Below the pieces are notes generated by a model. It worked only from the letters and a program-made list of their open reading frames with translations. It was not told the origin of the DNA and did no database searches. 64,000 nt of DNA, taken from Pedobacter cryoconitis (GTDB lineage: Bacteria; Bacteroidota; Bacteroidia; Sphingobacteriales; Sphingobacteriaceae). The DNA lies in NCBI RefSeq assembly GCF_014207135.1, contig NZ_JACHCC010000014.1, positions 124,001-188,000 of the forward strand. Reading direction: 5' to 3'. Shown one piece after another: positions 1-64,000 of the stretch (position 1 is the first letter of the stretch; every line of letters starts with the position of its first letter). Position numbers and translations under genes: made by a program.

Positions 1-1454
1 GTATTTTTGGGAATTTCTTTAAGTATCGTAATCAGGTAACCCCAGAATTTCTGAACAGAGGAGATCTGTACTCTTTCATCCGGAGAGTGAGCCCCTCTGA
101 TTGTCGGTCCAAACGAAATCATATCCATTCCTGGTAAATGACCACCCAGGATACCACATTCCAGTCCTGCATGACAGGCTTCAACTTTAGGCGCTTTACC
201 AAAAGAAGTTTCATACAAGGCAACCATAGCCCTTAAGATATCAGAATCAGGGTTAGGTTTCCAGCCCGGATAATCACCAGCCTGTTTAACTTCCGCACCC
301 ATATTTTCAAAAGCCGCACGTATCGCATTAGAAACATCAGTTTTAGTACTTTCCACACTACTACGTTGCAAAGACTGTGTAATAAACGATCCGTCTTTAA
401 TAATCACTCTGGCCAGATTACTTGAAGCTTCCACCAGGTCATCGATATCAGGACTCATTCTGAAAACACCATTTGGCATAGCATATAGCGTATTGACGAT
501 CTTTTTAAAGTCTGCCTTAACCATCACCTGTGCAGGCAGTACAGTTTCCTGAGTTGCTAAAACAAGGGTAGGTTCAACAGTGTGATATTCTTCTTTAAGC
601 AAATCCGCAAAAGACCTGATGAATTCAGCAAAGATCCCTTTTTCAGCATTCGCGACAACAACTACCGCAGCAGACTCTCTTGGGATTGCATTTCTTAAAC
701 TTCCGCCATTCACAGAACCGATAGCCAGCTCCATAGTTTGTGCCGCAGTATAAAACAACCTGTTCATCAGTTTATTCGCATTTGCCCTGCCTTTGTGGAT
801 ATCCATTCCTGAATGTCCGCCTTTTAATCCCTTAATCGTGATTTCAAAAGCAGTACTGTCACCCGCAACAGCTTCCTGCTGATAATTGTAATTTGTATTC
901 GTATCTATTCCTCCGGCACAGCCGATGGTCAGTTCATCATCTTCTTCTGTATCCAGGTTCAACAATACTAAGCCGGAAAAGTTAGCAGGATCAAGCTGTT
1001 TAGCGCCCGTCATGCCTGTTTCCTCATCGATTGTAAACATAGCTTCCAAAGCAGGATGTGCAATGGTTGAAGAAGCTAATAAGGCCATAATAGCCGCTAC
1101 CCCTATTCCATTGTCAGCCCCCAGTGTCGTGCCCCTGGCTTTTACCCAGTCTTCATCCACAAACATCTCTATGCCCTGTTCATCAAAATTAAAAACAGTG
1201 TCACTGTTTTTCTGATGAACCATATCCAGGTGAGACTGTAAAATCACAGTTTTACGATCTTCCATTCCCGGAGTAGCCGGTTTTTTGATAACGACATTCC
1301 CAATAGGATCTGTCACTGTTTCCAGACCAAGTTCTTTACCAAAGCTGACCATAAAAGCAATGACACGTTCTTCTTTTTTTGAAGCGCGCGGGACTGCGTT
1401 CAGCCGGACAAAATTGCTCCAAAGTTCCTGAGGTTCTAAATTTTTGACTTCCAT
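1..1454 (-). CDS. pepD: Aminoacyl-histidine dipeptidase (PepD, M20 family), 3' end off the window
   Basis: The frame opens at the ATG read from 1454 and stays open to base 1, so the C-terminus lies outside the window. About 484 codons are present, close to the usual full PepD length of roughly 485, so only a few residues are probably missing. The N-terminus (MEVKNLEPQELWSNFVRLNA, then VPRASKKEE and a DPIGNVVI segment) matches the cytosolic Xaa-His dipeptidase (PepD) subfamily of M20 metallopeptidases, which hydrolyse dipeptides such as carnosine-like X-His using two metal ions. The next gene downstream on this strand cannot be seen. The PAP2-like gene upstream has the same orientation but is 93 bases away. 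The product is expected to be cytoplasmic, since no signal peptide is visible. Confidence 0.9.
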   Translation of the reverse strand, partial: MEVKNLEPQELWSNFVRLNAVPRASKKEERVIAFMVSFGKELGLETVTDPIGNVVIKKPATPGMEDRKTVILQSHLDMVHQKNSDTVFNFDEQGIEMFVDEDWVKARGTTLGADNGIGVAAIMALLASSTIAHPALEAMFTIDEETGMTGAKQLDPANFSGLVLLNLDTEEDDELTIGCAGGIDTNTNYNYQQEAVAGDSTAFEITIKGLKGGHSGMDIHKGRANANKLMNRLFYTAAQTMELAIGSVNGGSLRNAIPRESAAVVVVANAEKGIFAEFIRSFADLLKEEYHTVEPTLVLATQETVLPAQVMVKADFKKIVNTLYAMPNGVFRMSPDIDDLVEASSNLARVIIKDGSFITQSLQRSSVESTKTDVSNAIRAAFENMGAEVKQAGDYPGWKPNPDSDILRAMVALYETSFGKAPKVEACHAGLECGILGGHLPGMDMISFGPTIRGAHSPDERVQISSVQKFWGYLITILKEIPKN

Positions 1455-1547
1455 TAAAAAATATAAATGGGAACAAGCCTACCAGCCAGACTCCCTGATT
1501 AAAATTATAGGTGAAATAAGAATTGGCCAAATTAAGGATTATCGCAA

Positions 1548-2168
1548 TTATATCCTTGTAATTGTTTTCCCAAGGTACCAGAATATATAACTGAATACCG
1601 GTGCAGCCAGTACATCAGCGGTATAATGCACATGCTGGATCAGCAATAAAACACCCAATAATCCTGTGGCGATGAAAACAATCATTTTTTCCCTCTTGTT
1701 TTCAAGACAGAGACCGACCAGACACAGGGTAGCTGTATGCCCTGAAAAGAACAGATCTTTGGTGATTACATTTGATCCATAAAAGAAAATAGAGAAAGGG
1801 TCACTCAGATGTACCAGATGAAGAGGCGCATCGAGCGGGATCATAGAAATGGTTATCATTCTGGCCAGGCAAAGAAAAATATACCCCCACAATGCGGTAA
1901 TACACATAGACGAATTTCTGATTATTCTCCAGATGAAAAAACCGGTTGCCGGATAAAGGATCAGAAATATCAGATGAGAGACATCGTAGGCTGGTAAACG
2001 GCTCAATACCCAGTCATTCATCAGCACTCCGTTCCTGGCCTGTATAAACAAGAAAAAATCCTGCAAAAAGAACAATACCAGGCTCATCACAATGATTCCT
2101 AAAATGAATTTTACACGGAAAGCCGGATATTCCCAGGCAAACTGCCAGGTCAGTTGTTTGGACTGCAT
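1548..2168 (-). CDS. PAP2-related membrane phosphotransferase, sphingomyelin-synthase-like (PAP2_C)
   Basis: A 206-residue integral membrane protein with about five or six hydrophobic segments. Two signature blocks are clear: KDLFFSGHTA (residues 137-146) and HYTADV (181-186). They match the D3 and D4 motifs of the sphingomyelin synthase / PAP2_C family, with His144, His181 and Asp185 in the places of the catalytic His-His-Asp triad. Known members move a phospho-headgroup onto ceramide or diacylglycerol, or act as lipid phosphatases. Sphingobacteria make sphingolipids, so a headgroup-transfer role is plausible, but the substrate cannot be read from sequence. The start is the ATG at 2168. It lies downstream of a divergent lipoprotein hydrolase, and a 12-bp inverted repeat sits between the two genes. 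Confidence 0.8.
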   Translation of the reverse strand: MQSKQLTWQFAWEYPAFRVKFILGIIVMSLVLFFLQDFFLFIQARNGVLMNDWVLSRLPAYDVSHLIFLILYPATGFFIWRIIRNSSMCITALWGYIFLCLARMITISMIPLDAPLHLVHLSDPFSIFFYGSNVITKDLFFSGHTATLCLVGLCLENKREKMIVFIATGLLGVLLLIQHVHYTADVLAAPVFSYIFWYLGKTITRI

Positions 2169-2255
2169 TAAATATTGGTCAGGTTAGATTTTGTCGCAAC
2201 AAATATAATATTACTTTTCCTGCCTTTATCTTTTTGAGTCAAAATTGTTGAAACC

Positions 2256-2299
2256 ATCATAAGCATACCGCTTAAAAACTTAATGAATATGCTTATGAT
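2256..2299. repeat. 12-bp inverted repeat between divergent genes
   Basis: ATCATAAGCATA (2256-2267) and its exact reverse complement TATGCTTATGAT (2288-2299) flank a 20-base spacer in the region shared by the PAP2-like gene (minus) and the hydrolase gene (plus). No T-run follows, so an operator or RNA hairpin is more likely than a terminator. The function is inferred. Confidence 0.5.
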
Positions 2300-2409
2300 A
2301 GCTTCATCACCGATAAAAAACAATAGACATATTGATGAAAATATGATTAAAAATGAGGAATAGAAATGTTTTATCCCAATATTTGAATAATATACTATAT
2401 AAAAACATC

Positions 2410-3222
2410 ATGCATATTAAGAACCTGTTCCTCTATTTTTGCTGTGTCTTAACCCCTCTGCTTGGTTCCTGTCAGGATAAAACAATAGCATATGGCAATA
2501 ATGACAAGGCAGGAAAATACTTTAACATCAGAGGTTTTAAGATGTACTATGAGGTCTATGGCTCCGGGAAGCCATTATTAATGATTCATGGTAATGGTGG
2601 TGACATCAGCTCTTTTACACAGAACATCCCCTATTTTTCAAAAAAATACAAAGTAATCGTTGCCGACAGCCGGGCCCATGGCAAATCTGAGGATACCCGC
2701 GACTCATTAAGTTTTGAGATGATGGCAGATGATTATTCAGCACTGCTGGATTCCATGCATATAGATTCAACTTATATCATCGGATGGAGCGACGGAGGTA
2801 TTAATGCCCTGCTGATGGCAATGAGACATCCCGCTAAAGTCATCAGACTTGCTTCTACCGGAGCTAATCTCTGGCCCGACTCTACCGCACTGAGCCCTGC
2901 CCTCTGGAAATCTGAATATGAGACCTTCCGGTCCGGTAAAGAAAAGACATTTAAAACCGCGAAAGAAAAGAATGACTGGAAAATATTTTTACTCGACTGG
3001 AAAGAGCCTCATATCCCATTGAGCGCCTTACATCAGATTAAATGCCCCGTACTGATTATTGGCGGTGACCATGACCTGATCAATACTGAACATACCGTAT
3101 TAATTTCACAACATATCCCTAATGCACAATTGTGGATATTACCCAAATCCGGTCATGCCACCCTGATTGAACATAAAGACGAGTTTAACCGCAAAGTAGA
3201 CGAATTTTTCCAGGCCCCCTAG
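2410..3222 (+). CDS. Alpha/beta-hydrolase lipoprotein
   Basis: A 270-residue alpha/beta-hydrolase. The ATG at 2410 is preferred because it places a lipoprotein signal at the very N-terminus: hydrophobic core, then LLGSC with the lipidated Cys21. An ATG at 2353 would add 19 residues in front of the signal. The catalytic triad is readable: nucleophile Ser127 in GWSDGG, acid Asp222 in GGDHDLI and His249 in SGHATLIEH, with the oxyanion segment HGNGGD near residue 60. The substrate is unknown; similar proteins are esterases, peptidases or lactonases. It is predicted to be anchored in the envelope. The L,D-transpeptidase gene follows after 22 bases on the same strand, so the two may be co-transcribed. 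Confidence 0.85.
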   Translation: MHIKNLFLYFCCVLTPLLGSCQDKTIAYGNNDKAGKYFNIRGFKMYYEVYGSGKPLLMIHGNGGDISSFTQNIPYFSKKYKVIVADSRAHGKSEDTRDSLSFEMMADDYSALLDSMHIDSTYIIGWSDGGINALLMAMRHPAKVIRLASTGANLWPDSTALSPALWKSEYETFRSGKEKTFKTAKEKNDWKIFLLDWKEPHIPLSALHQIKCPVLIIGGDHDLINTEHTVLISQHIPNAQLWILPKSGHATLIEHKDEFNRKVDEFFQAP

Positions 3223-3244
3223 CCTCTTACCTACACCTATCTCT

Positions 3245-4858
3245 ATGAAATTAAAACACTACTTACGACCTTTCCTGTTACTGCTGCTAACTTCCCTGTT
3301 TTTTGTACAATGCAAACAGAAAGAAGTGAAAAAAGTTGCCCGGGACACTACAATCACACCAAAAAATGCGGTCACCAAATTATATATCGACAGTCTGGAA
3401 CTGGAACAATATATCAACAGTGCCCAGTTAGAGGATAGCACTGCCACAAGGCTGAGAAATTTTTACAACAGCAGGAACTTCCAGTTTGCCTGGTTAACAG
3501 AAAACGGACTGGCAGAACAGGCCAGGGTATTCTATGAGTTAGATAAAAGTTATATCTCCGTTTCCAGGGATAGTACAAAAACTGACCAGATGTTGCATAC
3601 CAGATTAAGTGATTTAATCAGCAAAGACACTGTAATTCACACCGTGAACCGCTCATTGATTAAACTGGAGTTGCAACTGACCCAACACTTTTTCAATTTT
3701 GTCACTTATGCCTATGCCGGAAAAGTAGACCCGGCTGCCTTGCAGTGGTATATTCCGAGAAAAAAGATTGATGCCGTTGCGCTTCTGGATTCACTGGTTG
3801 CCAAAAAAGGAAAAGAGCTCGAAGAATGGGAGCCTGTAAACAGCTATTACAGAACTCTGAATAAAGAACTTCTGCGTTGGTACAACATCCAGAAAAGAGG
3901 TGCCTGGCCATCCATCAGCCTTAACGATCTTAAAATGGTAAAACAAGGCGATTCAGGATCAGTAATTGTACAGCTTAAAAAAAGACTGGCCGATTTCGGC
4001 GATATTAATCCCGGAGATACTACTTCTTATTTCACGGATTCTTTAACCATCGCCATTAAAAAAGCACAGTCGCAGTTTGGCCAGAACCAAAGCGGCAAAC
4101 CAGACCGCATGTTAATAGCGGCCCTCAATGCACCCATAGAATCCCGCATCCAGCAAATGCTGATTAATCTCGAAAGAATGCGCTGGTCACCTTTAATGCC
4201 TGATGGAAAACTGATCCTGGTCAATATCCCGGAATATAAACTACACGTTTTCGAAGCTAAAAAAGAAGTCCTTAGTATGGGGATCGTTGTCGGAAAAGCA
4301 GCCAATAAGACTGTGATTTTCAGTAATAATCTGAAAAACATTGTCTTTAGCCCTTACTGGAACATTCCTCCAAGTATTGTACGTGATGAAATCTTACCTG
4401 GGATGCGTAAAAACAGAAATTTCCTGGCGCAAAAAAACATGGAACAATATGGATTCAGTGACGGTCTTCCGCTGATCCGTCAAAAACCAGGAAACACAAA
4501 CTCTCTGGGACGTGTCAAGTTCCTGTTTCCAAACAGCTATAACATTTATCTGCATGATACTCCGGCCAAAGCCCTGTTTGCAGAAAACCAGCGTGCATTC
4601 AGTCATGGCTGTATCCGTCTGGCAAAACCAAAGGCACTGGCCGAGTATCTGCTGGCAGACAGGCCGGAATGGACATCTGATAAAATTGATCAGGCGATGA
4701 ATGCTAAAAAAGAAATCTGGGTAACCATGAAACAACCAGTCCCTGTAATCATTGCCTATTTCACCAGCTGGGTCGATAAAAATGGCATGGTCAATTTCAG
4801 AGATGATATTTATGGTCACGACCAGAAGATGGCGCAACAAATGTTCAGTACAAAATAA
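3245..4858 (+). CDS. L,D-transpeptidase (YcbB/LdtD-like, YkuD domain)
   Basis: A 537-residue envelope protein with an N-terminal hydrophobic signal ending at Cys23 (a lipobox-like FFVQC), a scaffold region (about 60-230), a peptidoglycan-binding-type segment (about 230-300) and a YkuD catalytic domain (about 310-500). The catalytic motif SHGCIRL is at residues 453-459, with nucleophile Cys456 and conserved His454. Enzymes of this large YcbB-type class make 3-3 cross-links in peptidoglycan or attach proteins to it. The length fits YcbB-like proteins of Bacteroidota. It ends against lepB on the opposite strand, and both genes share a hairpin terminator. It may be co-transcribed with the hydrolase upstream. 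Confidence 0.9.
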   Translation: MKLKHYLRPFLLLLLTSLFFVQCKQKEVKKVARDTTITPKNAVTKLYIDSLELEQYINSAQLEDSTATRLRNFYNSRNFQFAWLTENGLAEQARVFYELDKSYISVSRDSTKTDQMLHTRLSDLISKDTVIHTVNRSLIKLELQLTQHFFNFVTYAYAGKVDPAALQWYIPRKKIDAVALLDSLVAKKGKELEEWEPVNSYYRTLNKELLRWYNIQKRGAWPSISLNDLKMVKQGDSGSVIVQLKKRLADFGDINPGDTTSYFTDSLTIAIKKAQSQFGQNQSGKPDRMLIAALNAPIESRIQQMLINLERMRWSPLMPDGKLILVNIPEYKLHVFEAKKEVLSMGIVVGKAANKTVIFSNNLKNIVFSPYWNIPPSIVRDEILPGMRKNRNFLAQKNMEQYGFSDGLPLIRQKPGNTNSLGRVKFLFPNSYNIYLHDTPAKALFAENQRAFSHGCIRLAKPKALAEYLLADRPEWTSDKIDQAMNAKKEIWVTMKQPVPVIIAYFTSWVDKNGMVNFRDDIYGHDQKMAQQMFSTK

Positions 4859-4869
4859 CCAAACAAGTT

Positions 4870-4905
4870 ATTCTTAAGATTATCCTAACGGATAATCTTA
4901 AGAAT
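4870..4905. terminator. Bidirectional hairpin terminator between L,D-transpeptidase and lepB
   Basis: A perfect 16-bp stem, ATTCTTAAGATTATCC (4870-4885) and its reverse complement (4890-4905), closed by a TAAC loop. It lies 12 bases after the stop of the plus-strand gene and contains the stop codon and last six codons of lepB on the minus strand. Convergent genes with one symmetric stem suggest a shared terminator. Confidence 0.65.
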
Positions 4906-6078
4906 TCTGTTCCAGCGAATTTTATGGAAAAAAGAAGCGTTCTTATCATAGCTCATCCATACAAACAAAGCTTTACCCACTATATGATCTTCAGGAACCA
5001 GTCCCCAATAGCGCGAGTCTGACGACCGGTGACGGTTATCTCCCATCATCCAGTAATAGTTCATTTTAAAAGTATAACTATCAGCAGGTTTTCCATTAAT
5101 CAGCCAGCCATTTCCATTTTTCAAAAGGGTATTTCCTTCATATATACGGATAGCACGCTCATAAAGAGGCATAGAAACGCTATCCAACTTGACGGTCAGC
5201 CCCTTTTTAGGGACAATAAACGACCCCATATTATCCATATTCCATTTTCTGTTTGGATCATGCGGATAAATATCAAGGTCCTGAAGATCTTTCGGAGCAG
5301 CCATTTCATTGACTGATACGACAAAATCCAGTGCTTTTACCTTTTTCATCATCTCAGGAGAGCCAGTAAACTGGTAACTACTGTCAGAAACGGCGTGAAT
5401 ATCATCATTGATCACAAAACCAAGTTCCTCAAATACCGAAAAATTCACATCCTGAGTTTTGAATCTAACGATATAATCAGTCTGCCCCGCATTTTCAAGA
5501 GGTACAGCCTTATTGTTTACATAAACCAGCCCCTGCCTGATCGCCATTTCATCTCCACTTATAGCGATACAACGTTTAATAAAATTCTCCCGTTTATCTA
5601 CCGGACGGGAAGCTATCGTATATTGTGCATGTACTGCCGCCCTGCCCGAATGCCGCACCAGCTCATAATAATCAGCATCCTGATTTTCCATAGCAGTCGT
5701 ATCTCCCTGCGGATAATTAAAAACAACTACATCATTCCTTTGAATTCTCCCTAAACCAGGTAGCCTCCTGTATTTCCATTCAATCCCATCCCAATAAGCT
5801 TTTGTACCGATTATGGGCATCGTATGATGTGCAAAAGGGAAAGCTACCGGTGTCATCGGGATACGGGCCCCGTAATTGACTTTACTGACAAAAAGATAAT
5901 CTCCGATCAGTAACGATTTCTCCATTGAACCCGATGGGATTACATAAGCCTCAATAAAAAACATCCGGATGATTGTAGCTGCAATAACAGCAAAAATAAC
6001 CGCGTCTGTCCATTCACGCCTTTTAGATTTTTTCTGTACAGGAGTCCCATCCTGATTTTCCTTCTTTTTAAACCACAT
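4885..6078 (-). CDS. lepB: Signal peptidase I
   Basis: A 397-residue S26 signal peptidase. The ATG at 6078 (MWFKKKENQ) is chosen; a TTG two codons upstream would also be open. After a charged N-terminus there is one transmembrane segment (about 24-45). The catalytic Ser51 is in IPSGSM, the general-base Lys168 in [11 protein letters not shown], and box E reads [15 protein letters not shown] long insert lies between the Lys box and box E, as is usual in Bacteroidota. The enzyme cleaves Sec/Tat signal peptides at the periplasmic face of the inner membrane. It is divergent from lspA, so two signal peptidases sit side by side, and its 3' end lies within the shared terminator hairpin. Confidence 0.93.
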
Positions 6079-6240
6079 CTGCAAAATTTTAAAATTAGAT
6101 GATAACCCATATTTATTGTTACAGTATCACAAAATGCAATACCAGGAATTAAAAGACCTTTAAATTTGAGATTATAAACTAAAGCGGTTATGTTTATGGC
6201 CGAAATCACCTTTCAGATGAAAAGCGATAGATATAAACAG

Positions 6241-6735
6241 ATGAATCCAATTTTAAGAAACATAGCTATTATATTACTCGTGCTGGCAAATGCAGGTTGT
6301 GATCAGCTGACTAAAAATGTAGCCCGTCAAAATATCGCTTACCACGAAACGATCAATGTGATTGGCAATCATCTGATATTAACCAAAGTTGAAAATTCAG
6401 GGGCTTTCCTCAGCACAGGAGATTCACTCGGCGACTCTGTAAAGTTTATCGTATTATCTTTACTGCCCCTGCTCGCACTTTTTTATGGGATTTACTATTT
6501 ACTGAGAAATAACCAGTTGAATAACCTAATGGTCCTGGGCGTTTGTTTTGTAATCGGTGGCGGATTTGGAAACCTGTACGACCGCTTGCTTTACGGATCA
6601 GTTACAGATTTTCTCCATATAGATTTTTATATCTTAAAAACCGGTATCTTTAATCTGGCCGATGTATCTATTATGATCGGCATGATCATCCTGGTGATAC
6701 ACTTATACGTTAAACGTGCAATTCAGCTTACATGA
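6241..6735 (+). CDS. lspA: Lipoprotein signal peptidase (signal peptidase II)
   Basis: Starting at the ATG at 6241 gives a 164-residue protein, the normal LspA length; in-frame ATGs at 6190 and 6217 would add a polar extension. Four membrane segments are visible. The conserved boxes are CDQLTK near the N-terminus, ENSGAFLS, the GGGFGNLYDRLLYGSVTDF block and FNLADVSI. The two aspartates in VTDF and NLADV are the aspartyl-protease catalytic pair. LspA removes the signal peptide of prolipoproteins at the inner membrane, which fits the many lipoproteins in this window. Its stop overlaps the start of the cyclophilin gene (ATGA), which indicates translational coupling. Confidence 0.93.
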   Translation: MNPILRNIAIILLVLANAGCDQLTKNVARQNIAYHETINVIGNHLILTKVENSGAFLSTGDSLGDSVKFIVLSLLPLLALFYGIYYLLRNNQLNNLMVLGVCFVIGGGFGNLYDRLLYGSVTDFLHIDFYILKTGIFNLADVSIMIGMIILVIHLYVKRAIQLT

Positions 6736-7397
6736 GACTATTAACCCTGACTACCTGTTTCTGCCTGCTGTTTGGTGCAGCAAAAGCACAAACTTATTTT
6801 GTACGGCTGACTACGACCAAAGGCAATATCACCATTATGCTTTATGATCAGACCCCTGCACACCGGGATAATTTGATCAGACTGGTTAGGAAAGGTCTCT
6901 TTAAAGATACTCAGTTCAACAGGGTCATTAAAAATTTTGTCAGCCAGGGAGGCGAACTCGATGATACGATTCTGGACAGAGAAAAACTTCATCCCGAAAT
7001 ACCCGTAGAGCGGCTCGCTGCCGAGATCAAACCAGAACTTTTTCATAAAAAAGGAGCTTTAGGTGCCGGAAGGAATGATAACCCCGAAAAGAGCTCTTAT
7101 CTGGATCAGGTTTATCTCGTAGCCGGAACCCTGCAAACCGATGCCTCGCTGGATGCACTCGAGGCAAAAAAGGGAATTAAATTTACTGCTGCACAGCGTG
7201 AGATTTATAAAACAGTGGGTGGTACCCCACGTCTGGATCAGGATTATACTATATTCGGGGAAATTATAGAAGGGATGGAGGTCGCAGATGAAATTAACAA
7301 TGTCCCTACAGACAAAAATGATCACCCTTTATCCACAGTAGACTTTAAAATCAGTATTTTGAGTCAGAAAGAAAGCAGACACTATCTTAAACACTGA
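6732..7397 (+). CDS. Exported cyclophilin-type peptidyl-prolyl cis-trans isomerase
   Basis: A 221-residue protein with a signal peptide ending near residue 19 (AAKA-QTYF) and a cyclophilin domain: TTKGNITIMLYDQTPAH, then FNRVIKNFVSQGGE and FGEIIEGMEVADEI. An insertion of about 45 residues between the two halves (KKGIKFTAAQREIYKTVGG) is common in exported Bacteroidota cyclophilins. It catalyses prolyl isomerisation in the envelope. It overlaps lspA by four bases and is likely co-expressed with it. Its last 11 bases overlap the end of the convergent GHKL ATPase gene. Confidence 0.9.
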   Translation: MRLLTLTTCFCLLFGAAKAQTYFVRLTTTKGNITIMLYDQTPAHRDNLIRLVRKGLFKDTQFNRVIKNFVSQGGELDDTILDREKLHPEIPVERLAAEIKPELFHKKGALGAGRNDNPEKSSYLDQVYLVAGTLQTDASLDALEAKKGIKFTAAQREIYKTVGGTPRLDQDYTIFGEIIEGMEVADEINNVPTDKNDHPLSTVDFKISILSQKESRHYLKH

Positions 7398-8658
7398 TCT
7401 TAAGGTTTAATAATTCGGTCAGTTCTTCTCTTTCTTCTTCTTCAAGATCTATGATACTTTCAAAAAGGGCCAGTAACTGCCCCCGCTGATCAGATAAAAG
7501 TAGCGCATCCAGCAAAGCTACATAAGTCTTTTTCTGATCTATACTTAGATTACTGAACAGCTTAGGCTGGATCTCATATAAAGCTTTTAGTGTGTCCAGC
7601 AAGTTTTTTCGGCGTTCAGGGGCCTGATGTGCTAAAGCAAATATCCCTTCTTTCTCATAACGCTCCAGCAATTTTCCGGAATATTCCTTCAGGAAAAACT
7701 TTCTTTTTACCCTGAGCAGCTCATTCACCTTTTTACTCAGTAATTTGTATTCAGGTGAAGATTTTGAACGGTTATATAACTTTACCTGAGTATCGAATTC
7801 AGAACCACTAAAATCAAAGTCAGTAAAAAACTCACTTTCTATATAGACACTGTGAAAATATTCATCAGCTTTTTTATTCAGTGTAGTATATTCCTTGTAT
7901 TTCTCCTCTCCTCTCTCATTTACATAATAAACCTTTGAGAGTTCTTTATGCAAAGATTCCTTCCATTGTACAAATTTGAGTTTAAATACAACCTGTGTAC
8001 GCTCATCTTTTAACAGAATGTCTTCTTCGTAATACTGGATATTATCGGTATAATCAAGCGGGATACCATTTACTATAATTGTATAATTTCTTTTCTTATT
8101 CAACTCGAGGAACCAGCAAAACTCTGCCTTCAGAAAAGGGATGATTTCCTGTTCCATACTCTCTTCCAGAATCTTGATATTGGAAAAAAGGACCCTTGTA
8201 CCAGTTTTATCACTTAGTGGAATATCCAGTAAACCGGCCTGATAGTTATTCAGTGCCGATACCCCAATCCTGATTCTTCCGCTTTTCAGCTGATTATTAT
8301 GCAAAAAGGTAGTTTGCCATTCGGCATCATTGGCAAATTTGAAAAAGGTTAACCGTCCCACGCCATTTTTTCCGTGCATGACAGATCTGTTCCTGTTTGC
8401 GGCTAATTGCAGTGCCTTTTCCGACTCATAAAAAGGATCGAATTTGACCTTAAGATTTTTAAAGTTTATCCCATAGCCATTATCGTAGATCTCCAGCCTG
8501 TCCATGAAGCCCAGCTCATTTGCAGTATAATTGATCTCCACGGTATCAGCATTGGCATCAAAACCATTCCATATATATTCAGCAAGAGCCTGCTTTTCGT
8601 TGTAATTCCGTAAAACCTTTTGGATGCCGCTGGAGGTGATATTTACGTTGTTTGCCAT
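7387..8658 (-). CDS. GHKL (Hsp90/MutL/MORC-type) ATPase of unknown role
   Basis: A 423-residue protein whose N-terminal third is a GHKL ATPase: the N box ALAEYIWNGFDANADTV (about 24-40), the G1 box DNGYGI (about 59-64) and the G2 glycine loop GKNGVGRL (about 96-103). Asp, Asn and Gly ligands for ATP-Mg look intact. The rest has no motif I recognise and ends in an acidic helical segment followed by LLNLKISV. Proteins with this ATPase type are often longer and several occur in defence or DNA-handling contexts, but nothing here fixes the function. The 3' end overlaps the cyclophilin gene by 11 bases, so a lost C-terminal domain is possible but unproved. No partner gene is seen on the same strand. 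Confidence 0.75.
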   Translation of the reverse strand: MANNVNITSSGIQKVLRNYNEKQALAEYIWNGFDANADTVEINYTANELGFMDRLEIYDNGYGINFKNLKVKFDPFYESEKALQLAANRNRSVMHGKNGVGRLTFFKFANDAEWQTTFLHNNQLKSGRIRIGVSALNNYQAGLLDIPLSDKTGTRVLFSNIKILEESMEQEIIPFLKAEFCWFLELNKKRNYTIIVNGIPLDYTDNIQYYEEDILLKDERTQVVFKLKFVQWKESLHKELSKVYYVNERGEEKYKEYTTLNKKADEYFHSVYIESEFFTDFDFSGSEFDTQVKLYNRSKSSPEYKLLSKKVNELLRVKRKFFLKEYSGKLLERYEKEGIFALAHQAPERRKNLLDTLKALYEIQPKLFSNLSIDQKKTYVALLDALLLSDQRGQLLALFESIIDLEEEEREELTELLNLKISV

Positions 8659-8814
8659 AGAACGGAAGGATATAATAGTTCCCCAAAACTAAGCAATAAT
8701 TTGAATTATATAATTTTAAAGATCGGGATCGGCGTTTTCTTGCCCAAAAACGCATAAAAATTACACTGTCACGATCAAATAATTCAAAAGTGGTGACATC
8801 ATTTAGCTAAGAAT

Positions 8815-9195
8815 TTAGTTGGACGCTTTAATTTCTTCCTCCATTCTCAGGCTTTCCTTATGAATCGCATTCATCATCTCTGTCACAAAAACAGCCGACA
8901 ATCCTTCTTTTTTACCCGATTCAATACTCTTCTCCAAAACCTGCTTAAAACGGTCCGCCTGTAATGGGGCAATATTATTTTTTGCCTTATAAACACCAAT
9001 TTCCCTGACAGCTCTTTCCCTTTCGCCAATCAGTTCCATCAATTTCTTATCCAGAGAATCGATTTTCTTCCTGTTGATCTGAAGTATATTCATCTTATCT
9101 TCTGGATTCCGGACACTTCCGGATTGCGCAAGAACAACCGTATGACTGAACAGACCTGCTAAAAATAAAAAAAGGATCCTGGTATATAATTTCAT
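8815..9195 (-). CDS. Exported chorismate-mutase-like protein (AroQ type)
   Basis: A 126-residue protein with a signal peptide (residues 1 to about 23, VLA-QSG) and an all-helical AroQ-type domain. Aligned by eye to the E. coli chorismate mutase domain, Arg42, Arg59, Lys70, Arg82 and Ser115 fall on substrate-binding positions Arg11, Arg28, Lys39, Arg51 and Ser84. Three positions differ: Gln79 for Asp48, Phe83 for Glu52 and Glu119 for Gln88. The last is the residue used by yeast mutase; the Phe is unusual and leaves activity uncertain. Periplasmic AroQ enzymes convert chorismate to prephenate outside the cytoplasm. The gene is monocistronic by spacing. A PheC-like lipoprotein gene lies about 30 kb away. 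Confidence 0.8.
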   Translation of the reverse strand: MKLYTRILFLFLAGLFSHTVVLAQSGSVRNPEDKMNILQINRKKIDSLDKKLMELIGERERAVREIGVYKAKNNIAPLQADRFKQVLEKSIESGKKEGLSAVFVTEMMNAIHKESLRMEEEIKASN

Positions 9196-9323
9196 AACAT
9201 TTAAAATAAGGACAGATTAATAATTCAAACTTATCAAATACCAAAGAATAAAAAAAATTACACCTCCACACAATAAAGCTTAATTATAAGCGTCTTTGTA
9301 TATGAGAGCGTTAATTTAGATAG

Positions 9324-9360
9324 CGGGGATGAGTCGGAGGGCTTATCCCCGTTTCTTTTT
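9324..9360 (+). terminator. Hairpin with T-run on the plus strand, no plus-strand gene in front
   Basis: CGGGGAT (9324-9330) pairs with ATCCCCG (9345-9351) and is followed by TTTCTTTTT, the form of an intrinsic terminator for plus-strand transcription. No plus-strand gene ends here; the minus-strand VirJ-like gene ends at 9359. It may instead end a small RNA, or the stem may serve the minus strand. Confidence 0.4.
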
Positions 9361-10054
9361 ACAAGCCTTTGATAATGGTTCTCGACACATGAGGAATATC
9401 ATCGTCAAAACGGTGAGAACCCGGAATGACAACCTTGTGTAGTTTATCAGTAGCTTTCAAAGCTTTATAAAAATCACTTTCCTCATCTTTACCAAAGATA
9501 CACCAGACTGGAACTACAGACTTTGACAACTCCGGCATGACTTTATATTTCTCCTTATCAGTAGAACCAAAATTCAGCATGTTCTTCAATTTCACAACAT
9601 AGCCCGTTGAAAATCCAGGGGAAAGCAGGACCAGCGAGTTCAGTTTTTCAGCCAGATTTCCTGGTAAACGGGATGGTACAAATGCGGCAACATCCGCCCC
9701 AAAAGAATAACCAATCATAGAAAAAGACTCTTTACCCCATGCTTTCAGATAGGAAGTTAAAATAAGCTGCATATCCCTGGCAAAATGTTCGGGAGTCCTC
9801 TGGTTCCAGAAGTATTTACGGGTATCCAATGCAACGACAGCATATCCGCTTTTCACCAGTTCTTTAACAGTTCCTTCAGAAAACTTATTCCAGCCACCAT
9901 CCCCTGTTAAGAAAACCAATAGTGGTTTAGCCGAACGGACATAATGTATATGTAAAGGGTATTCTGATAGTTCGCGTGGGATTTGGGCATTAACGTTCGT
10001 CAGACCTGTGGCCATGAAGAGCATAACGGCGCTTAATATGGTGGTTAGTTTCAT
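9359..10054 (-). CDS. VirJ/AcvB-like exported alpha/beta-hydrolase
   Basis: The ATG at 10054 gives 231 residues beginning with a signal peptide (MKLTTILSAVMLF to NVNA); starting 13 codons earlier would bury the signal. The body matches the VirJ/AcvB domain: FLTGDGGWNKF, ALDTRKYFWNQRTPE, the nucleophile motif GYSFGAD, a downstream FGKDEESD acid region and a late His in GSHRFDDD. In Agrobacterium the related AcvB acts on lysyl-phosphatidylglycerol in the periplasm, so a phospholipid substrate is a reasonable guess here, but this is inference. The protein has a single domain, unlike longer two-domain AcvB. No co-directional neighbour is close. Confidence 0.8.
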   Translation of the reverse strand: MKLTTILSAVMLFMATGLTNVNAQIPRELSEYPLHIHYVRSAKPLLVFLTGDGGWNKFSEGTVKELVKSGYAVVALDTRKYFWNQRTPEHFARDMQLILTSYLKAWGKESFSMIGYSFGADVAAFVPSRLPGNLAEKLNSLVLLSPGFSTGYVVKLKNMLNFGSTDKEKYKVMPELSKSVVPVWCIFGKDEESDFYKALKATDKLHKVVIPGSHRFDDDIPHVSRTIIKGL

Positions 10055-10402
10055 CGTGCCGCAATTTACAGAAAAGCAATCTAATCGCACCAATATGTGA
10101 TCACAATCATTTTTCAGGCCGGTGGACAGTTTTATATTTGAAAAGATAATTTATTCAAACGCTGGTGGATGCCGGTTAGTTATAAGGGGGTTTTACCGGG
10201 AAGTTCAGCCCCCTTCCTAAGCTTTATCCGATTGGGCTTTACCAAAATATAACATTTAAATGAAGATAAATTTGTCTTTTATTATCCAAACCCCTGAATT
10301 TGGTACAGGGTTTGCCCATAGTTCTCATAGGAGATATATTTTTATCTGGTAACCTTCATGAAGATAAAAACCAGCTTATATCTATTAGAAACCTATTGAG
10401 AA
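10055..10402. other. 348-base intergenic region with two hairpins
   Basis: The space between the divergent VirJ-like gene and the receiver gene. It holds AAGGGGG (10184-10190) pairing with CCCCCTT (10209-10215), and AAACCCCTG (10288-10296) pairing with CAGGGTTT (10306-10313) with one bulge. Neither has a strong T-run. No ORF of note was seen. The stems may be leader structures or part of a small RNA; that is a guess. Confidence 0.35.
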
Positions 10403-10768
10403 ATGATAAAGCAAATTTATGTTGTCGAAGATGATCAGGATATCAGACAGATCATAGAAATCATTCTGGAAGACGAAGGGTATAAGGTCAGACTTTTTCC
10501 TGATATTTCTTCCTTCCACGCAGCCAAAGCAGACACTATCCCCGATTTATATTTACTGGATGTTATGTTACCCGATGGCAATGGCCTCGACTTATGTAAA
10601 GAAATAAGGACATCACAACAAACGAAAGATATACCGATTATTGTGATGTCTGCGCATGCCAGAGAAGAAGCTATCTTTAAACAGTGTAATCCGAATGATT
10701 TTATCAGTAAACCATTTGATTTGAATGATATCCTCTTTAAAATAAAGAAGCAGATAATGCTACATTAG
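10403..10768 (+). CDS. Single-domain response regulator (receiver)
   Basis: A 121-residue CheY-like receiver with no output domain. Phosphoacceptor Asp53 is in YLLDVMLPDG, the acidic pocket is Glu9-Asp10-Asp11 in VVEDDQD, the switch residue is Ser83 in IVMSAHA and Lys103 is in FISKPFD. It would pass a phosphoryl signal by protein contact rather than by binding DNA. No histidine kinase is encoded nearby, so it is an orphan in this window. Its last 32 bases overlap the 3' end of the convergent histidine decarboxylase gene. A second orphan receiver is at 47069-47413. Confidence 0.9.
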   Translation: MIKQIYVVEDDQDIRQIIEIILEDEGYKVRLFPDISSFHAAKADTIPDLYLLDVMLPDGNGLDLCKEIRTSQQTKDIPIIVMSAHAREEAIFKQCNPNDFISKPFDLNDILFKIKKQIMLH

Positions 10769-11882
10769 TTTCCGCTATTTCTTCAACCAGTCTGTCAATC
10801 TGATCTTTGGTTACATTAGGCATACATATAATGTGACACCAGCCATTTTCCATGGCCAGTTGCCATTTGATCCGGACATTCATCGCCGGTTCAGGCAGGT
10901 TTACAGTAATAGAATCCGGGTTCCTCCAGGCATTGACCCCAATCTCCTTTAATCTCATTTCTGCATAAGCTGCTACTTCCAGACTATGTAAGGCTCTTTT
11001 TTTAAACCCATCGAGTCCCAGGCATTTGATCATGTACCACAAAAATAATGGCGTATGACCATTTCTTGAACCCGTTATGGTGGTATCCATACTTCCTGTA
11101 TAAGAAACAGAGCGTGCAATCCGGTCCCTGTTGTTCTTTTTAACCACTACTACCCCACAAGGAATCGGCGAACCGATAAACTTATGACCACTAATTGCAA
11201 TACTATCCGCTCCGTCAGCAAAATCAAATGCCGGACGCGGTTCTATAAAAGCACTGTAACTTCCCGAAAGGGCACCATCTGCATGAATATAATAATGCTG
11301 GATGGCCAGATCCTGTAAAATACCTTTGATTTTACTGACATCATCCCGTGCTTCGGTCATCGTCGTACCTATGTTGGCAAAAATAATGACCGGCATATGC
11401 CTGTTCATTTTGATAGTATCCCTCAGATCTTCATAATCTATTTCACCGCTCGGCTGTGTACGGATAACGATATTAGGCATATTCAGCAGATGAAGGTTTT
11501 TCTGCACACTGTAGTGTGTAGCCTGCGAAAAGTACACCATCCCTTTCGGATGAATTTCTCTGGCCAGATATAACCCATATAAATTACCTTCAGAACCACC
11601 GTTGGTCACATAACCCCACCAGTTATTTACCGGTGCCCTGAAAAGTTCAGCAAAAAACTGCAGCACTTCCCTTTCCATTTCACGTGTACCTATGTTATAG
11701 GTAGAAGGGACAAAAGGATCTCCAAGATTGTTGATGGGAAAATTCAGAAAATCCGCCAGTTTAGCGTAATCAAAATCCTTTGATACCGGGTACCCAAGCA
11801 TCAGTTCCGAGTCGGCAGTTAATCTTTCCATTAATTCCTTCAGTCTCCCTGCGTTTTCCGGGGAGAGGATATACTGTTCCAT
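10737..11882 (-). CDS. hdc: Histidine decarboxylase, PLP-dependent
   Basis: A 381-residue group II PLP decarboxylase. The Schiff-base Lys234 is in SGHKFIGSPIPCG, a pattern typical of bacterial PLP histidine decarboxylases. His123 (ATHYSV) would stack on the cofactor and Asp202 (HADGA) would bind the pyridine nitrogen. The length fits the Morganella/Acinetobacter enzymes of about 380 residues. The reaction is L-histidine to histamine plus CO2 in the cytoplasm; a related serine or other amino acid decarboxylase is the main alternative. It diverges from an Lrp/AsnC gene 167 bases away, a common arrangement for an amino-acid-responsive regulator. No histidine/histamine antiporter is seen beside it. 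Confidence 0.82.
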   Translation of the reverse strand: MEQYILSPENAGRLKELMERLTADSELMLGYPVSKDFDYAKLADFLNFPINNLGDPFVPSTYNIGTREMEREVLQFFAELFRAPVNNWWGYVTNGGSEGNLYGLYLAREIHPKGMVYFSQATHYSVQKNLHLLNMPNIVIRTQPSGEIDYEDLRDTIKMNRHMPVIIFANIGTTMTEARDDVSKIKGILQDLAIQHYYIHADGALSGSYSAFIEPRPAFDFADGADSIAISGHKFIGSPIPCGVVVVKKNNRDRIARSVSYTGSMDTTITGSRNGHTPLFLWYMIKCLGLDGFKKRALHSLEVAAYAEMRLKEIGVNAWRNPDSITVNLPEPAMNVRIKWQLAMENGWCHIICMPNVTKDQIDRLVEEIAETNVALSASLF

Positions 11883-12049
11883 CTTACAAATACAATTAGT
11901 TTAAATGATATGTAAAATAAGTAATCTTAAATTTATGAAACTATTATTTGGCATAAATTAGAAAACAAACACTATTATACTGATATTTACAGTTTTTATA
12001 AACCTTTTGATAGGCTTATAATTAATTCATACAGTATAAAAAAACTATC

Positions 12050-12514
12050 ATGGAACCATTTGATGCAATTGACAGGAAGATTTTAAAGGTTTTACAGGAA
12101 GATGCACGTTTAAATACCAAACAAATTGCCGGTAAAATCGGGTTAACAGTTACCCCAACTTATGAACGGCTAAAAAAAATAGAACAGACGGGGGTTGTCA
12201 AAGATTATGTGGCTTTACTGGACCGGGATAAGATTGGCAAGACGATCGTTGCTTTTATTAATGTTTCGCTGCAACTGCATTCCAAACCATTAATTACTGT
12301 ATTTGAGAAGGCGATTACTAAAGTTCCCGAAGTGATGGAATGTTTTCACGTCGCCGGTAATTTCGACTATCTGCTCAAAGTAGTCGTTAACGATATGAAC
12401 AGTTATCAGAATTTTCTTTCCAACAAACTCGCTACCATAGAAAATATTGCACATGTGCAGAGTTCATTTGTAATGACAGAAATCAAACATCAGACTGCCT
12501 ATGTACTTGATTAA
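12050..12514 (+). CDS. Lrp/AsnC family transcriptional regulator
   Basis: A 154-residue protein with an N-terminal winged HTH (FDAIDRKILKVLQEDARL, then LTVTPTYERLKKIEQTG) and a C-terminal RAM/ligand-binding domain (about 65-145) containing the expected EVMECFHVAGNFDYLLKVV stretch. Members bind amino acids and form octamers on promoter DNA. Being divergent from hdc, it is the likely regulator of that gene and of itself, with histidine or histamine as a possible effector; this rests on position only. A 10-bp stem terminator follows its stop. Confidence 0.88.
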   Translation: MEPFDAIDRKILKVLQEDARLNTKQIAGKIGLTVTPTYERLKKIEQTGVVKDYVALLDRDKIGKTIVAFINVSLQLHSKPLITVFEKAITKVPEVMECFHVAGNFDYLLKVVVNDMNSYQNFLSNKLATIENIAHVQSSFVMTEIKHQTAYVLD

Positions 12515-12528
12515 AAAATATGGAAGCC

Positions 12529-12570
12529 AGCAGACCTTCGAGTATTAACCTGTCTGTTTCAGGTCTGCTG
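12529..12570 (+). terminator. Hairpin after the Lrp/AsnC gene
   Basis: CAGCAGACCT (12529-12538) and AGGTCTGCTG (12561-12570) form a perfect 10-bp stem 15 bases after the stop codon. The following bases are only mildly T-rich, so the strength as a terminator is uncertain. Confidence 0.5.
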
Positions 12571-12647
12571 ATATCCCCGTTTCTAATCCGGCGGTTCTTT
12601 AATCAGTCGGTTGGAATGAACAATTGATTTTCGCATGTTTATTGATG

Positions 12648-12684
12648 TGTATAATAAAAGATTTAAACGGGCTCTTATTATACA
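12648..12684. repeat. 10-bp inverted repeat upstream of the XRE gene
   Basis: TGTATAATAA (12648-12657) and TTATTATACA (12675-12684) are exact reverse complements 17 bases apart. They lie in the otherwise empty stretch between the Lrp/AsnC gene and the XRE gene (12515-12864), where no other gene was seen. An operator for the XRE protein is possible but unproved. Confidence 0.4.
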
Positions 12685-12864
12685 GTAACAGAAGAACGGC
12701 CAATCTCCCATGCTAAATTGAATTTCACATATATAACTGTAACCACTTACAATCAGGAAATTACAACTGAATCGCTGGTGTAATTAATATTTAGTGTATA
12801 TATTATGCTTTATAAAAAATAAACATTTATAATTAAACATTTTTTTACATAAAAATAACACAAT

Positions 12865-13437
12865 GTGTATCTAAAGATAATTAATAATGTACAACTTGCA
12901 GACGTGGCAGAGAACGATAAAAGCGCATTAAAAGAATACGGTAAACGGGTTAGGACCTTTAGAAAAGAAGCAAATATTTCGCAGGAAGCATTAGCTACCT
13001 TTGCACAGTTGTATCAATCCTATATTGCCTCCATAGAAAAAGGAGATATTAATATAGGAATACTTGCACAGGAAACGCTGAGTAATACATTTGGGGTAAA
13101 ACATTATCAGTTGTCTGATCCTGATTTCCCTATTCCTCCCAAAAATGTTTTAAGGGAAAACATCAGACGGTATATCGCCTCTAAAAACATTGATCCTGCC
13201 TGTTTAAAAGATAAAATGCCTAACCATGTCAGGCACATGAACGATTTATTGAAAACTGGTTTTCTCAATGAAGCACGGACAAGTAAACAGATCGCTGAAA
13301 AATACAAAAATGAATATGAGCTGGAAATCTCACCAACCCGTATAACTGAAATATTGAGAAAAGGGCCGGGAAGCAACAACATTGAAATTATCAGGCCTTT
13401 GAACGGGAAACAGAACAAGTATAAATTAAAACAATAA
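12865..13437 (+). CDS. XRE-family helix-turn-helix regulator, start uncertain
   Basis: About 177-190 residues. An N-terminal XRE HTH is clear (YGKRVRTFRKEANISQEALA, then YIASIEKGDINIG). The C-terminal half, with TRITEILRKG and IIRPLNGKQNKYKLK, looks like a second helical or winged DNA-binding unit that I cannot name. No in-frame ATG precedes the HTH. The frame can open at GTG 12865 or at GTG 12904, the latter giving MAENDKSALK and the more usual spacing to the HTH. An ATG at 12863 is in another frame and stops at once. The upstream region is AT-rich. No restriction, toxin or phage gene lies beside it, so the target is unknown. Confidence 0.7.
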   Translation: MYLKIINNVQLADVAENDKSALKEYGKRVRTFRKEANISQEALATFAQLYQSYIASIEKGDINIGILAQETLSNTFGVKHYQLSDPDFPIPPKNVLRENIRRYIASKNIDPACLKDKMPNHVRHMNDLLKTGFLNEARTSKQIAEKYKNEYELEISPTRITEILRKGPGSNNIEIIRPLNGKQNKYKLKQ

Positions 13438-13475
13438 GAGCCTGTTAAAAAATCAGCTGATCAGTTCAGGCTCTT
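13436..13475. terminator. Hairpin spanning the XRE stop codon
   Basis: AAGAGCCTG (13436-13444) pairs with CAGGCTCTT (13467-13475), 9 bp, starting within the TAA stop of the XRE gene. It lies between that gene and the convergent 47-residue ORF and may serve as terminator for either strand. Confidence 0.5.
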
Positions 13476-13531
13476 AAATAGAGCTCCTTCGCCTTTTCGA
13501 TGGGCAGAAATTACTGCCATTAACAAAATGG

Positions 13532-13675
13532 TTAGCCTTTTTCTGTTAATTTCTTTCGGTTTAAAAGCTCCTTTATAGCTTCCACATCTTTAGAAAGAAT
13601 GTCAACTATGGTTTTGACAACCTCAGGTTCTTTAACAAGTGTACTCTCCGTTTTTTCTGCCGTTTTTTGTTTCAT
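13532..13675 (-). CDS. Small hypothetical protein, 47 residues
   Basis: An ATG at 13675 opens a 47-codon frame starting MKQKTAEKTESTLVKEPEVV and ending in NRKKLTEKG before a TAA. It is rich in Lys and Glu with a regular hydrophobic pattern in the middle (VVKTIVDILSKDVEAIKELL), as in a short amphipathic helix. It faces the XRE gene across a hairpin. No homolog is recognised. Composition and a clean start and stop argue for a real gene, but length alone makes this tentative. Confidence 0.4.
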   Translation of the reverse strand: MKQKTAEKTESTLVKEPEVVKTIVDILSKDVEAIKELLNRKKLTEKG

Positions 13676-13920
13676 GATGAATGAATGGTCTCATTTAAAT
13701 GACTCGGAATTATTATCTAATGCGGCAAATATAATAAAATACGATCTCCACTAGTTGTTTTATTTTCAATTACTTAACCAAAAATCTAAAAAGAATAACC
13801 TGAAAAATACATTTTCTTTGTTTAAGTGTATTTTTCACACAATTTGTTATTTTTTATCGCTTAATCAGATAAGTAATAATCTTGTTGCAGAACTTAATCA
13901 TCCCCTGCAAATGCCGGCCA

Positions 13921-14391
13921 TTACACAGATTTTGCCAGGGGCCGGTGACTAACAGGAAAATTGCAGGAATTAGCAATAAAACACATTTGATTGGCTTGCG
14001 TATGAAGTTCGTTTGCCTTTGCAATCATTTCTTCCCTGAGTACAGTTACCAAAGGATTCAAAACGACTGCTGTAAACCTTCCGCTTCCACTTTCGTCCTC
14101 TTCCATTGTACCTTCTGCCTGATCAGTATAACCAGTAACAATTACTCCATTCACTGTACATAGATGAAGATACCAGAGCATATGACAGGAAGATAAAGAA
14201 GACAAGAACAATTCTTCCGGATTATACCTTGTCGGATCGCCTAAAAATGATGGATCTGAAGATGCAGGAATATGGATCTGTTTATGCTCAACTGAGATCA
14301 TATGATCCCGGCTATACCCTTTATAACTGGTCGTTCCATGACCAGTATTACCCGTCCATTCAATTGTTGTAAGATATTGATGCTGCTTCAT
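13921..14391 (-). CDS. OsmC-family peroxiredoxin-like protein
   Basis: A 156-residue OsmC/Ohr-fold protein. The first reactive Cys69 is in LSSLSSCHMLWYL on the central helix and the second, Cys143, is in IANSCNFPV near the C-terminus; Cys78 and Cys137 are extra. The NPEELF motif precedes the first Cys, as in the family. Known members reduce organic hydroperoxides with thiols in the cytoplasm. The stop is at 13921, and the roughly 245 bases from there to the small 47-residue ORF are AT-rich with no supported gene. A strong hairpin lies just upstream, isolating it from the PorP gene. Confidence 0.88.
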   Translation of the reverse strand: MKQHQYLTTIEWTGNTGHGTTSYKGYSRDHMISVEHKQIHIPASSDPSFLGDPTRYNPEELFLSSLSSCHMLWYLHLCTVNGVIVTGYTDQAEGTMEEDESGSGRFTAVVLNPLVTVLREEMIAKANELHTQANQMCFIANSCNFPVSHRPLAKSV

Positions 14392-14404
14392 TCTGTTATT
14401 AAAG

Positions 14405-14440
14405 ATATTTAAGGGCCTGGTAGATCAAGCCCTTAAATAT
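14405..14440 (-). terminator. Terminator of the PorP/adhesin gene group
   Basis: ATATTTAAGGGC (14405-14416) and GCCCTTAAATAT (14429-14440) form a perfect 12-bp stem with a 12-base loop, 31 bases after the stop of the minus-strand PorP gene. Confidence 0.65.
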
Positions 14441-14471
14441 AAAAAGAATCAGCCGTCCTTAAGCTAAAGGC

Positions 14472-15371
14472 TTAAAGTAATTTAGGTTGCGCGGCCTTTT
14501 TGCCAAAACGTAACCCTACAGCAACCTCGTGAGTTCCTTTACTGATCCTTCCAAGATTAGAACTACCAAACCCTGTCTGATAACTGTATCCAAATTTGAT
14601 ATTATTATTCAGGATAACGGATAATATGCCTGCAATCTCGTCCGTGGTCCTGTAATTTACCCCAAATCCAAACCTGTCTTTCAGGTAAACTGTGGCTGAC
14701 ACATCAGCCTGAGTATCAAAAGTCCTTGCATAAGCAACCATAGTCGCTGGCTTTAGCTTCACCTCCTCATTCAATGTAAAAAGATAGGCCCCGCTAAAAT
14801 AATAGGTATTACTATAATTTCTCTTTTCTTCAGCAGATGCTGTACCAAGACTGCGAAAACTTAATCGTGGTAATGAAGCGCCAATGTAATACTTTTCCGG
14901 GCTATACAACATAACACCCAACCCTGCTGTCCCAACCGTTTCCCGGATATCATTGCGAAAACTGATATCATGCGGGTCAACTTCCGAATAACTTGCTATA
15001 TAATTTCTGAAACCCGCACTGACAGAAGCTGCGAGAAAATTACCCTCAGAAAGCTGTACTGATTTAGCAAAAAACGCAGAAACCTCCGTCAGTTTTTCAA
15101 TATTGAATTTATCATAAGTCAATGATAATCCTGCCGCACCATTTATCTTCTCCAATGGCAGACTTCCATTTAACTGAAAAGTATATGGAGCACCTTCTAT
15201 TCCCGCCCATTGTTTTCTGCTGTTCAGATTTACTGATCCGGCTTTATCTAATAAAGAATAAGCTGTATTAAAAGGAATCTGGTTATCATGGTATTGATTA
15301 AATGAACCGGACTGCTGGGCCTGACTGATATGCACCATCAGGATCATTGCAATAATTAAAAAGAATTTCAT
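14472..15371 (-). CDS. PorP/SprF family T9SS outer-membrane protein
   Basis: A 299-residue protein with a signal peptide ending near residue 19 (SQA-QQSG) and a beta-barrel-like body of alternating strands. It carries PorP/SprF features such as FNPAYS-like FNTAYSLLDKAG, SLTYDKFN and the glycine-rich VGLRFG end. Members bind or anchor T9SS type B substrates at the outer membrane. The gene directly follows, on the same strand, a giant protein with a gliding-type C-terminal domain, the usual substrate-partner pairing, with 53 bases between them. Confidence 0.88.
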   Translation of the reverse strand: MKFFLIIAMILMVHISQAQQSGSFNQYHDNQIPFNTAYSLLDKAGSVNLNSRKQWAGIEGAPYTFQLNGSLPLEKINGAAGLSLTYDKFNIEKLTEVSAFFAKSVQLSEGNFLAASVSAGFRNYIASYSEVDPHDISFRNDIRETVGTAGLGVMLYSPEKYYIGASLPRLSFRSLGTASAEEKRNYSNTYYFSGAYLFTLNEEVKLKPATMVAYARTFDTQADVSATVYLKDRFGFGVNYRTTDEIAGILSVILNNNIKFGYSYQTGFGSSNLGRISKGTHEVAVGLRFGKKAAQPKLL

Positions 15372-15393
15372 AGCTATATTTTATATTTTGATG

Positions 15394-15416
15394 AGGCCGG
15401 AATCTGGTCCCGGCCT
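15394..15416. repeat. Short GC-rich hairpin between adhesin and PorP genes
   Basis: AGGCCGG (15394-15400) pairs with CCGGCCT (15410-15416). With no strong T-run it may be a processing or attenuation stem that sets the ratio of PorP to the huge upstream gene; this is inferred from position. Confidence 0.35.
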
Positions 15417-15424
15417 GTTTAGAA

Positions 15425-18400
15425 TTAGTATTTAAGGATAAAATAACCCGTTTTGCTTTTCACCTTGCTGTCTGTCTGATATTCTATCAGGCAGAAATAA
15501 GTTCCTTGTGGTAAAGCTTCCCCGGATTTTGATTTCCCCACAAAAACATGCTGATCATTATCGTATCCTTCCACATCGAATACTTTAAGACCATTACGAT
15601 TAATGATAGTCACTTTATTCAGCGGAAAATCTTTAATACCGTCTATCGAAAGAAATTCGTTTACTCCGTCTCCATTAATTGACAAAGCCGGATGAACCCT
15701 CAACCCATCCCCTATTGCATCTGCTATCTGAACATCCTGTACGGAAAACTCTGCGGCTGCATAACGATCATTACCTAACTGAACAGCAGTGATTTGTGTT
15801 TTACCAATTCTTAATCCTTTAAGATCGTTCCCGGTCAGGGAAACAAGATCAGGATTTGCCACCTTAAACGTAACCGGCAGACCAGCACTTGAAACTGCTT
15901 TCAAACTATAAACACCGTTGAGCTGAAGAACCGGTATACTTTCAAAAGTAATCGTCTGTGCAACTTTGCTAACCAGGAGCAGACGAGTAGCACTTGGTGT
16001 TGTTGCATAATTTGGATTAGCCGGAGCAGTAGCCGTTATGAATACATTTCCGACACCCGTCAGATGTATTTTATTATCCTTAATAATAGCTACAGCCGGG
16101 TCGGCACTACTCAATACCGGCGTTTCTCCACTTGTCAGTGTTACATTAGGTACAAAATCAGTATCGCCAACAAATTTTGAAGCGATCGGATCAAACGTTA
16201 TCGTTCTGGTTGTAGAGGTAATGGTTAAATTTCCGCTGATATAGTTAAAACTATAATTACCGGCCGAAGCACCGGATAGGATAATCGGATATACACCAGC
16301 TGGCGAATTTTGTACCGCAAGCGTAGAAGCCAGAGGAGGGTTCTGTATCACATTTTGCCCCTCAGCATTTACAAAACCACTGTATTTAAAAGTTAAAACT
16401 GGGTTATCAGCACCAAATATTCTTGTTTTATGATCGGCAGTTACTGTTAATACAGCTTTATCAACAGCTAAAATTCCGGTTTCATAACTAAACGTATAAT
16501 TTTGAGCAGAAGCAGAATTGCCCGAAATACTATAGGTCCCCGCAGGAGATAATGGGTTCGCTGTCGTAGTCAGCAAAGCTGGTGCAGCTATAGCAGTAAC
16601 CAAAGTTTCTCCATTTACAAAACCATCATAAGTTGCGGTTAAGACAGGGTTTGATTGTCCGTACAATCTCGTTTTATTATCCGCCCGTACAATCAGCATC
16701 CTTTTATTAACAATCAGGGATTTACTAACCACAACAGCAGTAAAACCGGTTGTAGCTGCAAAAGACGCTGTAATATTTACAGTCCCCGATCCTACAATTT
16801 TCACTCTTCCGTTCTCAATTACAGCAACTGTCAGATTATCTGAAGCATAAGTTGGCTGTAATCCCGAATCAGCAGTAACAGCAGGATTAAAACTGGCATC
16901 TCCATAACTCACTACCGGCAAATCAGGATAAACGACTGATGGTACACTTTTAATGGACAACTGTCCGGCTATATAACTAATGGTATAATTAGACGCAGTT
17001 GCCGCACTCACATTAATCGGATAAATCCCTTTTCCTGAACCGGCCGTTGCTGTCGTCACTACAACAGGTTTGTCAATTAAAACAGAAGATTGATCACCGT
17101 TGACAAAACCAGTATAAGTAATAGTAAATACAGGATCAGGTTGCCCCACTCCTCTTTCAGCATTGTCAGCTTTAATAGTTAAAGCTGCAGGTGTCACATT
17201 AAAAGTGCCAGGTAAATAACTGACTATATAATTTGAAGTTACTGTTAAACCTGAAACATTAACCGGATAGATCCCCACCCCTGAGGACCTGGTTACTGTA
17301 GTGGAAACCACTGTCTTCAGATTTAAATCAATTGCATTATCCTGTGAGGCAAGCCCAGTATATGATAATATAAGTTCTGGAATTTCCTGACCATACGACT
17401 TGGCCACATCAATGACTTTGACCGTAAGTGGCGTTTTTGTAACTGTCAGTACCCCTTGCTGATAACTGAATCTATAATTTGAAGCCACAGCTCCGGTCAC
17501 ACTGATGGGATAGATGCCCGCATTCGTGTTTATGCTTGCAGTGGTTGAAACCTGAGGTTTAACACTTAAAACATTTTCAGTTTCACCATAAGCCAGCCCG
17601 GCATAACTTACCGTCAGTAAAGGATTTGTCTGATTATACCCTCTGGTCTGCGGATTCGCAGTAATTGTAACTGGTTTCTGATCCACTTTCAGTATTGCCG
17701 TTCCAATAATCCCCGGACCAAAAGTAGCAGTGACTACTGTTGTACCGGTTCCTTTGATTTCCAGTAAGCCTGTAGCGTTCACTATAGCTACTGCAGGATT
17801 TGCAACTGAATATATCGGTTCTTTCCCTAAACTCATTGCTGCCGGATCGAAGGCAGCGTCCCCATAGGTCTTATTCATTGATGCAAAAGCAATATTTCCT
17901 TCCGTCAACCTTCCATTCACAAAAGTGATTGTATAATCGGTTGAACTCAAACCTGAAGGAACAATCAGGAAATCATTTCCATCAGCCTGTTTGGTAAATA
18001 CAAGTGCACCTGATAACTTACTGACATCGTCCTGATTAACAAAACCTTCAAAGCGGGCAGTAAAAACAGGATCGGCCTGTCCCGTCAGTTTAGATTTATT
18101 GTCAGCAATTACACTTAAAGCTATTTTCGAAACACTAATATGCTGACTAAGGAGACCAGGTCCAAAAACCCCGTCTTCTGTTTGTGAAGCCGTTATATCT
18201 GCTTCGCCTGCACCTATTACTTTAACTACCCATTCACCCGCTGCATTTTTTTCTACAAGGGCTACATTAGGGTTACTGCTATTGAAAATGATTTCATTTG
18301 TCGAATTACTGGTCACCTGAAAGGCCAGAGGCTGGCTTCCATAGACTGCTGAGACAGGGAAGCCTGAAAAAGTAATCACCTGTTCTTTTTTAGACTCTAC

Positions 18401-20179
18401 GGTAAGTTTCCCTTTGACCGGATTAAAGCTATACTGATCCGAACCTAAACCTGATACATCTACATTAATATCATATATACCTGCCGGAGATGCTGCATCA
18501 GCCTGTATGGTTAACACAGGAGCACCAGTGATTACTGTGGCATCATCCGAATTTTTAAACACACCATAAGTGAACGTTGCAGCCGGATTCAAACTGCCTT
18601 GTGTTTTAATCTTATCCGCTGCAATGACATCCAGTACAGCTTTCGCAATAGTCAGTGTACTGGTTACCTCGGTAGCCGGAGCATAATTTGCGCCTCCGGC
18701 CTGATTAGCCCTTATGACCACTGTTCCAGATTTCCGGAGCATTACCTGGTTACCATTTTCAACCGATGCAATTGCCGGATTATCTGAAGTATAAATAACA
18801 GGATTACCACTAGCACCGCCTGTAGCAGTCAGAACGATATTTGCATCTCCATAAACTTTTGTAAATGTTGCCGGGAGACCAGCAATAGTTTGTGCAGTGG
18901 CTGTTACCGTTATACTTTTAGTTGCGGTTCCCGCATCTGTAACTATATTTCCAGGTTCTGTAACTGTAATTACAGCAGTCCCTCCACCTATTATTTTCAC
19001 CTTGCTTCCATTCAATTCCAGAATTCCGGCTGGGGCAACTGTATATTGAAAGGCACTTAATCCGGCAGTACTACTGGCCGTAAGTGTGAAATCGGGGTCT
19101 CCTACTTTAAATGTAGCTGGAAAAGTGTTTGTAAAAGTAACCTGCTGAGGCGATTTCGGCATTGCCAGTGTAACCTTGCTACCATCAAGTACAATTGAAA
19201 CAGTTCCGGCCGCATTACCACCAAGCCTGGTCTGAACAGTTGAAACAGTCTGACCAGAATTGGCCCCATCTGGCCATACACCATCTGAAGAAATATTATA
19301 TCCTGTGATTGATCCGTCTGTTAAACTACGCTGTTCAATACGCCGGATACCATTTGCATCCGTATTCACCAACATAGTTCCCCATGTGCCGTTAACTCCA
19401 TTCACATGATTGAAATAAAATGCCGCCAATCCCGATACTCCGCTCGCTGCGGCGCTGGAAACCCCGTCATTTTCAATAAAAGTCCCTGCAACCGGTCTTC
19501 CGGTCCCCGCTTCATTATCATATAAAAACACAAAGTTCTTCGCTATTCCGCCAGCTGCTGGTGTACTTCGTATAGCCGTTGCAAATTTCGGGTCATCTTC
19601 CTCATTATCCTTTGCAGCAACCCCAAGTACTTTTAGCGGCTGGTCTTCTGGTGAGTGAACCATATAAGCAATTGCTGCGGGATCTGCTCCTTCAGGATCA
19701 TTGAGAGATACTCTCAGAAAAACTTCACCTATAGTTCCTTTAACAGTTTCCTGTATAAACCAACCAGCATAAGTTCCACTTGCATCAGCAGTCAGCACTC
19801 CATAATCCGAGCTGAGTTTGCCTAATTCTGAAGAACCATTGGTATCATCAGTAGTAATCGGAGGCATAAAAAAGTCACCTGAACTATAGCCCGGGGTTCC
19901 TGGTTTCACATTCACAGGGGGAAGAATAAACATGTATTTTGGAGAGGTTGTTGTCCCAAGCACATCATTGACAATCTTATTCTCATACCGGTAAGTTTTA
20001 CCTGCTTTCAGCCCGGTTATTCTGGCCCTGTATACATAAGGAATACCAGCTCTGAGTTCACCACGGGACCCCGTACTTCCCTCAATATATTTAGGAAAAA
20101 TAAGCATTTCCAGCTTGGGGACCTGTCCTGATACTTGTATCGAAAACAAAGTCAATATAAATAGTAAAAGTCTTTTCAT
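15425..20179 (-). CDS. Giant MBG-repeat surface protein with T9SS type B sorting domain
   Basis: A 1584-residue secreted protein. Signal peptide at 1-18 (IQVSG). Residues about 20-400 form a unique N-terminal region. From about 425 to 1480 there are alternating Ig-like units, several beginning with a YGD-type phrase, and seven MBG-type units of about 78 residues with a recurring pattern (ADNKTR-YGQ-NP-L-YGFVNGE to GIYPI-AS-NY-SY-G-LTV). The end (about 1490-1584) reads SINGDGVNEFLSIDGI, INRNGLKVFDV and GTYFCLIEY, a gliding-motility type (CHU_C) T9SS sorting domain. MBG units occur in bacterial adhesins. The protein is expected on the cell surface, exported with the PorP/SprF partner that follows. 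Ligand unknown. Confidence 0.9.
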   Translation of the reverse strand: MKRLLLFILTLFSIQVSGQVPKLEMLIFPKYIEGSTGSRGELRAGIPYVYRARITGLKAGKTYRYENKIVNDVLGTTTSPKYMFILPPVNVKPGTPGYSSGDFFMPPITTDDTNGSSELGKLSSDYGVLTADASGTYAGWFIQETVKGTIGEVFLRVSLNDPEGADPAAIAYMVHSPEDQPLKVLGVAAKDNEEDDPKFATAIRSTPAAGGIAKNFVFLYDNEAGTGRPVAGTFIENDGVSSAAASGVSGLAAFYFNHVNGVNGTWGTMLVNTDANGIRRIEQRSLTDGSITGYNISSDGVWPDGANSGQTVSTVQTRLGGNAAGTVSIVLDGSKVTLAMPKSPQQVTFTNTFPATFKVGDPDFTLTASSTAGLSAFQYTVAPAGILELNGSKVKIIGGGTAVITVTEPGNIVTDAGTATKSITVTATAQTIAGLPATFTKVYGDANIVLTATGGASGNPVIYTSDNPAIASVENGNQVMLRKSGTVVIRANQAGGANYAPATEVTSTLTIAKAVLDVIAADKIKTQGSLNPAATFTYGVFKNSDDATVITGAPVLTIQADAASPAGIYDINVDVSGLGSDQYSFNPVKGKLTVESKKEQVITFSGFPVSAVYGSQPLAFQVTSNSTNEIIFNSSNPNVALVEKNAAGEWVVKVIGAGEADITASQTEDGVFGPGLLSQHISVSKIALSVIADNKSKLTGQADPVFTARFEGFVNQDDVSKLSGALVFTKQADGNDFLIVPSGLSSTDYTITFVNGRLTEGNIAFASMNKTYGDAAFDPAAMSLGKEPIYSVANPAVAIVNATGLLEIKGTGTTVVTATFGPGIIGTAILKVDQKPVTITANPQTRGYNQTNPLLTVSYAGLAYGETENVLSVKPQVSTTASINTNAGIYPISVTGAVASNYRFSYQQGVLTVTKTPLTVKVIDVAKSYGQEIPELILSYTGLASQDNAIDLNLKTVVSTTVTRSSGVGIYPVNVSGLTVTSNYIVSYLPGTFNVTPAALTIKADNAERGVGQPDPVFTITYTGFVNGDQSSVLIDKPVVVTTATAGSGKGIYPINVSAATASNYTISYIAGQLSIKSVPSVVYPDLPVVSYGDASFNPAVTADSGLQPTYASDNLTVAVIENGRVKIVGSGTVNITASFAATTGFTAVVVSKSLIVNKRMLIVRADNKTRLYGQSNPVLTATYDGFVNGETLVTAIAAPALLTTTANPLSPAGTYSISGNSASAQNYTFSYETGILAVDKAVLTVTADHKTRIFGADNPVLTFKYSGFVNAEGQNVIQNPPLASTLAVQNSPAGVYPIILSGASAGNYSFNYISGNLTITSTTRTITFDPIASKFVGDTDFVPNVTLTSGETPVLSSADPAVAIIKDNKIHLTGVGNVFITATAPANPNYATTPSATRLLLVSKVAQTITFESIPVLQLNGVYSLKAVSSAGLPVTFKVANPDLVSLTGNDLKGLRIGKTQITAVQLGNDRYAAAEFSVQDVQIADAIGDGLRVHPALSINGDGVNEFLSIDGIKDFPLNKVTIINRNGLKVFDVEGYDNDQHVFVGKSKSGEALPQGTYFCLIEYQTDSKVKSKTGYFILKY

Positions 20180-20222
20180 CAGTAAGTATTGTTTTTTCGG
20201 TATATAAATTTTCCCGTAAGCC

Positions 20223-20945
20223 TTATTTGCTCATCAATGGAATTACCTGTCCATCTCCATTAATATAGATGAGATAGACACTGCTGGCCTGTTTTCCAGG
20301 CTCAGGAATTAATGGCAGCGTAAATGTTGCCGTGGATAATACAGCCCTGTCATCCGGATCTTTGACAACCAGTGTAAACTCTTTGACCGGTCTTGAACTT
20401 TGGTCCCTGCCCGTTTTGATTTTTTGAAATCCGGAAAAAGAACGGGAAACGTTTTGCCATGCTCCCACCTGAACCGGTTGAAGGGCATATGGAATATAAG
20501 TACTTGTTAAAACATAAATATTTACTTTATCTGGTAAGGATTTTGAAAAATTTGCCAGACTGATTTTCACGGAACCCGAATCTGGTTTCAGCTCTTTATC
20601 AAAATCATTCAGTCTGGAGTCAACTATTTTCAAAGGTGAACTGATAGCTGGCCTGAACATAAAATAAGCATGGGCTTCAAAAGCATCTACCGAAAGCAGT
20701 GTGTCCAGTAACAGTAAATCTGCGTTGTAAAATCTAAACCTGTTTTTACCCGAGAGTAAGCTGAAATTTTTACCATTGGCAGTAAATTCATGATCAGTTC
20801 CCTGTATAATACGAGTCTCCCCTGAAGCGAAATTGGCAATTGATAAATTACCAAACCCGGGATCTGATACCGGATCTCCTTTTGAACAGGAACAGATATT
20901 AAGCAGTGCTAAACTAATTGAAATCAAGTAAAGGATTATCCTCAT
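20223..20945 (-). CDS. Hypothetical lipoprotein, DUF4397-like in style
   Basis: A 240-residue protein with a lipoprotein signal ending ICSC (lipidated Cys20). The rest is beta-rich, with two similar-sized halves of about 100 residues, each with NFASGE/NFSKSLPDKVNIYV-type strands, resembling the beta-sandwich lipoproteins often grouped as DUF4397; I do not see a decisive motif. It lies 43 bases upstream of the giant adhesin gene on the same strand, so it is probably co-transcribed and may be a surface partner. Function unknown. Confidence 0.7.
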   Translation of the reverse strand: MRIILYLISISLALLNICSCSKGDPVSDPGFGNLSIANFASGETRIIQGTDHEFTANGKNFSLLSGKNRFRFYNADLLLLDTLLSVDAFEAHAYFMFRPAISSPLKIVDSRLNDFDKELKPDSGSVKISLANFSKSLPDKVNIYVLTSTYIPYALQPVQVGAWQNVSRSFSGFQKIKTGRDQSSRPVKEFTLVVKDPDDRAVLSTATFTLPLIPEPGKQASSVYLIYINGDGQVIPLMSK

Positions 20946-20960
20946 TGGTTAGGAATAATG

Positions 20961-21000
20961 AAAGAGCAGCCCCCTTTGAATAGCGGGGCGCTGCTCTTTT
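20961..21000 (-). terminator. Hairpin after the beta-helix lipoprotein gene
   Basis: AGAGCAGC at the left and GCTGCTCT at the right close a stem with further C/G pairing inside (20961-21000). It lies downstream of the minus-strand lipoprotein gene ending at 21037 and upstream of the next gene start at 20945, separating the two transcription units. Confidence 0.6.
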
Positions 21001-21036
21001 TAAATAATAAATTGATTTAATATAATCAGCTCCAAA

Positions 21037-22446
21037 TTAGTCCTGAGAAGTTTGAGGCTTGAAATTCAACCATCCTGAAGCCCAGTTTGAATAATTTGCG
21101 TCAGTTACCGCACCTTTAGTGCTCGATGCGTCACGTGGGAATAAATTATCAAGTGTATAAGTTGAAGAAACAGCAGTAGTATAGAAAGGACTTAAAAGCG
21201 CACCTGTACTAGTGGCACCTAAACCGATAAATGCTTCAGCATTGTCAGATACCAGGATAGAATTTGTGCTTCCTGTTAATGAAACGGCAGTTGCAGGGCT
21301 GAATACTGTAGTGTAAGAATGTACAATGTTACCAGTGAAGCCACCAGCAGTTGCATTAACTTCAGTACCAGTCTGGAATTCTGCACCAGTATTATAACCA
21401 GCTATGATTGAATTTGTGATAGATAAATCAGAATTTCTTCTCCAGCGGTTACCAGCACGTAATCCATCACTCTTAGCACCATAACCTAATAAAGTGAAGT
21501 TAGAATAAACTGGTTTTGTTCTAGGGAAAACTGTCGAACCTGTACCATCATTATCTGATTCAATTCCATTCGAGTCAGAAACACTACCACTTGTACTATG
21601 CGTAGAAGCCGGGTCTTTTAAACCAATTGCATATTTGATAGTTCCTGAATAACCGAAATCAGTATCAAAATCATCGTCATCATTACCAAGCGCTAACAGA
21701 TAACTTGGACTTACAGTACCTCCGAAAAATTCAAAAGCATCATCAGCACCAAAAGATACCTGTACGTGATCAATAGAAGTACCTGATCCTACACCACCCA
21801 TAGTTAATCCGTTAATTTCGTTGTCTGGTGCCAGTTTATAACCAGCATACTCAATACGAACATACTTGAATCTGCCTGAGTTATCTGCAGCAACAGTACC
21901 TCCGTAAGTGATATCAACACCTAATGAGACACCATTCTCATCATACTTTGGCAAACCTTCGATCTGAGGAGCAGTAGTTCTGTTTGTCGTAGAATTTCCT
22001 AATATAATTACCCCTCCGAAATCACCGGCAACACGTGATCCGGCAGCTTTTGGTGAAGTAAATACAATTGGTTTTGCTGAAGTACCTACTGCATCAATTG
22101 TAGATCCTTTAGTTATTACCAGAACCCCTGCAATAGCATTTACTACAGCAGACTGAGGATCAACTTTGTAATTTACAGTTTCTCCGGTGGTAATTACAGT
22201 ACCTGGTTTAATGGTTAGTTTAGCTCCGCCAGTCACATAAACTACTCCTTTTAATTTGTAAACTTTTCCTGGGCTCAATGTTCTGTTTGCAGTGATGTTC
22301 CCAACAATTACAGAATCGGCTCCCGTAAACGGGCCGCCAGCCCCGGTTGAACGGTCAAAATTTCCATCAGTTCCTTTTTTACAGCCAGTGACTGCGAATG
22401 CTGCAATTGTTACAATTGCAAGCGCCTGTTTTGTGAATTTTTTCAT
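21037..22446 (-). CDS. Beta-helix-like surface lipoprotein paired with the TonB receptor
   Basis: A 469-residue lipoprotein: signal with AVTGC (lipidated Cys22), a Gly/Asp-rich linker, then many short strand repeats (VYVTGGAKLTIKPGTVI, GVLVITKGSTID, KPIVFTSP) that suggest a right-handed parallel beta-helix, with a DDDDFDTDFG acidic patch that could bind metal. It follows the TonB-dependent receptor by 157 bases on the same strand, in the place where SusD or another surface lipoprotein would be. It is not SusD-like. Its role as a substrate-capturing partner is inferred from this position. Substrate unknown. Confidence 0.75.
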   Translation of the reverse strand: MKKFTKQALAIVTIAAFAVTGCKKGTDGNFDRSTGAGGPFTGADSVIVGNITANRTLSPGKVYKLKGVVYVTGGAKLTIKPGTVITTGETVNYKVDPQSAVVNAIAGVLVITKGSTIDAVGTSAKPIVFTSPKAAGSRVAGDFGGVIILGNSTTNRTTAPQIEGLPKYDENGVSLGVDITYGGTVAADNSGRFKYVRIEYAGYKLAPDNEINGLTMGGVGSGTSIDHVQVSFGADDAFEFFGGTVSPSYLLALGNDDDDFDTDFGYSGTIKYAIGLKDPASTHSTSGSVSDSNGIESDNDGTGSTVFPRTKPVYSNFTLLGYGAKSDGLRAGNRWRRNSDLSITNSIIAGYNTGAEFQTGTEVNATAGGFTGNIVHSYTTVFSPATAVSLTGSTNSILVSDNAEAFIGLGATSTGALLSPFYTTAVSSTYTLDNLFPRDASSTKGAVTDANYSNWASGWLNFKPQTSQD

Positions 22447-22527
22447 TGTTTTTAAAATGGTTTTATGGTTTTTGTAATATATCTTAAAGTTAACAGATTG
22501 GTGTTTTTATAAAACTTATTTAATGTT

Positions 22528-22549
22528 AAATTATTATTAATAATAATTT
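22528..22549. repeat. 22-bp perfect AT palindrome between receptor and lipoprotein genes
   Basis: An exact palindrome made only of A and T, two 11-base halves starting AAATTATTATT. It sits between the stop of the receptor gene and the start of the lipoprotein gene and may be a weak terminator, an operator or simply AT-rich DNA. Confidence 0.35.
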
Positions 22550-22603
22550 GATTAAAAGATAATTATAACAACTATATAAACTTTTTATTCACTATAATAA
22601 GGC

Positions 22604-25600
22604 CTAAAACCTATAGGTAAACGACATACTGACATTTGTCCCCGATTTCAACTGATAGGTTATAAAATCACCTTCCTCTTTTTTATATCCATCAGTTTTA
22701 CCAGGTACTCTTACAAACTCATCCTTCCCTCCACCGACATAACCTTCCCAGTTTTTATAAAAAGTGGTTTTCGCATTTAAAAGATTGGCTATATTAAGTT
22801 TAAGTTCAGCCTTCTGCTTAAACAGACGGGTAAATAACTGAAGATCGACCAGGTCCCGTCCCATTTCATATTCAACTAACTGTGGGTTATCACTGATTGT
22901 ATTGGTACGATATCCGGATTTATTATAAACCACGTTTATACCATACTGGTCTTGTGTATAAGACAAGCCTATATTGGCAATCCAGGGAGACTGACCAAAC
23001 AAAGCCCTTTTGGATTTCAACTCCTTAACAGTCTTACCATCAGCACCTTCATAGCTCAGCGCTACGACATTCGACCGGATAATAGTTCCATTTCCAAAGA
23101 TGGAAAGGTTACGCAACCAGGCTTTATCAGCAATAAAAGACATTGTTTTTCTGATTTCCATTTCCAGTCCATAATTCACTGCCGATTTCTGGTTTTGAAA
23201 AGCATACTGGTCAACAGCCATATCCTGAATAAAAACCAGTTCAATTGGCTTATCAAAGTGTTTATAAAATCCGGATAAGGATATAATTTCTCCCGGCGAC
23301 GGATACCATTCATATCTGATATCTGCATTATTAATTTTGGTACTTTTCAGATTTGCCCCTTGTATTCTTGCGTCCAGATTAGGATCATATGGATTAAAAA
23401 CCGACGTCTCTCTGAAATCAGGTCTTACTATAGTTGTGGCATAGGAAGCCCTGAAATTCATCTGCTCTGTCAGACTATAAGTAATGTTTGCAGATGGAAG
23501 AAAGTTATTATTATCATCCCTGTTTACCTCATCATCCTTGGTTTGATATTGTAAATTAGTCAGTTTATAACTCTCAAAGCGAACTCCATATACGAGCCTT
23601 ATTTTTTTCAGGATCTGCTGATCCAGCATGGCATAGGCACTTTGAGAAGTTGATTTACCACTAAACTGAGAACCTGATTCTGCAGGTACATTATAAAATA
23701 CCTGACCGGCACCTGTACCTAATAATTCAGGTCTCAGGCTATATTCGTAAGGACCAACCTCTATATTATCATGAGAATCATTGTAAATCTGAACTGTCGT
23801 ATTTGCCAGATCTCTTTTTTTATAGAAACCGCTGTAGCCAATCTTTATCAGGTTTTTGGCTTGTAGAAAATCAAAAGACCTCGACAAATTCACACCCCAG
23901 TTATAATCTTTTTCTTTAGTATCAGTATACAAGCGGTAATCGGGGTTACCATCATTCAGATAAGGATTTGCTACCAGATAACGCTGATAGTAGGACTGTC
24001 CGTTAATTTTACCGGAATTAAGCGCTGTAAATTTGCGCTGATCATCAATAGTCTGTCCAACACTTGTATAAGATCCGTTCCAGGTTAATTTGAAACCAGC
24101 CTCACCGATAGCATGTTCACCTTCCAGTTTATGTTGTAAAACAGTCGTACTTTCAGGAATCTGAAGATTGAATTTTATCCTTCGGGCTGGGGCCGGATCA
24201 GTTTCATCATTAGCTGTTCTACTATTGTAAGTATAATAGTCGTTCTTATATACATGAGAATACATATTTCTCAAACTCAGTTTAAATCCTTTTCCCTGAA
24301 GACCAAAATTAAGCAGCCCACTGAGTGTTGAGTTATATTTATAAATATTTCCATTCTGACGTACGTCTGCACTATCAATCATTTTTACGGTAAAACCAGC
24401 TCTGGTACTTATATAATCATTGATCTCCTGGCTATTTCTTAGTGTAGCCCCACCTACAAAACCAAAGTTCATCCCGTTTTTCAAGGCGTAAGTTCGCCCT
24501 AATGAAAAACGATAATTCTGATTAGGCATAAATCCATAACGGTACATCCTGAAGCCTTCAGGATCGAAAGCCTTGCTTTGTGCGGTTACGTAATCCGGGA
24601 CCCCTCCCTGATTACTACTCACCCAGCTACGTAAACCCGGAGGCAACTGGTGCCCGTTTCCAATAAAACTGAAGAACTCTGCATTCCCCCTCTTTCCTGC
24701 CTGCAGAAAATCTTTTCCAATCGTATTGCTGTTATATCCTGTACCAAGCTGAAACTGTGTAAAATTCTGAACTGGTATATCCAATGTATTCACAACAACT
24801 TGTCCGCCAGCAAATTCAGAAGACAAATCGGGTGTTGCTGTTTTATTCACAACTACACTACTGACCATCTCGGCAGGTATCGCATCAAAAGCAAAGTTCC
24901 GCTGGTTCATTTCTGTACTCGGTTGTGTCACTCCGTCAATTTGTGCCTGATTATATCTGTCACTCAAACCACGCACAACCACATAACGGTTATCCACGAC
25001 ATTCAGACCACTCACACGTTTAAGTACCGCTCCCACATTATTATCTGGCGTTCGGGAGATCTGAGCAGCCGAAATCCCATCAGAAATCCCCGCTGCATTT
25101 TTCTGTTTCGCATACAAACCTGCCGTTGAAGCCCGCTGGAAACCTGAAGTAACCACGACTTCCTTTAAAGCATTCGCCGCAGGTTTCATAGAGATATCCA
25201 GTTTTGTCATTCCCCCGGCTTTGATCTGCACGCCGGTTATCCTTTGCGTCTGATAAGAAATATAACTGATTTCCAGGGTGTAAGTACCCGGCGGAAGAGA
25301 CATCGTATATTTCCCGTCTACAGCACTCTGCATCCCCGATCCCAGTTCAATAACCCTGATACTTGCGCTAGGAAAGGTCTCCCCCTTTTCGTCGCTGATT
25401 GTGCCGGTAATTTTTCCCGGCTCTGGCTTTTTTACAGCAGTCCTCATGACCAACCGGACAGAAACATTCGAATTTAATATAGAAAAACTAAGATTGGTCT
25501 TCTTTTCCAGGTCATCCAGCACACTTCTCACCGGGACCTGATGATAATTAATATTTTGCAAATGAACCCCGCTCATCTGTACCGGGTCAAATACAAATCT

Positions 25601-25798
25601 AAATGAGGATTGTTTTTCAAGCTCTTTTAATAAACCCTGTGCCGTACAACTTTTATAATTCAGTGTAATTGTTCCACTTTGTGCATGTAGTTCTGAAATG
25701 CAGTTAAATGATAGAAAAATAAAGAGAAATGAGATCAATAAAATGGACTGAGAAGAGTATACTGCATATTTTTTTTTGGACAGTAAATTTATAATCAT
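22604..25798 (-). CDS. TonB-dependent receptor with STN and carboxypeptidase-regulatory domains
   Basis: A 1064-residue outer-membrane receptor. Signal segment 1-40; secretin/TonB short N-terminal (STN) domain about 45-115; carboxypeptidase regulatory-like domain about 128-210 (GKITGTISDEKGETFPSAS); plug about 235-345 (VVVRGLSDRYNQAQIDGV); then a 22-strand-type barrel ending in the aromatic terminus SMSFTYRF. The STN domain is what contacts a FecR protein, and fecR and an ECF sigma gene lie directly upstream on the same strand. Ligand-bound receptor is thus expected to switch on its own operon. The substrate cannot be named; no SusD or iron-specific gene is present. Confidence 0.9.
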   Translation of the reverse strand: MIINLLSKKKYAVYSSQSILLISFLFIFLSFNCISELHAQSGTITLNYKSCTAQGLLKELEKQSSFRFVFDPVQMSGVHLQNINYHQVPVRSVLDDLEKKTNLSFSILNSNVSVRLVMRTAVKKPEPGKITGTISDEKGETFPSASIRVIELGSGMQSAVDGKYTMSLPPGTYTLEISYISYQTQRITGVQIKAGGMTKLDISMKPAANALKEVVVTSGFQRASTAGLYAKQKNAAGISDGISAAQISRTPDNNVGAVLKRVSGLNVVDNRYVVVRGLSDRYNQAQIDGVTQPSTEMNQRNFAFDAIPAEMVSSVVVNKTATPDLSSEFAGGQVVVNTLDIPVQNFTQFQLGTGYNSNTIGKDFLQAGKRGNAEFFSFIGNGHQLPPGLRSWVSSNQGGVPDYVTAQSKAFDPEGFRMYRYGFMPNQNYRFSLGRTYALKNGMNFGFVGGATLRNSQEINDYISTRAGFTVKMIDSADVRQNGNIYKYNSTLSGLLNFGLQGKGFKLSLRNMYSHVYKNDYYTYNSRTANDETDPAPARRIKFNLQIPESTTVLQHKLEGEHAIGEAGFKLTWNGSYTSVGQTIDDQRKFTALNSGKINGQSYYQRYLVANPYLNDGNPDYRLYTDTKEKDYNWGVNLSRSFDFLQAKNLIKIGYSGFYKKRDLANTTVQIYNDSHDNIEVGPYEYSLRPELLGTGAGQVFYNVPAESGSQFSGKSTSQSAYAMLDQQILKKIRLVYGVRFESYKLTNLQYQTKDDEVNRDDNNNFLPSANITYSLTEQMNFRASYATTIVRPDFRETSVFNPYDPNLDARIQGANLKSTKINNADIRYEWYPSPGEIISLSGFYKHFDKPIELVFIQDMAVDQYAFQNQKSAVNYGLEMEIRKTMSFIADKAWLRNLSIFGNGTIIRSNVVALSYEGADGKTVKELKSKRALFGQSPWIANIGLSYTQDQYGINVVYNKSGYRTNTISDNPQLVEYEMGRDLVDLQLFTRLFKQKAELKLNIANLLNAKTTFYKNWEGYVGGGKDEFVRVPGKTDGYKKEEGDFITYQLKSGTNVSMSFTYRF

Positions 25799-25870
25799 AC
25801 TTTTGGAATGGTTTATTGCGCCTGTGAATCGTAATTTATCATTGTTTTTTTGCCGGTTTTACCGGTAATT

Positions 25871-25903
25871 AAGAGAAGTACTGCCGCCAGCGGTACTTCT
25901 CTT
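25871..25903. terminator. Hairpin between fecR and receptor genes
   Basis: AAGAGAAGTAC (25871-25881) pairs with GTACTTCTCTT (25893-25903), and a T-run follows on the plus strand. It lies 32 bases after the fecR stop on the minus strand, so it may end the sigma-fecR transcript before the receptor gene. Confidence 0.55.
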
Positions 25904-25934
25904 TTTTTTAGGCCGGGCCTGGTTCATTAAGCGC

Positions 25935-26867
25935 TCAATTCATAATAACATACCCCTCAGGGATTTTTTTAAACTTTAAATGGTGGGTAAATAAAAGTGT
26001 CTGAAGAACGTCTCTGACAGGTTCATTGCGGAATTTACCGCTGATTGCAAAACCATTCAGTTTGTTCTTATCAAACTCGAGTACTATATCATAATAGGAA
26101 GCTACCCTTGCCAGTGCTTCTGTAAGGTTCATATTATCGAATATCAAGGTTCCGTCTTCTGTATAAGATTTAACCTCTCCGCCCGCTGTAAAAACACCTT
26201 GCCGACCTTCCATCCCCATCTGGCTATATTGTTGGCCAGGAATAAGTTTTAGTGGAGAAAAACCTTTGATTTTACTACCTATTTCAACCTTTCCGGTATA
26301 CAGACAGATTTTTTCAAGCTGATAAGCTTTATAATTTTCGACAGTAAAAGAAGTTCCCAGTGCCGTCGTTGACAGTTGGGCCGAGTAAACTGTAAATGGT
26401 CTCTTTTTATCTTTTGCGATTTCAAAGAAACCTTTTCCTTTAATCAGAAAAACTTTACGGTTATCCGGAGCGAAAGATGCAGGATATTTAAAGACTGAAC
26501 CAGAATTAAGCGTAACCACAGAATGATCAGCTAGTGTAATAATCTTTACAGAACCCACAGGGACCCTGACAATGGTAAATGAAGATTGTAGTTTTAAGTT
26601 CTCAGTCTGCCGGTGCAGGAAATAGCCTGCCGCAGAAATAATTAATAATGAAGCCGCAACTGCAATGCTGATCAGTGTTTTAAATAAAGGTTTAATTTTA
26701 TAGCGGGGGGCAGCTACAGGCTTTTCCTCCACCAAAGGCATGGTTTCGAGGTAATCCATATCAAATTCCCCGTTCTCAACTAATAGAAAAAATGCATCCA
26801 GCTCAGCTGCATCCAATTCCTTTTCCAGGAACCTATGATATAGATTCTTTTTCTCACTCGACTTCAT
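25935..26867 (-). CDS. FecR-family anti-sigma factor / signal transducer
   Basis: A 310-residue inner-membrane protein: cytoplasmic N-terminus with an acidic start, one transmembrane helix (about 64-88), the FecR domain (about 105-210, with VPVGSVKIITLADHSVVTLNSGS and FEIAKDKKRPFTVYS) and a C-terminal DUF4974-like domain (about 235-310, beginning FDNMNLTEALARVASYYDI). FecR proteins hold the ECF sigma factor inactive until the STN domain of the receptor signals across the periplasm. The sigma gene is 43 bases upstream and the receptor gene about 140 bases downstream. Confidence 0.92.
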   Translation of the reverse strand: MKSSEKKNLYHRFLEKELDAAELDAFFLLVENGEFDMDYLETMPLVEEKPVAAPRYKIKPLFKTLISIAVAASLLIISAAGYFLHRQTENLKLQSSFTIVRVPVGSVKIITLADHSVVTLNSGSVFKYPASFAPDNRKVFLIKGKGFFEIAKDKKRPFTVYSAQLSTTALGTSFTVENYKAYQLEKICLYTGKVEIGSKIKGFSPLKLIPGQQYSQMGMEGRQGVFTAGGEVKSYTEDGTLIFDNMNLTEALARVASYYDIVLEFDKNKLNGFAISGKFRNEPVRDVLQTLLFTHHLKFKKIPEGYVIMN

Positions 26868-26910
26868 ACTACTATATACTATCGGGAGATCGCTTTAGGG
26901 GGGATGATAA

Positions 26911-27507
26911 TTAAAAATAATTATCTATAGAATAAACGATTGGTAAAAGGAGGTAAATATAATCCGCTGAATCGGCCAGTTTGCTCAGATCTCTTTTGGC
27001 TAAACTCATATGCTCTTTGATCGTTTCCTTACTGACAGAAAGCAGTTCAGCCGCTTCGGCATAAGTCATTCCATCAATCTTACAAAGCTCAAAAGTCTGT
27101 CTTCTCCTGGAAGGGATCTCAGTCATAATTTTACGGAGCCGGGCCAGATCCATAGCTGCGGTAATTGCGACATGCTGATTAGCTTCTTCCTGAGCTGAAA
27201 GATAACGCTCCCGGAAAACACTTTTCATTTTCTGATCAGATAAAACCCGTTTCAGCCAGGTAAAAGTTACATTTTTGGTAATGGTAAAAAGATAAGGTTT
27301 CAGTTCGCGGTCCGGATCAAGATTGGCCCTTGCTTCCCAAAGTCGAAGAAACACATCGCTTGCCAGTTCTTCAGCAAGTTCTGCAGAACGGGTATGTTTA
27401 AAACAATAAGATCTGATATCCTGATAGTATAGCTTATAAATCCGGGTAAAAGCATATTCTTCACCATGAATGAAATCCTGAATAATATCTTTAGTTAATA
27501 CCGTCAT
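26911..27507 (-). CDS. ECF RNA polymerase sigma factor (FecI-like)
   Basis: A 198-residue sigma-70 group 4 factor. The ATG at 27507 is chosen; an upstream TTG (27516) would add three residues. Region 2 lies at about 25-90 (FTRIYKLYYQDIRSYCFKHT, with ELASDVFLRLWE) and region 4 at about 120-180 (IPSRRRQTFELCKIDGMTYAEAAELL). It is followed by fecR and a TonB receptor, so it should direct transcription of that receptor unit. A TAAATTTG sequence matching the Bacteroidota -7 consensus lies immediately upstream (27516-27523 on the minus strand). Confidence 0.92.
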   Translation of the reverse strand: MTVLTKDIIQDFIHGEEYAFTRIYKLYYQDIRSYCFKHTRSAELAEELASDVFLRLWEARANLDPDRELKPYLFTITKNVTFTWLKRVLSDQKMKSVFRERYLSAQEEANQHVAITAAMDLARLRKIMTEIPSRRRQTFELCKIDGMTYAEAAELLSVSKETIKEHMSLAKRDLSKLADSADYIYLLLPIVYSIDNYF

Positions 27508-27585
27508 ACCCTGCAAATTTATATCGAAAAATAATGCAGTATATAAACTACATATTAATTAAATATTAACTTAAATGAACATATA

Positions 27586-28956
27586 TTAATACATTCTGGC
27601 GACTGTTAAACCTGGCGTTGTTAAATCCACCTGGGCTCTGGAATCATATATTATTTTTGGTACATCCTGAACCGCATCAGCCTTTTTCCCTCCGGCAATA
27701 CTTAAAGGTTTCGGCAGACAACGCTGGATCAGCGGATCTGAGAGATCGCCGAAAGCCAGTAAAGGAAGTACACTCAGTTCGTCCGCAGAAAGGTCCGGTA
27801 TTAATCCATTGCTGTAATCTCCTTTCCCGGCCGAATTATAGAGTTTAAAAATCATGGGATAGATCTCCCATTTTGGTACTATCTGGGGGCTTCTGTAATC
27901 TTTAATCACAAAACTGGCCATATCCTTACCCAAAGTTTGCTGCCCCAGCTGAATCACGGCAATATAAGGTCTGAGTGCATTGATCAGGAGTTCTGCTGCC
28001 GAAGCAGTATGACTTCCGGTTAGTATATAAACCCGGTTTAAACCCAGGCGATAAGTCGAAGCTGTTGCAAAACTCATCCACTGACCTGCCCCAACCCTAT
28101 TCATTTCAACTGCAAAGCTACTTTTCCGGGTACCCGCTTTTGCATTCCCCCTGTATTCTACAAAGATGTCCCCTTCTCTGGCATTCGGACTTATCATAGC
28201 TGCTAAAGTTGCTGCTACCGGCACACTCCCTCCCGGATTGTACCGCACATCGAGAATAAGTTCCTGTACCTGCTTTTGCTTAAAATAAGTAAAGGCCTGT
28301 CTTAATTTGTCCAGTGCTGTATTTTCAAAAGAATTCAAAAAAAGATAGCCAAATATCTTACCACCGGACTGAAAAACTTTATAAGTATAAACAGGGTCTT
28401 CTGTATTTATCAAGCGTGAGACTGTAGTTACCCCGGTTTTTCCTTCCAGTTCCAGTACTACGACCTGCCCGTTAATACTATTGGTGGTCAAAGCGGCTAT
28501 ATTACCTGCCACAGGTATACTTCCATTAATCGTTCTGATAACATCTCCACGTTTTAAACCAGTATCTTCAGCTCTTGACCCAGGAACAACCAGACTGATT
28601 ACCGTTTGTACCTGACCATCGCTATTTTGCAGCGTAATCCAGTCAAATCCAAAAGTATGAACCAGTGAGGGTGGGTAAGTTTCAGGCATATCCGGGTTGA
28701 CCAGGGCTGAAAACCGGTCAGTGCCATTTTTGATCTCTTTAAAAAAACTACCAGGAGCCTGACTAAAACCAGGTTTTGCTGGTAGACTTGTATTCCAGTA
28801 ATAATAAACTTTCATACTGTCCAATATCCAGGAATTGATGTTTTCCTGACTGCCGGCAGGGTAATCAGGCTTGTCCTCCGACTTTCTGCAACTGCTGAGC
28901 AAGAAGACCGTCAGGTTTATCAGCAGAATTTTGAACAGCAGTGCATTTGATTTCAT
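27586..28956 (-). CDS. S41-family (C-terminal processing type) peptidase lipoprotein
   Basis: A 456-residue protein with a lipoprotein signal (LLSSC, Cys23), a PDZ-like region (about 105-180, RGDVIRTINGS) and an S41 tail-specific protease domain. The catalytic Ser lies in TGSHTASAAELLINAL (about residue 316) and the Lys in LGKDMASF (about 343); the RYNPGG turn before them is typical. It would cleave proteins in the periplasm or on the outer membrane. It lies 79 bases upstream of the sigma gene on the same strand, so a link to receptor signalling (for example processing of FecR) is possible but not shown. Confidence 0.88.
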   Translation of the reverse strand: MKSNALLFKILLINLTVFLLSSCRKSEDKPDYPAGSQENINSWILDSMKVYYYWNTSLPAKPGFSQAPGSFFKEIKNGTDRFSALVNPDMPETYPPSLVHTFGFDWITLQNSDGQVQTVISLVVPGSRAEDTGLKRGDVIRTINGSIPVAGNIAALTTNSINGQVVVLELEGKTGVTTVSRLINTEDPVYTYKVFQSGGKIFGYLFLNSFENTALDKLRQAFTYFKQKQVQELILDVRYNPGGSVPVAATLAAMISPNAREGDIFVEYRGNAKAGTRKSSFAVEMNRVGAGQWMSFATASTYRLGLNRVYILTGSHTASAAELLINALRPYIAVIQLGQQTLGKDMASFVIKDYRSPQIVPKWEIYPMIFKLYNSAGKGDYSNGLIPDLSADELSVLPLLAFGDLSDPLIQRCLPKPLSIAGGKKADAVQDVPKIIYDSRAQVDLTTPGLTVARMY

Positions 28957-29085
28957 AGGACCTTATCATCAGAGATCATAAAAATAGTTTCCCTATATAA
29001 AGTTTATATTAAGATAAAAACATATCATTTCGGAAAAACACCATTCAACCAATTTTTATATACTTTTATATTTTAAATATTCATT

Positions 29086-29928
29086 ATGATCAAAAGAACA
29101 ATTATTGCAGCCCTTTTTCTACTTTTTTCTGGCGCGCAATTATTTGCACAGCGACTGATTATCGGAACCTATAACCTGCGTAACGATAATAAGGGCGATA
29201 TTGGTAACCTGTGGGTACAAAGAGCTCCCATTGTAGCTGACCTTTTACGTTTTCATCAGTACGATATCTTTGGAATCCAGGAAGGGTTCAAAAATCAGCT
29301 CGACGATATCAATAACGCATTACCGGAATATGCCCATTACGGATTGGGCCGCGATGATGGAAAAGATGGAGGGGAACACTCTTCTATTTTTTACCGCAGG
29401 GATAAATTCAAACTCTTAAAAAAAGGTGATTTCTGGCTGTCACAGACACCGGATCAACCTGGATTGGGTTGGGATGCAACCTGCTGTAACCGTATCTGCA
29501 GCTGGGTTGAGTTGCAGGAAATTAAAACCGGCAGGAAATTTTACTACTTCAATGCACATTTTGATCATCAGGGAAAAATTGCAAGGGTAGAAAGCAGTAA
29601 ACTGGTATTGAGTAAAATGAAGGCTATTGCCGGAAACGAACCAGCTATCTTTACCGGAGACCTGAATGGCGGGCATGATAGTGAATGGTATTTAACACTC
29701 GCTGGTTCAGGTTATCTGAAAGATACCTTTAACCAGGTTAGCCATCCTTATCTGAATAATCCTTCATTTAATGAATTTGGTCAACAACTGGAAGGGACTG
29801 AAGTTATAGATCATGTTTTCGTAACGAAAGACTTTAAAGCAGACCGGTGGGGTGTTTTAACAGATTCTTATCATGGAAAATATCCTTCAGATCACTTCCC
29901 TGTCCTGGTAGAGGTTACGCTGAAATAG
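29086..29928 (+). CDS. Exported endonuclease/exonuclease/phosphatase (EEP) family hydrolase
   Basis: A 280-residue protein with a signal peptide ending near residue 21 (LFA-QRLI). EEP-fold motifs in order: GTYNLRNDN (about 26-34), GIQEG with the metal-binding Glu, YFNAHFDHQG, FTGDLNG, and the C-terminal SDHFPV. Members hydrolyse phosphodiesters or phosphomonoesters in nucleic acids, lipids or inositol phosphates; in exported single-domain proteins of this kind the substrate is usually unknown. Its last 14 bases overlap the end of the convergent regulator gene. Confidence 0.87.
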   Translation: MIKRTIIAALFLLFSGAQLFAQRLIIGTYNLRNDNKGDIGNLWVQRAPIVADLLRFHQYDIFGIQEGFKNQLDDINNALPEYAHYGLGRDDGKDGGEHSSIFYRRDKFKLLKKGDFWLSQTPDQPGLGWDATCCNRICSWVELQEIKTGRKFYYFNAHFDHQGKIARVESSKLVLSKMKAIAGNEPAIFTGDLNGGHDSEWYLTLAGSGYLKDTFNQVSHPYLNNPSFNEFGQQLEGTEVIDHVFVTKDFKADRWGVLTDSYHGKYPSDHFPVLVEVTLK

Positions 29929-30541
29929 ATTGGGTACTGATCCTGTAAGCACATCTTCTGTCTCCGGAGACTATGTGGTCCTGTCGAACGATAGTTACCC
30001 CTTCTCCAAGCACAAATCTGAACACATTGAGCTCCGAAGAACAGAAGCCCTGACAGGAAGTAGCAGCCGCACAAATCGGGCAGTGGTTTTCAATCAGTAA
30101 ATACCCCTCTTCATCCTTATGGTACTCTGCCATATAGCCTTCTCTGCTCCTGATTTCTGTCAGTTTTGCAATCCGTCCTTCCAGCTCCTGAAATGGATCC
30201 AGTTCCTTAAGATACTTTTCTTTCCCTGTCTGTTCACTTACATCAATCACTGTCTGAAGTGCAGCATTTCCCAAAGTACTTCTGATAATATCAATCAGTT
30301 TTACGGTAAGCTCTGCATGCGTATCCGGAAACTCAGCATTTCCCTGAGCTGTTAAACTAAAAAACTGTTTAGGTCTTCCTACCCCCACTGATTCATTTTC
30401 GGCTTTAATCAAACCTTCTTCCGTAAACTTCAGTAATTGCAACCTGGCCCCCTCCTTTGTCATCCCCAGCTCCTGCGCAATCTCAGCAGCTGTTAATGCT
30501 CCACGGGTTTTCAGCAACATCAAAAATCTGTTTGTCATCAT
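29915..30541 (-). CDS. SufR-like HTH regulator with Cys cluster
   Basis: A 208-residue regulator: N-terminal winged HTH (about 5-60, GALTAAEIAQELGMTKEGARL) and a C-terminal domain with ENHCPICAAATSCQGFC. Cys154, Cys157, Cys163, Cys167 and a later Cys197 resemble the iron-sulfur-binding end of SufR-type (DeoR-like) repressors. An Fe-S cluster would let it sense iron, redox or NO; this is inference from the cysteines. It diverges from the DUF2480-RND efflux operon, and a perfect 10-bp inverted repeat begins six bases upstream of its ATG. No suf genes are nearby, so its target is more likely the efflux operon than cluster assembly. Confidence 0.8.
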   Translation of the reverse strand: MMTNRFLMLLKTRGALTAAEIAQELGMTKEGARLQLLKFTEEGLIKAENESVGVGRPKQFFSLTAQGNAEFPDTHAELTVKLIDIIRSTLGNAALQTVIDVSEQTGKEKYLKELDPFQELEGRIAKLTEIRSREGYMAEYHKDEEGYLLIENHCPICAAATSCQGFCSSELNVFRFVLGEGVTIVRQDHIVSGDRRCAYRISTQSISA

Positions 30542-30546
30542 AAATT

Positions 30547-30574
30547 AATAAAACAAGTGTTTGGTTGTTTTATT
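30547..30574. promoter_or_regulatory. Candidate operator of the SufR-like regulator
   Basis: AATAAAACAA (30547-30556) and TTGTTTTATT (30565-30574) are exact reverse complements separated by eight bases. The right half contains the -33 TTG of the rightward promoter and the left half nearly touches the regulator start codon, so a bound dimer could block both genes. Confidence 0.6.
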
Positions 30575-30593
30575 AACAAAAGTACTAACTTTG
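30565..30593 (+). promoter_or_regulatory. Bacteroidota-type promoter for the DUF2480-RND operon
   Basis: TTG (30565-30567), an 18-base spacer, then TAACTTTG (30586-30593), an exact fit to the TAnnTTTG -7 box. Transcription would begin near 30600 and leave a leader of about 265 bases before the DUF2480 start, with a GGGC/GCCC stem shortly before the ATG and an AGCCTTT/AAAGGCT stem near 30772-30787. Confidence 0.6.
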
Positions 30594-30867
30594 CTGAACA
30601 TATTCAGATATACCGACCATAATTATAGCATTTAAAAGATAAAACCGGTTTATACTGATGTATTCGTTCACCATTTAAACAAATGTTATGTCTTTAACAA
30701 TACATGAAATTGCCATCCTGTTTGCAGGGCCCGGGCAGGAAAAAAAACCTTAACACAACGAACCTTTCTTAGCCTTTAAAAGGCTTAAAAACAAATATCT
30801 ACTTAAAAAAACAAATTAAGCGGGCAGGAATTTCTATGCCCAAAATTCAAACTAAATCCAGGAGAAT

Positions 30868-31377
30868 ATGGAAGAAATTATAAACAAAGTAGAGCTCAGC
30901 GGCCTGCTTACCCTTGACCTGATTAATTACAAACCCCTGAAAAACGAATATGCCACATTTGACATCATGCCCTATTTATTTCAGGGTTTTCTGCTCAAGG
31001 AAAAGGTATTCAGGGTAGATATGATACAGGTAGACTGGAGCAGCTTTCAGGATAAAGAAGTTATTCTCTATTGTTCAAACGATGCCATAGTTCCGTACTG
31101 GGCATATGTCCTGATTACCTCCCTGCTCAAACCTTACACCAATACCATCCTGTATGCAACTCATCAGGATCATCAGGAGCTGATCTGGATGGAAAGAGTC
31201 AGAAAAATTGACTACAGCCATTTCAGTGATAAGAAAGTGGTACTCAAAGCAAGTACAATTATCCCTCCCGAAATCTATATCTGTGCAGCAGGACAACTGA
31301 TGGATCAGGTACAAAGCCTGATGTGGGGAGAAGCAGGCTCACCAGTAATGATTTATAAAAAGAAAAAAACAGTTTAA
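30868..31377 (+). CDS. DUF2480 family protein
   Basis: A 169-residue protein that matches the DUF2480 family by its whole course: INKVELSGLLTLDL, FDIMPYLFQGFLLKEKVFR, VDWSSFQDKEVILYCSNDAIVPYWAY and a KKKK end. The family is common in Bacteroidota, usually cytoplasmic and without a known role. GGAGA lies four bases before the ATG, an unusually good ribosome-binding site for this group. It is the first gene of the efflux operon, ten bases before the adaptor gene. Its single Cys residues do not form a metal motif. Confidence 0.85.
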   Translation: MEEIINKVELSGLLTLDLINYKPLKNEYATFDIMPYLFQGFLLKEKVFRVDMIQVDWSSFQDKEVILYCSNDAIVPYWAYVLITSLLKPYTNTILYATHQDHQELIWMERVRKIDYSHFSDKKVVLKASTIIPPEIYICAAGQLMDQVQSLMWGEAGSPVMIYKKKKTV

Positions 31378-31387
31378 AATCCAAAGA

Positions 31388-32515
31388 ATGAAAACTACAA
31401 TAATTTACATCTGCCTTTCAGCCACCCTGATTTTAGCCTCCTGCGGGACTGCTCAAAAACCTGATCAGCAGGAAACATTAAAAGCGTACCCGGTACTTTC
31501 TGTCCTTCCACAGCAGGTTGATCTTTCAGCAGAATATCCTGTCACGCTGCAGGGAGAACAGACTGTAGAAATCCGGTCCAAAATAGATGGGTATATAGAA
31601 AAGGTCTATGTGACCGAGGGAACCCCTGTGCGTCAGGGGCAGCCCCTGTTTAAAATAGATGCCAATAGTTTTGAGCAGGAAACGAATAGCAAAAAAGCGG
31701 CTGTATTAGCCGCCCAGGCCAATCTGGAAACGGCCAGCATCCAAACCGAAAGGACGAAAGTTCTGGTTGAGAAAAAGATTGTCAATTCTTTTGAACTGAC
31801 CTCAGCCAGAAACGTTGAGCAAGTCAAAAGAGCAGAGTTGAATCAGGCAAAGGCCGACCTTTCAGCAGCAAGATCTAAACTCGCCTTCACCAATATAGTA
31901 AGCCCCATCAATGGCACGGTAGGAAGCCTGCCTTATAAAATCGGAAGCCTGGTCAGCAGTACATCCGAAGCCGCGCTCACCACTATTGCCAATACTAAAA
32001 AAGTCTATGCTTATTTTTCTCTCAGTCAGCAGCAACTGAGTGCATTTTTGAAACAATACAGCGGAAATCAGCCAAATGATAAATTCAGGAATATGCCTGA
32101 AGTTGCATTGGTGATGCCCGACGGAGAAGTTTACCAGCCAAAAGGCAGAATTGAGACACTCAGCGGCGTATTGAATTCGGCTACCGGTGCGGCTAATTTC
32201 AAAGCCGTATTTCCAAATCCGGAAGCTAAACTCTGGAGCGGTGCCAGTGCCACTATCCGGATTCCTTCGCACCTCAAAGGAGCCATCCTGGCTCCTAAAT
32301 CAGCTACATTCGAATTACAGGGCAAATACTTTGTTTTCAAAGTAGATCAGCAACATGTTATCCATCATACCTCTATAGAAATCATGGACGCCGTCACAGA
32401 AAAAGACTATGTAGTTACCAAAGGGCTGGTTGCCGGCGATCAGATCGTAACAGAAGGCCTTGGGAATCTGAAAAACGGGATGAAAATTAAACCCAATCCT
32501 TCCACAACGAAATAA
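31388..32515 (+). CDS. RND efflux periplasmic adaptor (AcrA/MexA-like lipoprotein)
   Basis: A 375-residue membrane fusion protein: lipoprotein signal (LILASC, Cys19), lipoyl/barrel-sandwich halves (about 60-90, EIRSKIDGYIEKVYVTEGTPV, and about 165-185, NIVSPINGTVG), a helical hairpin between them (about 95-155, rich in Ala, Gln and Lys), a beta-barrel and a membrane-proximal domain ending DQIVTEGLGNLKNGMKI. It links the inner-membrane pump encoded next with the TolC-like channel. It is tightly spaced between DUF2480 and the pump gene. Confidence 0.92.
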   Translation: MKTTIIYICLSATLILASCGTAQKPDQQETLKAYPVLSVLPQQVDLSAEYPVTLQGEQTVEIRSKIDGYIEKVYVTEGTPVRQGQPLFKIDANSFEQETNSKKAAVLAAQANLETASIQTERTKVLVEKKIVNSFELTSARNVEQVKRAELNQAKADLSAARSKLAFTNIVSPINGTVGSLPYKIGSLVSSTSEAALTTIANTKKVYAYFSLSQQQLSAFLKQYSGNQPNDKFRNMPEVALVMPDGEVYQPKGRIETLSGVLNSATGAANFKAVFPNPEAKLWSGASATIRIPSHLKGAILAPKSATFELQGKYFVFKVDQQHVIHHTSIEIMDAVTEKDYVVTKGLVAGDQIVTEGLGNLKNGMKIKPNPSTTK

Positions 32516-32524
32516 AAAAGCGCC

Positions 32525-35500
32525 ATGTTAAAAAAATTTATAGAGAACCCGGTATTATCTACGGTAATATCGATCATCATTGTCATTCTGGGTTTATTAG
32601 GACTATCCTCTCTGCCCATCTCACAGTATCCGGAGATTGCGCCGCCTACCGTGTCGGTTACAGCTGCCTATCAGGGTGCCAGTTCAAACGTAGTCCTGAA
32701 AAGCGTTATTGTTCCGCTCGAAGAGCAGATCAATGGGGTAGAAAACATGACCTACATGACTTCTACGGCCAGTAATAATGGAAGTGCAAAAATCACGATC
32801 TTCTTTAAACAGGGAACGGATCCTGATCAGGCTGCCATTAACGTACAAAACAGGGTAACCAAAGCGACCAGCCTGTTACCTGAAGAAGTGATCAAAGCTG
32901 GGATTACTACAACCAAACAGCTAAGCAGTGAGGCTTTCAGTTTTCTGCTGTACAGTAACAATCCCGAATACGACCAGAAATTCCTGGATAATTATTTAAG
33001 GATTAACATTATGCCTCAATTAAAACGGGTCAATGGTGTCGGTGGTACCGAAATTTACGGAAACCAGGAATATGCCATGAGAATCTGGCTCAAACCAGAT
33101 GCAATGGCGAGTCAGGGTTTAGTACCCGATGATATTCTGGCTGCCCTGAAAGAACAAAATATTGAAGCTGCACCTGGTAAACTCGGCGAAAACAGTAAAC
33201 AGTCCGTTCAGTATACCCTAAAGTATACCGGCCGGCTGGAAGAGACCAGACAGTTTGAAGATATAGTACTCCGCAGTGCCAAACAAGGGGGCCTGTTACG
33301 GTTAAAAGATGTTGCACAAATAGAATTCGGGGCACAGGATTATACCACATCCCTGTTTACCCAGGGAAAAGTTTCCTCCGGAGGTGCCATCAGTCAAACC
33401 TCAGGTGCAAATGCCAGGGAACTGATTATTGCCTGCGAGAAAATCTTAAAAGAAGCTTCCAAAGATTTCCCTCCCGGTGTGGAATACCATGCTTTTTTAA
33501 ATGCCAACGATTTCCTGGACGCTTCCATTGAAAAAGTGATTTATACTTTAGTTGAAGCATTTATCTTGGTTTTCATTGTTGTATTTATCTTTTTACAGGA
33601 TCTCCGGTCTACACTGATCCCTGCTATTGCAGTACCTGTAGCGATTATTGGAACCTTCTTCTTTCTTAAACTTTTTGGTTTCACCATTAATCTGCTGACT
33701 TTATTTGCCCTGGTACTGGCTATTGGTATTGTAGTGGACGATGCTATCGTCGTTGTCGAAGCCGTTCATGCCAAATTGGATCAGGGGGCCAAATCTGCTA
33801 AAAAAGCGACTTTGCATGCCATGAGTGAAATCAGCGGGGCAATCATATCCATTACCCTGATTATGTCTGCGGTATTTCTTCCTGTTACCTTTATCACAGG
33901 ATCTGCCGGCGTATTTTATAAACAGTTTGGTTTAACACTGGCCGTGGCCATTGTGATTTCGGCCATCAATGCATTGACGCTCAGCCCTGCTTTATGTGCT
34001 ATTTTCCTCAAACCACATCAGGCAGATGATCATACCGTTACAACAGGTTTCATGCCTAAATTCTACGCAGGTTTCAACGCTGCATTCGAGGCAGTGACTC
34101 ATAAATATATCGCTGGTGTCAGGTTCCTAATTCGCAGAAAATGGATCTCTCTGGCTGGAATCGCTGTATTTGCTGGTATCTTTTATTTCCTGATCAGGAC
34201 TACACCAACAGGTTTTGTGCCTAATGAAGATAGCGGGGCAATTTTTGGAGATATCATCCTCCCTCCTGCTTCTACACTGGCAAGAACCGAAGAAATTATC
34301 GGCCAGGTAGATAGTATCGCCAGAAGTATTCCAGAAATTGAGCTCTCTTCGAGATTAGCAGGAATGGATCTGATTAATGGATTTGGGGGTTCTTATGGCG
34401 CCATATTTATCCGGTTAAAACCCTGGAAAGAAAGGAAAGGTAAAAATCAGGATGCCAATAGTATAGTCGGCCAGTTATTTGCCAAAACAAGTCATATTAA
34501 AGGAGCAAATGTGATCTTTTTCGCAGCCCCGACCCTTCAGGGATTTGGTAATAACAACGGATTCGAACTTCAGTTACAAGACAAAACAGGCGGAAGTCTA
34601 AAAGATTTCGATCACAACATCAGCAAATTTATGGCTGCCTTACAGCAAAGGCCTGAGATCCTTTACGCGGCTACCCCTTTTAATATAGGTTTTCCTGAAC
34701 TGGAGGTTAATGTAAATATTGCCAGATGTAAGGATGCCGGAGTAAATGTAAAGACAGTCCTCAATACACTTCAGGGTTATTTTGGAGGGCTATACGCTTC
34801 GGACTTCAATAAATTTGGTAAACAATACCGGGTGATGATGCAATCAGGCCCTGATTTCAGGGGAAAAGAAGCTGATATGAATAAAGTTTTTGTCAGAACT
34901 GCTCAAGGAGTGATGGCACCAATTACTGAATTTGTCACACTCCGGAAAACCTACGGCCCTGAGTTCATCAACAGATTTAATTTATATACCTCGACCACAG
35001 TTACCGGAACACCAAATAAAGGTTTCAGCTCGGGAGATGCCATTAAAGCAATCAACGAAGTTGCGGAACAAACCCTGGGCCGTGGTTATACCCACGAATT
35101 TTCGGGCTTAACCAGAGAGGAACTTTCCAGCGGCAGTCAGACCACGCTGATATTCGCGCTCTGTCTGGTCTTTATCTATTTCCTGCTCAGCGCACAATAC
35201 AAGAGCTATATCCTGCCTTTTGCGGTACTGCTATCGCTACCAGTTGGTCTGGCCGGTGCATTTATCTTCGCTTATCTTTTCGGAGTGGATAATAATATTT
35301 TCCTTCAGATCAGTCTGATCATGCTGATTGGTTTACTGGCCAAAAATGCCATTCTGATTGTAGAGTTTGCCTTAATACACAGAATCAGCGGCAGAAGTAT
35401 TACCCAGTCAGCCATCTTTGGGGCTAAAGCCAGACTAAGACCAATCCTGATGACTTCTTTCGCTTTTATATTTGGTCTTGTTCCTTTAATGCTGGCTACT

Positions 35501-35689
35501 GGTGCAGGCGCACTCAGTAATAAATCGATCGGAACAGCAGCTGTCGGAGGAATGCTCATTGGCACCGTATTCGGCATCTTTATCATCCCTGTACTATTCA
35601 TCATTTTCCAGGCTTTACATGAAAAAATATCTGGTTCACCACATCCGGCCAATGAACCATTACCTATTCCAGAAATCATTTATAATTAA
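32525..35689 (+). CDS. RND efflux pump (AcrB/HAE1 type)
   Basis: A 1054-residue inner-membrane drug/proton antiporter. The typical start (MLKKFIENPVLSTVISIII), two large periplasmic loops and twelve membrane helices are present. The proton-relay residues are seen in GIVVDDAIVVVEAVH (helix 4) and LLAKNAILIVEFA (helix 10). Length and order match AcrB. Substrates are probably hydrophobic compounds or dyes, as for HAE1 pumps; nothing more specific can be read. It is separated from the adaptor gene by nine bases and from the channel gene by four. Confidence 0.94.
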   Translation: MLKKFIENPVLSTVISIIIVILGLLGLSSLPISQYPEIAPPTVSVTAAYQGASSNVVLKSVIVPLEEQINGVENMTYMTSTASNNGSAKITIFFKQGTDPDQAAINVQNRVTKATSLLPEEVIKAGITTTKQLSSEAFSFLLYSNNPEYDQKFLDNYLRINIMPQLKRVNGVGGTEIYGNQEYAMRIWLKPDAMASQGLVPDDILAALKEQNIEAAPGKLGENSKQSVQYTLKYTGRLEETRQFEDIVLRSAKQGGLLRLKDVAQIEFGAQDYTTSLFTQGKVSSGGAISQTSGANARELIIACEKILKEASKDFPPGVEYHAFLNANDFLDASIEKVIYTLVEAFILVFIVVFIFLQDLRSTLIPAIAVPVAIIGTFFFLKLFGFTINLLTLFALVLAIGIVVDDAIVVVEAVHAKLDQGAKSAKKATLHAMSEISGAIISITLIMSAVFLPVTFITGSAGVFYKQFGLTLAVAIVISAINALTLSPALCAIFLKPHQADDHTVTTGFMPKFYAGFNAAFEAVTHKYIAGVRFLIRRKWISLAGIAVFAGIFYFLIRTTPTGFVPNEDSGAIFGDIILPPASTLARTEEIIGQVDSIARSIPEIELSSRLAGMDLINGFGGSYGAIFIRLKPWKERKGKNQDANSIVGQLFAKTSHIKGANVIFFAAPTLQGFGNNNGFELQLQDKTGGSLKDFDHNISKFMAALQQRPEILYAATPFNIGFPELEVNVNIARCKDAGVNVKTVLNTLQGYFGGLYASDFNKFGKQYRVMMQSGPDFRGKEADMNKVFVRTAQGVMAPITEFVTLRKTYGPEFINRFNLYTSTTVTGTPNKGFSSGDAIKAINEVAEQTLGRGYTHEFSGLTREELSSGSQTTLIFALCLVFIYFLLSAQYKSYILPFAVLLSLPVGLAGAFIFAYLFGVDNNIFLQISLIMLIGLLAKNAILIVEFALIHRISGRSITQSAIFGAKARLRPILMTSFAFIFGLVPLMLATGAGALSNKSIGTAAVGGMLIGTVFGIFIIPVLFIIFQALHEKISGSPHPANEPLPIPEIIYN

Positions 35690-35693
35690 GAAG

Positions 35694-37088
35694 ATGAAAA
35701 CAAAATATCATCAGCTCCTGATTCCAGTACTCCTTGTCTCAGGATTATGGAGCTCGTGTAAGATTACAAAACCTTATGCCAAACCTGTTGTTCAAATCCC
35801 GGGACATTACCGCGATACAACAATTACCGATACCACCAATATAGCTGCACTTAAATGGTCAGAGTTGTTCACCGATACTGTATTACACCAGCTGATTAAC
35901 CAGGGTCTACAGGCTAACCTCGATCTTAAGATTGCTATTGAGCGGATCAACGAAGCTAAGGCTAACTTAAAACTGAGCAAAGCCGCATTTTTACCAGAGG
36001 TCAGTACCAATCTTTCTGTCAAACAATCCAAATTATCATTTCCTCAGGGATTTGGACTGGTTAACTCTTCTACGCAATATGAATTGGGGATTTCTACCGC
36101 CTGGGAACTTGATGTATGGGGTAAACTCAGCAGTGCAAAACGTGCTTCAATAGCCGGTTTATTAGCTTCGGATGCCGCTAAAAGAGCAGTACAGACACAA
36201 CTGATAGCCAATATCGCTAATTATTACTACGAACTCCTGGCACTCGATCAGCAAATGGTCGTCACACAGAAAACAGCTTTAAACCGGCAGGCAGAAGCAA
36301 ATACAATTAAAAATCTTTTTGAAAGCTCTGTACAGAACGGGGTGGCTGTTGTACAAAGTGAAGCCAGTTTCTATGAAGCAGACCTGGCCATTCCTGACAT
36401 TACACAAAAAATCAGAGAAACGGAGCATGCCCTGAGCATTTTACTGGCCCGTTCACCCGGAAAAATTGAAAGAACATCGCTGGAACAGCAAAAGATGAAC
36501 TATGATTTAAAACCTGGAATTCCGGCTCAGCTGCTCGCCAACAGACCCGATGTACAACAGGCTGAATATACTTTCAGAGAGACCTTTGAACAGGTGAATG
36601 TAGCCAGAACTTATTTCTACCCCGCACTAACAATAAGCGGAGCAGGAGGCTTTTCAAGTTTTGGCTTGAAACAGTGGTTTAACAGTGTCGGACTATTTGC
36701 AAACATCGCGGGAGGTTTAAGCCAGCCTCTTTTAAATAAAGGGATGAACCAGGCCAGATTAACAACTGCACAGGCCAGACAGAAACAGGCGCTTTATAAT
36801 TTCGAATTATCCTTATTAAAGGCAAGTCAGGAGGTATCAGATGCTTTATCTGCTTATCAGACGGCAGCCCAGAAAGAAGATAAAAGGAAGAAACAACTCA
36901 CTGCATTGACAAAAGCCGTATCCTTCAATAAAGAGTTACTGAACTACAGTAAAAACACGAATTATACAGATGTACTGACTGCCGAACAGAACCTGCTGAC
37001 AGCAGAATTAAAAGGGATCAGTGATCAAAGTCAGAAACTTCATGCTGTGGTTAATCTATACCGTGCCTTAGGTGGTGGATGGAATTAA
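35694..37088 (+). CDS. TolC-family outer-membrane efflux lipoprotein
   Basis: A 464-residue NodT/OprM-type channel. The ATG at 35694 follows the pump stop by four bases and puts a lipoprotein signal (LWSSC, Cys22) at the N-terminus; earlier starts would overlap the pump gene. Two long repeats of paired helices and strands are visible, each with the OEP pattern (LKIAIERINEAKANLKLSKAAFLPEV; VNVARTYFYPALTISG). It completes the tripartite pump. The last gene of the operon, it is followed directly by a large composite palindrome. Confidence 0.92.
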   Translation: MKTKYHQLLIPVLLVSGLWSSCKITKPYAKPVVQIPGHYRDTTITDTTNIAALKWSELFTDTVLHQLINQGLQANLDLKIAIERINEAKANLKLSKAAFLPEVSTNLSVKQSKLSFPQGFGLVNSSTQYELGISTAWELDVWGKLSSAKRASIAGLLASDAAKRAVQTQLIANIANYYYELLALDQQMVVTQKTALNRQAEANTIKNLFESSVQNGVAVVQSEASFYEADLAIPDITQKIRETEHALSILLARSPGKIERTSLEQQKMNYDLKPGIPAQLLANRPDVQQAEYTFRETFEQVNVARTYFYPALTISGAGGFSSFGLKQWFNSVGLFANIAGGLSQPLLNKGMNQARLTTAQARQKQALYNFELSLLKASQEVSDALSAYQTAAQKEDKRKKQLTALTKAVSFNKELLNYSKNTNYTDVLTAEQNLLTAELKGISDQSQKLHAVVNLYRALGGGWN

Positions 37089-37089
37089 C

Positions 37090-37205
37090 TACTGGTCGGG
37101 AAATGGCTGTAATTCCTCCGCCTCCCATGCACGATTAGGCCAGGTATATACCTGGCCTAATCGTGGCCTAATGGTGGGGTAATGGTGGCCTTTCCCCGAC
37201 CAGTA
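37090..37205. repeat. Composite palindrome with 11-bp direct repeats after tolC
   Basis: Outer arms TACTGGTCGGG (37090-37100) and CCCCGACCAGTA (37194-37205) pair with a bulge. Inside is an exact 36-bp palindrome (37130-37165) whose left half is CACGATTAGGCCAGGTAT. Overlapping its right half are three near-identical 11-base units GGCCTAATCGT, GGCCTAATGGT and GGGGTAATGGT (37154-37186). It starts two bases after the tolC stop codon. It could be a terminator or stabilising mRNA end, or a REP/MITE-like element; no T-run follows it. Confidence 0.65.
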
Positions 37206-37260
37206 CTACCACCAAAACTAAATTATATCTTATCTTTATATCAATTCAATATAGAAAGAT

Positions 37261-37704
37261 ATGGATAATCCTACACATAACAACCCCTTTTATTCAAGAA
37301 CAGACGATACCAGACTGGATGTTCCAGACACAGAATGGAAAAAAATACTTCCTGCAGATTTATACCATGTAGCCAGGGAACAAGGCACAGAGCGTGCTTT
37401 TACCGGGAAATACTGGGATAGTGATGAGCTCGGTACGTATTATTGCGCTGTCTGTGGAAATGTATTATTTAAATCAGGTGCCAAATTTGCCAGCAGCTGT
37501 GGTTGGCCTAGTTTTTTTGAGACACTCAAACCAGGCAGTGTCATCTACAAAGAAGACGTCAGTTATGGTATGCGCCGGATCGAGGTGACCTGCGGACGAT
37601 GTGACTCCCATCTGGGGCATATCTTCAATGATGGGCCGGCACCAACCTACAAACGCTTTTGTATGAACTCAGTATCACTGGAGTTTGAGCCGGACCAGAC
37701 ATAG
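37261..37704 (+). CDS. msrB: Peptide-methionine (R)-S-oxide reductase
   Basis: A 147-residue MsrB. Zinc ligands are Cys62, Cys65, Cys111 and Cys114 (CAVC and CGRC), the catalytic Cys134 is in KRFCMNSVSL, and Cys80 (SSCGWPSF) is a likely resolving cysteine. The HLGHIFNDGP segment is typical. It reduces methionine-R-sulfoxide in proteins. No signal peptide is visible, so it is cytoplasmic. It stands alone, between the palindrome and the M28 peptidase gene. A TATCTTTA box close to the -7 consensus lies shortly upstream. Confidence 0.94.
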   Translation: MDNPTHNNPFYSRTDDTRLDVPDTEWKKILPADLYHVAREQGTERAFTGKYWDSDELGTYYCAVCGNVLFKSGAKFASSCGWPSFFETLKPGSVIYKEDVSYGMRRIEVTCGRCDSHLGHIFNDGPAPTYKRFCMNSVSLEFEPDQT

Positions 37705-37754
37705 CCTATAAGTTGCAATGTATCAAATTTGTTCCTTTCAGGCCCGCAAAACGT

Positions 37755-37779
37755 TTTATAGTTATCTTTAAACTATAAA
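37755..37779. promoter_or_regulatory. 9-bp inverted repeat around a -7-like box before the M28 gene
   Basis: TTTATAGTT (37755-37763) and AACTATAAA (37771-37779) are exact reverse complements seven bases apart. TATCTTTA, one base off the TAnnTTTG consensus, lies across the centre (37763-37770), so the dyad could be an operator over the promoter. Confidence 0.4.
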
Positions 37780-37798
37780 TCTTAACCCTCAGAAATTA

Positions 37799-39388
37799 AT
37801 GAAGACTACTCAGAAACATCCTACTTTTGTGTATTTAAAGCAAAGTACAAAGCTACTTTTTGTTTCCCTGCTGCTCACAGGAAACATCAGTTATGCACAG
37901 ACAAAAACACAGGTCATAGACAATATTGTCAAAGAGGCTAACGAAAATTCTCAACTGGAGAACCTTGCCCATGAACTCATGGACGTAGTTGGTCCCAGGC
38001 TCGTAGGTTCGCCTCAGATGAAACAGGCCAATGACTGGGCTGTAGCTAAATACGCCAGCTGGGGAATCACTGCTAAAAATGAAAAATGGGGCGAATGGCG
38101 CGGATGGGAACGCGGGATCTCTCATATTGATATGGTTTATCCCCGGGTAAAATCCCTGGAGGGTATGCAATTAGCCTGGAGCCCTGGAACTAAAGGAAAA
38201 TCGGTAGTCGGTGAAGTGATTATTTTCCCTGATCTGGCCGATTCCATAGCCTTTAGTCGCTGGCTTCCCAACGTGAAAGGTAAGTTTGTGCTATTATCGA
38301 TGAACCAGCCTACAGGTCGTCCGGATTATAACTGGCAGGAATTTGCAACCCCCGAATCTTTCGAAAAGATGAAGAACAGCAGAACTGAACAAACCACTGC
38401 CTGGCGTTCCAGAATGAGCAAAACAGGTATGAAACCAAAAGCCATTGCCCTTGCCTTAGAAAATGCCGGTGCTTTGGGTATCGTAACCAGCAACTGGTCA
38501 GCAGGATTTGGCGTTAATAAAATCTTTGGGGCAAATACCACTAAGGTCCCTTCTATAGATATCTCTCTGGAAGATTATGGACTATTGTACAGACTACAGG
38601 AAACAGGAAACAAACCAAAGATCAGTGTCCATACCGAATCTAAGGAATTAGGTTTAGTGCCTACATTTAACACGATCGCAGAGATTAAAGGAACAGAGAA
38701 ACCTGATGAATACGTCATCTTATCTGCTCATTTTGATTCCTGGGATGGTGGAACAGGCGCTACTGATAACGGAACAGGCACAATCACCATGATGGAGGCT
38801 GCAAGGATTCTGAAAAAGATGTATCCAAATCCTAAAAGAACTATTCTGATCGGACACTGGGGAAGTGAAGAACAGGGTTTAAACGGATCGAGGGCATTCG
38901 TCGAAGATCATCCTGAAATTGTCAAAAATATACAGGTTGTATTTAATCAGGATAATGGTACAGGAAGAGTCGTTAATCTTTCAGGACAGGGTTTTCTGAA
39001 TTCCTACGATTATCTGGGTCGCTGGTTAGCTAAAGTGCCGGAAAACATCAGAAAACAAATCACAACTAATTTCCCAGGTGCTCCGGGAGGCGGAGGTTCG
39101 GACTTTGCATCCTTTGTCGCAGCTGGTGCACCGGCATTCTCTTTAAGTTCCAACAGCTGGTCTTATGGCAGCTATACCTGGCATACCAACAGGGATACTT
39201 ATGACAAGATTGTATTTGATGACGTTCGTAATAATGCTACACTGACAGCGATCCTGGCTTATATGGCCAGTGAAGATGCAGACAAAACATCAGCTGCGAA
39301 AATTGTATTGCCTTCCAATCCAAAAACTGATGAGCCAGGAAAATGGCCTCCGGTTGTAAAACCAACACGCAAAGGCGGTGTAAACTAA
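37799..39388 (+). CDS. M28-family metallopeptidase, exported
   Basis: A 529-residue aminopeptidase-like protein with a signal peptide ending about residue 34 (SYA-QTKT), a PA-type insert (about 130-300) and an M28 zinc domain. The metal ligands can be read in order: His in LSAHFDSW, bridging Asp in GATDNGTG, Glu pair in WGSEEQGL, Asp in FNQDNGTG and His in YTWHTNRD. Such proteins remove N-terminal amino acids outside the cytoplasm. The PheC-like gene starts three bases after its stop, so the two genes are co-transcribed. Confidence 0.93.
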   Translation: MKTTQKHPTFVYLKQSTKLLFVSLLLTGNISYAQTKTQVIDNIVKEANENSQLENLAHELMDVVGPRLVGSPQMKQANDWAVAKYASWGITAKNEKWGEWRGWERGISHIDMVYPRVKSLEGMQLAWSPGTKGKSVVGEVIIFPDLADSIAFSRWLPNVKGKFVLLSMNQPTGRPDYNWQEFATPESFEKMKNSRTEQTTAWRSRMSKTGMKPKAIALALENAGALGIVTSNWSAGFGVNKIFGANTTKVPSIDISLEDYGLLYRLQETGNKPKISVHTESKELGLVPTFNTIAEIKGTEKPDEYVILSAHFDSWDGGTGATDNGTGTITMMEAARILKKMYPNPKRTILIGHWGSEEQGLNGSRAFVEDHPEIVKNIQVVFNQDNGTGRVVNLSGQGFLNSYDYLGRWLAKVPENIRKQITTNFPGAPGGGGSDFASFVAAGAPAFSLSSNSWSYGSYTWHTNRDTYDKIVFDDVRNNATLTAILAYMASEDADKTSAAKIVLPSNPKTDEPGKWPPVVKPTRKGGVN

Positions 39389-39391
39389 TTT

Positions 39392-40102
39392 ATGAAACCA
39401 ATCACCCGTTATTTACTCTTCTGTTTACTGTTGCTGGCTACTGCCTGCAACAGTAAACTGACACCAGCTGGCCAGATCCTGATAGGTACTACCGGTGACT
39501 ATCCTCCACTAACTAGCTTTGACACAGCCAGTAAACAATTTATTGGGGAGGATATCGAACTGGCTTTACGTTTAGGCAGACATCTGGGCAAACGGGTAGT
39601 TTTTGTAAAAACAACATGGAAGGATCTCAACGCAGATCTCCTGGCTAAAAAATTTGATCTGGCTATAGGTGGAATTTCCATCAATGCAGCCAGGCAAAAA
39701 TCATTCATTTTCTCTGCTCCTCTGCTGATGGACCGTAAAGTAGCCATTTTTCGTAAACAGGAACAAAGCAAATTCGTAAATTTTCAGGCGATTGATCAGG
39801 CAGGTATCAGGATTATTGAAAATATCGGCGGCACTAACGAGCAATTCGCCAGAAAGCATATTCATCAGGCAACATTAAACGTTATTCCCGATAACCAGCA
39901 GGTTTTCATCACCTTACTGAACAGTGGTGCCGACGTCATGTTCACGGATGAAACCGAGGCTAAATATCAACAGCAGAAACATCCGGAACTGTCATGGATC
40001 AGGCTGGACGAAAACACGAGTCCCCCTTATGCTAAAGCTATTATGTTTAATCAGGCTGACACACTACTTCGGCGACAAGTAAATAGCTGGTTAAAAAAAT
40101 AG
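39392..40102 (+). CDS. PheC-like lipoprotein: cyclohexadienyl dehydratase or solute-binding protein
   Basis: A 236-residue periplasmic-binding-fold protein (SBP family 3) with a lipoprotein-type signal (LLATAC, Cys19). It follows the sequence pattern of Pseudomonas PheC along its length: IGTTGDYPPLT, WKDLNADL, FDLAIGGISIN, IDQAGIRIIENIGGTNEQFAR, VIPDNQQVF, MFTDETEAKYQ and KHPEL. The Glu in TDETEA (residue 189), which I recall as the PheC catalytic acid, is kept. PheC converts prephenate or arogenate to phenylpyruvate or phenylalanine outside the cytoplasm. An ordinary amino-acid-binding role is the alternative, but no permease or ATPase gene is adjacent. It is co-transcribed with the M28 peptidase. 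Confidence 0.72.
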   Translation: MKPITRYLLFCLLLLATACNSKLTPAGQILIGTTGDYPPLTSFDTASKQFIGEDIELALRLGRHLGKRVVFVKTTWKDLNADLLAKKFDLAIGGISINAARQKSFIFSAPLLMDRKVAIFRKQEQSKFVNFQAIDQAGIRIIENIGGTNEQFARKHIHQATLNVIPDNQQVFITLLNSGADVMFTDETEAKYQQQKHPELSWIRLDENTSPPYAKAIMFNQADTLLRRQVNSWLKK

Positions 40103-40156
40103 GCCATTGATTGTGGAATTGATTAAATTAGTACATCATTAATCAAAACAGACACG

Positions 40157-40615
40157 ATGAAAACTTCCATCCTGATAGGTATGACCCTTGCTTCGGCAGC
40201 GTTATACAGTTGCAGTCAGAATAACGGCGCGACCAATAAACAACCAGAAAAACCTATATCTACAACCTGCTATATGGCTATTGACGGAAAAGACACGGCC
40301 AGAATGGAACTGAATCAGTTCAGTAAAAATATGGGCGGAAACCTGGTCATCAATTTTGCTAAGAAAGACAATAACAACGGGACAATAGAAGGTAAATTCA
40401 AAGGTGATACACTATATGTTGATTACATTTTTAAAGTCGGAAAAGATAAACAGGCCCATATGAACCCGCTTGCCTTCCTGAAAAAAGACGGCAAATTAAT
40501 TATGGGAGTCGGTAAAATGGAAAGTACATTAGGAAGAACCTATTTTAGAAAAGATGTGCCTATAGACTTTGTACAGGGCAGGTTTACATTTATACCAGTG
40601 CCTTGTAAAAAATAG
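40157..40615 (+). CDS. Hypothetical lipoprotein, first of a tandem pair
   Basis: A 152-residue lipoprotein (signal LYSC, Cys19) with a short polar linker and a small beta-rich domain: CYMAIDGKDTARMELNQFSK, GTIEGKFKGDTLYVDYIFKVG, PLAFLKKDGKLIMG. The pattern of charge and strands recalls lipocalin-like or NlpE-like small lipoproteins, but I do not recognise the family. The next gene encodes a clear paralog, and about 45 bases of upstream DNA are also shared, so the unit arose by tandem duplication. Function unknown; likely envelope-located. Confidence 0.75.
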   Translation: MKTSILIGMTLASAALYSCSQNNGATNKQPEKPISTTCYMAIDGKDTARMELNQFSKNMGGNLVINFAKKDNNNGTIEGKFKGDTLYVDYIFKVGKDKQAHMNPLAFLKKDGKLIMGVGKMESTLGRTYFRKDVPIDFVQGRFTFIPVPCKK

Positions 40616-40667
40616 AAGATCCGCGTATGGAATTGGTTAAGTAAATGCATCCTTAACCAAAACAGCT

Positions 40668-41120
40668 ATGATCAAAACTTCTATATTGGTGTATATAACC
40701 CTTGCTTCAGTGATGTTATATATTTGCACACAGGATAACGGCGCAGCCGGGAAAGAACCAGAGAAACCTCTGTCTACAACCCACTATATGGCAATCGACA
40801 GAAAGGATACGGCCAGAATGGAGCTGAATCAGTTCAGTAAAAAGGTTGAAGGGAAACTGATAATTACCTATCATAAGAAAGCCAATAACAGAGGTGAAAT
40901 TAAGGGTAAATTCAAAGGTGACACCCTATTTGTCAATTATGTTTTTAAAGTCGGCAAGAATAAACCAACGTACAAGAATCCACTGGCTTTTTTGAGAAAA
41001 GATGGTAAACTAACGATTGGAATCGGCAAAATGGAAAATACCATAGGCAGGACCTATTTCAAAAAAGATATCCCTATAGACTTTGAGCAGGGCAGATTTA
41101 CTTTTATACCAGTACCCTAA
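40668..41120 (+). CDS. Hypothetical lipoprotein, second of a tandem pair
   Basis: A 150-residue paralog of the preceding gene, with roughly two thirds of positions identical by eye, the same domain pattern (HYMAIDRKDTARMELNQFSK, GKFKGDTLFVNYVFKVG, FIPVP end). The lipobox differs (LYIC, Cys20), so processing could be weaker. Each copy has its own leader containing a shared TGGAATTG...TTAA...CATC...AAAACAG pattern just before the ATG. A strong bidirectional terminator starts within its last codons. Confidence 0.75.
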   Translation: MIKTSILVYITLASVMLYICTQDNGAAGKEPEKPLSTTHYMAIDRKDTARMELNQFSKKVEGKLIITYHKKANNRGEIKGKFKGDTLFVNYVFKVGKNKPTYKNPLAFLRKDGKLTIGIGKMENTIGRTYFKKDIPIDFEQGRFTFIPVP

Positions 41121-41151
41121 AAAAGGAGCTTGAATAGCTCCTTTTTTAGGG
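41115..41151. terminator. Bidirectional terminator, perfect 16-bp stem
   Basis: CCCTAAAAAAGGAGCT (41115-41130), loop TGAAT, then its exact reverse complement (41136-41151), with A- and T-runs in the arms and a further T-run outside. It contains the stop codons of both convergent genes, the second lipoprotein (plus) and the SRPBCC gene (minus). Confidence 0.8.
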
Positions 41152-41688
41152 TTTTTCCAGAATACCTTTCAAATTGTCCAGTCCAGTCTGTAAATCGGGG
41201 CCCAGCATTTTATCCATGTTCATAAATAAAAGCATAACGTTCATCGGGTAATTCATCACTCCGGTAAATGCCCATTTGACCCTGGTATGATCCGGGGAAA
41301 GCGCCGTTGTTTCGAGGTAAGCCTCGGAATTACTTTTAAAAGGCTTGATAAAACGCAGATGGTAATCAATCCGTTGCCCTTCAGTAACTTTACTGATCTC
41401 CTGTTCGCCTGTACCCACGTTTTTAACCTCACTACTCCAGGAAGAGATAAAACCAACTGTTCCGTCAGTTCCTTTGAATTCTTGCTTCATCTTAGGATCC
41501 ATCCTGGCCCATTTTGAAAAATTGTTCTGATTTCTCAACAGTTTGAGATATTCAAAAACCTGTTGTTTTGGTTTGTTAATCGTTATATCCCGTTCCACTG
41601 TATATTCTTTTTTGAGAAAAAGACCGACAACCAGAAGGAACACCACAACGACCACAACAATTGTAAGAAGAGTTTTTACAATAGACAT
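41146..41688 (-). CDS. SRPBCC-family protein with N-terminal membrane anchor
   Basis: A 180-residue protein: a hydrophobic N-terminal helix (about 5-26, rich in Val and Leu), then an SRPBCC/polyketide-cyclase-like domain beginning TVERDITINKPKQQVFEYLKLLRNQNNFSKWA and including GTDGTVGFISSWSS and HTRVKWAFTG. Such domains bind hydrophobic ligands; no enzymatic role is evident. The membrane anchor is usual for this SRPBCC subgroup in Bacteroidota. It is separate from gpmA upstream by 81 bases. Confidence 0.82.
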   Translation of the reverse strand: MSIVKTLLTIVVVVVVFLLVVGLFLKKEYTVERDITINKPKQQVFEYLKLLRNQNNFSKWARMDPKMKQEFKGTDGTVGFISSWSSEVKNVGTGEQEISKVTEGQRIDYHLRFIKPFKSNSEAYLETTALSPDHTRVKWAFTGVMNYPMNVMLLFMNMDKMLGPDLQTGLDNLKGILEKP

Positions 41689-41769
41689 AATATCAGTGAT
41701 TTAATAAATTAAAAACATATTCAAACATACAGTTTTTAATAAGTAAACAAGGCTCTGGCTATGACAATC

Positions 41770-42465
41770 TTAGGGAGCAGGAAGATAATATTTACGCAGT
41801 GGCACAAAACTATCATCCAACTCATAAACCAGCGGAACTCCGGTTGGAATCTCGTAATTTACAATATCTTCATCCGAAAGCTTATCCAGGTACTTCACCA
41901 ATCCCCTGAGCGTATTACCATGTGCGGCAATCAGGATATGTCTGCCGCTTTTGAGTGCCGGAGAAATCTCGTTCTGATAATAAGGGATTACCCGCTCCAT
42001 CATCGTTTCCAGACTCTCAGTCAATGGTAAAAGTGAAGGATCTATATTGACATAACGCGGATCCAGATAAGGTGAACGGATATCATCAGGCTCCAGTGAA
42101 GGTGGTAAAATATTAAAGCTCCTCCTCCAGATTAATACCTGTTCAGGACTGTATTCGTGAACTGTCTCTGCTTTATTGAGCCCTTGAAGCGCCCCGTAAT
42201 GTCTTTCATTGAGCTGCCAGGCTTTGATCTCCGGAATCCACAGTAAATTCATTTCTTCAAGCACAAGATGTAAGGTTTTTATCGCCCTTTTCAAGACAGA
42301 AGTATAAGCGATGTCAAAAACAAAACCGGCCCCGGCCAATAGTTTACCAGCCTGTATTGCCTCGGCCCTGCCCTTCTCACTTAAATCTACATCCTGCCAT
42401 CCGGTAAACCTGTTTTCGAGGTTCCATTCGCTCTGTCCGTGTCTGATTAAAACAAGTTTATTCAT
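41770..42465 (-). CDS. gpmA: 2,3-bisphosphoglycerate-dependent phosphoglycerate mutase
   Basis: A 231-residue dPGM. The phosphohistidine motif [10 protein letters not shown] is at the N-terminus, the second catalytic His is in [10 protein letters not shown], and [15 protein letters not shown] is the usual substrate loop. It interconverts 3- and 2-phosphoglycerate in glycolysis and gluconeogenesis. One oddity is the [10 protein letters not shown] stretch, normal for the family. It lies 36 bases downstream of the ABC exporter genes on the same strand but is probably unrelated in function. Confidence 0.93.
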
Positions 42466-42501
42466 GCCAGTAAAATTTACTAAATATAAGCAAAGGCCAG
42501 C

Positions 42502-44265
42502 TTAGCTTAACCTTTTCCCATGCATTAAACGGTCGACAGCTTCTTTAAAAGAACCTGCACGTGTGACTTCTCCCGAATTAATGAAGAATATCTCATCTGC
42601 GTTTTCAATCGTATTTAACCGGTGGGCAATAATGACCAATGTGGTTTCCTTTGGTAAATTATCCAGAATCTGTCCAAGCAGCTGCTCTGTGATCGTGTCA
42701 ATATTGGCCGTAGCCTCATCCAGAATCAGCAACTCAGGCTTACGTAATACTGCCCGCATAAAAGCAATAAGCTGTTTCTGACCAATACTCAGGCTTTCCC
42801 CTCCTGATAAAACAGGTGTTTCCAGTCCCTGGTCAAAAGTAGTCAGTAAACCTTCGAGTTTAGCTTCTTTTAATACTTGTAAAAACTGCTCATTGCTGAA
42901 CTGATGATAGCTGTTATTACTATACAGAATATTTTCCTTAACTGTACCCGTAAACAGAAATGGCTCCTGCAGGATAAATCCGATTTTCTCAGCTCTCTCC
43001 TGCGGGCTATAAGTACGAATATCCTTTCCATTAAGTAAGATTATTCCTTGTAAAGGATCATACAGCCTGGCCATAATAGAAGCCGTTGTCGTTTTTCCTC
43101 CTCCGGTGGGTCCGACCAGCGCATAAGTTTTACCTTTTTCCATAGTAAAACTGATATTATGCAATATCTCATAACCACCCGGATAACCGAAATGTACATT
43201 TCTGAATTCCATGACCGCATGACCGGGGTCCTGCGTATCATCATAGGAAATCGTTACCAGATTGTTGTTAAGCGATAAGATCTGCGAAATCCTGTCCCAT
43301 CCTGCCAATGCAACCTGAAAACTGGTCCAAAGGGCTGCCAGCTGACGCAGCGGGTTGTAAAAGTTTGTCGCATAAGAAAGATAACTCACCAGTAAACCTA
43401 TGGTAAAATTCCCTTGCGTAATCAGGTAAATACCAAAAGACAACACCGTTAACTGTGCTATAGAAGAAAGGAAACCAAATACTGGCAGGAATATATTATT
43501 TGCCAGTCCGGCACCAATGGCTGTCCCGTAATTCTGCCGGTTTGCAATGTCAAATCTCTTCCTGAAATAATCCCTTCTGTTAAAGGCTATAATAACCTTA
43601 AAGTTATTCAGGCTTTCCTGAATCTCAGCACTCATGGAACCAGTACTTTTTAAGTTCAGTGCGTTCTTTTTCTTAATCCAGGGAGAAACGAGCTTCGTAA
43701 AGAAAAAGATAAATACAGCGGGTATCAGTGTGGCCAGTCCAAGTTCAATATTAATAACCAGTAAAAAAATACCAGCACCGGTCATGATCACGATATTACT
43801 GATAAACTGCATCAGCGCCTGAGAAAAAAACTGGTTCAATTTATCGGTATCATTGTTTACTCTCGAAATCAGGTCACCTGCCTTATTCTCATTAAAAAAG
43901 GCAAGCGGAAGTTGCTGGATCTTATTAAAAATAGCATTCCGCAACTCAAAAATAATACGCTGCCCTAAACCACCCATCAATTTGGTCTGGAAATAGCTGC
44001 TCACAAAAGCGATGACATACATCGATAATAAAATGCCTGAAAAGACCAGTACACCATGATATTGTTTGGTCAGTATATATTTGTCAATCGTGTGACCAAT
44101 TAAAAATGGGCCTAATAAATTCAGTGAAGCATTCAGCAAAACCGCTGAAAGCGCGATATAAAGTGTTTTCCGCTCCTGTTCAACGAGCTTCAACAGACTC
44201 TTTACTCCTGACCAGGTAGAGCTTTTTGCTTCTGTGCCAGGCAGGCTGTTAAGATTATAATTCAT
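42502..44265 (-). CDS. ABC exporter half-transporter, subunit with catalytic Walker B
   Basis: A 587-residue fused membrane/ATPase protein: six membrane helices (about 40-340) and an ABC domain (about 350-580). Walker A is GPTGGGKTT, Walker B ends LLILDEAT with the catalytic Glu, and the switch is IIAHRL. Its signature is LSIGQ, in place of LSGGQ. The upstream partner (44255-45994) has the complementary defects, so the two form a heterodimer with one working and one degenerate ATP site, as in TM287/288 or LmrCD. The genes overlap by 11 bases. Substrate unknown; drugs or lipids are likely for the class. Confidence 0.9.
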   Translation of the reverse strand: MNYNLNSLPGTEAKSSTWSGVKSLLKLVEQERKTLYIALSAVLLNASLNLLGPFLIGHTIDKYILTKQYHGVLVFSGILLSMYVIAFVSSYFQTKLMGGLGQRIIFELRNAIFNKIQQLPLAFFNENKAGDLISRVNNDTDKLNQFFSQALMQFISNIVIMTGAGIFLLVINIELGLATLIPAVFIFFFTKLVSPWIKKKNALNLKSTGSMSAEIQESLNNFKVIIAFNRRDYFRKRFDIANRQNYGTAIGAGLANNIFLPVFGFLSSIAQLTVLSFGIYLITQGNFTIGLLVSYLSYATNFYNPLRQLAALWTSFQVALAGWDRISQILSLNNNLVTISYDDTQDPGHAVMEFRNVHFGYPGGYEILHNISFTMEKGKTYALVGPTGGGKTTTASIMARLYDPLQGIILLNGKDIRTYSPQERAEKIGFILQEPFLFTGTVKENILYSNNSYHQFSNEQFLQVLKEAKLEGLLTTFDQGLETPVLSGGESLSIGQKQLIAFMRAVLRKPELLILDEATANIDTITEQLLGQILDNLPKETTLVIIAHRLNTIENADEIFFINSGEVTRAGSFKEAVDRLMHGKRLS

Positions 44266-45994
44266 AATTGCTCGTACTTTGTTGTGAGTTAAAAATCTGT
44301 ATATATTCCGGACTTTTGTTCATCAGTTCCTCATGTGTCCCAGCAGCCAGCAATTCGCTCTGCATCAACAGAATGATCTGTTCATAATGTTGTACGGCTT
44401 CAATTTTCTGGGTCACAGAAATCAGGGTCAGCCCCGGATAGTTCCGGGTAATATTTGCCAGGATCTTCTGTTCGGTCTGCGGATCTACCCTCGCTGTAAA
44501 ATCATCAAGCAATAAAATTCTGGGGTTCAATGCCAGTGCACGTGCCAGCATAATTCTTTGTTTCTGACCTCCCGAAAGACTCAGTCCACGTTCCGACACT
44601 TTAGTATTTAAACCTTCAGGTAAAGCATCTATAAAGTCTTTCAACTCTGCTGTTTCAATAGATTTTTCCAGTGATTCATCGGTCACAATATCACTGAAAG
44701 CGATATTTTCACGGATGCTCATGTTAAACATAATACTATCCTGAAATACGAAACCAACCTGCTGATGAAAAGCTTCCGATTGATATTCCTGAATCAGTCT
44801 TCCATCATAAAGTACCTCTCCCGAACTTGCCGGAATAAGGCCCGTCAACAGATAAAGCAATTGAGATTTACCAGCAGCAGTCGGGCCGATAACAGCAATT
44901 TTCGCTCCCGGATTTACCTTAAAAGAGATATCGGCTAAAGATGATTTTTCGCCGTAATTCACACTCACTCCTTTGAGTTCTATCGCTCCGGTCAGCTTTT
45001 CAGTGACTGTACCAGTCTCTACAGGGTCCTCAGCGTTCAGTACATGACTGATCCTGCCAAAAGAAGCTGTTGCCTGTGCAATAACATTACTCATGAAGCC
45101 AATCACCAGGATTGGAAAGATCAGTAAAGCCAGATAACTGTTAAATGCAGCGAAATCACCAATGGTCATACTTCCCCTGATCACATAATGTCCACCCAGG
45201 GCAAGGATTGTTAATCCAGCCATATTTGCTGTAAAAACTATGATCGGAATCAGATAGGCAAATAATTTGAGGATAGAAACCCCTATGTTTTTAGCCTGTG
45301 TACTGGCATTAAAAAACTTCTCATATTCCAGCTGCTGGGAATTGATTACCCTGATCAGTGCAGCCCCCAGAATACTTTCATTAATAACCTTATTTAACCA
45401 GTCTATGACCTCTCTGCTCTTTTTAAAGAGCACTTTTACCTTCCCCAGTACGATGTAATAAGCACCCCCGATAATCGGGATAATACAAATCGTAGTCAGC
45501 CCCAGTCTCCAGTTAATACTCAACAATAAAATCGTAGCCCCAATGATGATAAACAAGGAAGAAACAATCGAAACAATGGCCTGTGAAATAAACATTTTGA
45601 CAGAGTCCACATCCGATGTAAGATTGGTCAGTAATTTTGAAGGATTGGTCCGCTCAATAAAAGCAAAACTCTGGGCAGAAATTTTTTGTGTGATCCGTGT
45701 TCTTAAATCACGTGCCACCCGCTCAGAAGCAAAAGTCTGTATAATCCCCTGTAAATAACTGAAAATAAAAATAACAAAAGCAACAGCTGTAAACTCTTGT
45801 ATGATGGTTTTATAGGAAAAATTCCCAGTATTATAGGCATCGATACCATGACCTATCAGTCTTGGGAGCCACAAATTCAATCCGTTACTGAATAAAGCAA
45901 ACAGAATGAGCAGGATAACCATTGCTCGATAGGGTTTTAGCAGGCTGAATAGTCCCGGCGGGCTCTTTTGATCCGTACTGTCTTGTTTTTTCAT
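44255..45994 (-). CDS. ABC exporter half-transporter, subunit with degenerate ATP site
   Basis: A 579-residue exporter half with six membrane helices (about 25-315) and an ABC domain (about 340-570). The signature LSGGQ is canonical, but Walker B reads LLLDDFTA (Asp for the catalytic Glu) and the switch His is replaced (SVTQKIEAV). These are the marks of the non-catalytic side of a heterodimeric exporter; the working site would pair this LSGGQ with the Walker motifs of the downstream partner. First gene of the pair. No regulator or accessory gene adjoins it. Confidence 0.9.
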   Translation of the reverse strand: MKKQDSTDQKSPPGLFSLLKPYRAMVILLILFALFSNGLNLWLPRLIGHGIDAYNTGNFSYKTIIQEFTAVAFVIFIFSYLQGIIQTFASERVARDLRTRITQKISAQSFAFIERTNPSKLLTNLTSDVDSVKMFISQAIVSIVSSLFIIIGATILLLSINWRLGLTTICIIPIIGGAYYIVLGKVKVLFKKSREVIDWLNKVINESILGAALIRVINSQQLEYEKFFNASTQAKNIGVSILKLFAYLIPIIVFTANMAGLTILALGGHYVIRGSMTIGDFAAFNSYLALLIFPILVIGFMSNVIAQATASFGRISHVLNAEDPVETGTVTEKLTGAIELKGVSVNYGEKSSLADISFKVNPGAKIAVIGPTAAGKSQLLYLLTGLIPASSGEVLYDGRLIQEYQSEAFHQQVGFVFQDSIMFNMSIRENIAFSDIVTDESLEKSIETAELKDFIDALPEGLNTKVSERGLSLSGGQKQRIMLARALALNPRILLLDDFTARVDPQTEQKILANITRNYPGLTLISVTQKIEAVQHYEQIILLMQSELLAAGTHEELMNKSPEYIQIFNSQQSTSNYEL

Positions 45995-46115
45995 TTTAAG
46001 TTTTGTTCCTCCGGCCCGCTGAGGTGCCTGGTTAAAGGAACGAATATAATGTAATAGGTTGAAATATTACATCCACAATTCAGCACCTGTTTAAATTTAT
46101 CCGATGGAACCAGGA

Positions 46116-46895
46116 TTAATTGAAAATCTCCTGCTCCTGCGTATAATAAGTTTTCCTGGCACCAGTTTTATCAATCAGAATAGGTACACCAGAAGGGCTA
46201 TGTGTTTTCTTGGTTGTATGAATCCGTAGAAAATCCCGTAATTCACCACTGATAATTGTCGGATCAGCTTTTGAAATCTGTTTTACAGCATTCTCCAGTA
46301 CATGCCTGACTGCTTTAGCCAGGTCTCTGAGTTTAGCTTCGGGGATTTTATTGGCGGCAGAGAAAGGAGATATTCCAGCCTCCCATAAAATTTCATCAGC
46401 ATAGGCATTCCCTATTCCCCGGATAATATGCTGATCTAATAAAACATTTTTAACTGTAGCCTTCCGCGAAGCAAATATACGTTTAAAGAATTCCTGGTTG
46501 ATTGCTTCGGATAAGGCATCTGGCGTATGGTCTGCTTCAGGATTTAGTGTTGCCCTGGCCATTCCCTGAAAATCAGTTAAAGAAAAATGAGTACCATCTT
46601 TAAAAACCAATTCGACAATGGTGTGCTTACGGCTGTCCCCGTCGGTAAATAAATGCAGTTCACCTTTCAGCATCAGGTGTAAACCCAGTACTGCTCCATT
46701 TTCAAATCCGAAATACAATTCTTTTCCGGTGCGGGATACACTGGTCAGTTTTTGAGATTCAAGGGTTTCTTTTAATTCAGTGACCGGAACGTTTAATTTT
46801 TTGCTGTTTCTAACGGTGATTTCTTTGAGTTGCCTGCCGCTGAGTCTGCGGTGAAGATTGCGGCTGAAAATTTCTAGATCAGGTAATTCAGGCAT
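46116..46895 (-). CDS. Fpg/Nei-family DNA glycosylase with a zincless finger
   Basis: A 259-residue protein with the MPELPDLE start: Pro2 is the catalytic amine and Glu3 is kept, while the usual Glu6 is Asp6. The beta-sandwich Lys is in RTGKELYF and the H2TH region includes the IIRGIGNAYADEILW motif. At the C-terminus the four zinc cysteines are replaced: by eye His, Ser, Thr and Gln in THSPSG and TYYTQEQE, with the DNA-binding Arg kept (GARKT). NEIL1 and plant Fpg show such zincless fingers. It should excise oxidised bases, but specificity is unknown. It stands alone. Confidence 0.85.
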   Translation of the reverse strand: MPELPDLEIFSRNLHRRLSGRQLKEITVRNSKKLNVPVTELKETLESQKLTSVSRTGKELYFGFENGAVLGLHLMLKGELHLFTDGDSRKHTIVELVFKDGTHFSLTDFQGMARATLNPEADHTPDALSEAINQEFFKRIFASRKATVKNVLLDQHIIRGIGNAYADEILWEAGISPFSAANKIPEAKLRDLAKAVRHVLENAVKQISKADPTIISGELRDFLRIHTTKKTHSPSGVPILIDKTGARKTYYTQEQEIFN

Positions 46896-47068
46896 ATAGG
46901 ATTATTTAGTTCTACATCGGTTAAATCAACGTTAAATTACAGTTAAATTATGAATTCAGCTAATAATATGATCCAATTTGACACATAATACGTAAATACC
47001 AGAAAGCTATTATTTACCAGATCATCAAATGCTCTCAAAATCATTTTTTGATTCTTATTTTTTTGCGG

Positions 47069-47413
47069 ATGAAAAAAGTGATTGTACAGGATACCAACTG
47101 TGACTTACTCGAGACATTAACCTTTCTGCTGGAAGAAGCCAGCTTTGAAGTACTTCCGGTACTTCATTACAAAGATGTTGTTTCACTGATCAACGTATTT
47201 AATCCGCATTTGATTTTACTTGATTTCAGACTTTCCGGAGAAGAATCTGTGTCAGTTTGTACCGCCATCAAGCAAGGTTTCCCCTCCCTTCCCGTAGTTG
47301 CCCTCAGTTGTAATCATGATATCCAGACTGAGTATGCAAGGGCCGGTTTTGATGATTATATTTTCAAACCCTTTGATATCGATCATCTGTTCACCGTGCT
47401 GGGAAAATATTAA
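47069..47413 (+). CDS. Single-domain response regulator (receiver)
   Basis: A 114-residue receiver. The ATG at 47069 (MKKVIVQDTN) is preferred over an upstream TTG at 47048. Phosphoacceptor Asp52 is in LILLDFRLSGEE, Ser80 in VALSCN and Lys100 in IFKPFD. The acidic pocket has only one clear Asp (Asp8, in VQDTNCD), so Mg binding and phosphorylation could be weak. No kinase or output domain is encoded nearby. The Dcp gene follows after 40 bases; a functional link is not evident. Confidence 0.85.
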   Translation: MKKVIVQDTNCDLLETLTFLLEEASFEVLPVLHYKDVVSLINVFNPHLILLDFRLSGEESVSVCTAIKQGFPSLPVVALSCNHDIQTEYARAGFDDYIFKPFDIDHLFTVLGKY

Positions 47414-47453
47414 TTAAGTTTTATGTAATTTCGGATAAACCATTTATATAAAA

Positions 47454-49592
47454 ATGAACAAAATATTTATCATGCCTTTGATGGCTATTATTGCAGTGAC
47501 ATCCTCCTGCAATAACAACAACAAAGCTGGCCAGCAAAAATCCGCTTCAACTTCCGGGCCGTTTGCAGAACCCAGCAAACTGGCCTACCAGACTCCTGCA
47601 TTTGATCAGATCAAAGACGATGATTTTCAACCCGCCTTTGAAGAAGGGATGAAAATTCAGCTGGAAGAGATGCAGAAAATTGCGGATAATCCGGATGCAC
47701 CAACCTTTGAAAACACATTGGTCGCAATGGAGAAAAGTGGTCAGCTTTTAGCCCGCGTGAACAATGTATTCAGTGCACTGACCGGAGCTAATACGAATCC
47801 GAAACTACAAAAGATACAGGAAGACATTGCTCCGAAACAAGCAGCACATCAGGATGCAATCTATCTGAACTCTAAACTGTTCAAACGTATTCAGACTGTA
47901 TATGCCAGTCTCAGCAAACTTAAACTCGACCAGGAAGATAAACGCCTGGTTGAATTCTACGAGCAGCAATTTGAACTGGCAGGTGCTAAACTATCTGATG
48001 CAGACAAAACCCAGCTTAAAAAACTGAATGAAGAGGATGCTTCTCTGAGTGCTAAGTTTACGAACCAGTTACTGGCAGCCAATAAAGCAGGGGGACTGGT
48101 TATTGCAGACAAGGCTGAACTGGCAGGTCTTTCGCAGGGAGAACTGGACGCCGCTGCCCAGGGTGCAAAAGCCAATAAATTGAATGGCAAATGGTTAATC
48201 CCTCTACAAAATACAACTCAGCAGCCCTCTTTACAATCGCTGACTAACCGGGCCACCAGAGAGAAATTATTTAATGCTTCCTGGAACCGCACCGAAAAAA
48301 ATGACGCAAATGATACCCGCAGCACGATTCTGCGTCTCGCAAAAATCCGTGCAGATAAAGCGAAACTGATGGGTTTCCCTGATTATGCCACCTGGAAACT
48401 TCAGGACCAGATGGCCAAAACACCTGCCGCTGTAGAAGCTTTCTTCGCCCAGTTGGTTCCTGCTGCAACGGCCAAAGCCAGAGTCGAAGCCGCCGACATC
48501 CAGGCTCAGGCAGATCTGGAAAAAGGTGGTTTTAAAATACAGCCCTGGGACTGGGATTACTACGCTGAAAAAGTAAGGAAACAGAAGTTCGACCTGGATG
48601 AGAATCAGGTTAAGCCTTATTTCGAATTGAACAAAGTGCTGGAAAACGGCGTTTTTTATGCGGCGACACAGCTTTACGGCATCACTTTTAAAGAACGTCA
48701 TGATCTGCCTGTCTACCAGAAAGATGTAAGGGTGTTCGAGGTTTTTGATAAAGATAAATCCACCATTGGTTTATTTTATTGTGACTACTTTAAACGGGAT
48801 AACAAATCGGGCGGAGCCTGGATGTCTAACCTGGTCAATCAGTCCAAACTAATGGGTACCAAACCTGTGATTTACAATGTATGTAATTTCACCAAACCTG
48901 CTGCCGGTCAACCTGCTTTAATCAGTTTCAGTGATGTGACAACCATGTTCCACGAATTTGGCCATGGATTACACGGGCTGTTTGCCAATCAGAAATACCC
49001 TATCCTTTCGGGCTCCAATGTAGCCCGTGATTTTGTAGAGTTCCCTTCGCAGTTTAATGAACACTGGGCAATGGATCCTTCCGTATTCAAAAATTACGCG
49101 GTGCATTACAAAACCGGTCAGCCGATGCCACAGGTTTTGGTAGATAAAATTAAAAAAGCAGCGACATTCAACCAGGGATATAACCTGACCGAAATTCTGT
49201 CAGCTGCATCACTTGATATGGCATGGCACAAGCTTTCGCCAGACAATACACCCAAAAACACGGATAAATTTGAGCAGGAATCACTGCATAAACTCAAACT
49301 GGACCTCTCTGAAGTCCCTTCCCGTTACCGGACAAGTTATTTTTCTCATATATGGGGAGGCGGATATGCAGCTGGTTATTATGCATACTTATGGACAGAG
49401 ATGCTGGATGATGACGCTTATTCCTGGTTTGAGGAAAATGGTGGTTTGAACAGGGCAAATGGTCAGCGTTTCCGCGATATGATCTTGTCCAAAGGCAATA
49501 CAGAAGATTATGGGAAGATGTTCCGCGATTTCAGAGGTCATGATCCTAAAATCGGACCGATGGAGAAAAACCGCGGTTTGCTAGTTAAATAG
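47454..49592 (+). CDS. dcp: M3-family peptidyl-dipeptidase (Dcp-like), lipoprotein
   Basis: A 712-residue zinc peptidase with a lipoprotein-type signal (VTSSC, Cys19) and the M3A motif MFHEFGHGLHGLF with the third ligand Glu in RDFVEFPSQFNEHW. Long helices precede the catalytic core, as in Dcp. The enzyme removes C-terminal dipeptides from peptides. In E. coli Dcp is cytoplasmic, whereas this one should be anchored in the envelope. It ends at a long hairpin terminator shared with the convergent cysN. Confidence 0.9.
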   Translation: MNKIFIMPLMAIIAVTSSCNNNNKAGQQKSASTSGPFAEPSKLAYQTPAFDQIKDDDFQPAFEEGMKIQLEEMQKIADNPDAPTFENTLVAMEKSGQLLARVNNVFSALTGANTNPKLQKIQEDIAPKQAAHQDAIYLNSKLFKRIQTVYASLSKLKLDQEDKRLVEFYEQQFELAGAKLSDADKTQLKKLNEEDASLSAKFTNQLLAANKAGGLVIADKAELAGLSQGELDAAAQGAKANKLNGKWLIPLQNTTQQPSLQSLTNRATREKLFNASWNRTEKNDANDTRSTILRLAKIRADKAKLMGFPDYATWKLQDQMAKTPAAVEAFFAQLVPAATAKARVEAADIQAQADLEKGGFKIQPWDWDYYAEKVRKQKFDLDENQVKPYFELNKVLENGVFYAATQLYGITFKERHDLPVYQKDVRVFEVFDKDKSTIGLFYCDYFKRDNKSGGAWMSNLVNQSKLMGTKPVIYNVCNFTKPAAGQPALISFSDVTTMFHEFGHGLHGLFANQKYPILSGSNVARDFVEFPSQFNEHWAMDPSVFKNYAVHYKTGQPMPQVLVDKIKKAATFNQGYNLTEILSAASLDMAWHKLSPDNTPKNTDKFEQESLHKLKLDLSEVPSRYRTSYFSHIWGGGYAAGYYAYLWTEMLDDDAYSWFEENGGLNRANGQRFRDMILSKGNTEDYGKMFRDFRGHDPKIGPMEKNRGLLVK

Positions 49593-49596
49593 GACC

Positions 49597-49678
49597 TTTT
49601 AAAAACAGTAATGCCCTTTTCTGCCAATATTCCATAAAAATGGAAAGCCGGCAGAAAAGGGCATTACTGTTTTTAAAA
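49597..49678. terminator. Bidirectional terminator, 29-bp perfect stem
   Basis: Two exact 29-base arms (49597-49625 and 49650-49678), the left starting TTTTAAAAACAGTAATGCCC, flank a loop with its own TTCCA/TGGAA stem. It separates the convergent dcp and cysN genes and would end transcription from both. Confidence 0.8.
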
Positions 49679-49687
49679 AGAAAAGAC

Positions 49688-50938
49688 TTATTCCACGATT
49701 GCTCTGAACATCAGTGCACCCACAGTCAGGTTGGTACGTCCGTCAATTAATATTGCAGATCCGTTAGCCTTATTTTCTGTATACAGATCAAAAGCCAGTT
49801 CATCTGCTGTTTTAATCACCACACGACCTATATCGTTTAATTTAAACTCATGTGTATCCTCTTTTTCCAGCGTATTGATATTTACCTTATGCAGGATCTC
49901 TCTGATTTTACACTTAGTGACCTTACTGTTGTGCTGTAAGAAATAAGTAATGGAATCATCCATTGGCTTGTTATCCATCCAGCACAAATCGGCCTCTATC
50001 AATTGGGACCGCTGTGGAAGGTGACTGGAATTTACCAGTACATCTCCCCTGCTGATATCGATATTATCTTTCAGATGTAAAGTCACAGACATACCCGCTG
50101 TCACTTCCTCAGGCGCCTGATCAAATACTTCAATTTTTTCAATCACAGAACTGCTTCCCGAAGGTAATACAGTTACCCTGTCATTCACTTTAAAAGCACC
50201 ACTCAGGACTCTGCCGGCATACCCTCTGTAATCATGCAAAGCATCTGTTTGCGGACGGATCACCCATTGTACAGGCATACGCGCAAAAGTGGATGTCTGG
50301 CTGCTGTTTACTTCCACTGTCTCCAGGAAATCCAGCAGGCTGTCCCCTTTATACCAGGGCATGTGCGCTGAAGGATGAACAATATTATCCCCTTTCAAAG
50401 CACTTACAGGGATAAAGGTAATATCCTGCAGATTCAGCTTGGCAGCCATTTTTTTATACTTTTCAGTGATCGTGTTAAACACTTCTTCACTGTAGCCTTC
50501 CATGTCCATTTTATTGACACAGATCACTACGTGGCTCACCCCCAGTAAAGATACCAGATAAGAATGCCTGATGGTTTGTTCTACCACCCCATTTCTTGCA
50601 TCTACCAGGATAATAGCCAGATTCGCCGTAGAAGCACCAGTAACCATGTTACGCGTGTACTGGATATGACCAGGTGTATCAGCTATAATAAATTTTCTTT
50701 TTGCTGTCTGAAAATACTTATAAGCCACATCAATGGTAATCCCCTGCTCTCTTTCTGCGCGTAATCCGTCAGTTAAAATAGCCAGGTCAATGGTACCGTC
50801 ATCATTTTTACGGTTTGACTGTTGTAAGGCCTCCAGCTGATCGGCAAGAATAGAGTTTGTATCATATAATAATCTGCCGATCAGGGTACTTTTCCCGTCA
50901 TCGACACTTCCTGCTGTAAAAAACTTAAGTATATTCAT
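49688..50938 (-). CDS. cysN: Sulfate adenylyltransferase subunit 1 (GTPase)
   Basis: A 416-residue EF-Tu-like GTPase: GSVDDGKSTL (G1), GITIDVAYKYF (G2), DTPGHIQYTRNM (G3) and NKMD (G4), then two beta-barrel domains. No APS-kinase extension is present, which agrees with the APS-reducing CysH encoded upstream. With CysD it makes APS from sulfate and ATP, driven by GTP hydrolysis. Last gene of the operon; its ATG overlaps the cysD stop (TAATG). Confidence 0.95.
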   Translation of the reverse strand: MNILKFFTAGSVDDGKSTLIGRLLYDTNSILADQLEALQQSNRKNDDGTIDLAILTDGLRAEREQGITIDVAYKYFQTAKRKFIIADTPGHIQYTRNMVTGASTANLAIILVDARNGVVEQTIRHSYLVSLLGVSHVVICVNKMDMEGYSEEVFNTITEKYKKMAAKLNLQDITFIPVSALKGDNIVHPSAHMPWYKGDSLLDFLETVEVNSSQTSTFARMPVQWVIRPQTDALHDYRGYAGRVLSGAFKVNDRVTVLPSGSSSVIEKIEVFDQAPEEVTAGMSVTLHLKDNIDISRGDVLVNSSHLPQRSQLIEADLCWMDNKPMDDSITYFLQHNSKVTKCKIREILHKVNINTLEKEDTHEFKLNDIGRVVIKTADELAFDLYTENKANGSAILIDGRTNLTVGALMFRAIVE

Positions 50939-51843
50939 TAAAAGTATCCTCCTTTTTTGCGGTCTTCCATCGCTGCTTCAGACACTTTATCGTCCAGGCG
51001 GGCACCACGTTCACTTATTTTTGATGCGCTGATTTCATCTATAATATCATCAATCAGATCAGCTTCTGATTCTACAGCTGCGGTACAACTCATATCTCCT
51101 ACCGTACGGAACCTGACCTTGCGGTGAGTCACTACGTCATCCTCATCCATATTCAGGAACGGAGAGGCAGCCATCAGCTGACCATTCCGGGTAATACAAT
51201 CTCTGTTGTGTGCAAAATAAATAGAGGGCAGATCCATGTTTTCTCTGCGGATATAGTTCCATACATCCAGCTCAGTCCAGTTACTGATTGGAAATACTCT
51301 TACATTTTCACCTTTGTGAATTCTGCCGTTGTAGATATTCCATAATTCAGGGCGCTGACGTTTAGGGTCCCAGGAACCAAATTCATCTCTTACAGAAAAA
51401 ATTCTTTCTTTAGCCCTTGCTTTTTCCTCATCCCTTCTGGCGCCACCGATACAGGCATCAAAGCCGTGTTTCGCGATGGTATCCAGTAAAGTGACTGTCT
51501 GTAAAGCATTCCTGCTTGCATTTTTACCTTTCTGCTCAATGACCTTACCATTGTCTATAGACTCCTGCACATAACCCACAATGAGTTTTTCGCCCAGACG
51601 TTCTACCAGCTGGTCGCGATAGGTAATCGTTTCTTCAAAGTTATGTCCGGTATCAATATGAACAAGCGGAAATGGAAATTTACCCGGACGGAAAGCCTTT
51701 TCAGCCAGTCTGACCAAAGTAATAGAATCTTTTCCCCCAGAGAACAGCAGTGCAGGTTTTTCAAACTGCCCCGCTACCTCACGCAGAATATGTATAGCCT
51801 CTGCTTCTAATTCGTCTAAATAATCTAAATTATATTTACTCAT
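50938..51843 (-). CDS. cysD: Sulfate adenylyltransferase subunit 2
   Basis: A 301-residue ATP-PPase-type protein. The ATG at 51843 (MSKYNLDYLDELEAEAI) gives the normal CysD length; longer frames run into cysH. The PP-motif ALLFSGGKDSITLVRL, the GGARRDEEKARAKERIFS block and the LDVWNYI motif are clear. It binds ATP and sulfate and forms APS with CysN. Ten bases separate it from cysH and it overlaps cysN by one base, so all three are translated together. Confidence 0.95.
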   Translation of the reverse strand: MSKYNLDYLDELEAEAIHILREVAGQFEKPALLFSGGKDSITLVRLAEKAFRPGKFPFPLVHIDTGHNFEETITYRDQLVERLGEKLIVGYVQESIDNGKVIEQKGKNASRNALQTVTLLDTIAKHGFDACIGGARRDEEKARAKERIFSVRDEFGSWDPKRQRPELWNIYNGRIHKGENVRVFPISNWTELDVWNYIRRENMDLPSIYFAHNRDCITRNGQLMAASPFLNMDEDDVVTHRKVRFRTVGDMSCTAAVESEADLIDDIIDEISASKISERGARLDDKVSEAAMEDRKKGGYF

Positions 51844-51853
51844 GTGTTTCTGG

Positions 51854-52558
51854 TTATTTTGTGGCATGCAAACCACATTCTTTCTTTGACTGATCTTCCC
51901 ACCACCATCTTCCGGCCCGGAAATCTTCTCCTTCCTGAACCGCTCTGGTACAGGGCGCACAACCGATGCTGGGAAATCCTCTGTCATGAAGCGTATTGTA
52001 TACGATATTGTTCTTTTTAATATATGCTTTAACTTCTTCCAGGCTCCAGTAGAAAATCGGATGAAATTTAATCAGCTGGTTTTCTTCATCCCACTCCAGG
52101 TTTGACATATCAGTCCGGTTTAAAGACTGCTCTGCCCGGATACCGGTTACCCAGCATTTATTTCCTTTCAAAGCTCTTTTTAAAGGAACTATCTTTCGAA
52201 TATAACAACATTCTTTCCGGTTTTCTACAGATTCATAGAAACTGTTTGGCCCTTTTGCAGAAATCAGCTCTTCGAGCGCAGCCGCATCAGGGTGATAAGC
52301 ATGAATAGGTTTCTGGTAATTTTCCAGTGTCCTGTTCCACACGTAATAGGTTTCAGGAAATAATCTTCCAGTTTCCAGCGTAAAAACCTTAACAGGCAGG
52401 TCATTGGCAAATATCAGATCAGTAATCACCTGATCTTCCCAGCCAAAACTTGTAGAAAAGGTAATTTGTCCGGGGAAAGCTTTGGCAAGAAAAGCCAGTG
52501 CCTCTATAGGGCCCAGGTCTTTGATCTGCTCTGCTATCTCTTCCAGGTATGCTTTCAT
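51854..52558 (-). CDS. cysH: Assimilatory APS reductase (phosphoadenylyl/adenylyl-sulfate reductase family)
   Basis: A 234-residue CysH-family enzyme. It carries Cys117-Cys118 (ECCYIRK) and Cys200-x2-Cys203 (GCAPC), the CC...CxxC pattern that binds a 4Fe-4S cluster and marks APS-specific reductases, plus the C-terminal catalytic KKECGLH (Cys228). It reduces APS to sulfite with thioredoxin. The lack of an APS kinase gene and of a CysC domain on CysN fits direct use of APS. It follows the siroheme/TauE fusion gene by two bases. Confidence 0.95.
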   Translation of the reverse strand: MKAYLEEIAEQIKDLGPIEALAFLAKAFPGQITFSTSFGWEDQVITDLIFANDLPVKVFTLETGRLFPETYYVWNRTLENYQKPIHAYHPDAAALEELISAKGPNSFYESVENRKECCYIRKIVPLKRALKGNKCWVTGIRAEQSLNRTDMSNLEWDEENQLIKFHPIFYWSLEEVKAYIKKNNIVYNTLHDRGFPSIGCAPCTRAVQEGEDFRAGRWWWEDQSKKECGLHATK

Positions 52559-52560
52559 TT

Positions 52561-54024
52561 CTATAATACTTTAATCATAAACATAACAATACTTCTTAAA
52601 CTCACCAGGATGACGATAAAACCGACAGCCACCATGATACTCTTCACAGAAATCCTGTTAGAAACCTTCGCGGCAATTGGTGATGCCAGGGCACTGCCGA
52701 TAACCAGCCCGGCTACAGCTTCCCAATGCGCCGATTTCAACATCGTGATAAAGGTCAGAGAGCTCATCAGTGCAATAAAAAACCTGGTTAGTTTAACTGT
52801 CCCCAACGAGAACCTGGCATTTCTGCCCCCGGCAATCAGGCTGGATAATACGATAGATCCCCATCCTCCGCCGCCTACAGCATCAATAAAACCGCCAAAA
52901 AGGCCAAGTAAAGAGATCTTCTTAATCTTACCTCCTGCTCTCTTTTTAGACACATTAAATGCTTTGGAAAGGATTACCCCTCCAAGGATTAAGGTATAGA
53001 AAGAAACCAGTGGTTTGGTATAGGCACTATAATGCTCGAGTGAAGACAAAAGATAGGCCCCGGTCACAGCTCCCAGGATACCTGGGATAATCAGCAATTT
53101 GAATAATTTCCAATTGACATTTCCCATCCGGTAATGCATCCATCCGGCGATTCCGTTACTCAAAACTTCTGACAGATGGACACCCATACTGGCCGAAGCA
53201 GGCGGAATCCCCATGGAAAGAGAAAAAGCTGTTGAGGTTACACCATAAGACATCCCGATAGCCCCGTCTATCATCGCAAAAATAAACCCTCCAATTAAAA
53301 ACCAGTAAAAGACAGGATTGATTGCCGAAACATAAGCCTGAAACTCAGGTTCGCGCTGCCAGAAAACGGCAATCAGGATACCAATTGATAAAACAATCGT
53401 CAGCCAGATCAGCCACCTGAATTTCGGGAATGGTGTTTTCTGTGCGGCAGGCTCAACCAGTACAGCACTCACCTCATTCAATTGCTTAACTTTCGAACTG
53501 AAATCTCCATTTAAAGTATTACGGAATTTACTCATTTGCTGTAGGGTAATATCCAGTTCTCCCGGTAAGTTATCATTAAACAATTCTTTTAATCTTTTAG
53601 CAATAGTAGGTGATTTGCCATTGGTAGAGATCGCTATTTTCAGATCCCCCTTTTTAACAATGGAACCCAGATAGAAATCACAATACTCGGGTTTGTCGGC
53701 CACATTAACCAATAATTTCAAAGCATGGGCATCATGGATAATCTGCTCATTCAAGACATTATTATTGGTCGCTGCAATAACCAGGTCAGCCTCCTGTAAA
53801 TCGGCCGCAGCATAAGTTTTATGCAACAGTTTTACCTGTGGCAAACGGCTGGCCAGTGCTGCAACATCTTCCGAAATCTCTTCAGCAATAACTGTAATTC
53901 CAGCCTGTTCGCTTTGCTGAAGAACTGCATTTAACTTTTCAAATCCTACAGGACCTGCTCCGATAATCACTGTCCGCAATTGGTTCAGTTTTAAAAATAC
54001 GGGAAATAGCTGATTACCTTCCAA
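52561..54024 (-). CDS. Fusion of siroheme synthase (Met8-like) domain and TauE/SafE permease
   Basis: A 487-residue two-part protein. Residues about 1-190 match precorrin-2 dehydrogenase/ferrochelatase: VIIGAGPVGFEKLNAVL (NAD site), DKPEYCDFYLGSIVKKG and IAISTNGKSPTIAKRL. Residues about 205-487 form a TauE/SafE (TSUP) membrane permease with about eight helices and the GIAGWMH, GALTG and VGGGGWG-type motifs. The first half would make siroheme for the sulfite reductase; the second likely moves sulfate, sulfite or a related anion. No in-frame ATG is available near the start, so the TTG at 54024 is the probable initiator, after an upstream stop. It lies 12 bases after the SUMT gene. Confidence 0.88.
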   Translation of the reverse strand: MEGNQLFPVFLKLNQLRTVIIGAGPVGFEKLNAVLQQSEQAGITVIAEEISEDVAALASRLPQVKLLHKTYAAADLQEADLVIAATNNNVLNEQIIHDAHALKLLVNVADKPEYCDFYLGSIVKKGDLKIAISTNGKSPTIAKRLKELFNDNLPGELDITLQQMSKFRNTLNGDFSSKVKQLNEVSAVLVEPAAQKTPFPKFRWLIWLTIVLSIGILIAVFWQREPEFQAYVSAINPVFYWFLIGGFIFAMIDGAIGMSYGVTSTAFSLSMGIPPASASMGVHLSEVLSNGIAGWMHYRMGNVNWKLFKLLIIPGILGAVTGAYLLSSLEHYSAYTKPLVSFYTLILGGVILSKAFNVSKKRAGGKIKKISLLGLFGGFIDAVGGGGWGSIVLSSLIAGGRNARFSLGTVKLTRFFIALMSSLTFITMLKSAHWEAVAGLVIGSALASPIAAKVSNRISVKSIMVAVGFIVILVSLRSIVMFMIKVL

Positions 54025-54036
54025 TGCTTCTTCTGA

Positions 54037-54831
54037 TTATAATTCTTCCTTAATTGCTGCAAAAAAATCTTTGATTGGCTGGAACTGGGGATGCAGGGAA
54101 ACTACTTCGCCAAAGACCAGAATGGCAGGAGCACCTATCCCTTTTTCCAAAACCACTTCTTCAATGGTATCTACTATTCCTATAGCCAGTTTCTCTCCTT
54201 CAGTAGAACCACTTTGTATCACCGCAACCGGGAGTTTATGTTTCCCTTCCTGTTTATACAATTTAACAATTTCCTTCAGTTTGTTCAATCCCATTAATAC
54301 CACAACTGTAGCCTTTGTCCGTACAGCTTCATACAAATCATTAGAAATCGCACCAGAAGCTGTAGATCCGGTAACTACCCAGAAGCTTTCGCTTAATCCG
54401 CGGTGCGTAACCGGGATTTGCTGCAAGCCTGGTACAGAAATAGAACTGGAAAGACCAGGAATCATTTGCGCCGGGATATTATATCCTGCAGCAAAATTGA
54501 GTTCTTCATATCCTCTGCCAAATACAAATGGATCTCCGCCTTTTAAACGGACAACATGCCCGTAATTCAGTGCATAATCAACCATCAGTTTATTGATCGC
54601 ATCCTGTGAATAAGAATGTTCACCAGAACGTTTTCCGACATAAACTTTGATCACACCGGCCGAAGCATAATTCAGTATTCTTTCATCAACCAGTGCATCG
54701 TATAAAATAACATCAGCATCTTTCAATGCATTTGCACCTTTCATGGTAATCAGTTCTGGATCTCCCGGACCAGCACCCACGAGTGTTATCCTGGGTTCTC
54801 TTCTATTTTTTGTTCCTGAATTATTTTTCAT
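54037..54831 (-). CDS. cobA: Uroporphyrinogen-III C-methyltransferase (SUMT)
   Basis: A 264-residue SAM-dependent methylase with VGAGPGDPELITMKG near the N-terminus, the DALVDERIL and VRLKGGDPFVFGRG motifs and GLSSSISVPGLQQIPVTHRGLS. It makes precorrin-2 from uroporphyrinogen III, the substrate for the dehydrogenase domain encoded next, and thus siroheme for the sulfite reductase encoded upstream. Its start overlaps the sir stop by 11 bases. Confidence 0.95.
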   Translation of the reverse strand: MKNNSGTKNRREPRITLVGAGPGDPELITMKGANALKDADVILYDALVDERILNYASAGVIKVYVGKRSGEHSYSQDAINKLMVDYALNYGHVVRLKGGDPFVFGRGYEELNFAAGYNIPAQMIPGLSSSISVPGLQQIPVTHRGLSESFWVVTGSTASGAISNDLYEAVRTKATVVVLMGLNKLKEIVKLYKQEGKHKLPVAVIQSGSTEGEKLAIGIVDTIEEVVLEKGIGAPAILVFGEVVSLHPQFQPIKDFFAAIKEEL

Positions 54832-56917
54832 TGACCTGCGCCTCCCTTTTCGCTCTCATTTCCTGGTAAAATTTTGCAGCCTGAGTCAAATATGCTGTTG
54901 CAAATTCTTCTGTAGGCTCATTTTTATTGATCTGAAGAACCAGTTCATTAAAAGTAGAAGGCAAAATCACCTCCCCGGTTTCAACGAAATTCGTATCAAA
55001 TTCTCTGATCACACCAACCTGTGTGCTGCTATTAATATTTTTATCTAATAATAAGGCCTTTGCTGTATTCACGAACACACTATAAGAGTGGTAAATCGCA
55101 TCAGACCAGGCATTTCCTTCATAGGCAGATTCTGCCCATAATAGTTTTTCTTCTCCTTCGAGCAGTAAAGTTGCCACCAGGTCGATTACCACTCCGGCAC
55201 ATTCCCCCACACCAATAGCGGTGATAAAGGTTTCTTCATGTCCCCAATCCACATATTCTTCATCTTTCAGTGCAGTGAGGTCTGCCAGTGGTTTCAACAA
55301 CTGATAAAAATAGTCCTTGCCTTTTACATCATAATACTGGTGAAAACTTTCGTCCGCCCCAGAATTACTGCTATAATCATCAAGTACCGTACGTAAAATA
55401 GCCGGTGCACGTTTTGTAGGAGCCTTAATGACGCGCTCTGCTACTCTTCCGACACCATCTCCTACTGTTCCACCGCCAATCATGACCTGTACAGCAGGTA
55501 CAACTTTACCATTGGCTTTCACAGAACTTCCATGAAATCCAATATGAGCCAGACCATGCTGACCACATGAATTCATACAGCCGCTTATTTTGATCTTAAT
55601 ATCTTTATCATAAATCAGATCCGGATACTCTTCTTCGATAACTCCTTCCAGTACTGCGGCAAGCGACATGCTATTGGCAATTCCCAGGTTACAGGTATCC
55701 GTACCAGGACAGGTTGTAATATCACTTACACTATCAAATCCCGGAACAGCAAAGTTCAGTTCATTTAAAGCACTATATAGTGGGATCAGGGCTTCTTCCC
55801 TGACAAATTTCAATAATAAACCCTGGTTTTGTGTAATCCTGATTTCGTCTGCAACGTAAGGACGTATAGCTTCTACGAACACCCTGGCCTTGTCAGTTTT
55901 GATATCACCTACCGGAACTTTGATGTATACGCCGTAAAAACCACTTTGTTTCTGTGCAAATACATTGGTCGCTAACCAGCGCTGATAATGATTTTCATCA
56001 GCAGGACGCAAATCAGAAGGCTTCAACACCGCCGGGAACTGAGGTAAGGGTACAGTTCCCAGGTCTACCGCAAAAGTTTTTGATTTATTCGCTGTTACTT
56101 CTTCTGCAATCAGGCGGGTTACTTCTTCCAGTCCAAGTTTCTGAACCAAATATTTTAATCTTGCTTTATTTCTGTTGGTTCTTTCTCCGTGACGGTCAAA
56201 AACCCTCAGTACTGATTCGGCATAAGGAATTAACTGATCTTCGGGAAGAAATTCATGTACTACACTGGCCAGGAACGGCTGTGCCCCTAATCCACCGGCA
56301 AACATAACCTTAAAACCGCGGTCTCCTTTTTCGTTAAGTTTTGGGATGAACCCTAAATCATGAATGTAACTGAAAGCAGTATCTTTTTCTGTTGATGAGA
56401 AAGAGATTTTGATCTTCCGTCCCATTTCCTGACAGATCGGATTACGTAAAAAATATTTAAATACGGCCTGTGCGTAAGGAGAAACATCGAAAAGTTCTTC
56501 GGGATTAATCCCTGCATCAGGAGATGAAGTTACATTTCTGACTGTATTACCGCAGGCTTCACGCAAAGTGATATCATCACGTTCCAGTTCTGCCCAAAGC
56601 TCGGGTGTACGGTCCAGGCTCACATAATGAATCTGAATATCCTGTCTGGTTGTTAAATGCAGGTTTCCGCTTCCGTATTCATCAGAAACATCAGCAATAC
56701 GCAGTAATTGTTTAAAAGTTACTTTTCCAAATGGCAGTTTAATACGCACCATCTGTACCCCCGGCTGCCGCTGACCATATACGCCACGCGCCAACCGCAG
56801 ACTGCGGAATTTTTCATCGTGTATTTTTCCCTCACGAAAGGCACGGATCTTTTGTTCAAGATCTATGATATCTTTTTCTACTACCGGGTTCTCCAGCTCC
56901 GTTCTAAAACTTTGCAT
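54821..56917 (-). CDS. sir: Siroheme-dependent sulfite (nitrite) reductase with C-terminal extension
   Basis: A 698-residue ferredoxin-type reductase. Two half-repeats of the nitrite/sulfite reductase fold are seen, with the siroheme/4Fe-4S ligands in TCPGTDTC (about 402-408) and SGCMNSC (about 443-448). LHLTTRQDIQIHYV and the EACGNTVRNVTSSP block are typical. The last 130 residues or so, after about 560, form an extra helical part (WGHEETFITAIGVGECAGVVIDL and AYHSYSVFVNTAKALLL-like segments) that is not found in plain sulfite reductases; it resembles a HEPN-type bundle. The sulfate genes downstream point to sulfite rather than nitrite as substrate. First gene of the operon. Confidence 0.9.
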   Translation of the reverse strand: MQSFRTELENPVVEKDIIDLEQKIRAFREGKIHDEKFRSLRLARGVYGQRQPGVQMVRIKLPFGKVTFKQLLRIADVSDEYGSGNLHLTTRQDIQIHYVSLDRTPELWAELERDDITLREACGNTVRNVTSSPDAGINPEELFDVSPYAQAVFKYFLRNPICQEMGRKIKISFSSTEKDTAFSYIHDLGFIPKLNEKGDRGFKVMFAGGLGAQPFLASVVHEFLPEDQLIPYAESVLRVFDRHGERTNRNKARLKYLVQKLGLEEVTRLIAEEVTANKSKTFAVDLGTVPLPQFPAVLKPSDLRPADENHYQRWLATNVFAQKQSGFYGVYIKVPVGDIKTDKARVFVEAIRPYVADEIRITQNQGLLLKFVREEALIPLYSALNELNFAVPGFDSVSDITTCPGTDTCNLGIANSMSLAAVLEGVIEEEYPDLIYDKDIKIKISGCMNSCGQHGLAHIGFHGSSVKANGKVVPAVQVMIGGGTVGDGVGRVAERVIKAPTKRAPAILRTVLDDYSSNSGADESFHQYYDVKGKDYFYQLLKPLADLTALKDEEYVDWGHEETFITAIGVGECAGVVIDLVATLLLEGEEKLLWAESAYEGNAWSDAIYHSYSVFVNTAKALLLDKNINSSTQVGVIREFDTNFVETGEVILPSTFNELVLQINKNEPTEEFATAYLTQAAKFYQEMRAKREAQVNEK

Positions 56918-56976
56918 GTCAATAAATCTTGGTTAAGGATTGTTTTGTTTTAAAGGCGTTTTAAGGTCTTCGGTTT

Positions 56977-56984
56977 CAAAGATA
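56977..56984 (-). promoter_or_regulatory. -7 box of the sulfate-reduction operon
   Basis: Read on the minus strand, TATCTTTG at 56984-56977 is an exact match to the TAnnTTTG consensus, about 60 bases before the sir start codon. No clean -33 TTG at the usual distance was found. Confidence 0.5.
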
Positions 56985-56987
56985 TAT

Positions 56988-57001
56988 ATTCTAGATAGAA
57001 T
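56988..57001. promoter_or_regulatory. Candidate operator upstream of sir
   Basis: ATTCTA-GA-TAGAAT is an inverted repeat with a two-base centre, placed just upstream of the -7 box where a regulator of sulfur assimilation could bind. The protein that would bind is not known. Confidence 0.4.
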
Positions 57002-57104
57002 TAGTAGTATTAATATAAAAAAAACAAACAAATGACCATTAAACGACCCTTAAACAAGGATTCACAATCAGATACAATTTTAAACCTCTAAGAAAAAAGG
57101 GTAT

Positions 57105-57141
57105 TAAAAAACCCGCAGCCTGAATCAGGAGCGGGTTATTT
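57105..57141 (-). terminator. Terminator of the ABC/GntR operon
   Basis: AACCCGC (57110-57116) pairs with GCGGGTT (57131-57137), with an inner CCTGA/TCAGG. On the minus strand the stem is followed by a run of T, the normal form of an intrinsic terminator for the operon ending at 57160. Confidence 0.75.
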
Positions 57142-57159
57142 ACTAAAATAAAAATTCAG

Positions 57160-57873
57160 TTATCTGAGCATTTTAGCTACTTTTCCATTCAGAAAAACAC
57201 TGGCACTATCTGACAGGTTATAACTTGTCTTTACAATTTTGGGATCAAATAAACTTAGTTTGCTTTTACCGGGAACGTTCAGCAGTGCAGTATCAATCCT
57301 GGTGTCGGAAGAGAGTATAAGTTCGGCATCTCCGTATCTTTTATCCCCTACATTCGCATCCAGCTTTCTGAGTTCCATATTGCGAAGTGAGATACTGGTG
57401 TTAAATCCTATATTTAAATTCAGGTGATCCGTTTTATAACCACTTATAGCCATTTGGTCAAGATGGTCATAACGGTTAGGTGCTTTTGGTACATCGTATG
57501 AAAATGAAGATACAGCATTTAATTTCCTGGTAAACAAAATAATATTCCCATACCCTATCGGTTCATCACCCTCTTTTTTAGGAACAAGTCCCAGATTAAG
57601 CGTTTGACCAGTTATCTTTAACGAGATCTTTTCTTTAATGTCTTTGTCAATCCATATTCCTTCTTTCTCTCCGTATTTCACTTCGACGTTAATATTATCC
57701 CCTATTTTCAGGTTTAACTTCTCAATTCCGTTTAAAGGGGTAAACTCCATCCCCCTGAAAGGACTCCTGTATTCTCTGGTCAGATAAACTTCTTTAATTT
57801 TATAATTATAGACTGTCAAACAGCCCAGAATGACTAATATCGCTGCTATAATCAGCATGGTGCTTGTTTTCAT
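57160..57873 (-). CDS. Hypothetical membrane-anchored protein, DUF2807-like
   Basis: A 237-residue protein with an N-terminal membrane helix (about 6-24) and a beta-rich remainder of short strand repeats (LNGIEKLNLKIGDNINVEVKYG; LDQMAISGYKTDHLNLNIGFN; DAELILSSDTRIDTALLNVPG). This resembles the head-GIN/DUF2807 beta-helix domain, but I could not confirm the family. It is the last gene of the ABC/GntR operon; its start overlaps the GntR stop by four bases, so it belongs with the transporter genes. Function unknown. Confidence 0.7.
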   Translation of the reverse strand: MKTSTMLIIAAILVILGCLTVYNYKIKEVYLTREYRSPFRGMEFTPLNGIEKLNLKIGDNINVEVKYGEKEGIWIDKDIKEKISLKITGQTLNLGLVPKKEGDEPIGYGNIILFTRKLNAVSSFSYDVPKAPNRYDHLDQMAISGYKTDHLNLNIGFNTSISLRNMELRKLDANVGDKRYGDAELILSSDTRIDTALLNVPGKSKLSLFDPKIVKTSYNLSDSASVFLNGKVAKMLR

Positions 57874-58253
57874 AATTGTTCAGATTGATTTTTTTCTACG
57901 GTGAAGGTTTCAAAACGTTGTTTAATTTCGTCGATGCTGATATCCAGCAGATCCAGGTTTCTAAAAAACTCGGGCAGCTCCTGTCCAAGGAATCTTTCTT
58001 TCCGGTAAGCTGTCATTTTCTCTTTCGCATCGGGCATTACAAAAAAACCAATCCCTCTTTTATTCATAATAATTTCTATCCCTTGCAAAAACTCGTAAGA
58101 GCGCATCACGGTATTCGGATTTACCTGTAAACTCACGGCCAGCTCTCTCACTGAAGGGATCTTTTCATTCAATACCCATGTCCCCATGAGTATATGATCT
58201 CCTATATAGGCTGCTATTTGCAAATAAATAGCTTCGTTTTCTCTGAATTCCAT
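57870..58253 (-). CDS. GntR-family regulator, YtrA type
   Basis: A 127-residue short GntR protein: winged HTH (about 8-75) with IYLQIAAYIGDHILMGTW, KIPSVRELAVSLQVNPNTVMRSYEFLQ and RGIGFFV, and a short C-terminal helical arm (about 85-120), the size of the YtrA subfamily. These repress ABC transporter operons that include their own gene. The transporter genes lie upstream in the same operon, and a matching palindrome GTGTA...TACAC sits just before the first gene. The inducer is unknown; cell-wall-active compounds induce some homologs. Confidence 0.88.
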   Translation of the reverse strand: MEFRENEAIYLQIAAYIGDHILMGTWVLNEKIPSVRELAVSLQVNPNTVMRSYEFLQGIEIIMNKRGIGFFVMPDAKEKMTAYRKERFLGQELPEFFRNLDLLDISIDEIKQRFETFTVEKNQSEQL

Positions 58254-58254
58254 C

Positions 58255-59034
58255 TTATACTTGTTTTTCTTTCAGCTTATAAAATGCTGCTGTCCACAAT
58301 AAAAAAGTAACTGTTAAGACCATTACGATCATAATGATCTTTCCCGGCCCTTCTGCAGTCAGATTAAAAAACTTCCCGTTTTCTATAAAATTCACCTGCT
58401 GAAACGGTACCGGATGTTTGACATCAGCATCCAGTATCAGTCTGATCAAAGGCTGATTAATCAGGGTAAGTGCAATCATAAAGATGAAAAACAGGAAAGT
58501 CGTTTTAATAAAATGCAGCTTGTTAAAGAATATAGCTCCCAGAAATGAAACTGAGTTTAAGAAAATGAATGTCAGAAACACAATGTAATTTCTGTTTTCA
58601 GGCCCAAAAATGTTCAGTACTTTATTCTTCTCCAAATGATAACTATCTCCTATGCGCAGAATGACTATATCGATCACATAAAAACTGGTTAAGAAAACGA
58701 TCAGGAAAAATACAAAAGAGTACAACCAGATCACTAAATATCTTTCTAAGTGAGATACAGGGAGGGTTAATATGGGCATCGCTTTCTTTTTATCCCCCAG
58801 ATCTGAAAATATCATACTGGTAAAAATTGTTCCGGCGATAATCAGGAAGTTTGTAAAAAATGCAAACTGCGCTGTCTCTCCTAATTCTCCATTATTGATA
58901 GAGGCCGTAAACCCTAAAGCCAGTGCTATGATTCCACACAATACAGCCGTTGACATTAAATAAGTTTTGTAATGTTCTTTGCTTTGTTTGCTCAGCAGCA
59001 TCACAAACCGCTTCATATTAAATATATTGTTCAT
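58255..59034 (-). CDS. ABC transporter permease
   Basis: A 259-residue membrane protein with six hydrophobic segments (about 25-45, 60-80, 105-130, 150-165, 173-192, 232-252) and a conserved-style AMPILTLPVSHLERYLV cytoplasmic loop as seen in ABC-2 type permeases. Pairs with the ATPase gene six bases upstream and is followed by the GntR gene one base later. Substrate unknown. Confidence 0.85.
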   Translation of the reverse strand: MNNIFNMKRFVMLLSKQSKEHYKTYLMSTAVLCGIIALALGFTASINNGELGETAQFAFFTNFLIIAGTIFTSMIFSDLGDKKKAMPILTLPVSHLERYLVIWLYSFVFFLIVFLTSFYVIDIVILRIGDSYHLEKNKVLNIFGPENRNYIVFLTFIFLNSVSFLGAIFFNKLHFIKTTFLFFIFMIALTLINQPLIRLILDADVKHPVPFQQVNFIENGKFFNLTAEGPGKIIMIVMVLTVTFLLWTAAFYKLKEKQV

Positions 59035-59040
59035 ATCGAT

Positions 59041-59871
59041 CTAGTTTAAAACGTCAATAATTGATTGATGACCTGAAGTGATTGCGTTAAAGAGAATCTC
59101 CATGTCTACTTTACCATAATTCTCTGAGCTGTTCACACTGATTGTATTTGCTCCAATCATTTCCTGTTCTACATATAAGATCTGAGCTGCATTGGCATGT
59201 GAAGCAGTGGTAAACTGGATCCTTTCCGCAATCTGATCTAAAGAAGTATTGAGCACGATCTCCTGTTCATGTAAAACCAGCAGAGTATCTATTAAACTGT
59301 CCAGATCCCGGACCTGATGTGTCGAGATAATAATACATCTCTCCTCCGTCAACGCAGAAGCTATAATTTTACGGAACTGCACTTTGGATGGAATATCCAG
59401 ACCATTAGTCGGTTCATCCATGATCAGTAAGGCTGTATTGGCTGCCAGTCCAAATGAGATCATAAACTTCTTCTGCTGTCCAAATGACAGACTGCTTAAT
59501 AATTTATGCGAAGGGACTTCAAACTCCTTCAGCATTTTCCTGAATTGCGCAATATTAAAATTGGGATAGAATTTACTGGTGCTCTCCATATACTGCTCAG
59601 CAGTAATCGCCGGCATATACAGCTCTTCTGCAATAAAGAAGAGCTCCTGTAAAAAGGAAGGTAAACGATCAGCAGCACTGTATCCCTTTAAGATACAATT
59701 TCCCTGCAAGGGATAAACGAGTCCGGCCAGATTTTTAAGCAATGTTGACTTTCCTGCTCCATTCTTCCCTAACAAGCCATAGATATGGCCAGCCTCCAAT
59801 TCCAAATTCAGGTTTTTGAACAATAATGCTTTTTTACTGTAGCCAAAGGTTAAGTCAGATATTTTGATCAT
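59041..59871 (-). CDS. ABC transporter ATP-binding protein
   Basis: A 276-residue ATPase: Walker A GKNGAGKST (about 36-44), signature LSFGQQ (about 128-133), Walker B LLIMDEPTNGLD (about 148-159) and the switch His in IISTHQVRDLD. The C-terminal 60 residues are an unassigned extension. First gene of an operon with a permease, a YtrA-type regulator and a DUF2807-like protein. The palindrome 59876-59901 is immediately upstream of its ATG. Likely an exporter or an antibiotic-response unit, by analogy to Ytr-type operons. Confidence 0.92.
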   Translation of the reverse strand: MIKISDLTFGYSKKALLFKNLNLELEAGHIYGLLGKNGAGKSTLLKNLAGLVYPLQGNCILKGYSAADRLPSFLQELFFIAEELYMPAITAEQYMESTSKFYPNFNIAQFRKMLKEFEVPSHKLLSSLSFGQQKKFMISFGLAANTALLIMDEPTNGLDIPSKVQFRKIIASALTEERCIIISTHQVRDLDSLIDTLLVLHEQEIVLNTSLDQIAERIQFTTASHANAAQILYVEQEMIGANTISVNSSENYGKVDMEILFNAITSGHQSIIDVLN

Positions 59872-59875
59872 GCTA

Positions 59876-59901
59876 TAGTGTATTAGTTCATTAGTACACT
59901 A
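59876..59901. promoter_or_regulatory. Candidate YtrA-type operator
   Basis: TAGTGTA (59876-59882) and TACACTA (59895-59901) are exact reverse complements around a centre that is itself partly symmetric (TTAG...TTAG on the other strand). It lies 5-30 bases before the ABC gene start, where a bound GntR dimer would block transcription or translation start. Confidence 0.6.
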
Positions 59902-59952
59902 CAAATGTATCAAAGAATTTGAGCTTTCCTATAGTTTCACGAAATATTTTTC

Positions 59953-59990
59953 AAAAAAAATACCCGGACATCCACCCGGGTATTTTTTTT
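59953..59990. terminator. Terminator-like hairpin between divergent genes
   Basis: AAAAAATACCCGG (59955-59967) pairs with CCGGGTATTTTTT (59976-59988) with an 8-base loop, flanked by A- and T-runs on both sides. It lies about 80 bases upstream of the ABC gene start on the minus strand and no gene ends here, so attenuation of the ABC operon is the likeliest use. The wider gap 59872-60278 holds this stem, the operator and the 88-nt hairpin, but no gene. Confidence 0.65.
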
Positions 59991-60069
59991 TCAACTAAAC
60001 CTTAACTAGAAAATACTAACCAAATATTTTACTGGCACAAACATACAGCCCTTATATAAAGAAAATGTT

Positions 60070-60157
60070 AGAGTTTGTTTAAATTTAGATGCTCAAATTG
60101 TTTATAGCTTATTTTTAAGCTATAAACAAATGAGCAGATGCATTTTAAACAAACTCT
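60070..60157. repeat. 88-nt long imperfect hairpin
   Basis: The arms AGAGTTTGTTTAAA (60070-60083) and TTTAAACAAACTCT (60144-60157) pair at the ends, and TTGTTTATAGCTTA (60098-60111) with TAAGCTATAAACAA (60116-60129) at the tip, with a few mismatches between (about 40 bp in all) and a TTTT loop. It lies between the ABC operon and the MutS-like gene. It could be a MITE-like palindromic element or a structured RNA. Confidence 0.6.
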
Positions 60158-60278
60158 CATAATTTAATCATCAGATTATACAACCCGACCAGGATTTCTG
60201 CCACAAAAGAGATACTTAACCTCTTTTATTTATTTTTTATTTAAATTTCGCATCTTTTCATATTATCATCTTTTACCC

Positions 60279-61943
60279 ATGCTGATTCTGGCCTATATCC
60301 TTCTTGCATTATTCTGCGTTTACTTCATCGTGTACCTGTTTAAAAAGAACTTCTCTGTAAAAATGCAGCGGGAAGAGCTTCGCAGGGATTGGGGAACGGC
60401 CAAAAACAGCAGGTATTTCGATTTCGACTCGATAGAAAACTATTTTTTGAATACGATTACTGAATCTGCTGATAAATTACAGTTGATCTCTGATAAAATA
60501 GCCGATGATTTGTATATCAATGATGTTTTTAAGCTGATTGACCGTACGATATCTAAAGTCGGCCAGCAATTTTTATATGCGAGATTAAGGACAATTGATA
60601 AAGAAAAGACTGATCTGCTTATCCAGGATGCATTCGCCGATATCATTACCGCCGATGAGGAATTAAGAATGAATACGCAGCTCACACTAATGAAACTGCA
60701 AAAAAATGACTCCTATTATTTCCAGGACCTTGTTTATGCCAAAAAGGTAGCACGCCCGTCATTCATGCCTATTGTTTATCTACTCTCTGCACTCAACGTC
60801 GCCTGTCTTTTTATCGCTATCTTTCAGCTGAAGGTTCTTATTGTATTTTTTGCCATCTTCATTATCAATTCATTTATTCATTACTGGAATAAAAACAATG
60901 TAAGTGTACATACTGCATCATTAGGTGAATTTCTCAAAGTATTTGACACGGCTAAGAAACTGGATGCAGATCCCAAAATCGCTGCCCAGTTTCCTGAAAC
61001 AGCCGGTTTACTGAAGGAACTGACCCCATTGAAAAGAAAAATGCTGGGGGTAAAACTGGATAACCTGGCAGAAGCTGATATGGTGATGATCGGTTATATG
61101 CTCTTTGAACTACTAAAAATAGCCTTTAATGTCGAAATGATCCTTTTCTATTCTATTATTGATTCATTAACCGCACAAAGGGAACCACTGAAAAGGCTTT
61201 TTAAGTTTGTAGGTATAGTGGACAGTAGTGTTTCAGTAGCTTCTTTAAGAGCATCATTGGGAGACGATTATTGCAAACCGGTTTTCAGCCCTGATAATTG
61301 CATGGAAATTACCGGCCTGAGACACCCGCTGATTGTAAACTGTGTACCGAACGATCTTCAGCTTGAACATAAAAATTTGTTGCTTACAGGCTCTAATATG
61401 TCGGGTAAAACAACTTTTATCAGATCGGTGGGGATTAATATGATCTTAGCGCAAACTTTGTTTACCTGTACGGCCAGCAAGTTTGCCATGCCTTATGCTA
61501 AAATATTTTCTTCTATTACCATCTCTGATAGTTTGCTGGAAGAAAAGAGTTATTATTTTGAAGAGATGCGGATCATTAAGAATTTCATTGCCGAATCTAC
61601 TAGCAAAGAACCTTGTTTCTTTATCCTTGATGAAATCTTTAAAGGGACGAATACGATTGAAAGGGTGTCAGCCGGTAAGGCAATCCTCTCCTATCTGGCA
61701 ACAGGTAATAATCTCGTTTTTGTCTCCACACATGATACGGAATTAAACGATCTGTTGCATACATCCTATGATCTTTACCATTTTACTGAAACTATTGCCG
61801 AAGAAGAGCTTATTTTCGATCATACCATCAAAAAAGGGCCATTAAAGACAAGAAATGCAATCCGGATTCTGGAGATCAATGATTATCCGACATCGATTAT
61901 TACAGATGCCAATGCTACGGTTGACTTGTTGATGAAAGCATAA
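60279..61943 (+). CDS. Membrane-anchored MutS-like ATPase
   Basis: A 554-residue protein with one N-terminal hydrophobic helix (about 2-20) and two more near 165-208, then a helical core and a MutS-type ATPase domain. Walker A is GSNMSGKTT (about 371-379), Walker B FFILDEIFKGT (about 446-456), with ISDSLLEEKSYYFEEM and the FVSTHDTEL motif. The DNA-mismatch-recognition domains of MutS are absent, and the protein is predicted to sit in the membrane. Such short MutS homologs are found in Bacteroidota, with unknown function. The small membrane protein gene ends eight bases beyond its stop, on the other strand. Confidence 0.85.
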   Translation: MLILAYILLALFCVYFIVYLFKKNFSVKMQREELRRDWGTAKNSRYFDFDSIENYFLNTITESADKLQLISDKIADDLYINDVFKLIDRTISKVGQQFLYARLRTIDKEKTDLLIQDAFADIITADEELRMNTQLTLMKLQKNDSYYFQDLVYAKKVARPSFMPIVYLLSALNVACLFIAIFQLKVLIVFFAIFIINSFIHYWNKNNVSVHTASLGEFLKVFDTAKKLDADPKIAAQFPETAGLLKELTPLKRKMLGVKLDNLAEADMVMIGYMLFELLKIAFNVEMILFYSIIDSLTAQREPLKRLFKFVGIVDSSVSVASLRASLGDDYCKPVFSPDNCMEITGLRHPLIVNCVPNDLQLEHKNLLLTGSNMSGKTTFIRSVGINMILAQTLFTCTASKFAMPYAKIFSSITISDSLLEEKSYYFEEMRIIKNFIAESTSKEPCFFILDEIFKGTNTIERVSAGKAILSYLATGNNLVFVSTHDTELNDLLHTSYDLYHFTETIAEEELIFDHTIKKGPLKTRNAIRILEINDYPTSIITDANATVDLLMKA

Positions 61944-61951
61944 AACAGGTT

Positions 61952-62176
61952 TCAGATCAGGTCAGAAGGATCTTCTTTATGGACGTGGTCTGCTAATTTA
62001 TAACCGCCTTTATCCCCTCCCTTATCATCCAGGCACAATAAGACAACCAGCGAGATAATCGGGATTAAAAATGAGATGAAGAACCAGAACCAGAATTTTC
62101 TGCCCATACTCTTGGCTAATATCCCTGCAACGATCTGCGGGATCAGTAAGACCATCATTAAAAGTAATTCAGGCAT
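61952..62176 (-). CDS. Small membrane protein, 74 residues
   Basis: Two hydrophobic helices (about 3-20 and 26-49) with GRKFWFWFFISFLIP at the second, and a soluble charged tail (DDKGGDKGGYKLADHVHKED). The GR-x-FW motif is frequent in small two-helix membrane proteins of unknown role. Clean ATG, and the tail is typical of real proteins. Convergent with the MutS-like gene at eight bases. Confidence 0.65.
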   Translation of the reverse strand: MPELLLMMVLLIPQIVAGILAKSMGRKFWFWFFISFLIPIISLVVLLCLDDKGGDKGGYKLADHVHKEDPSDLI

Positions 62177-62304
62177 AAATAATGGATCTAGCGTTCATTC
62201 CTCATTGTGTATCAAAAACTTCTCCATAGATACTAATAAAAGCACAATATTAAAAAATCAATCCTGCTTATTTGTAATACAGAATTTTGATTTTAGATGA
62301 GTTA

Positions 62305-62952
62305 TTACCTCTCCAAAAAAGATTTAAGTCGAGTAAATAACAATGGTAAACCCTTTTTGATCCAGGCTTTCTTTAGTGCTTTTGGAGAAACATATTCAAT
62401 AATATTATCTTCTAAGCTACAAAGTAACGTTGGCACTAACATCCCATCATATAATTCTAGTCTTTGAAATGTTTGGTATTGTGTATTAATATGCAAAAGG
62501 TTATCGTTAAATACTCCTTTAATAGTATCAGGCCTAACAATATGCCCACCCTCAAGGACTCTCTGCTCAACCCGACCAATACAATCACCTACTTTATCTA
62601 AACAAAGATAATTAAGCTGAACCTGATATCCAGCAGTTTCAAACATATCAATATACCTCCAATAATCAGGGTGAGATAATGGGGTTTCCAGAACAAAATA
62701 CTCTTTCACCGCTATAGCTTTTCTCATTTCTTCAAAAAGCTTTTCTTCCATCATACGGGTAGCATGAGTCACTCTTATATTTTCTGAAAGGCCTTCTGAT
62801 TCTAATTCCGATTCAAAAAATACCCTGGTATTATCTCTATCAAAAGAAAATATCCCTTCAAAAGCATCAGGCAACATAGTTTGAATGTGTGTAGACTTAC
62901 CTGCGCCATTTGGACCAGATATAACCAGGAGTGTTGGTTTAGAGTAATCCAT
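62305..62952 (-). CDS. Zeta-toxin-like P-loop kinase
   Basis: A 215-residue P-loop protein with SGPNGAGKST (residues 12-21), FSFDRDNTRVFF, the zeta-type FVLETPLSHPDYW and RVEQRVLEGGHIVRP segment. Zeta toxins phosphorylate the peptidoglycan precursor UNAG and kill the cell unless inhibited by epsilon antitoxin; related proteins of this group can instead be ordinary small-molecule kinases. The small gene immediately upstream overlaps it by 14 bases, an arrangement typical of toxin-antitoxin pairs. Confidence 0.8.
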   Translation of the reverse strand: MDYSKPTLLVISGPNGAGKSTHIQTMLPDAFEGIFSFDRDNTRVFFESELESEGLSENIRVTHATRMMEEKLFEEMRKAIAVKEYFVLETPLSHPDYWRYIDMFETAGYQVQLNYLCLDKVGDCIGRVEQRVLEGGHIVRPDTIKGVFNDNLLHINTQYQTFQRLELYDGMLVPTLLCSLEDNIIEYVSPKALKKAWIKKGLPLLFTRLKSFLER

Positions 62953-63202
62953 AAGCTTTGCGGACGTTGTCGGCCTGCAATCCTTTAAGAACCTTTATAA
63001 CACGAGTGCGAAATTTCTTACCTGCAGATGCGACTTCCTGAATTTCAATGCGCCCATCAGCAAATTCCTTATAGACCTGTCCTTCTGGAAGCTTTTCTGA
63101 AAGAATAAGAAATGGAAGATTATTGCTGAAATTTTTAGCTCTCAGATTCTTTATGGTAATAAGATATTTTTCATGCTTAGTTTCAAGCTTAAAATCTGAC
63201 AT
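62939..63202 (-). CDS. Small protein, candidate antitoxin of the zeta-like kinase
   Basis: An 87-residue protein with a beta-rich first half (KYLITIKNLRAKNFSNNLPFLILSEKL, ADGRIEIQEV) and a basic helical second half (GKKFRTRVIKVLKGLQADNVRKAYG). It is not like epsilon antitoxin or a standard HTH. It overlaps the zeta-like gene by 14 bases at its 3' end, the coupling expected of an antitoxin-toxin pair with the antitoxin first. No homolog is recognised, so the antitoxin role is inference. Confidence 0.6.
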   Translation of the reverse strand: MSDFKLETKHEKYLITIKNLRAKNFSNNLPFLILSEKLPEGQVYKEFADGRIEIQEVASAGKKFRTRVIKVLKGLQADNVRKAYGLL

Positions 63203-63235
63203 ATTTCTAACCTCTAATTGTTTAGTAAAAATACG

Positions 63236-63293
63236 AAATTTATGATATAAACTAAAATCGTCTTATGTCGATTTTAGTTTATATCATAAATTT
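63236..63293. promoter_or_regulatory. 25-bp perfect inverted repeat upstream of the zeta-like pair
   Basis: AAATTTATGATATAAACTAA plus five more bases (63236-63260) and the exact reverse complement (63269-63293), with an 8-base loop. It lies about 34-91 bases before the start of the small gene and after the stop of the next gene upstream. It may be the operator of the pair, a terminator for the upstream gene, or both. Confidence 0.6.
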
Positions 63294-63343
63294 TTACAAA
63301 AGAAAAGACGAGCCCCGATCAGAATATGATCACACTCTTGTTA

Positions 63344-64000
63344 CTATCTTCCCTCACGGACAGATTGCATTTTACCAATGGTTTCTAATCTATTGAGGGT
63401 TGTCCTAAAAACTGGGAGATTCTGTGTATCACTGGCATTTTCAGGGTTTGCGATGAATTTGCGCATCGCCTCCGCATATTCCTTACGGAAATCTGCATTA
63501 TCCGGATTCACGTTATACTGCGCCTCGGCTTTTTTGACTGGCATTAGATTTTCAGCAATTTTGCTTTTGATACCATAGGCTGACTGATCAGTCATAATCA
63601 CAATGTTCTTTTCAAAACCAGGAATATATCTAACGACAAAACGTTCCCCTGTATTTGGGATACGAATTTCATTGCGGATAGGATATAATGAAGCCGTTGT
63701 TGTAGAAAAATCAGTTACCACATCTTTTCCGTCTGCAGTTTTCACGACTACGTCGTAATCCCAGATATACTCATCATTTAACCTCGAATTGGTCTCTGTG
63801 GCCAGTGTAACAACCGCCGAGCCTTCGGTTCCCCATTGAGCCAGAAAAACAGCATTCACAAACTGCCCGGTAAAAACGTTGAGCACCGCCAGGATAAAAC
63901 CCATGATCACATAAAAAACTTTGTGTCTCCAGATACTGAGACCTATTCCTACAAATAATAAGATCACAAATGACCAGGCGCCATGATGGGCAAAAAAATA
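63344..64000 (-). CDS. Hypothetical membrane protein, 5' end off the window
   Basis: The frame is open to the window end, so the start codon is outside. The visible 218 residues have two hydrophobic helices near the beginning (ILLFVGIGLSIW, FYVIMGFILAVLNVF) and then a soluble beta-rich part (SAVVTLATETNSRLN, VRYIPGFEKNIVIMTD), ending in a charged helical tail (FRKEYAEAMRKFIANP). I do not recognise the family. It is on the same strand as the zeta-like pair but is set apart by the 25-bp inverted repeat. Confidence 0.7.
   Translation of the reverse strand, partial: YFFAHHGAWSFVILLFVGIGLSIWRHKVFYVIMGFILAVLNVFTGQFVNAVFLAQWGTEGSAVVTLATETNSRLNDEYIWDYDVVVKTADGKDVVTDFSTTTASLYPIRNEIRIPNTGERFVVRYIPGFEKNIVIMTDQSAYGIKSKIAENLMPVKKAEAQYNVNPDNADFRKEYAEAMRKFIANPENASDTQNLPVFRTTLNRLETIGKMQSVREGR

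Follow-up and report, generated by a model that had tools for sequence, protein, structure and literature searches.

In Pseudomonas aeruginosa, the cyclohexadienyl dehydratase (CDT) PheC and an exported chorismate mutase (CM) form what has been called a 'hidden overflow pathway', the role of which is disputed (PMC10520331). In that paper the export of CM and CDT is described as an enigma, and its authors argue against a biosynthetic role and for the sensing of chorismate of lysed cells; CM-CDT fusions are reported there from nine species, and nine active-site residues of the P. aeruginosa enzyme (PaCDT) are listed. According to PMC7683729, PaCDT is a trimer, its Gln177 is tied to the productive rotamer of Glu173, and the activity of AncCDT-3 is low. 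The string 'Bacteroid' is absent from the main text of PMC10520331, and no title or abstract among the matches listed from the open-licence PMC literature dealt with an exported CM/CDT pair of Bacteroidota.

We analysed a stretch of 64,000 nucleotides of the Pedobacter cryoconitis genome (the window), in which one ORF is, judged by its sequence, a real gene encoding a CDT; this assignment is well supported, and both host and form are unusual. The features of the locus are collected in Table 1. The reading that we prefer, with a probability of roughly two in three, is that of an exported, lipid-anchored CDT which would act with a separate exported AroQ on extracytoplasmic shikimate metabolites and not in housekeeping phenylalanine synthesis. 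Family, active-site residues, export signals, co-occurrence and cytoplasmic redundancy form its sequence basis, from which we infer catalysis, cooperation with AroQ and purpose.

Table 1. Features of the window discussed in the text
Feature	Position	Strand	Remarks
Exported AroQ (chorismate mutase, CM_2), proposed PheC partner	8815..9195	-	CM_2 1.3e-18; not of the gamma subclass
M28 family peptidase	37799..39388	+	3 bases upstream of pheC; adjoins pheC in 6 of 11 Pedobacter carriers, including the window
pheC-like gene, predicted lipid-anchored CDT	39392..40102	+	236 aa; ATG start
Signal peptide with lipobox-like LATAC	39392..39448	+	Predicted lipidated Cys19; PS51257-like pattern
TDETEA motif	39944..39961	+	Glu189 = PaCDT Glu173 (catalytic-acid equivalent); Thr185 = PaCDT Thr169
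Small protein, no Pfam family	40157..40615	+	Lipoprotein-like start (by eye); after pheC in the six genomes with the linked M28 peptidase

Among solved structures, AncCDT-5 (1.8e-47) and AncCDT-3 (1e-43) were the closest to the window PheC, followed by two CDT-CM fusion structures (6.6e-42 and 1.3e-41) and PaCDT (7.4e-41). After the CDTs the match fell to the non-catalytic ancestor AncCDT-1 (1.9e-30); SAR11_1068 (5kkw), deposited as a CDT, matched at 5.2e-19 and extant amino-acid-binding proteins at 4e-16 or weaker. In Pfam the protein matched SBP_bac_3 (3.7e-21) and one further family below the cut-off, and 11 NCBIfam families were matched with none above its cut-off, no CDT model being reached. 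Family databases alone would thus label it a transporter substrate-binding protein (SBP).

The residues of the active site were compared in a 49-row alignment in PaCDT numbering, which included seven SBP rows. All nine PaCDT active-site residues were present in the window PheC and in its 10 Pedobacter orthologues. Two copies from another genus, as well as every row representing a fusion or a known CDT, also had the complete set; the SBP rows retained 0-2 of the nine and the row Niveispirillum_H51 three. The glutamate of the TDxxEA motif pointed out in the original prediction is residue 189 (bases 39956-39958) and aligned with Glu173 as proposed. The window PheC and PaCDT were identical at 78 of 210 aligned positions. 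Across the 11 Pedobacter copies, which share 59-69% identity, 54 of these 210 positions were invariant and included all nine of the active site, a conservation that exceeds chance (hypergeometric 2.9e-6). Gln177 was likewise found in all 11.

The fold, the nine residues, Gln177, the predicted export and the single domain are shared with PaCDT (PDB 3KBR, 5HPQ), from which the Pedobacter proteins differ by their Bacteroidota host, by a predicted lipid anchor and by the lack of Cys106 and Cys185 and of the C-terminal tail. The two cysteines, which form the PaCDT disulfide, were missing from 11/11 copies, as they are from AncCDT-3; like the trimeric state of PaCDT, this disulfide is an accessory trait and does not define a CDT. 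The tail was missing or mostly cut, the copy of genome G299 adding about a dozen dissimilar residues. A frameshift at the A-run near position 40095 was considered as the source of the short C-terminus and was rejected, because 10 of the 11 copies stop within about five residues of one place.

The tree of PheC was rooted with the seven SBPs as outgroup, and the method gave a long-branch warning. The CDT side formed a clade of 41 rows (support 100/99), and the 11 Pedobacter rows fell inside a 38-row part of it that leaves AncCDT-3 outside (99/89). Clustering with amino-acid-binding proteins, the outcome that the original prediction had set against its CDT assignment, was rejected: forcing the Pedobacter rows together with the SBPs cost 24.4 log units (p-AU 0.0008). 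With CDT structures ranking first, nine of nine active-site residues and this position in the tree, the proposed PheC identity was supported. Niveispirillum_H51, with its three residues, also lies on the CDT side, outside the 38-row part, so that membership of the clade alone is no proof of catalysis. An AlphaFold model of the window PheC made from 18 sequences had a mean pLDDT of 90.6; Foldseek ranks 1-12 were all CDTs or CM-CDT fusions, and in VIA-align AncCDT-5 (Z 28.2) and PaCDT (27.1) came on top. AncCDT-1, a binding protein, scored among the CDTs (26.4), with ArgBP next (25.1), and the fold alone therefore cannot decide the function.

The SBP family 3 proteins HisJ, ArgT, ArtJ and GlnH share the fold and the Pfam family with PheC, but they carry 0-2 of the nine CDT residues and form a clade apart, and the E. 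coli members adjoin permease genes. For the polar amino-acid permease TIGR01726 no match in the window genome exceeded the cut-off of 42.2; there were two weak ones of 30.2 and 21.3 bits, the former lying between a MetN-like ABC ATPase and a MetQ-like lipoprotein in a MetNIQ-like cluster. An ordinary amino-acid-binding protein was rejected on the basis of the tree, the active-site residues and the lack of such a permease over the cut-off. It is also improbable that PheC has no catalytic function and acts as a binding or sensor lipoprotein, derived from a CDT or from an amino-acid-binding protein, with phenylpyruvate, phenylalanine or another compound as ligand: the retention of nine active-site residues in 11/11 copies at 59-69% identity and the lack of a polar amino-acid permease over the cut-off weigh against this, even though the SBP fold, the loss of disulfide and tail, the existence of a CDT-side row without most of the active-site residues and the preference of PMC10520331 for sensing roles of CDT enzymes would all suit it.

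The N-termini of the copies were inspected with a PS51257-like lipobox pattern. Every one of the 11 Pedobacter copies has it before the mature domain, and neither of the two from the other genus does; a lipid anchor is accordingly predicted for the Pedobacter copies. The residues after the lipobox cysteine were SP in nine of the 11 copies, NS in the window and RA in genome G212.

The order M28 peptidase - pheC - small protein was found in six genomes. In the window, the small proteins at 40157-40615 and 40668-41120 are similar to each other and stand in tandem, both with lipoprotein- or signal-like starts and without a Pfam family. In four of the other five Pedobacter carriers, an Asp/Glu racemase ends 0-1 base 5' of pheC (L047:4106-4795, L046:5667-6356, L048:5468-6157 and L041:3877-4596; one of the four was family-scanned). 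No uptake transporter was recognised by eye directly beside the 11 Pedobacter copies, few of whose neighbours were family-scanned. The claim that no transport genes lie beside pheC holds for uptake systems at the window copy; an outer-membrane efflux channel (35502-37088) and an ABC exporter, recognised by sequence reading (42502-44265), lie 2.3-2.4 kb away. In the other genus, an ORF for an ABC-type ATPase is located about 460 bases upstream of the copy in G116, and G014 is without one. The window genome also encodes a second SBP family 3 protein (L001:1489-2172, C10), with relatives in other Pedobacter genomes; it has no visible signal peptide and is therefore apparently cytoplasmic.

Orthologues of pheC (E 1.5e-93 or better) were detected in 11 of 145 Pedobacter genomes, and the other 37 matching genomes gave weak matches alone (6.4e-10 or weaker). 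Named carriers are P. cryoconitis, P. caeni, P. steynii and the strains KBW06 and PAMC26386. In a sample of 201 genomes of the family, strong matches (7.2e-33 or better) were restricted to the window genome, G014 and G116, the latter two from a genus other than Pedobacter, and three more matches were weak. In 395 genomes of the phylum only the window genome and G014 matched strongly, with six further matches between 3.8e-13 and 5.6e-11, in keeping with the expectation that such a gene would be unusual in Bacteroidota. Genomes G211 and G210 have lost pheC by excision, with the M28 peptidase on one side of the gap and the small protein on the other (L117:3041-3225 and L118:3041-3215). The last 23 codons of pheC remain in G211 and flanking non-coding DNA alone in G210; since each genome retains a stretch lost in the other, the two deletions are non-nested and independent. 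Both genomes have kept aroQ.

The window genome carries a cytoplasmic prephenate dehydratase, PheA, beside a fusion of DAHP synthase and chorismate mutase, and an ORF read as EPSP synthase is also adjacent to PheA. The other 12 pheC carriers have a prephenate dehydratase too, and replacement of an absent cytoplasmic PheA by PheC was rejected on this ground (13/13). The original prediction had envisaged a phenylalanine route like that of Pseudomonas. An overflow route of this kind, feeding phenylalanine to the cell, has a precedent in the equal pair of activities discussed for P. aeruginosa in PMC10520331; however, with PheA in every carrier, pheC confined to 11 of the 145 Pedobacter genomes and its loss on two occasions with aroQ kept, the biosynthetic claim was not supported and we regard it as very unlikely.

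The proposed partner of PheC has a signal-like start ending in VLAQ (by eye), and its ORF aligned with the E. coli CM without gaps (2.6e-7). It matched 18 NCBIfam families, none above its cut-off; against the AroQ gamma model TIGR01806 it scored 24.7 bits, below the cut-off of 74.15. Residues corresponding to R11, R28, K39, R51 and S84 of the E. coli CM are retained in the exported AroQ, and positions 48, 52 and 88 are Q, F and E in 11/11 rows. Gln48 and an aromatic residue at 52 are common to this protein and the DAHP synthase-CM of the window genome. In a tree of chorismate mutases, which is short and weak with nine of 18 inner branches open, the gamma-type enzymes stood apart from the rest. 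A short, signal-less PchB-like homologue of chorismate mutase was also noticed in several Pedobacter genomes (L116:4191-4499; L081:1447-1764), in G254 between ORFs resembling trpE and trpG.

Strong relatives of this AroQ in Pedobacter were collected as short ORFs, with E no weaker than 4.6e-27 and frames shorter than 170 aa. Such ORFs were present in 29 of the 145 Pedobacter genomes, with stops within the match in two of these, and in the family sample relatives (E 1.9e-29 or better) occurred in 21 of 201 genomes, one with a stop. Yet all 13 distinct pheC carriers, 11 of Pedobacter and two of the other genus, possess an AroQ with a signal-like start (by reading), as the original prediction of a pair would lead one to expect. 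The probabilities of this by random draw are 3.4e-9 and 1.0e-3 for genomes that are related, so that the counts are not independent and are inflated by kinship. We judge the carriers to represent two or three lineages, and the association of AroQ with PheC is therefore suggestive but unproven. No pheC without AroQ was seen among these 13 carriers from the 145 Pedobacter and 201 family genomes, and pheC is absent from 18 of the 29 Pedobacter genomes that have an exported AroQ; together with the losses in G211 and G210, this indicates that AroQ persists without PheC, the reverse not being seen.

The same figures could be taken to mean that PheC is an active exported CDT working alone on prephenate or arogenate of other origin, the link with AroQ being a by-product of kinship. 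The distance of about 30 kb between the two genes in the window, the AroQ-bearing genomes without pheC, the two deletions that spared aroQ and the few lineages of carriers are consistent with such a situation. It is nevertheless unlikely in our view, as AroQ accompanies PheC in all carriers of two genera against 29/145 and 21/201 genomes overall, the two chemistries are consecutive, and both activities are fused in Proteobacteria according to PMC10520331. On the sequences at hand, cooperation of PheC with AroQ is likely.

In the preferred reading of a cooperating exported pair, PheC would be exported and held at a membrane by its lipid anchor. Chorismate that has leaked or been freed by lysed cells would be converted to prephenate by the exported AroQ outside the cytoplasm, where PheC would then turn prephenate into phenylpyruvate, or arogenate into phenylalanine. 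The pair may serve to scavenge, remove or sense shikimate metabolites outside the cytoplasm. AroQ and PheC would thereby correspond, as two separate genes, to the exported CM-CDT fusions of Proteobacteria, and the two exported activities of the hidden overflow pathway are both predicted in all 13 carriers.

The CM-CDT and CDT-CM fusions of Proteobacteria (PDB 8CQ3, 8CQ4, 8CQ6; PMC10520331) resemble the Pedobacter pair in that two predicted activities are exported, a cytoplasmic alternative is retained and the arrangement is rare, but in Pedobacter there are two separate ORFs, a non-gamma mutase and a lipid-anchored CDT. With AroQ gamma mutases of the MtCM type the exported AroQ shares chorismate mutase and export signal; it differs in falling below the TIGR01806 cut-off and in having Gln48 and an aromatic residue at 52 as in the Bacteroidota DAHP synthase-CM. 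The pair thus belongs with neither the fusions nor the AroQ gamma systems, although it would presumably work like the known systems. The predicted extracellular shikimate branch would extend to another bacterial phylum, and the two-gene version with its non-gamma mutase, the natural losses of pheC with aroQ kept and the culturable Pedobacter hosts offer natural and genetic contrasts for testing the enigma of export.

A more speculative idea, which we put forward tentatively and hold to be rather doubtful, is that the Sphingobacteriaceae built their own extracytoplasmic route from chorismate to phenylpyruvate, from a home-grown non-gamma AroQ provided with a signal peptide and a CDT acquired from Proteobacteria, possibly as the CDT half of a CM-CDT fusion, to which a lipid anchor was added in Pedobacter. 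If true, convergence would have produced a third arrangement in addition to the CM-CDT and CDT-CM orders, and extracellular chorismate conversion itself would be under selection, for example for sensing or using lysed neighbours. A first tree, which included wrong-strand control rows, placed the Pedobacter CDTs in one clade with fusions (98/97). For the corrected tree, the wrong-strand controls L007, L069 and L071 as well as Leisingera_H24 and L070 were dropped and five rows were added; here only the other genus (G014, G116) joined the fusions of metagenome-assembled genomes (94/96), and the Pedobacter CDTs were a branch among the CDTs, their placement there being without resolution. The proteobacterial rows are skewed to fusions because the search for relatives was seeded with Pedobacter peptides.

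That search returned five Pedobacter loci and 11 loci of uncultured Proteobacteria. In the ten of these that were read (L058-L066 and L068, at about 5000-6730 of each), the CDT domain is preceded by a long extension at the N-terminus. CM_2 was found in all four extension loci scanned, three above the cut-off and L060 with 26.1 against 27, and for two extension loci the alignment with 8CQ3, the fusion of A. fuscus, ran over both domains. The ten loci look like exported CM-CDT fusions with the CM at the N-terminus, in addition to the nine species already reported. A PheC whose tree distance to the P. aeruginosa CDT is zero was also met in a phage record flagged UNVERIFIED (L141; OQ572407.1, Pseudomonas phage Y5), where it is probably host DNA in the assembly.
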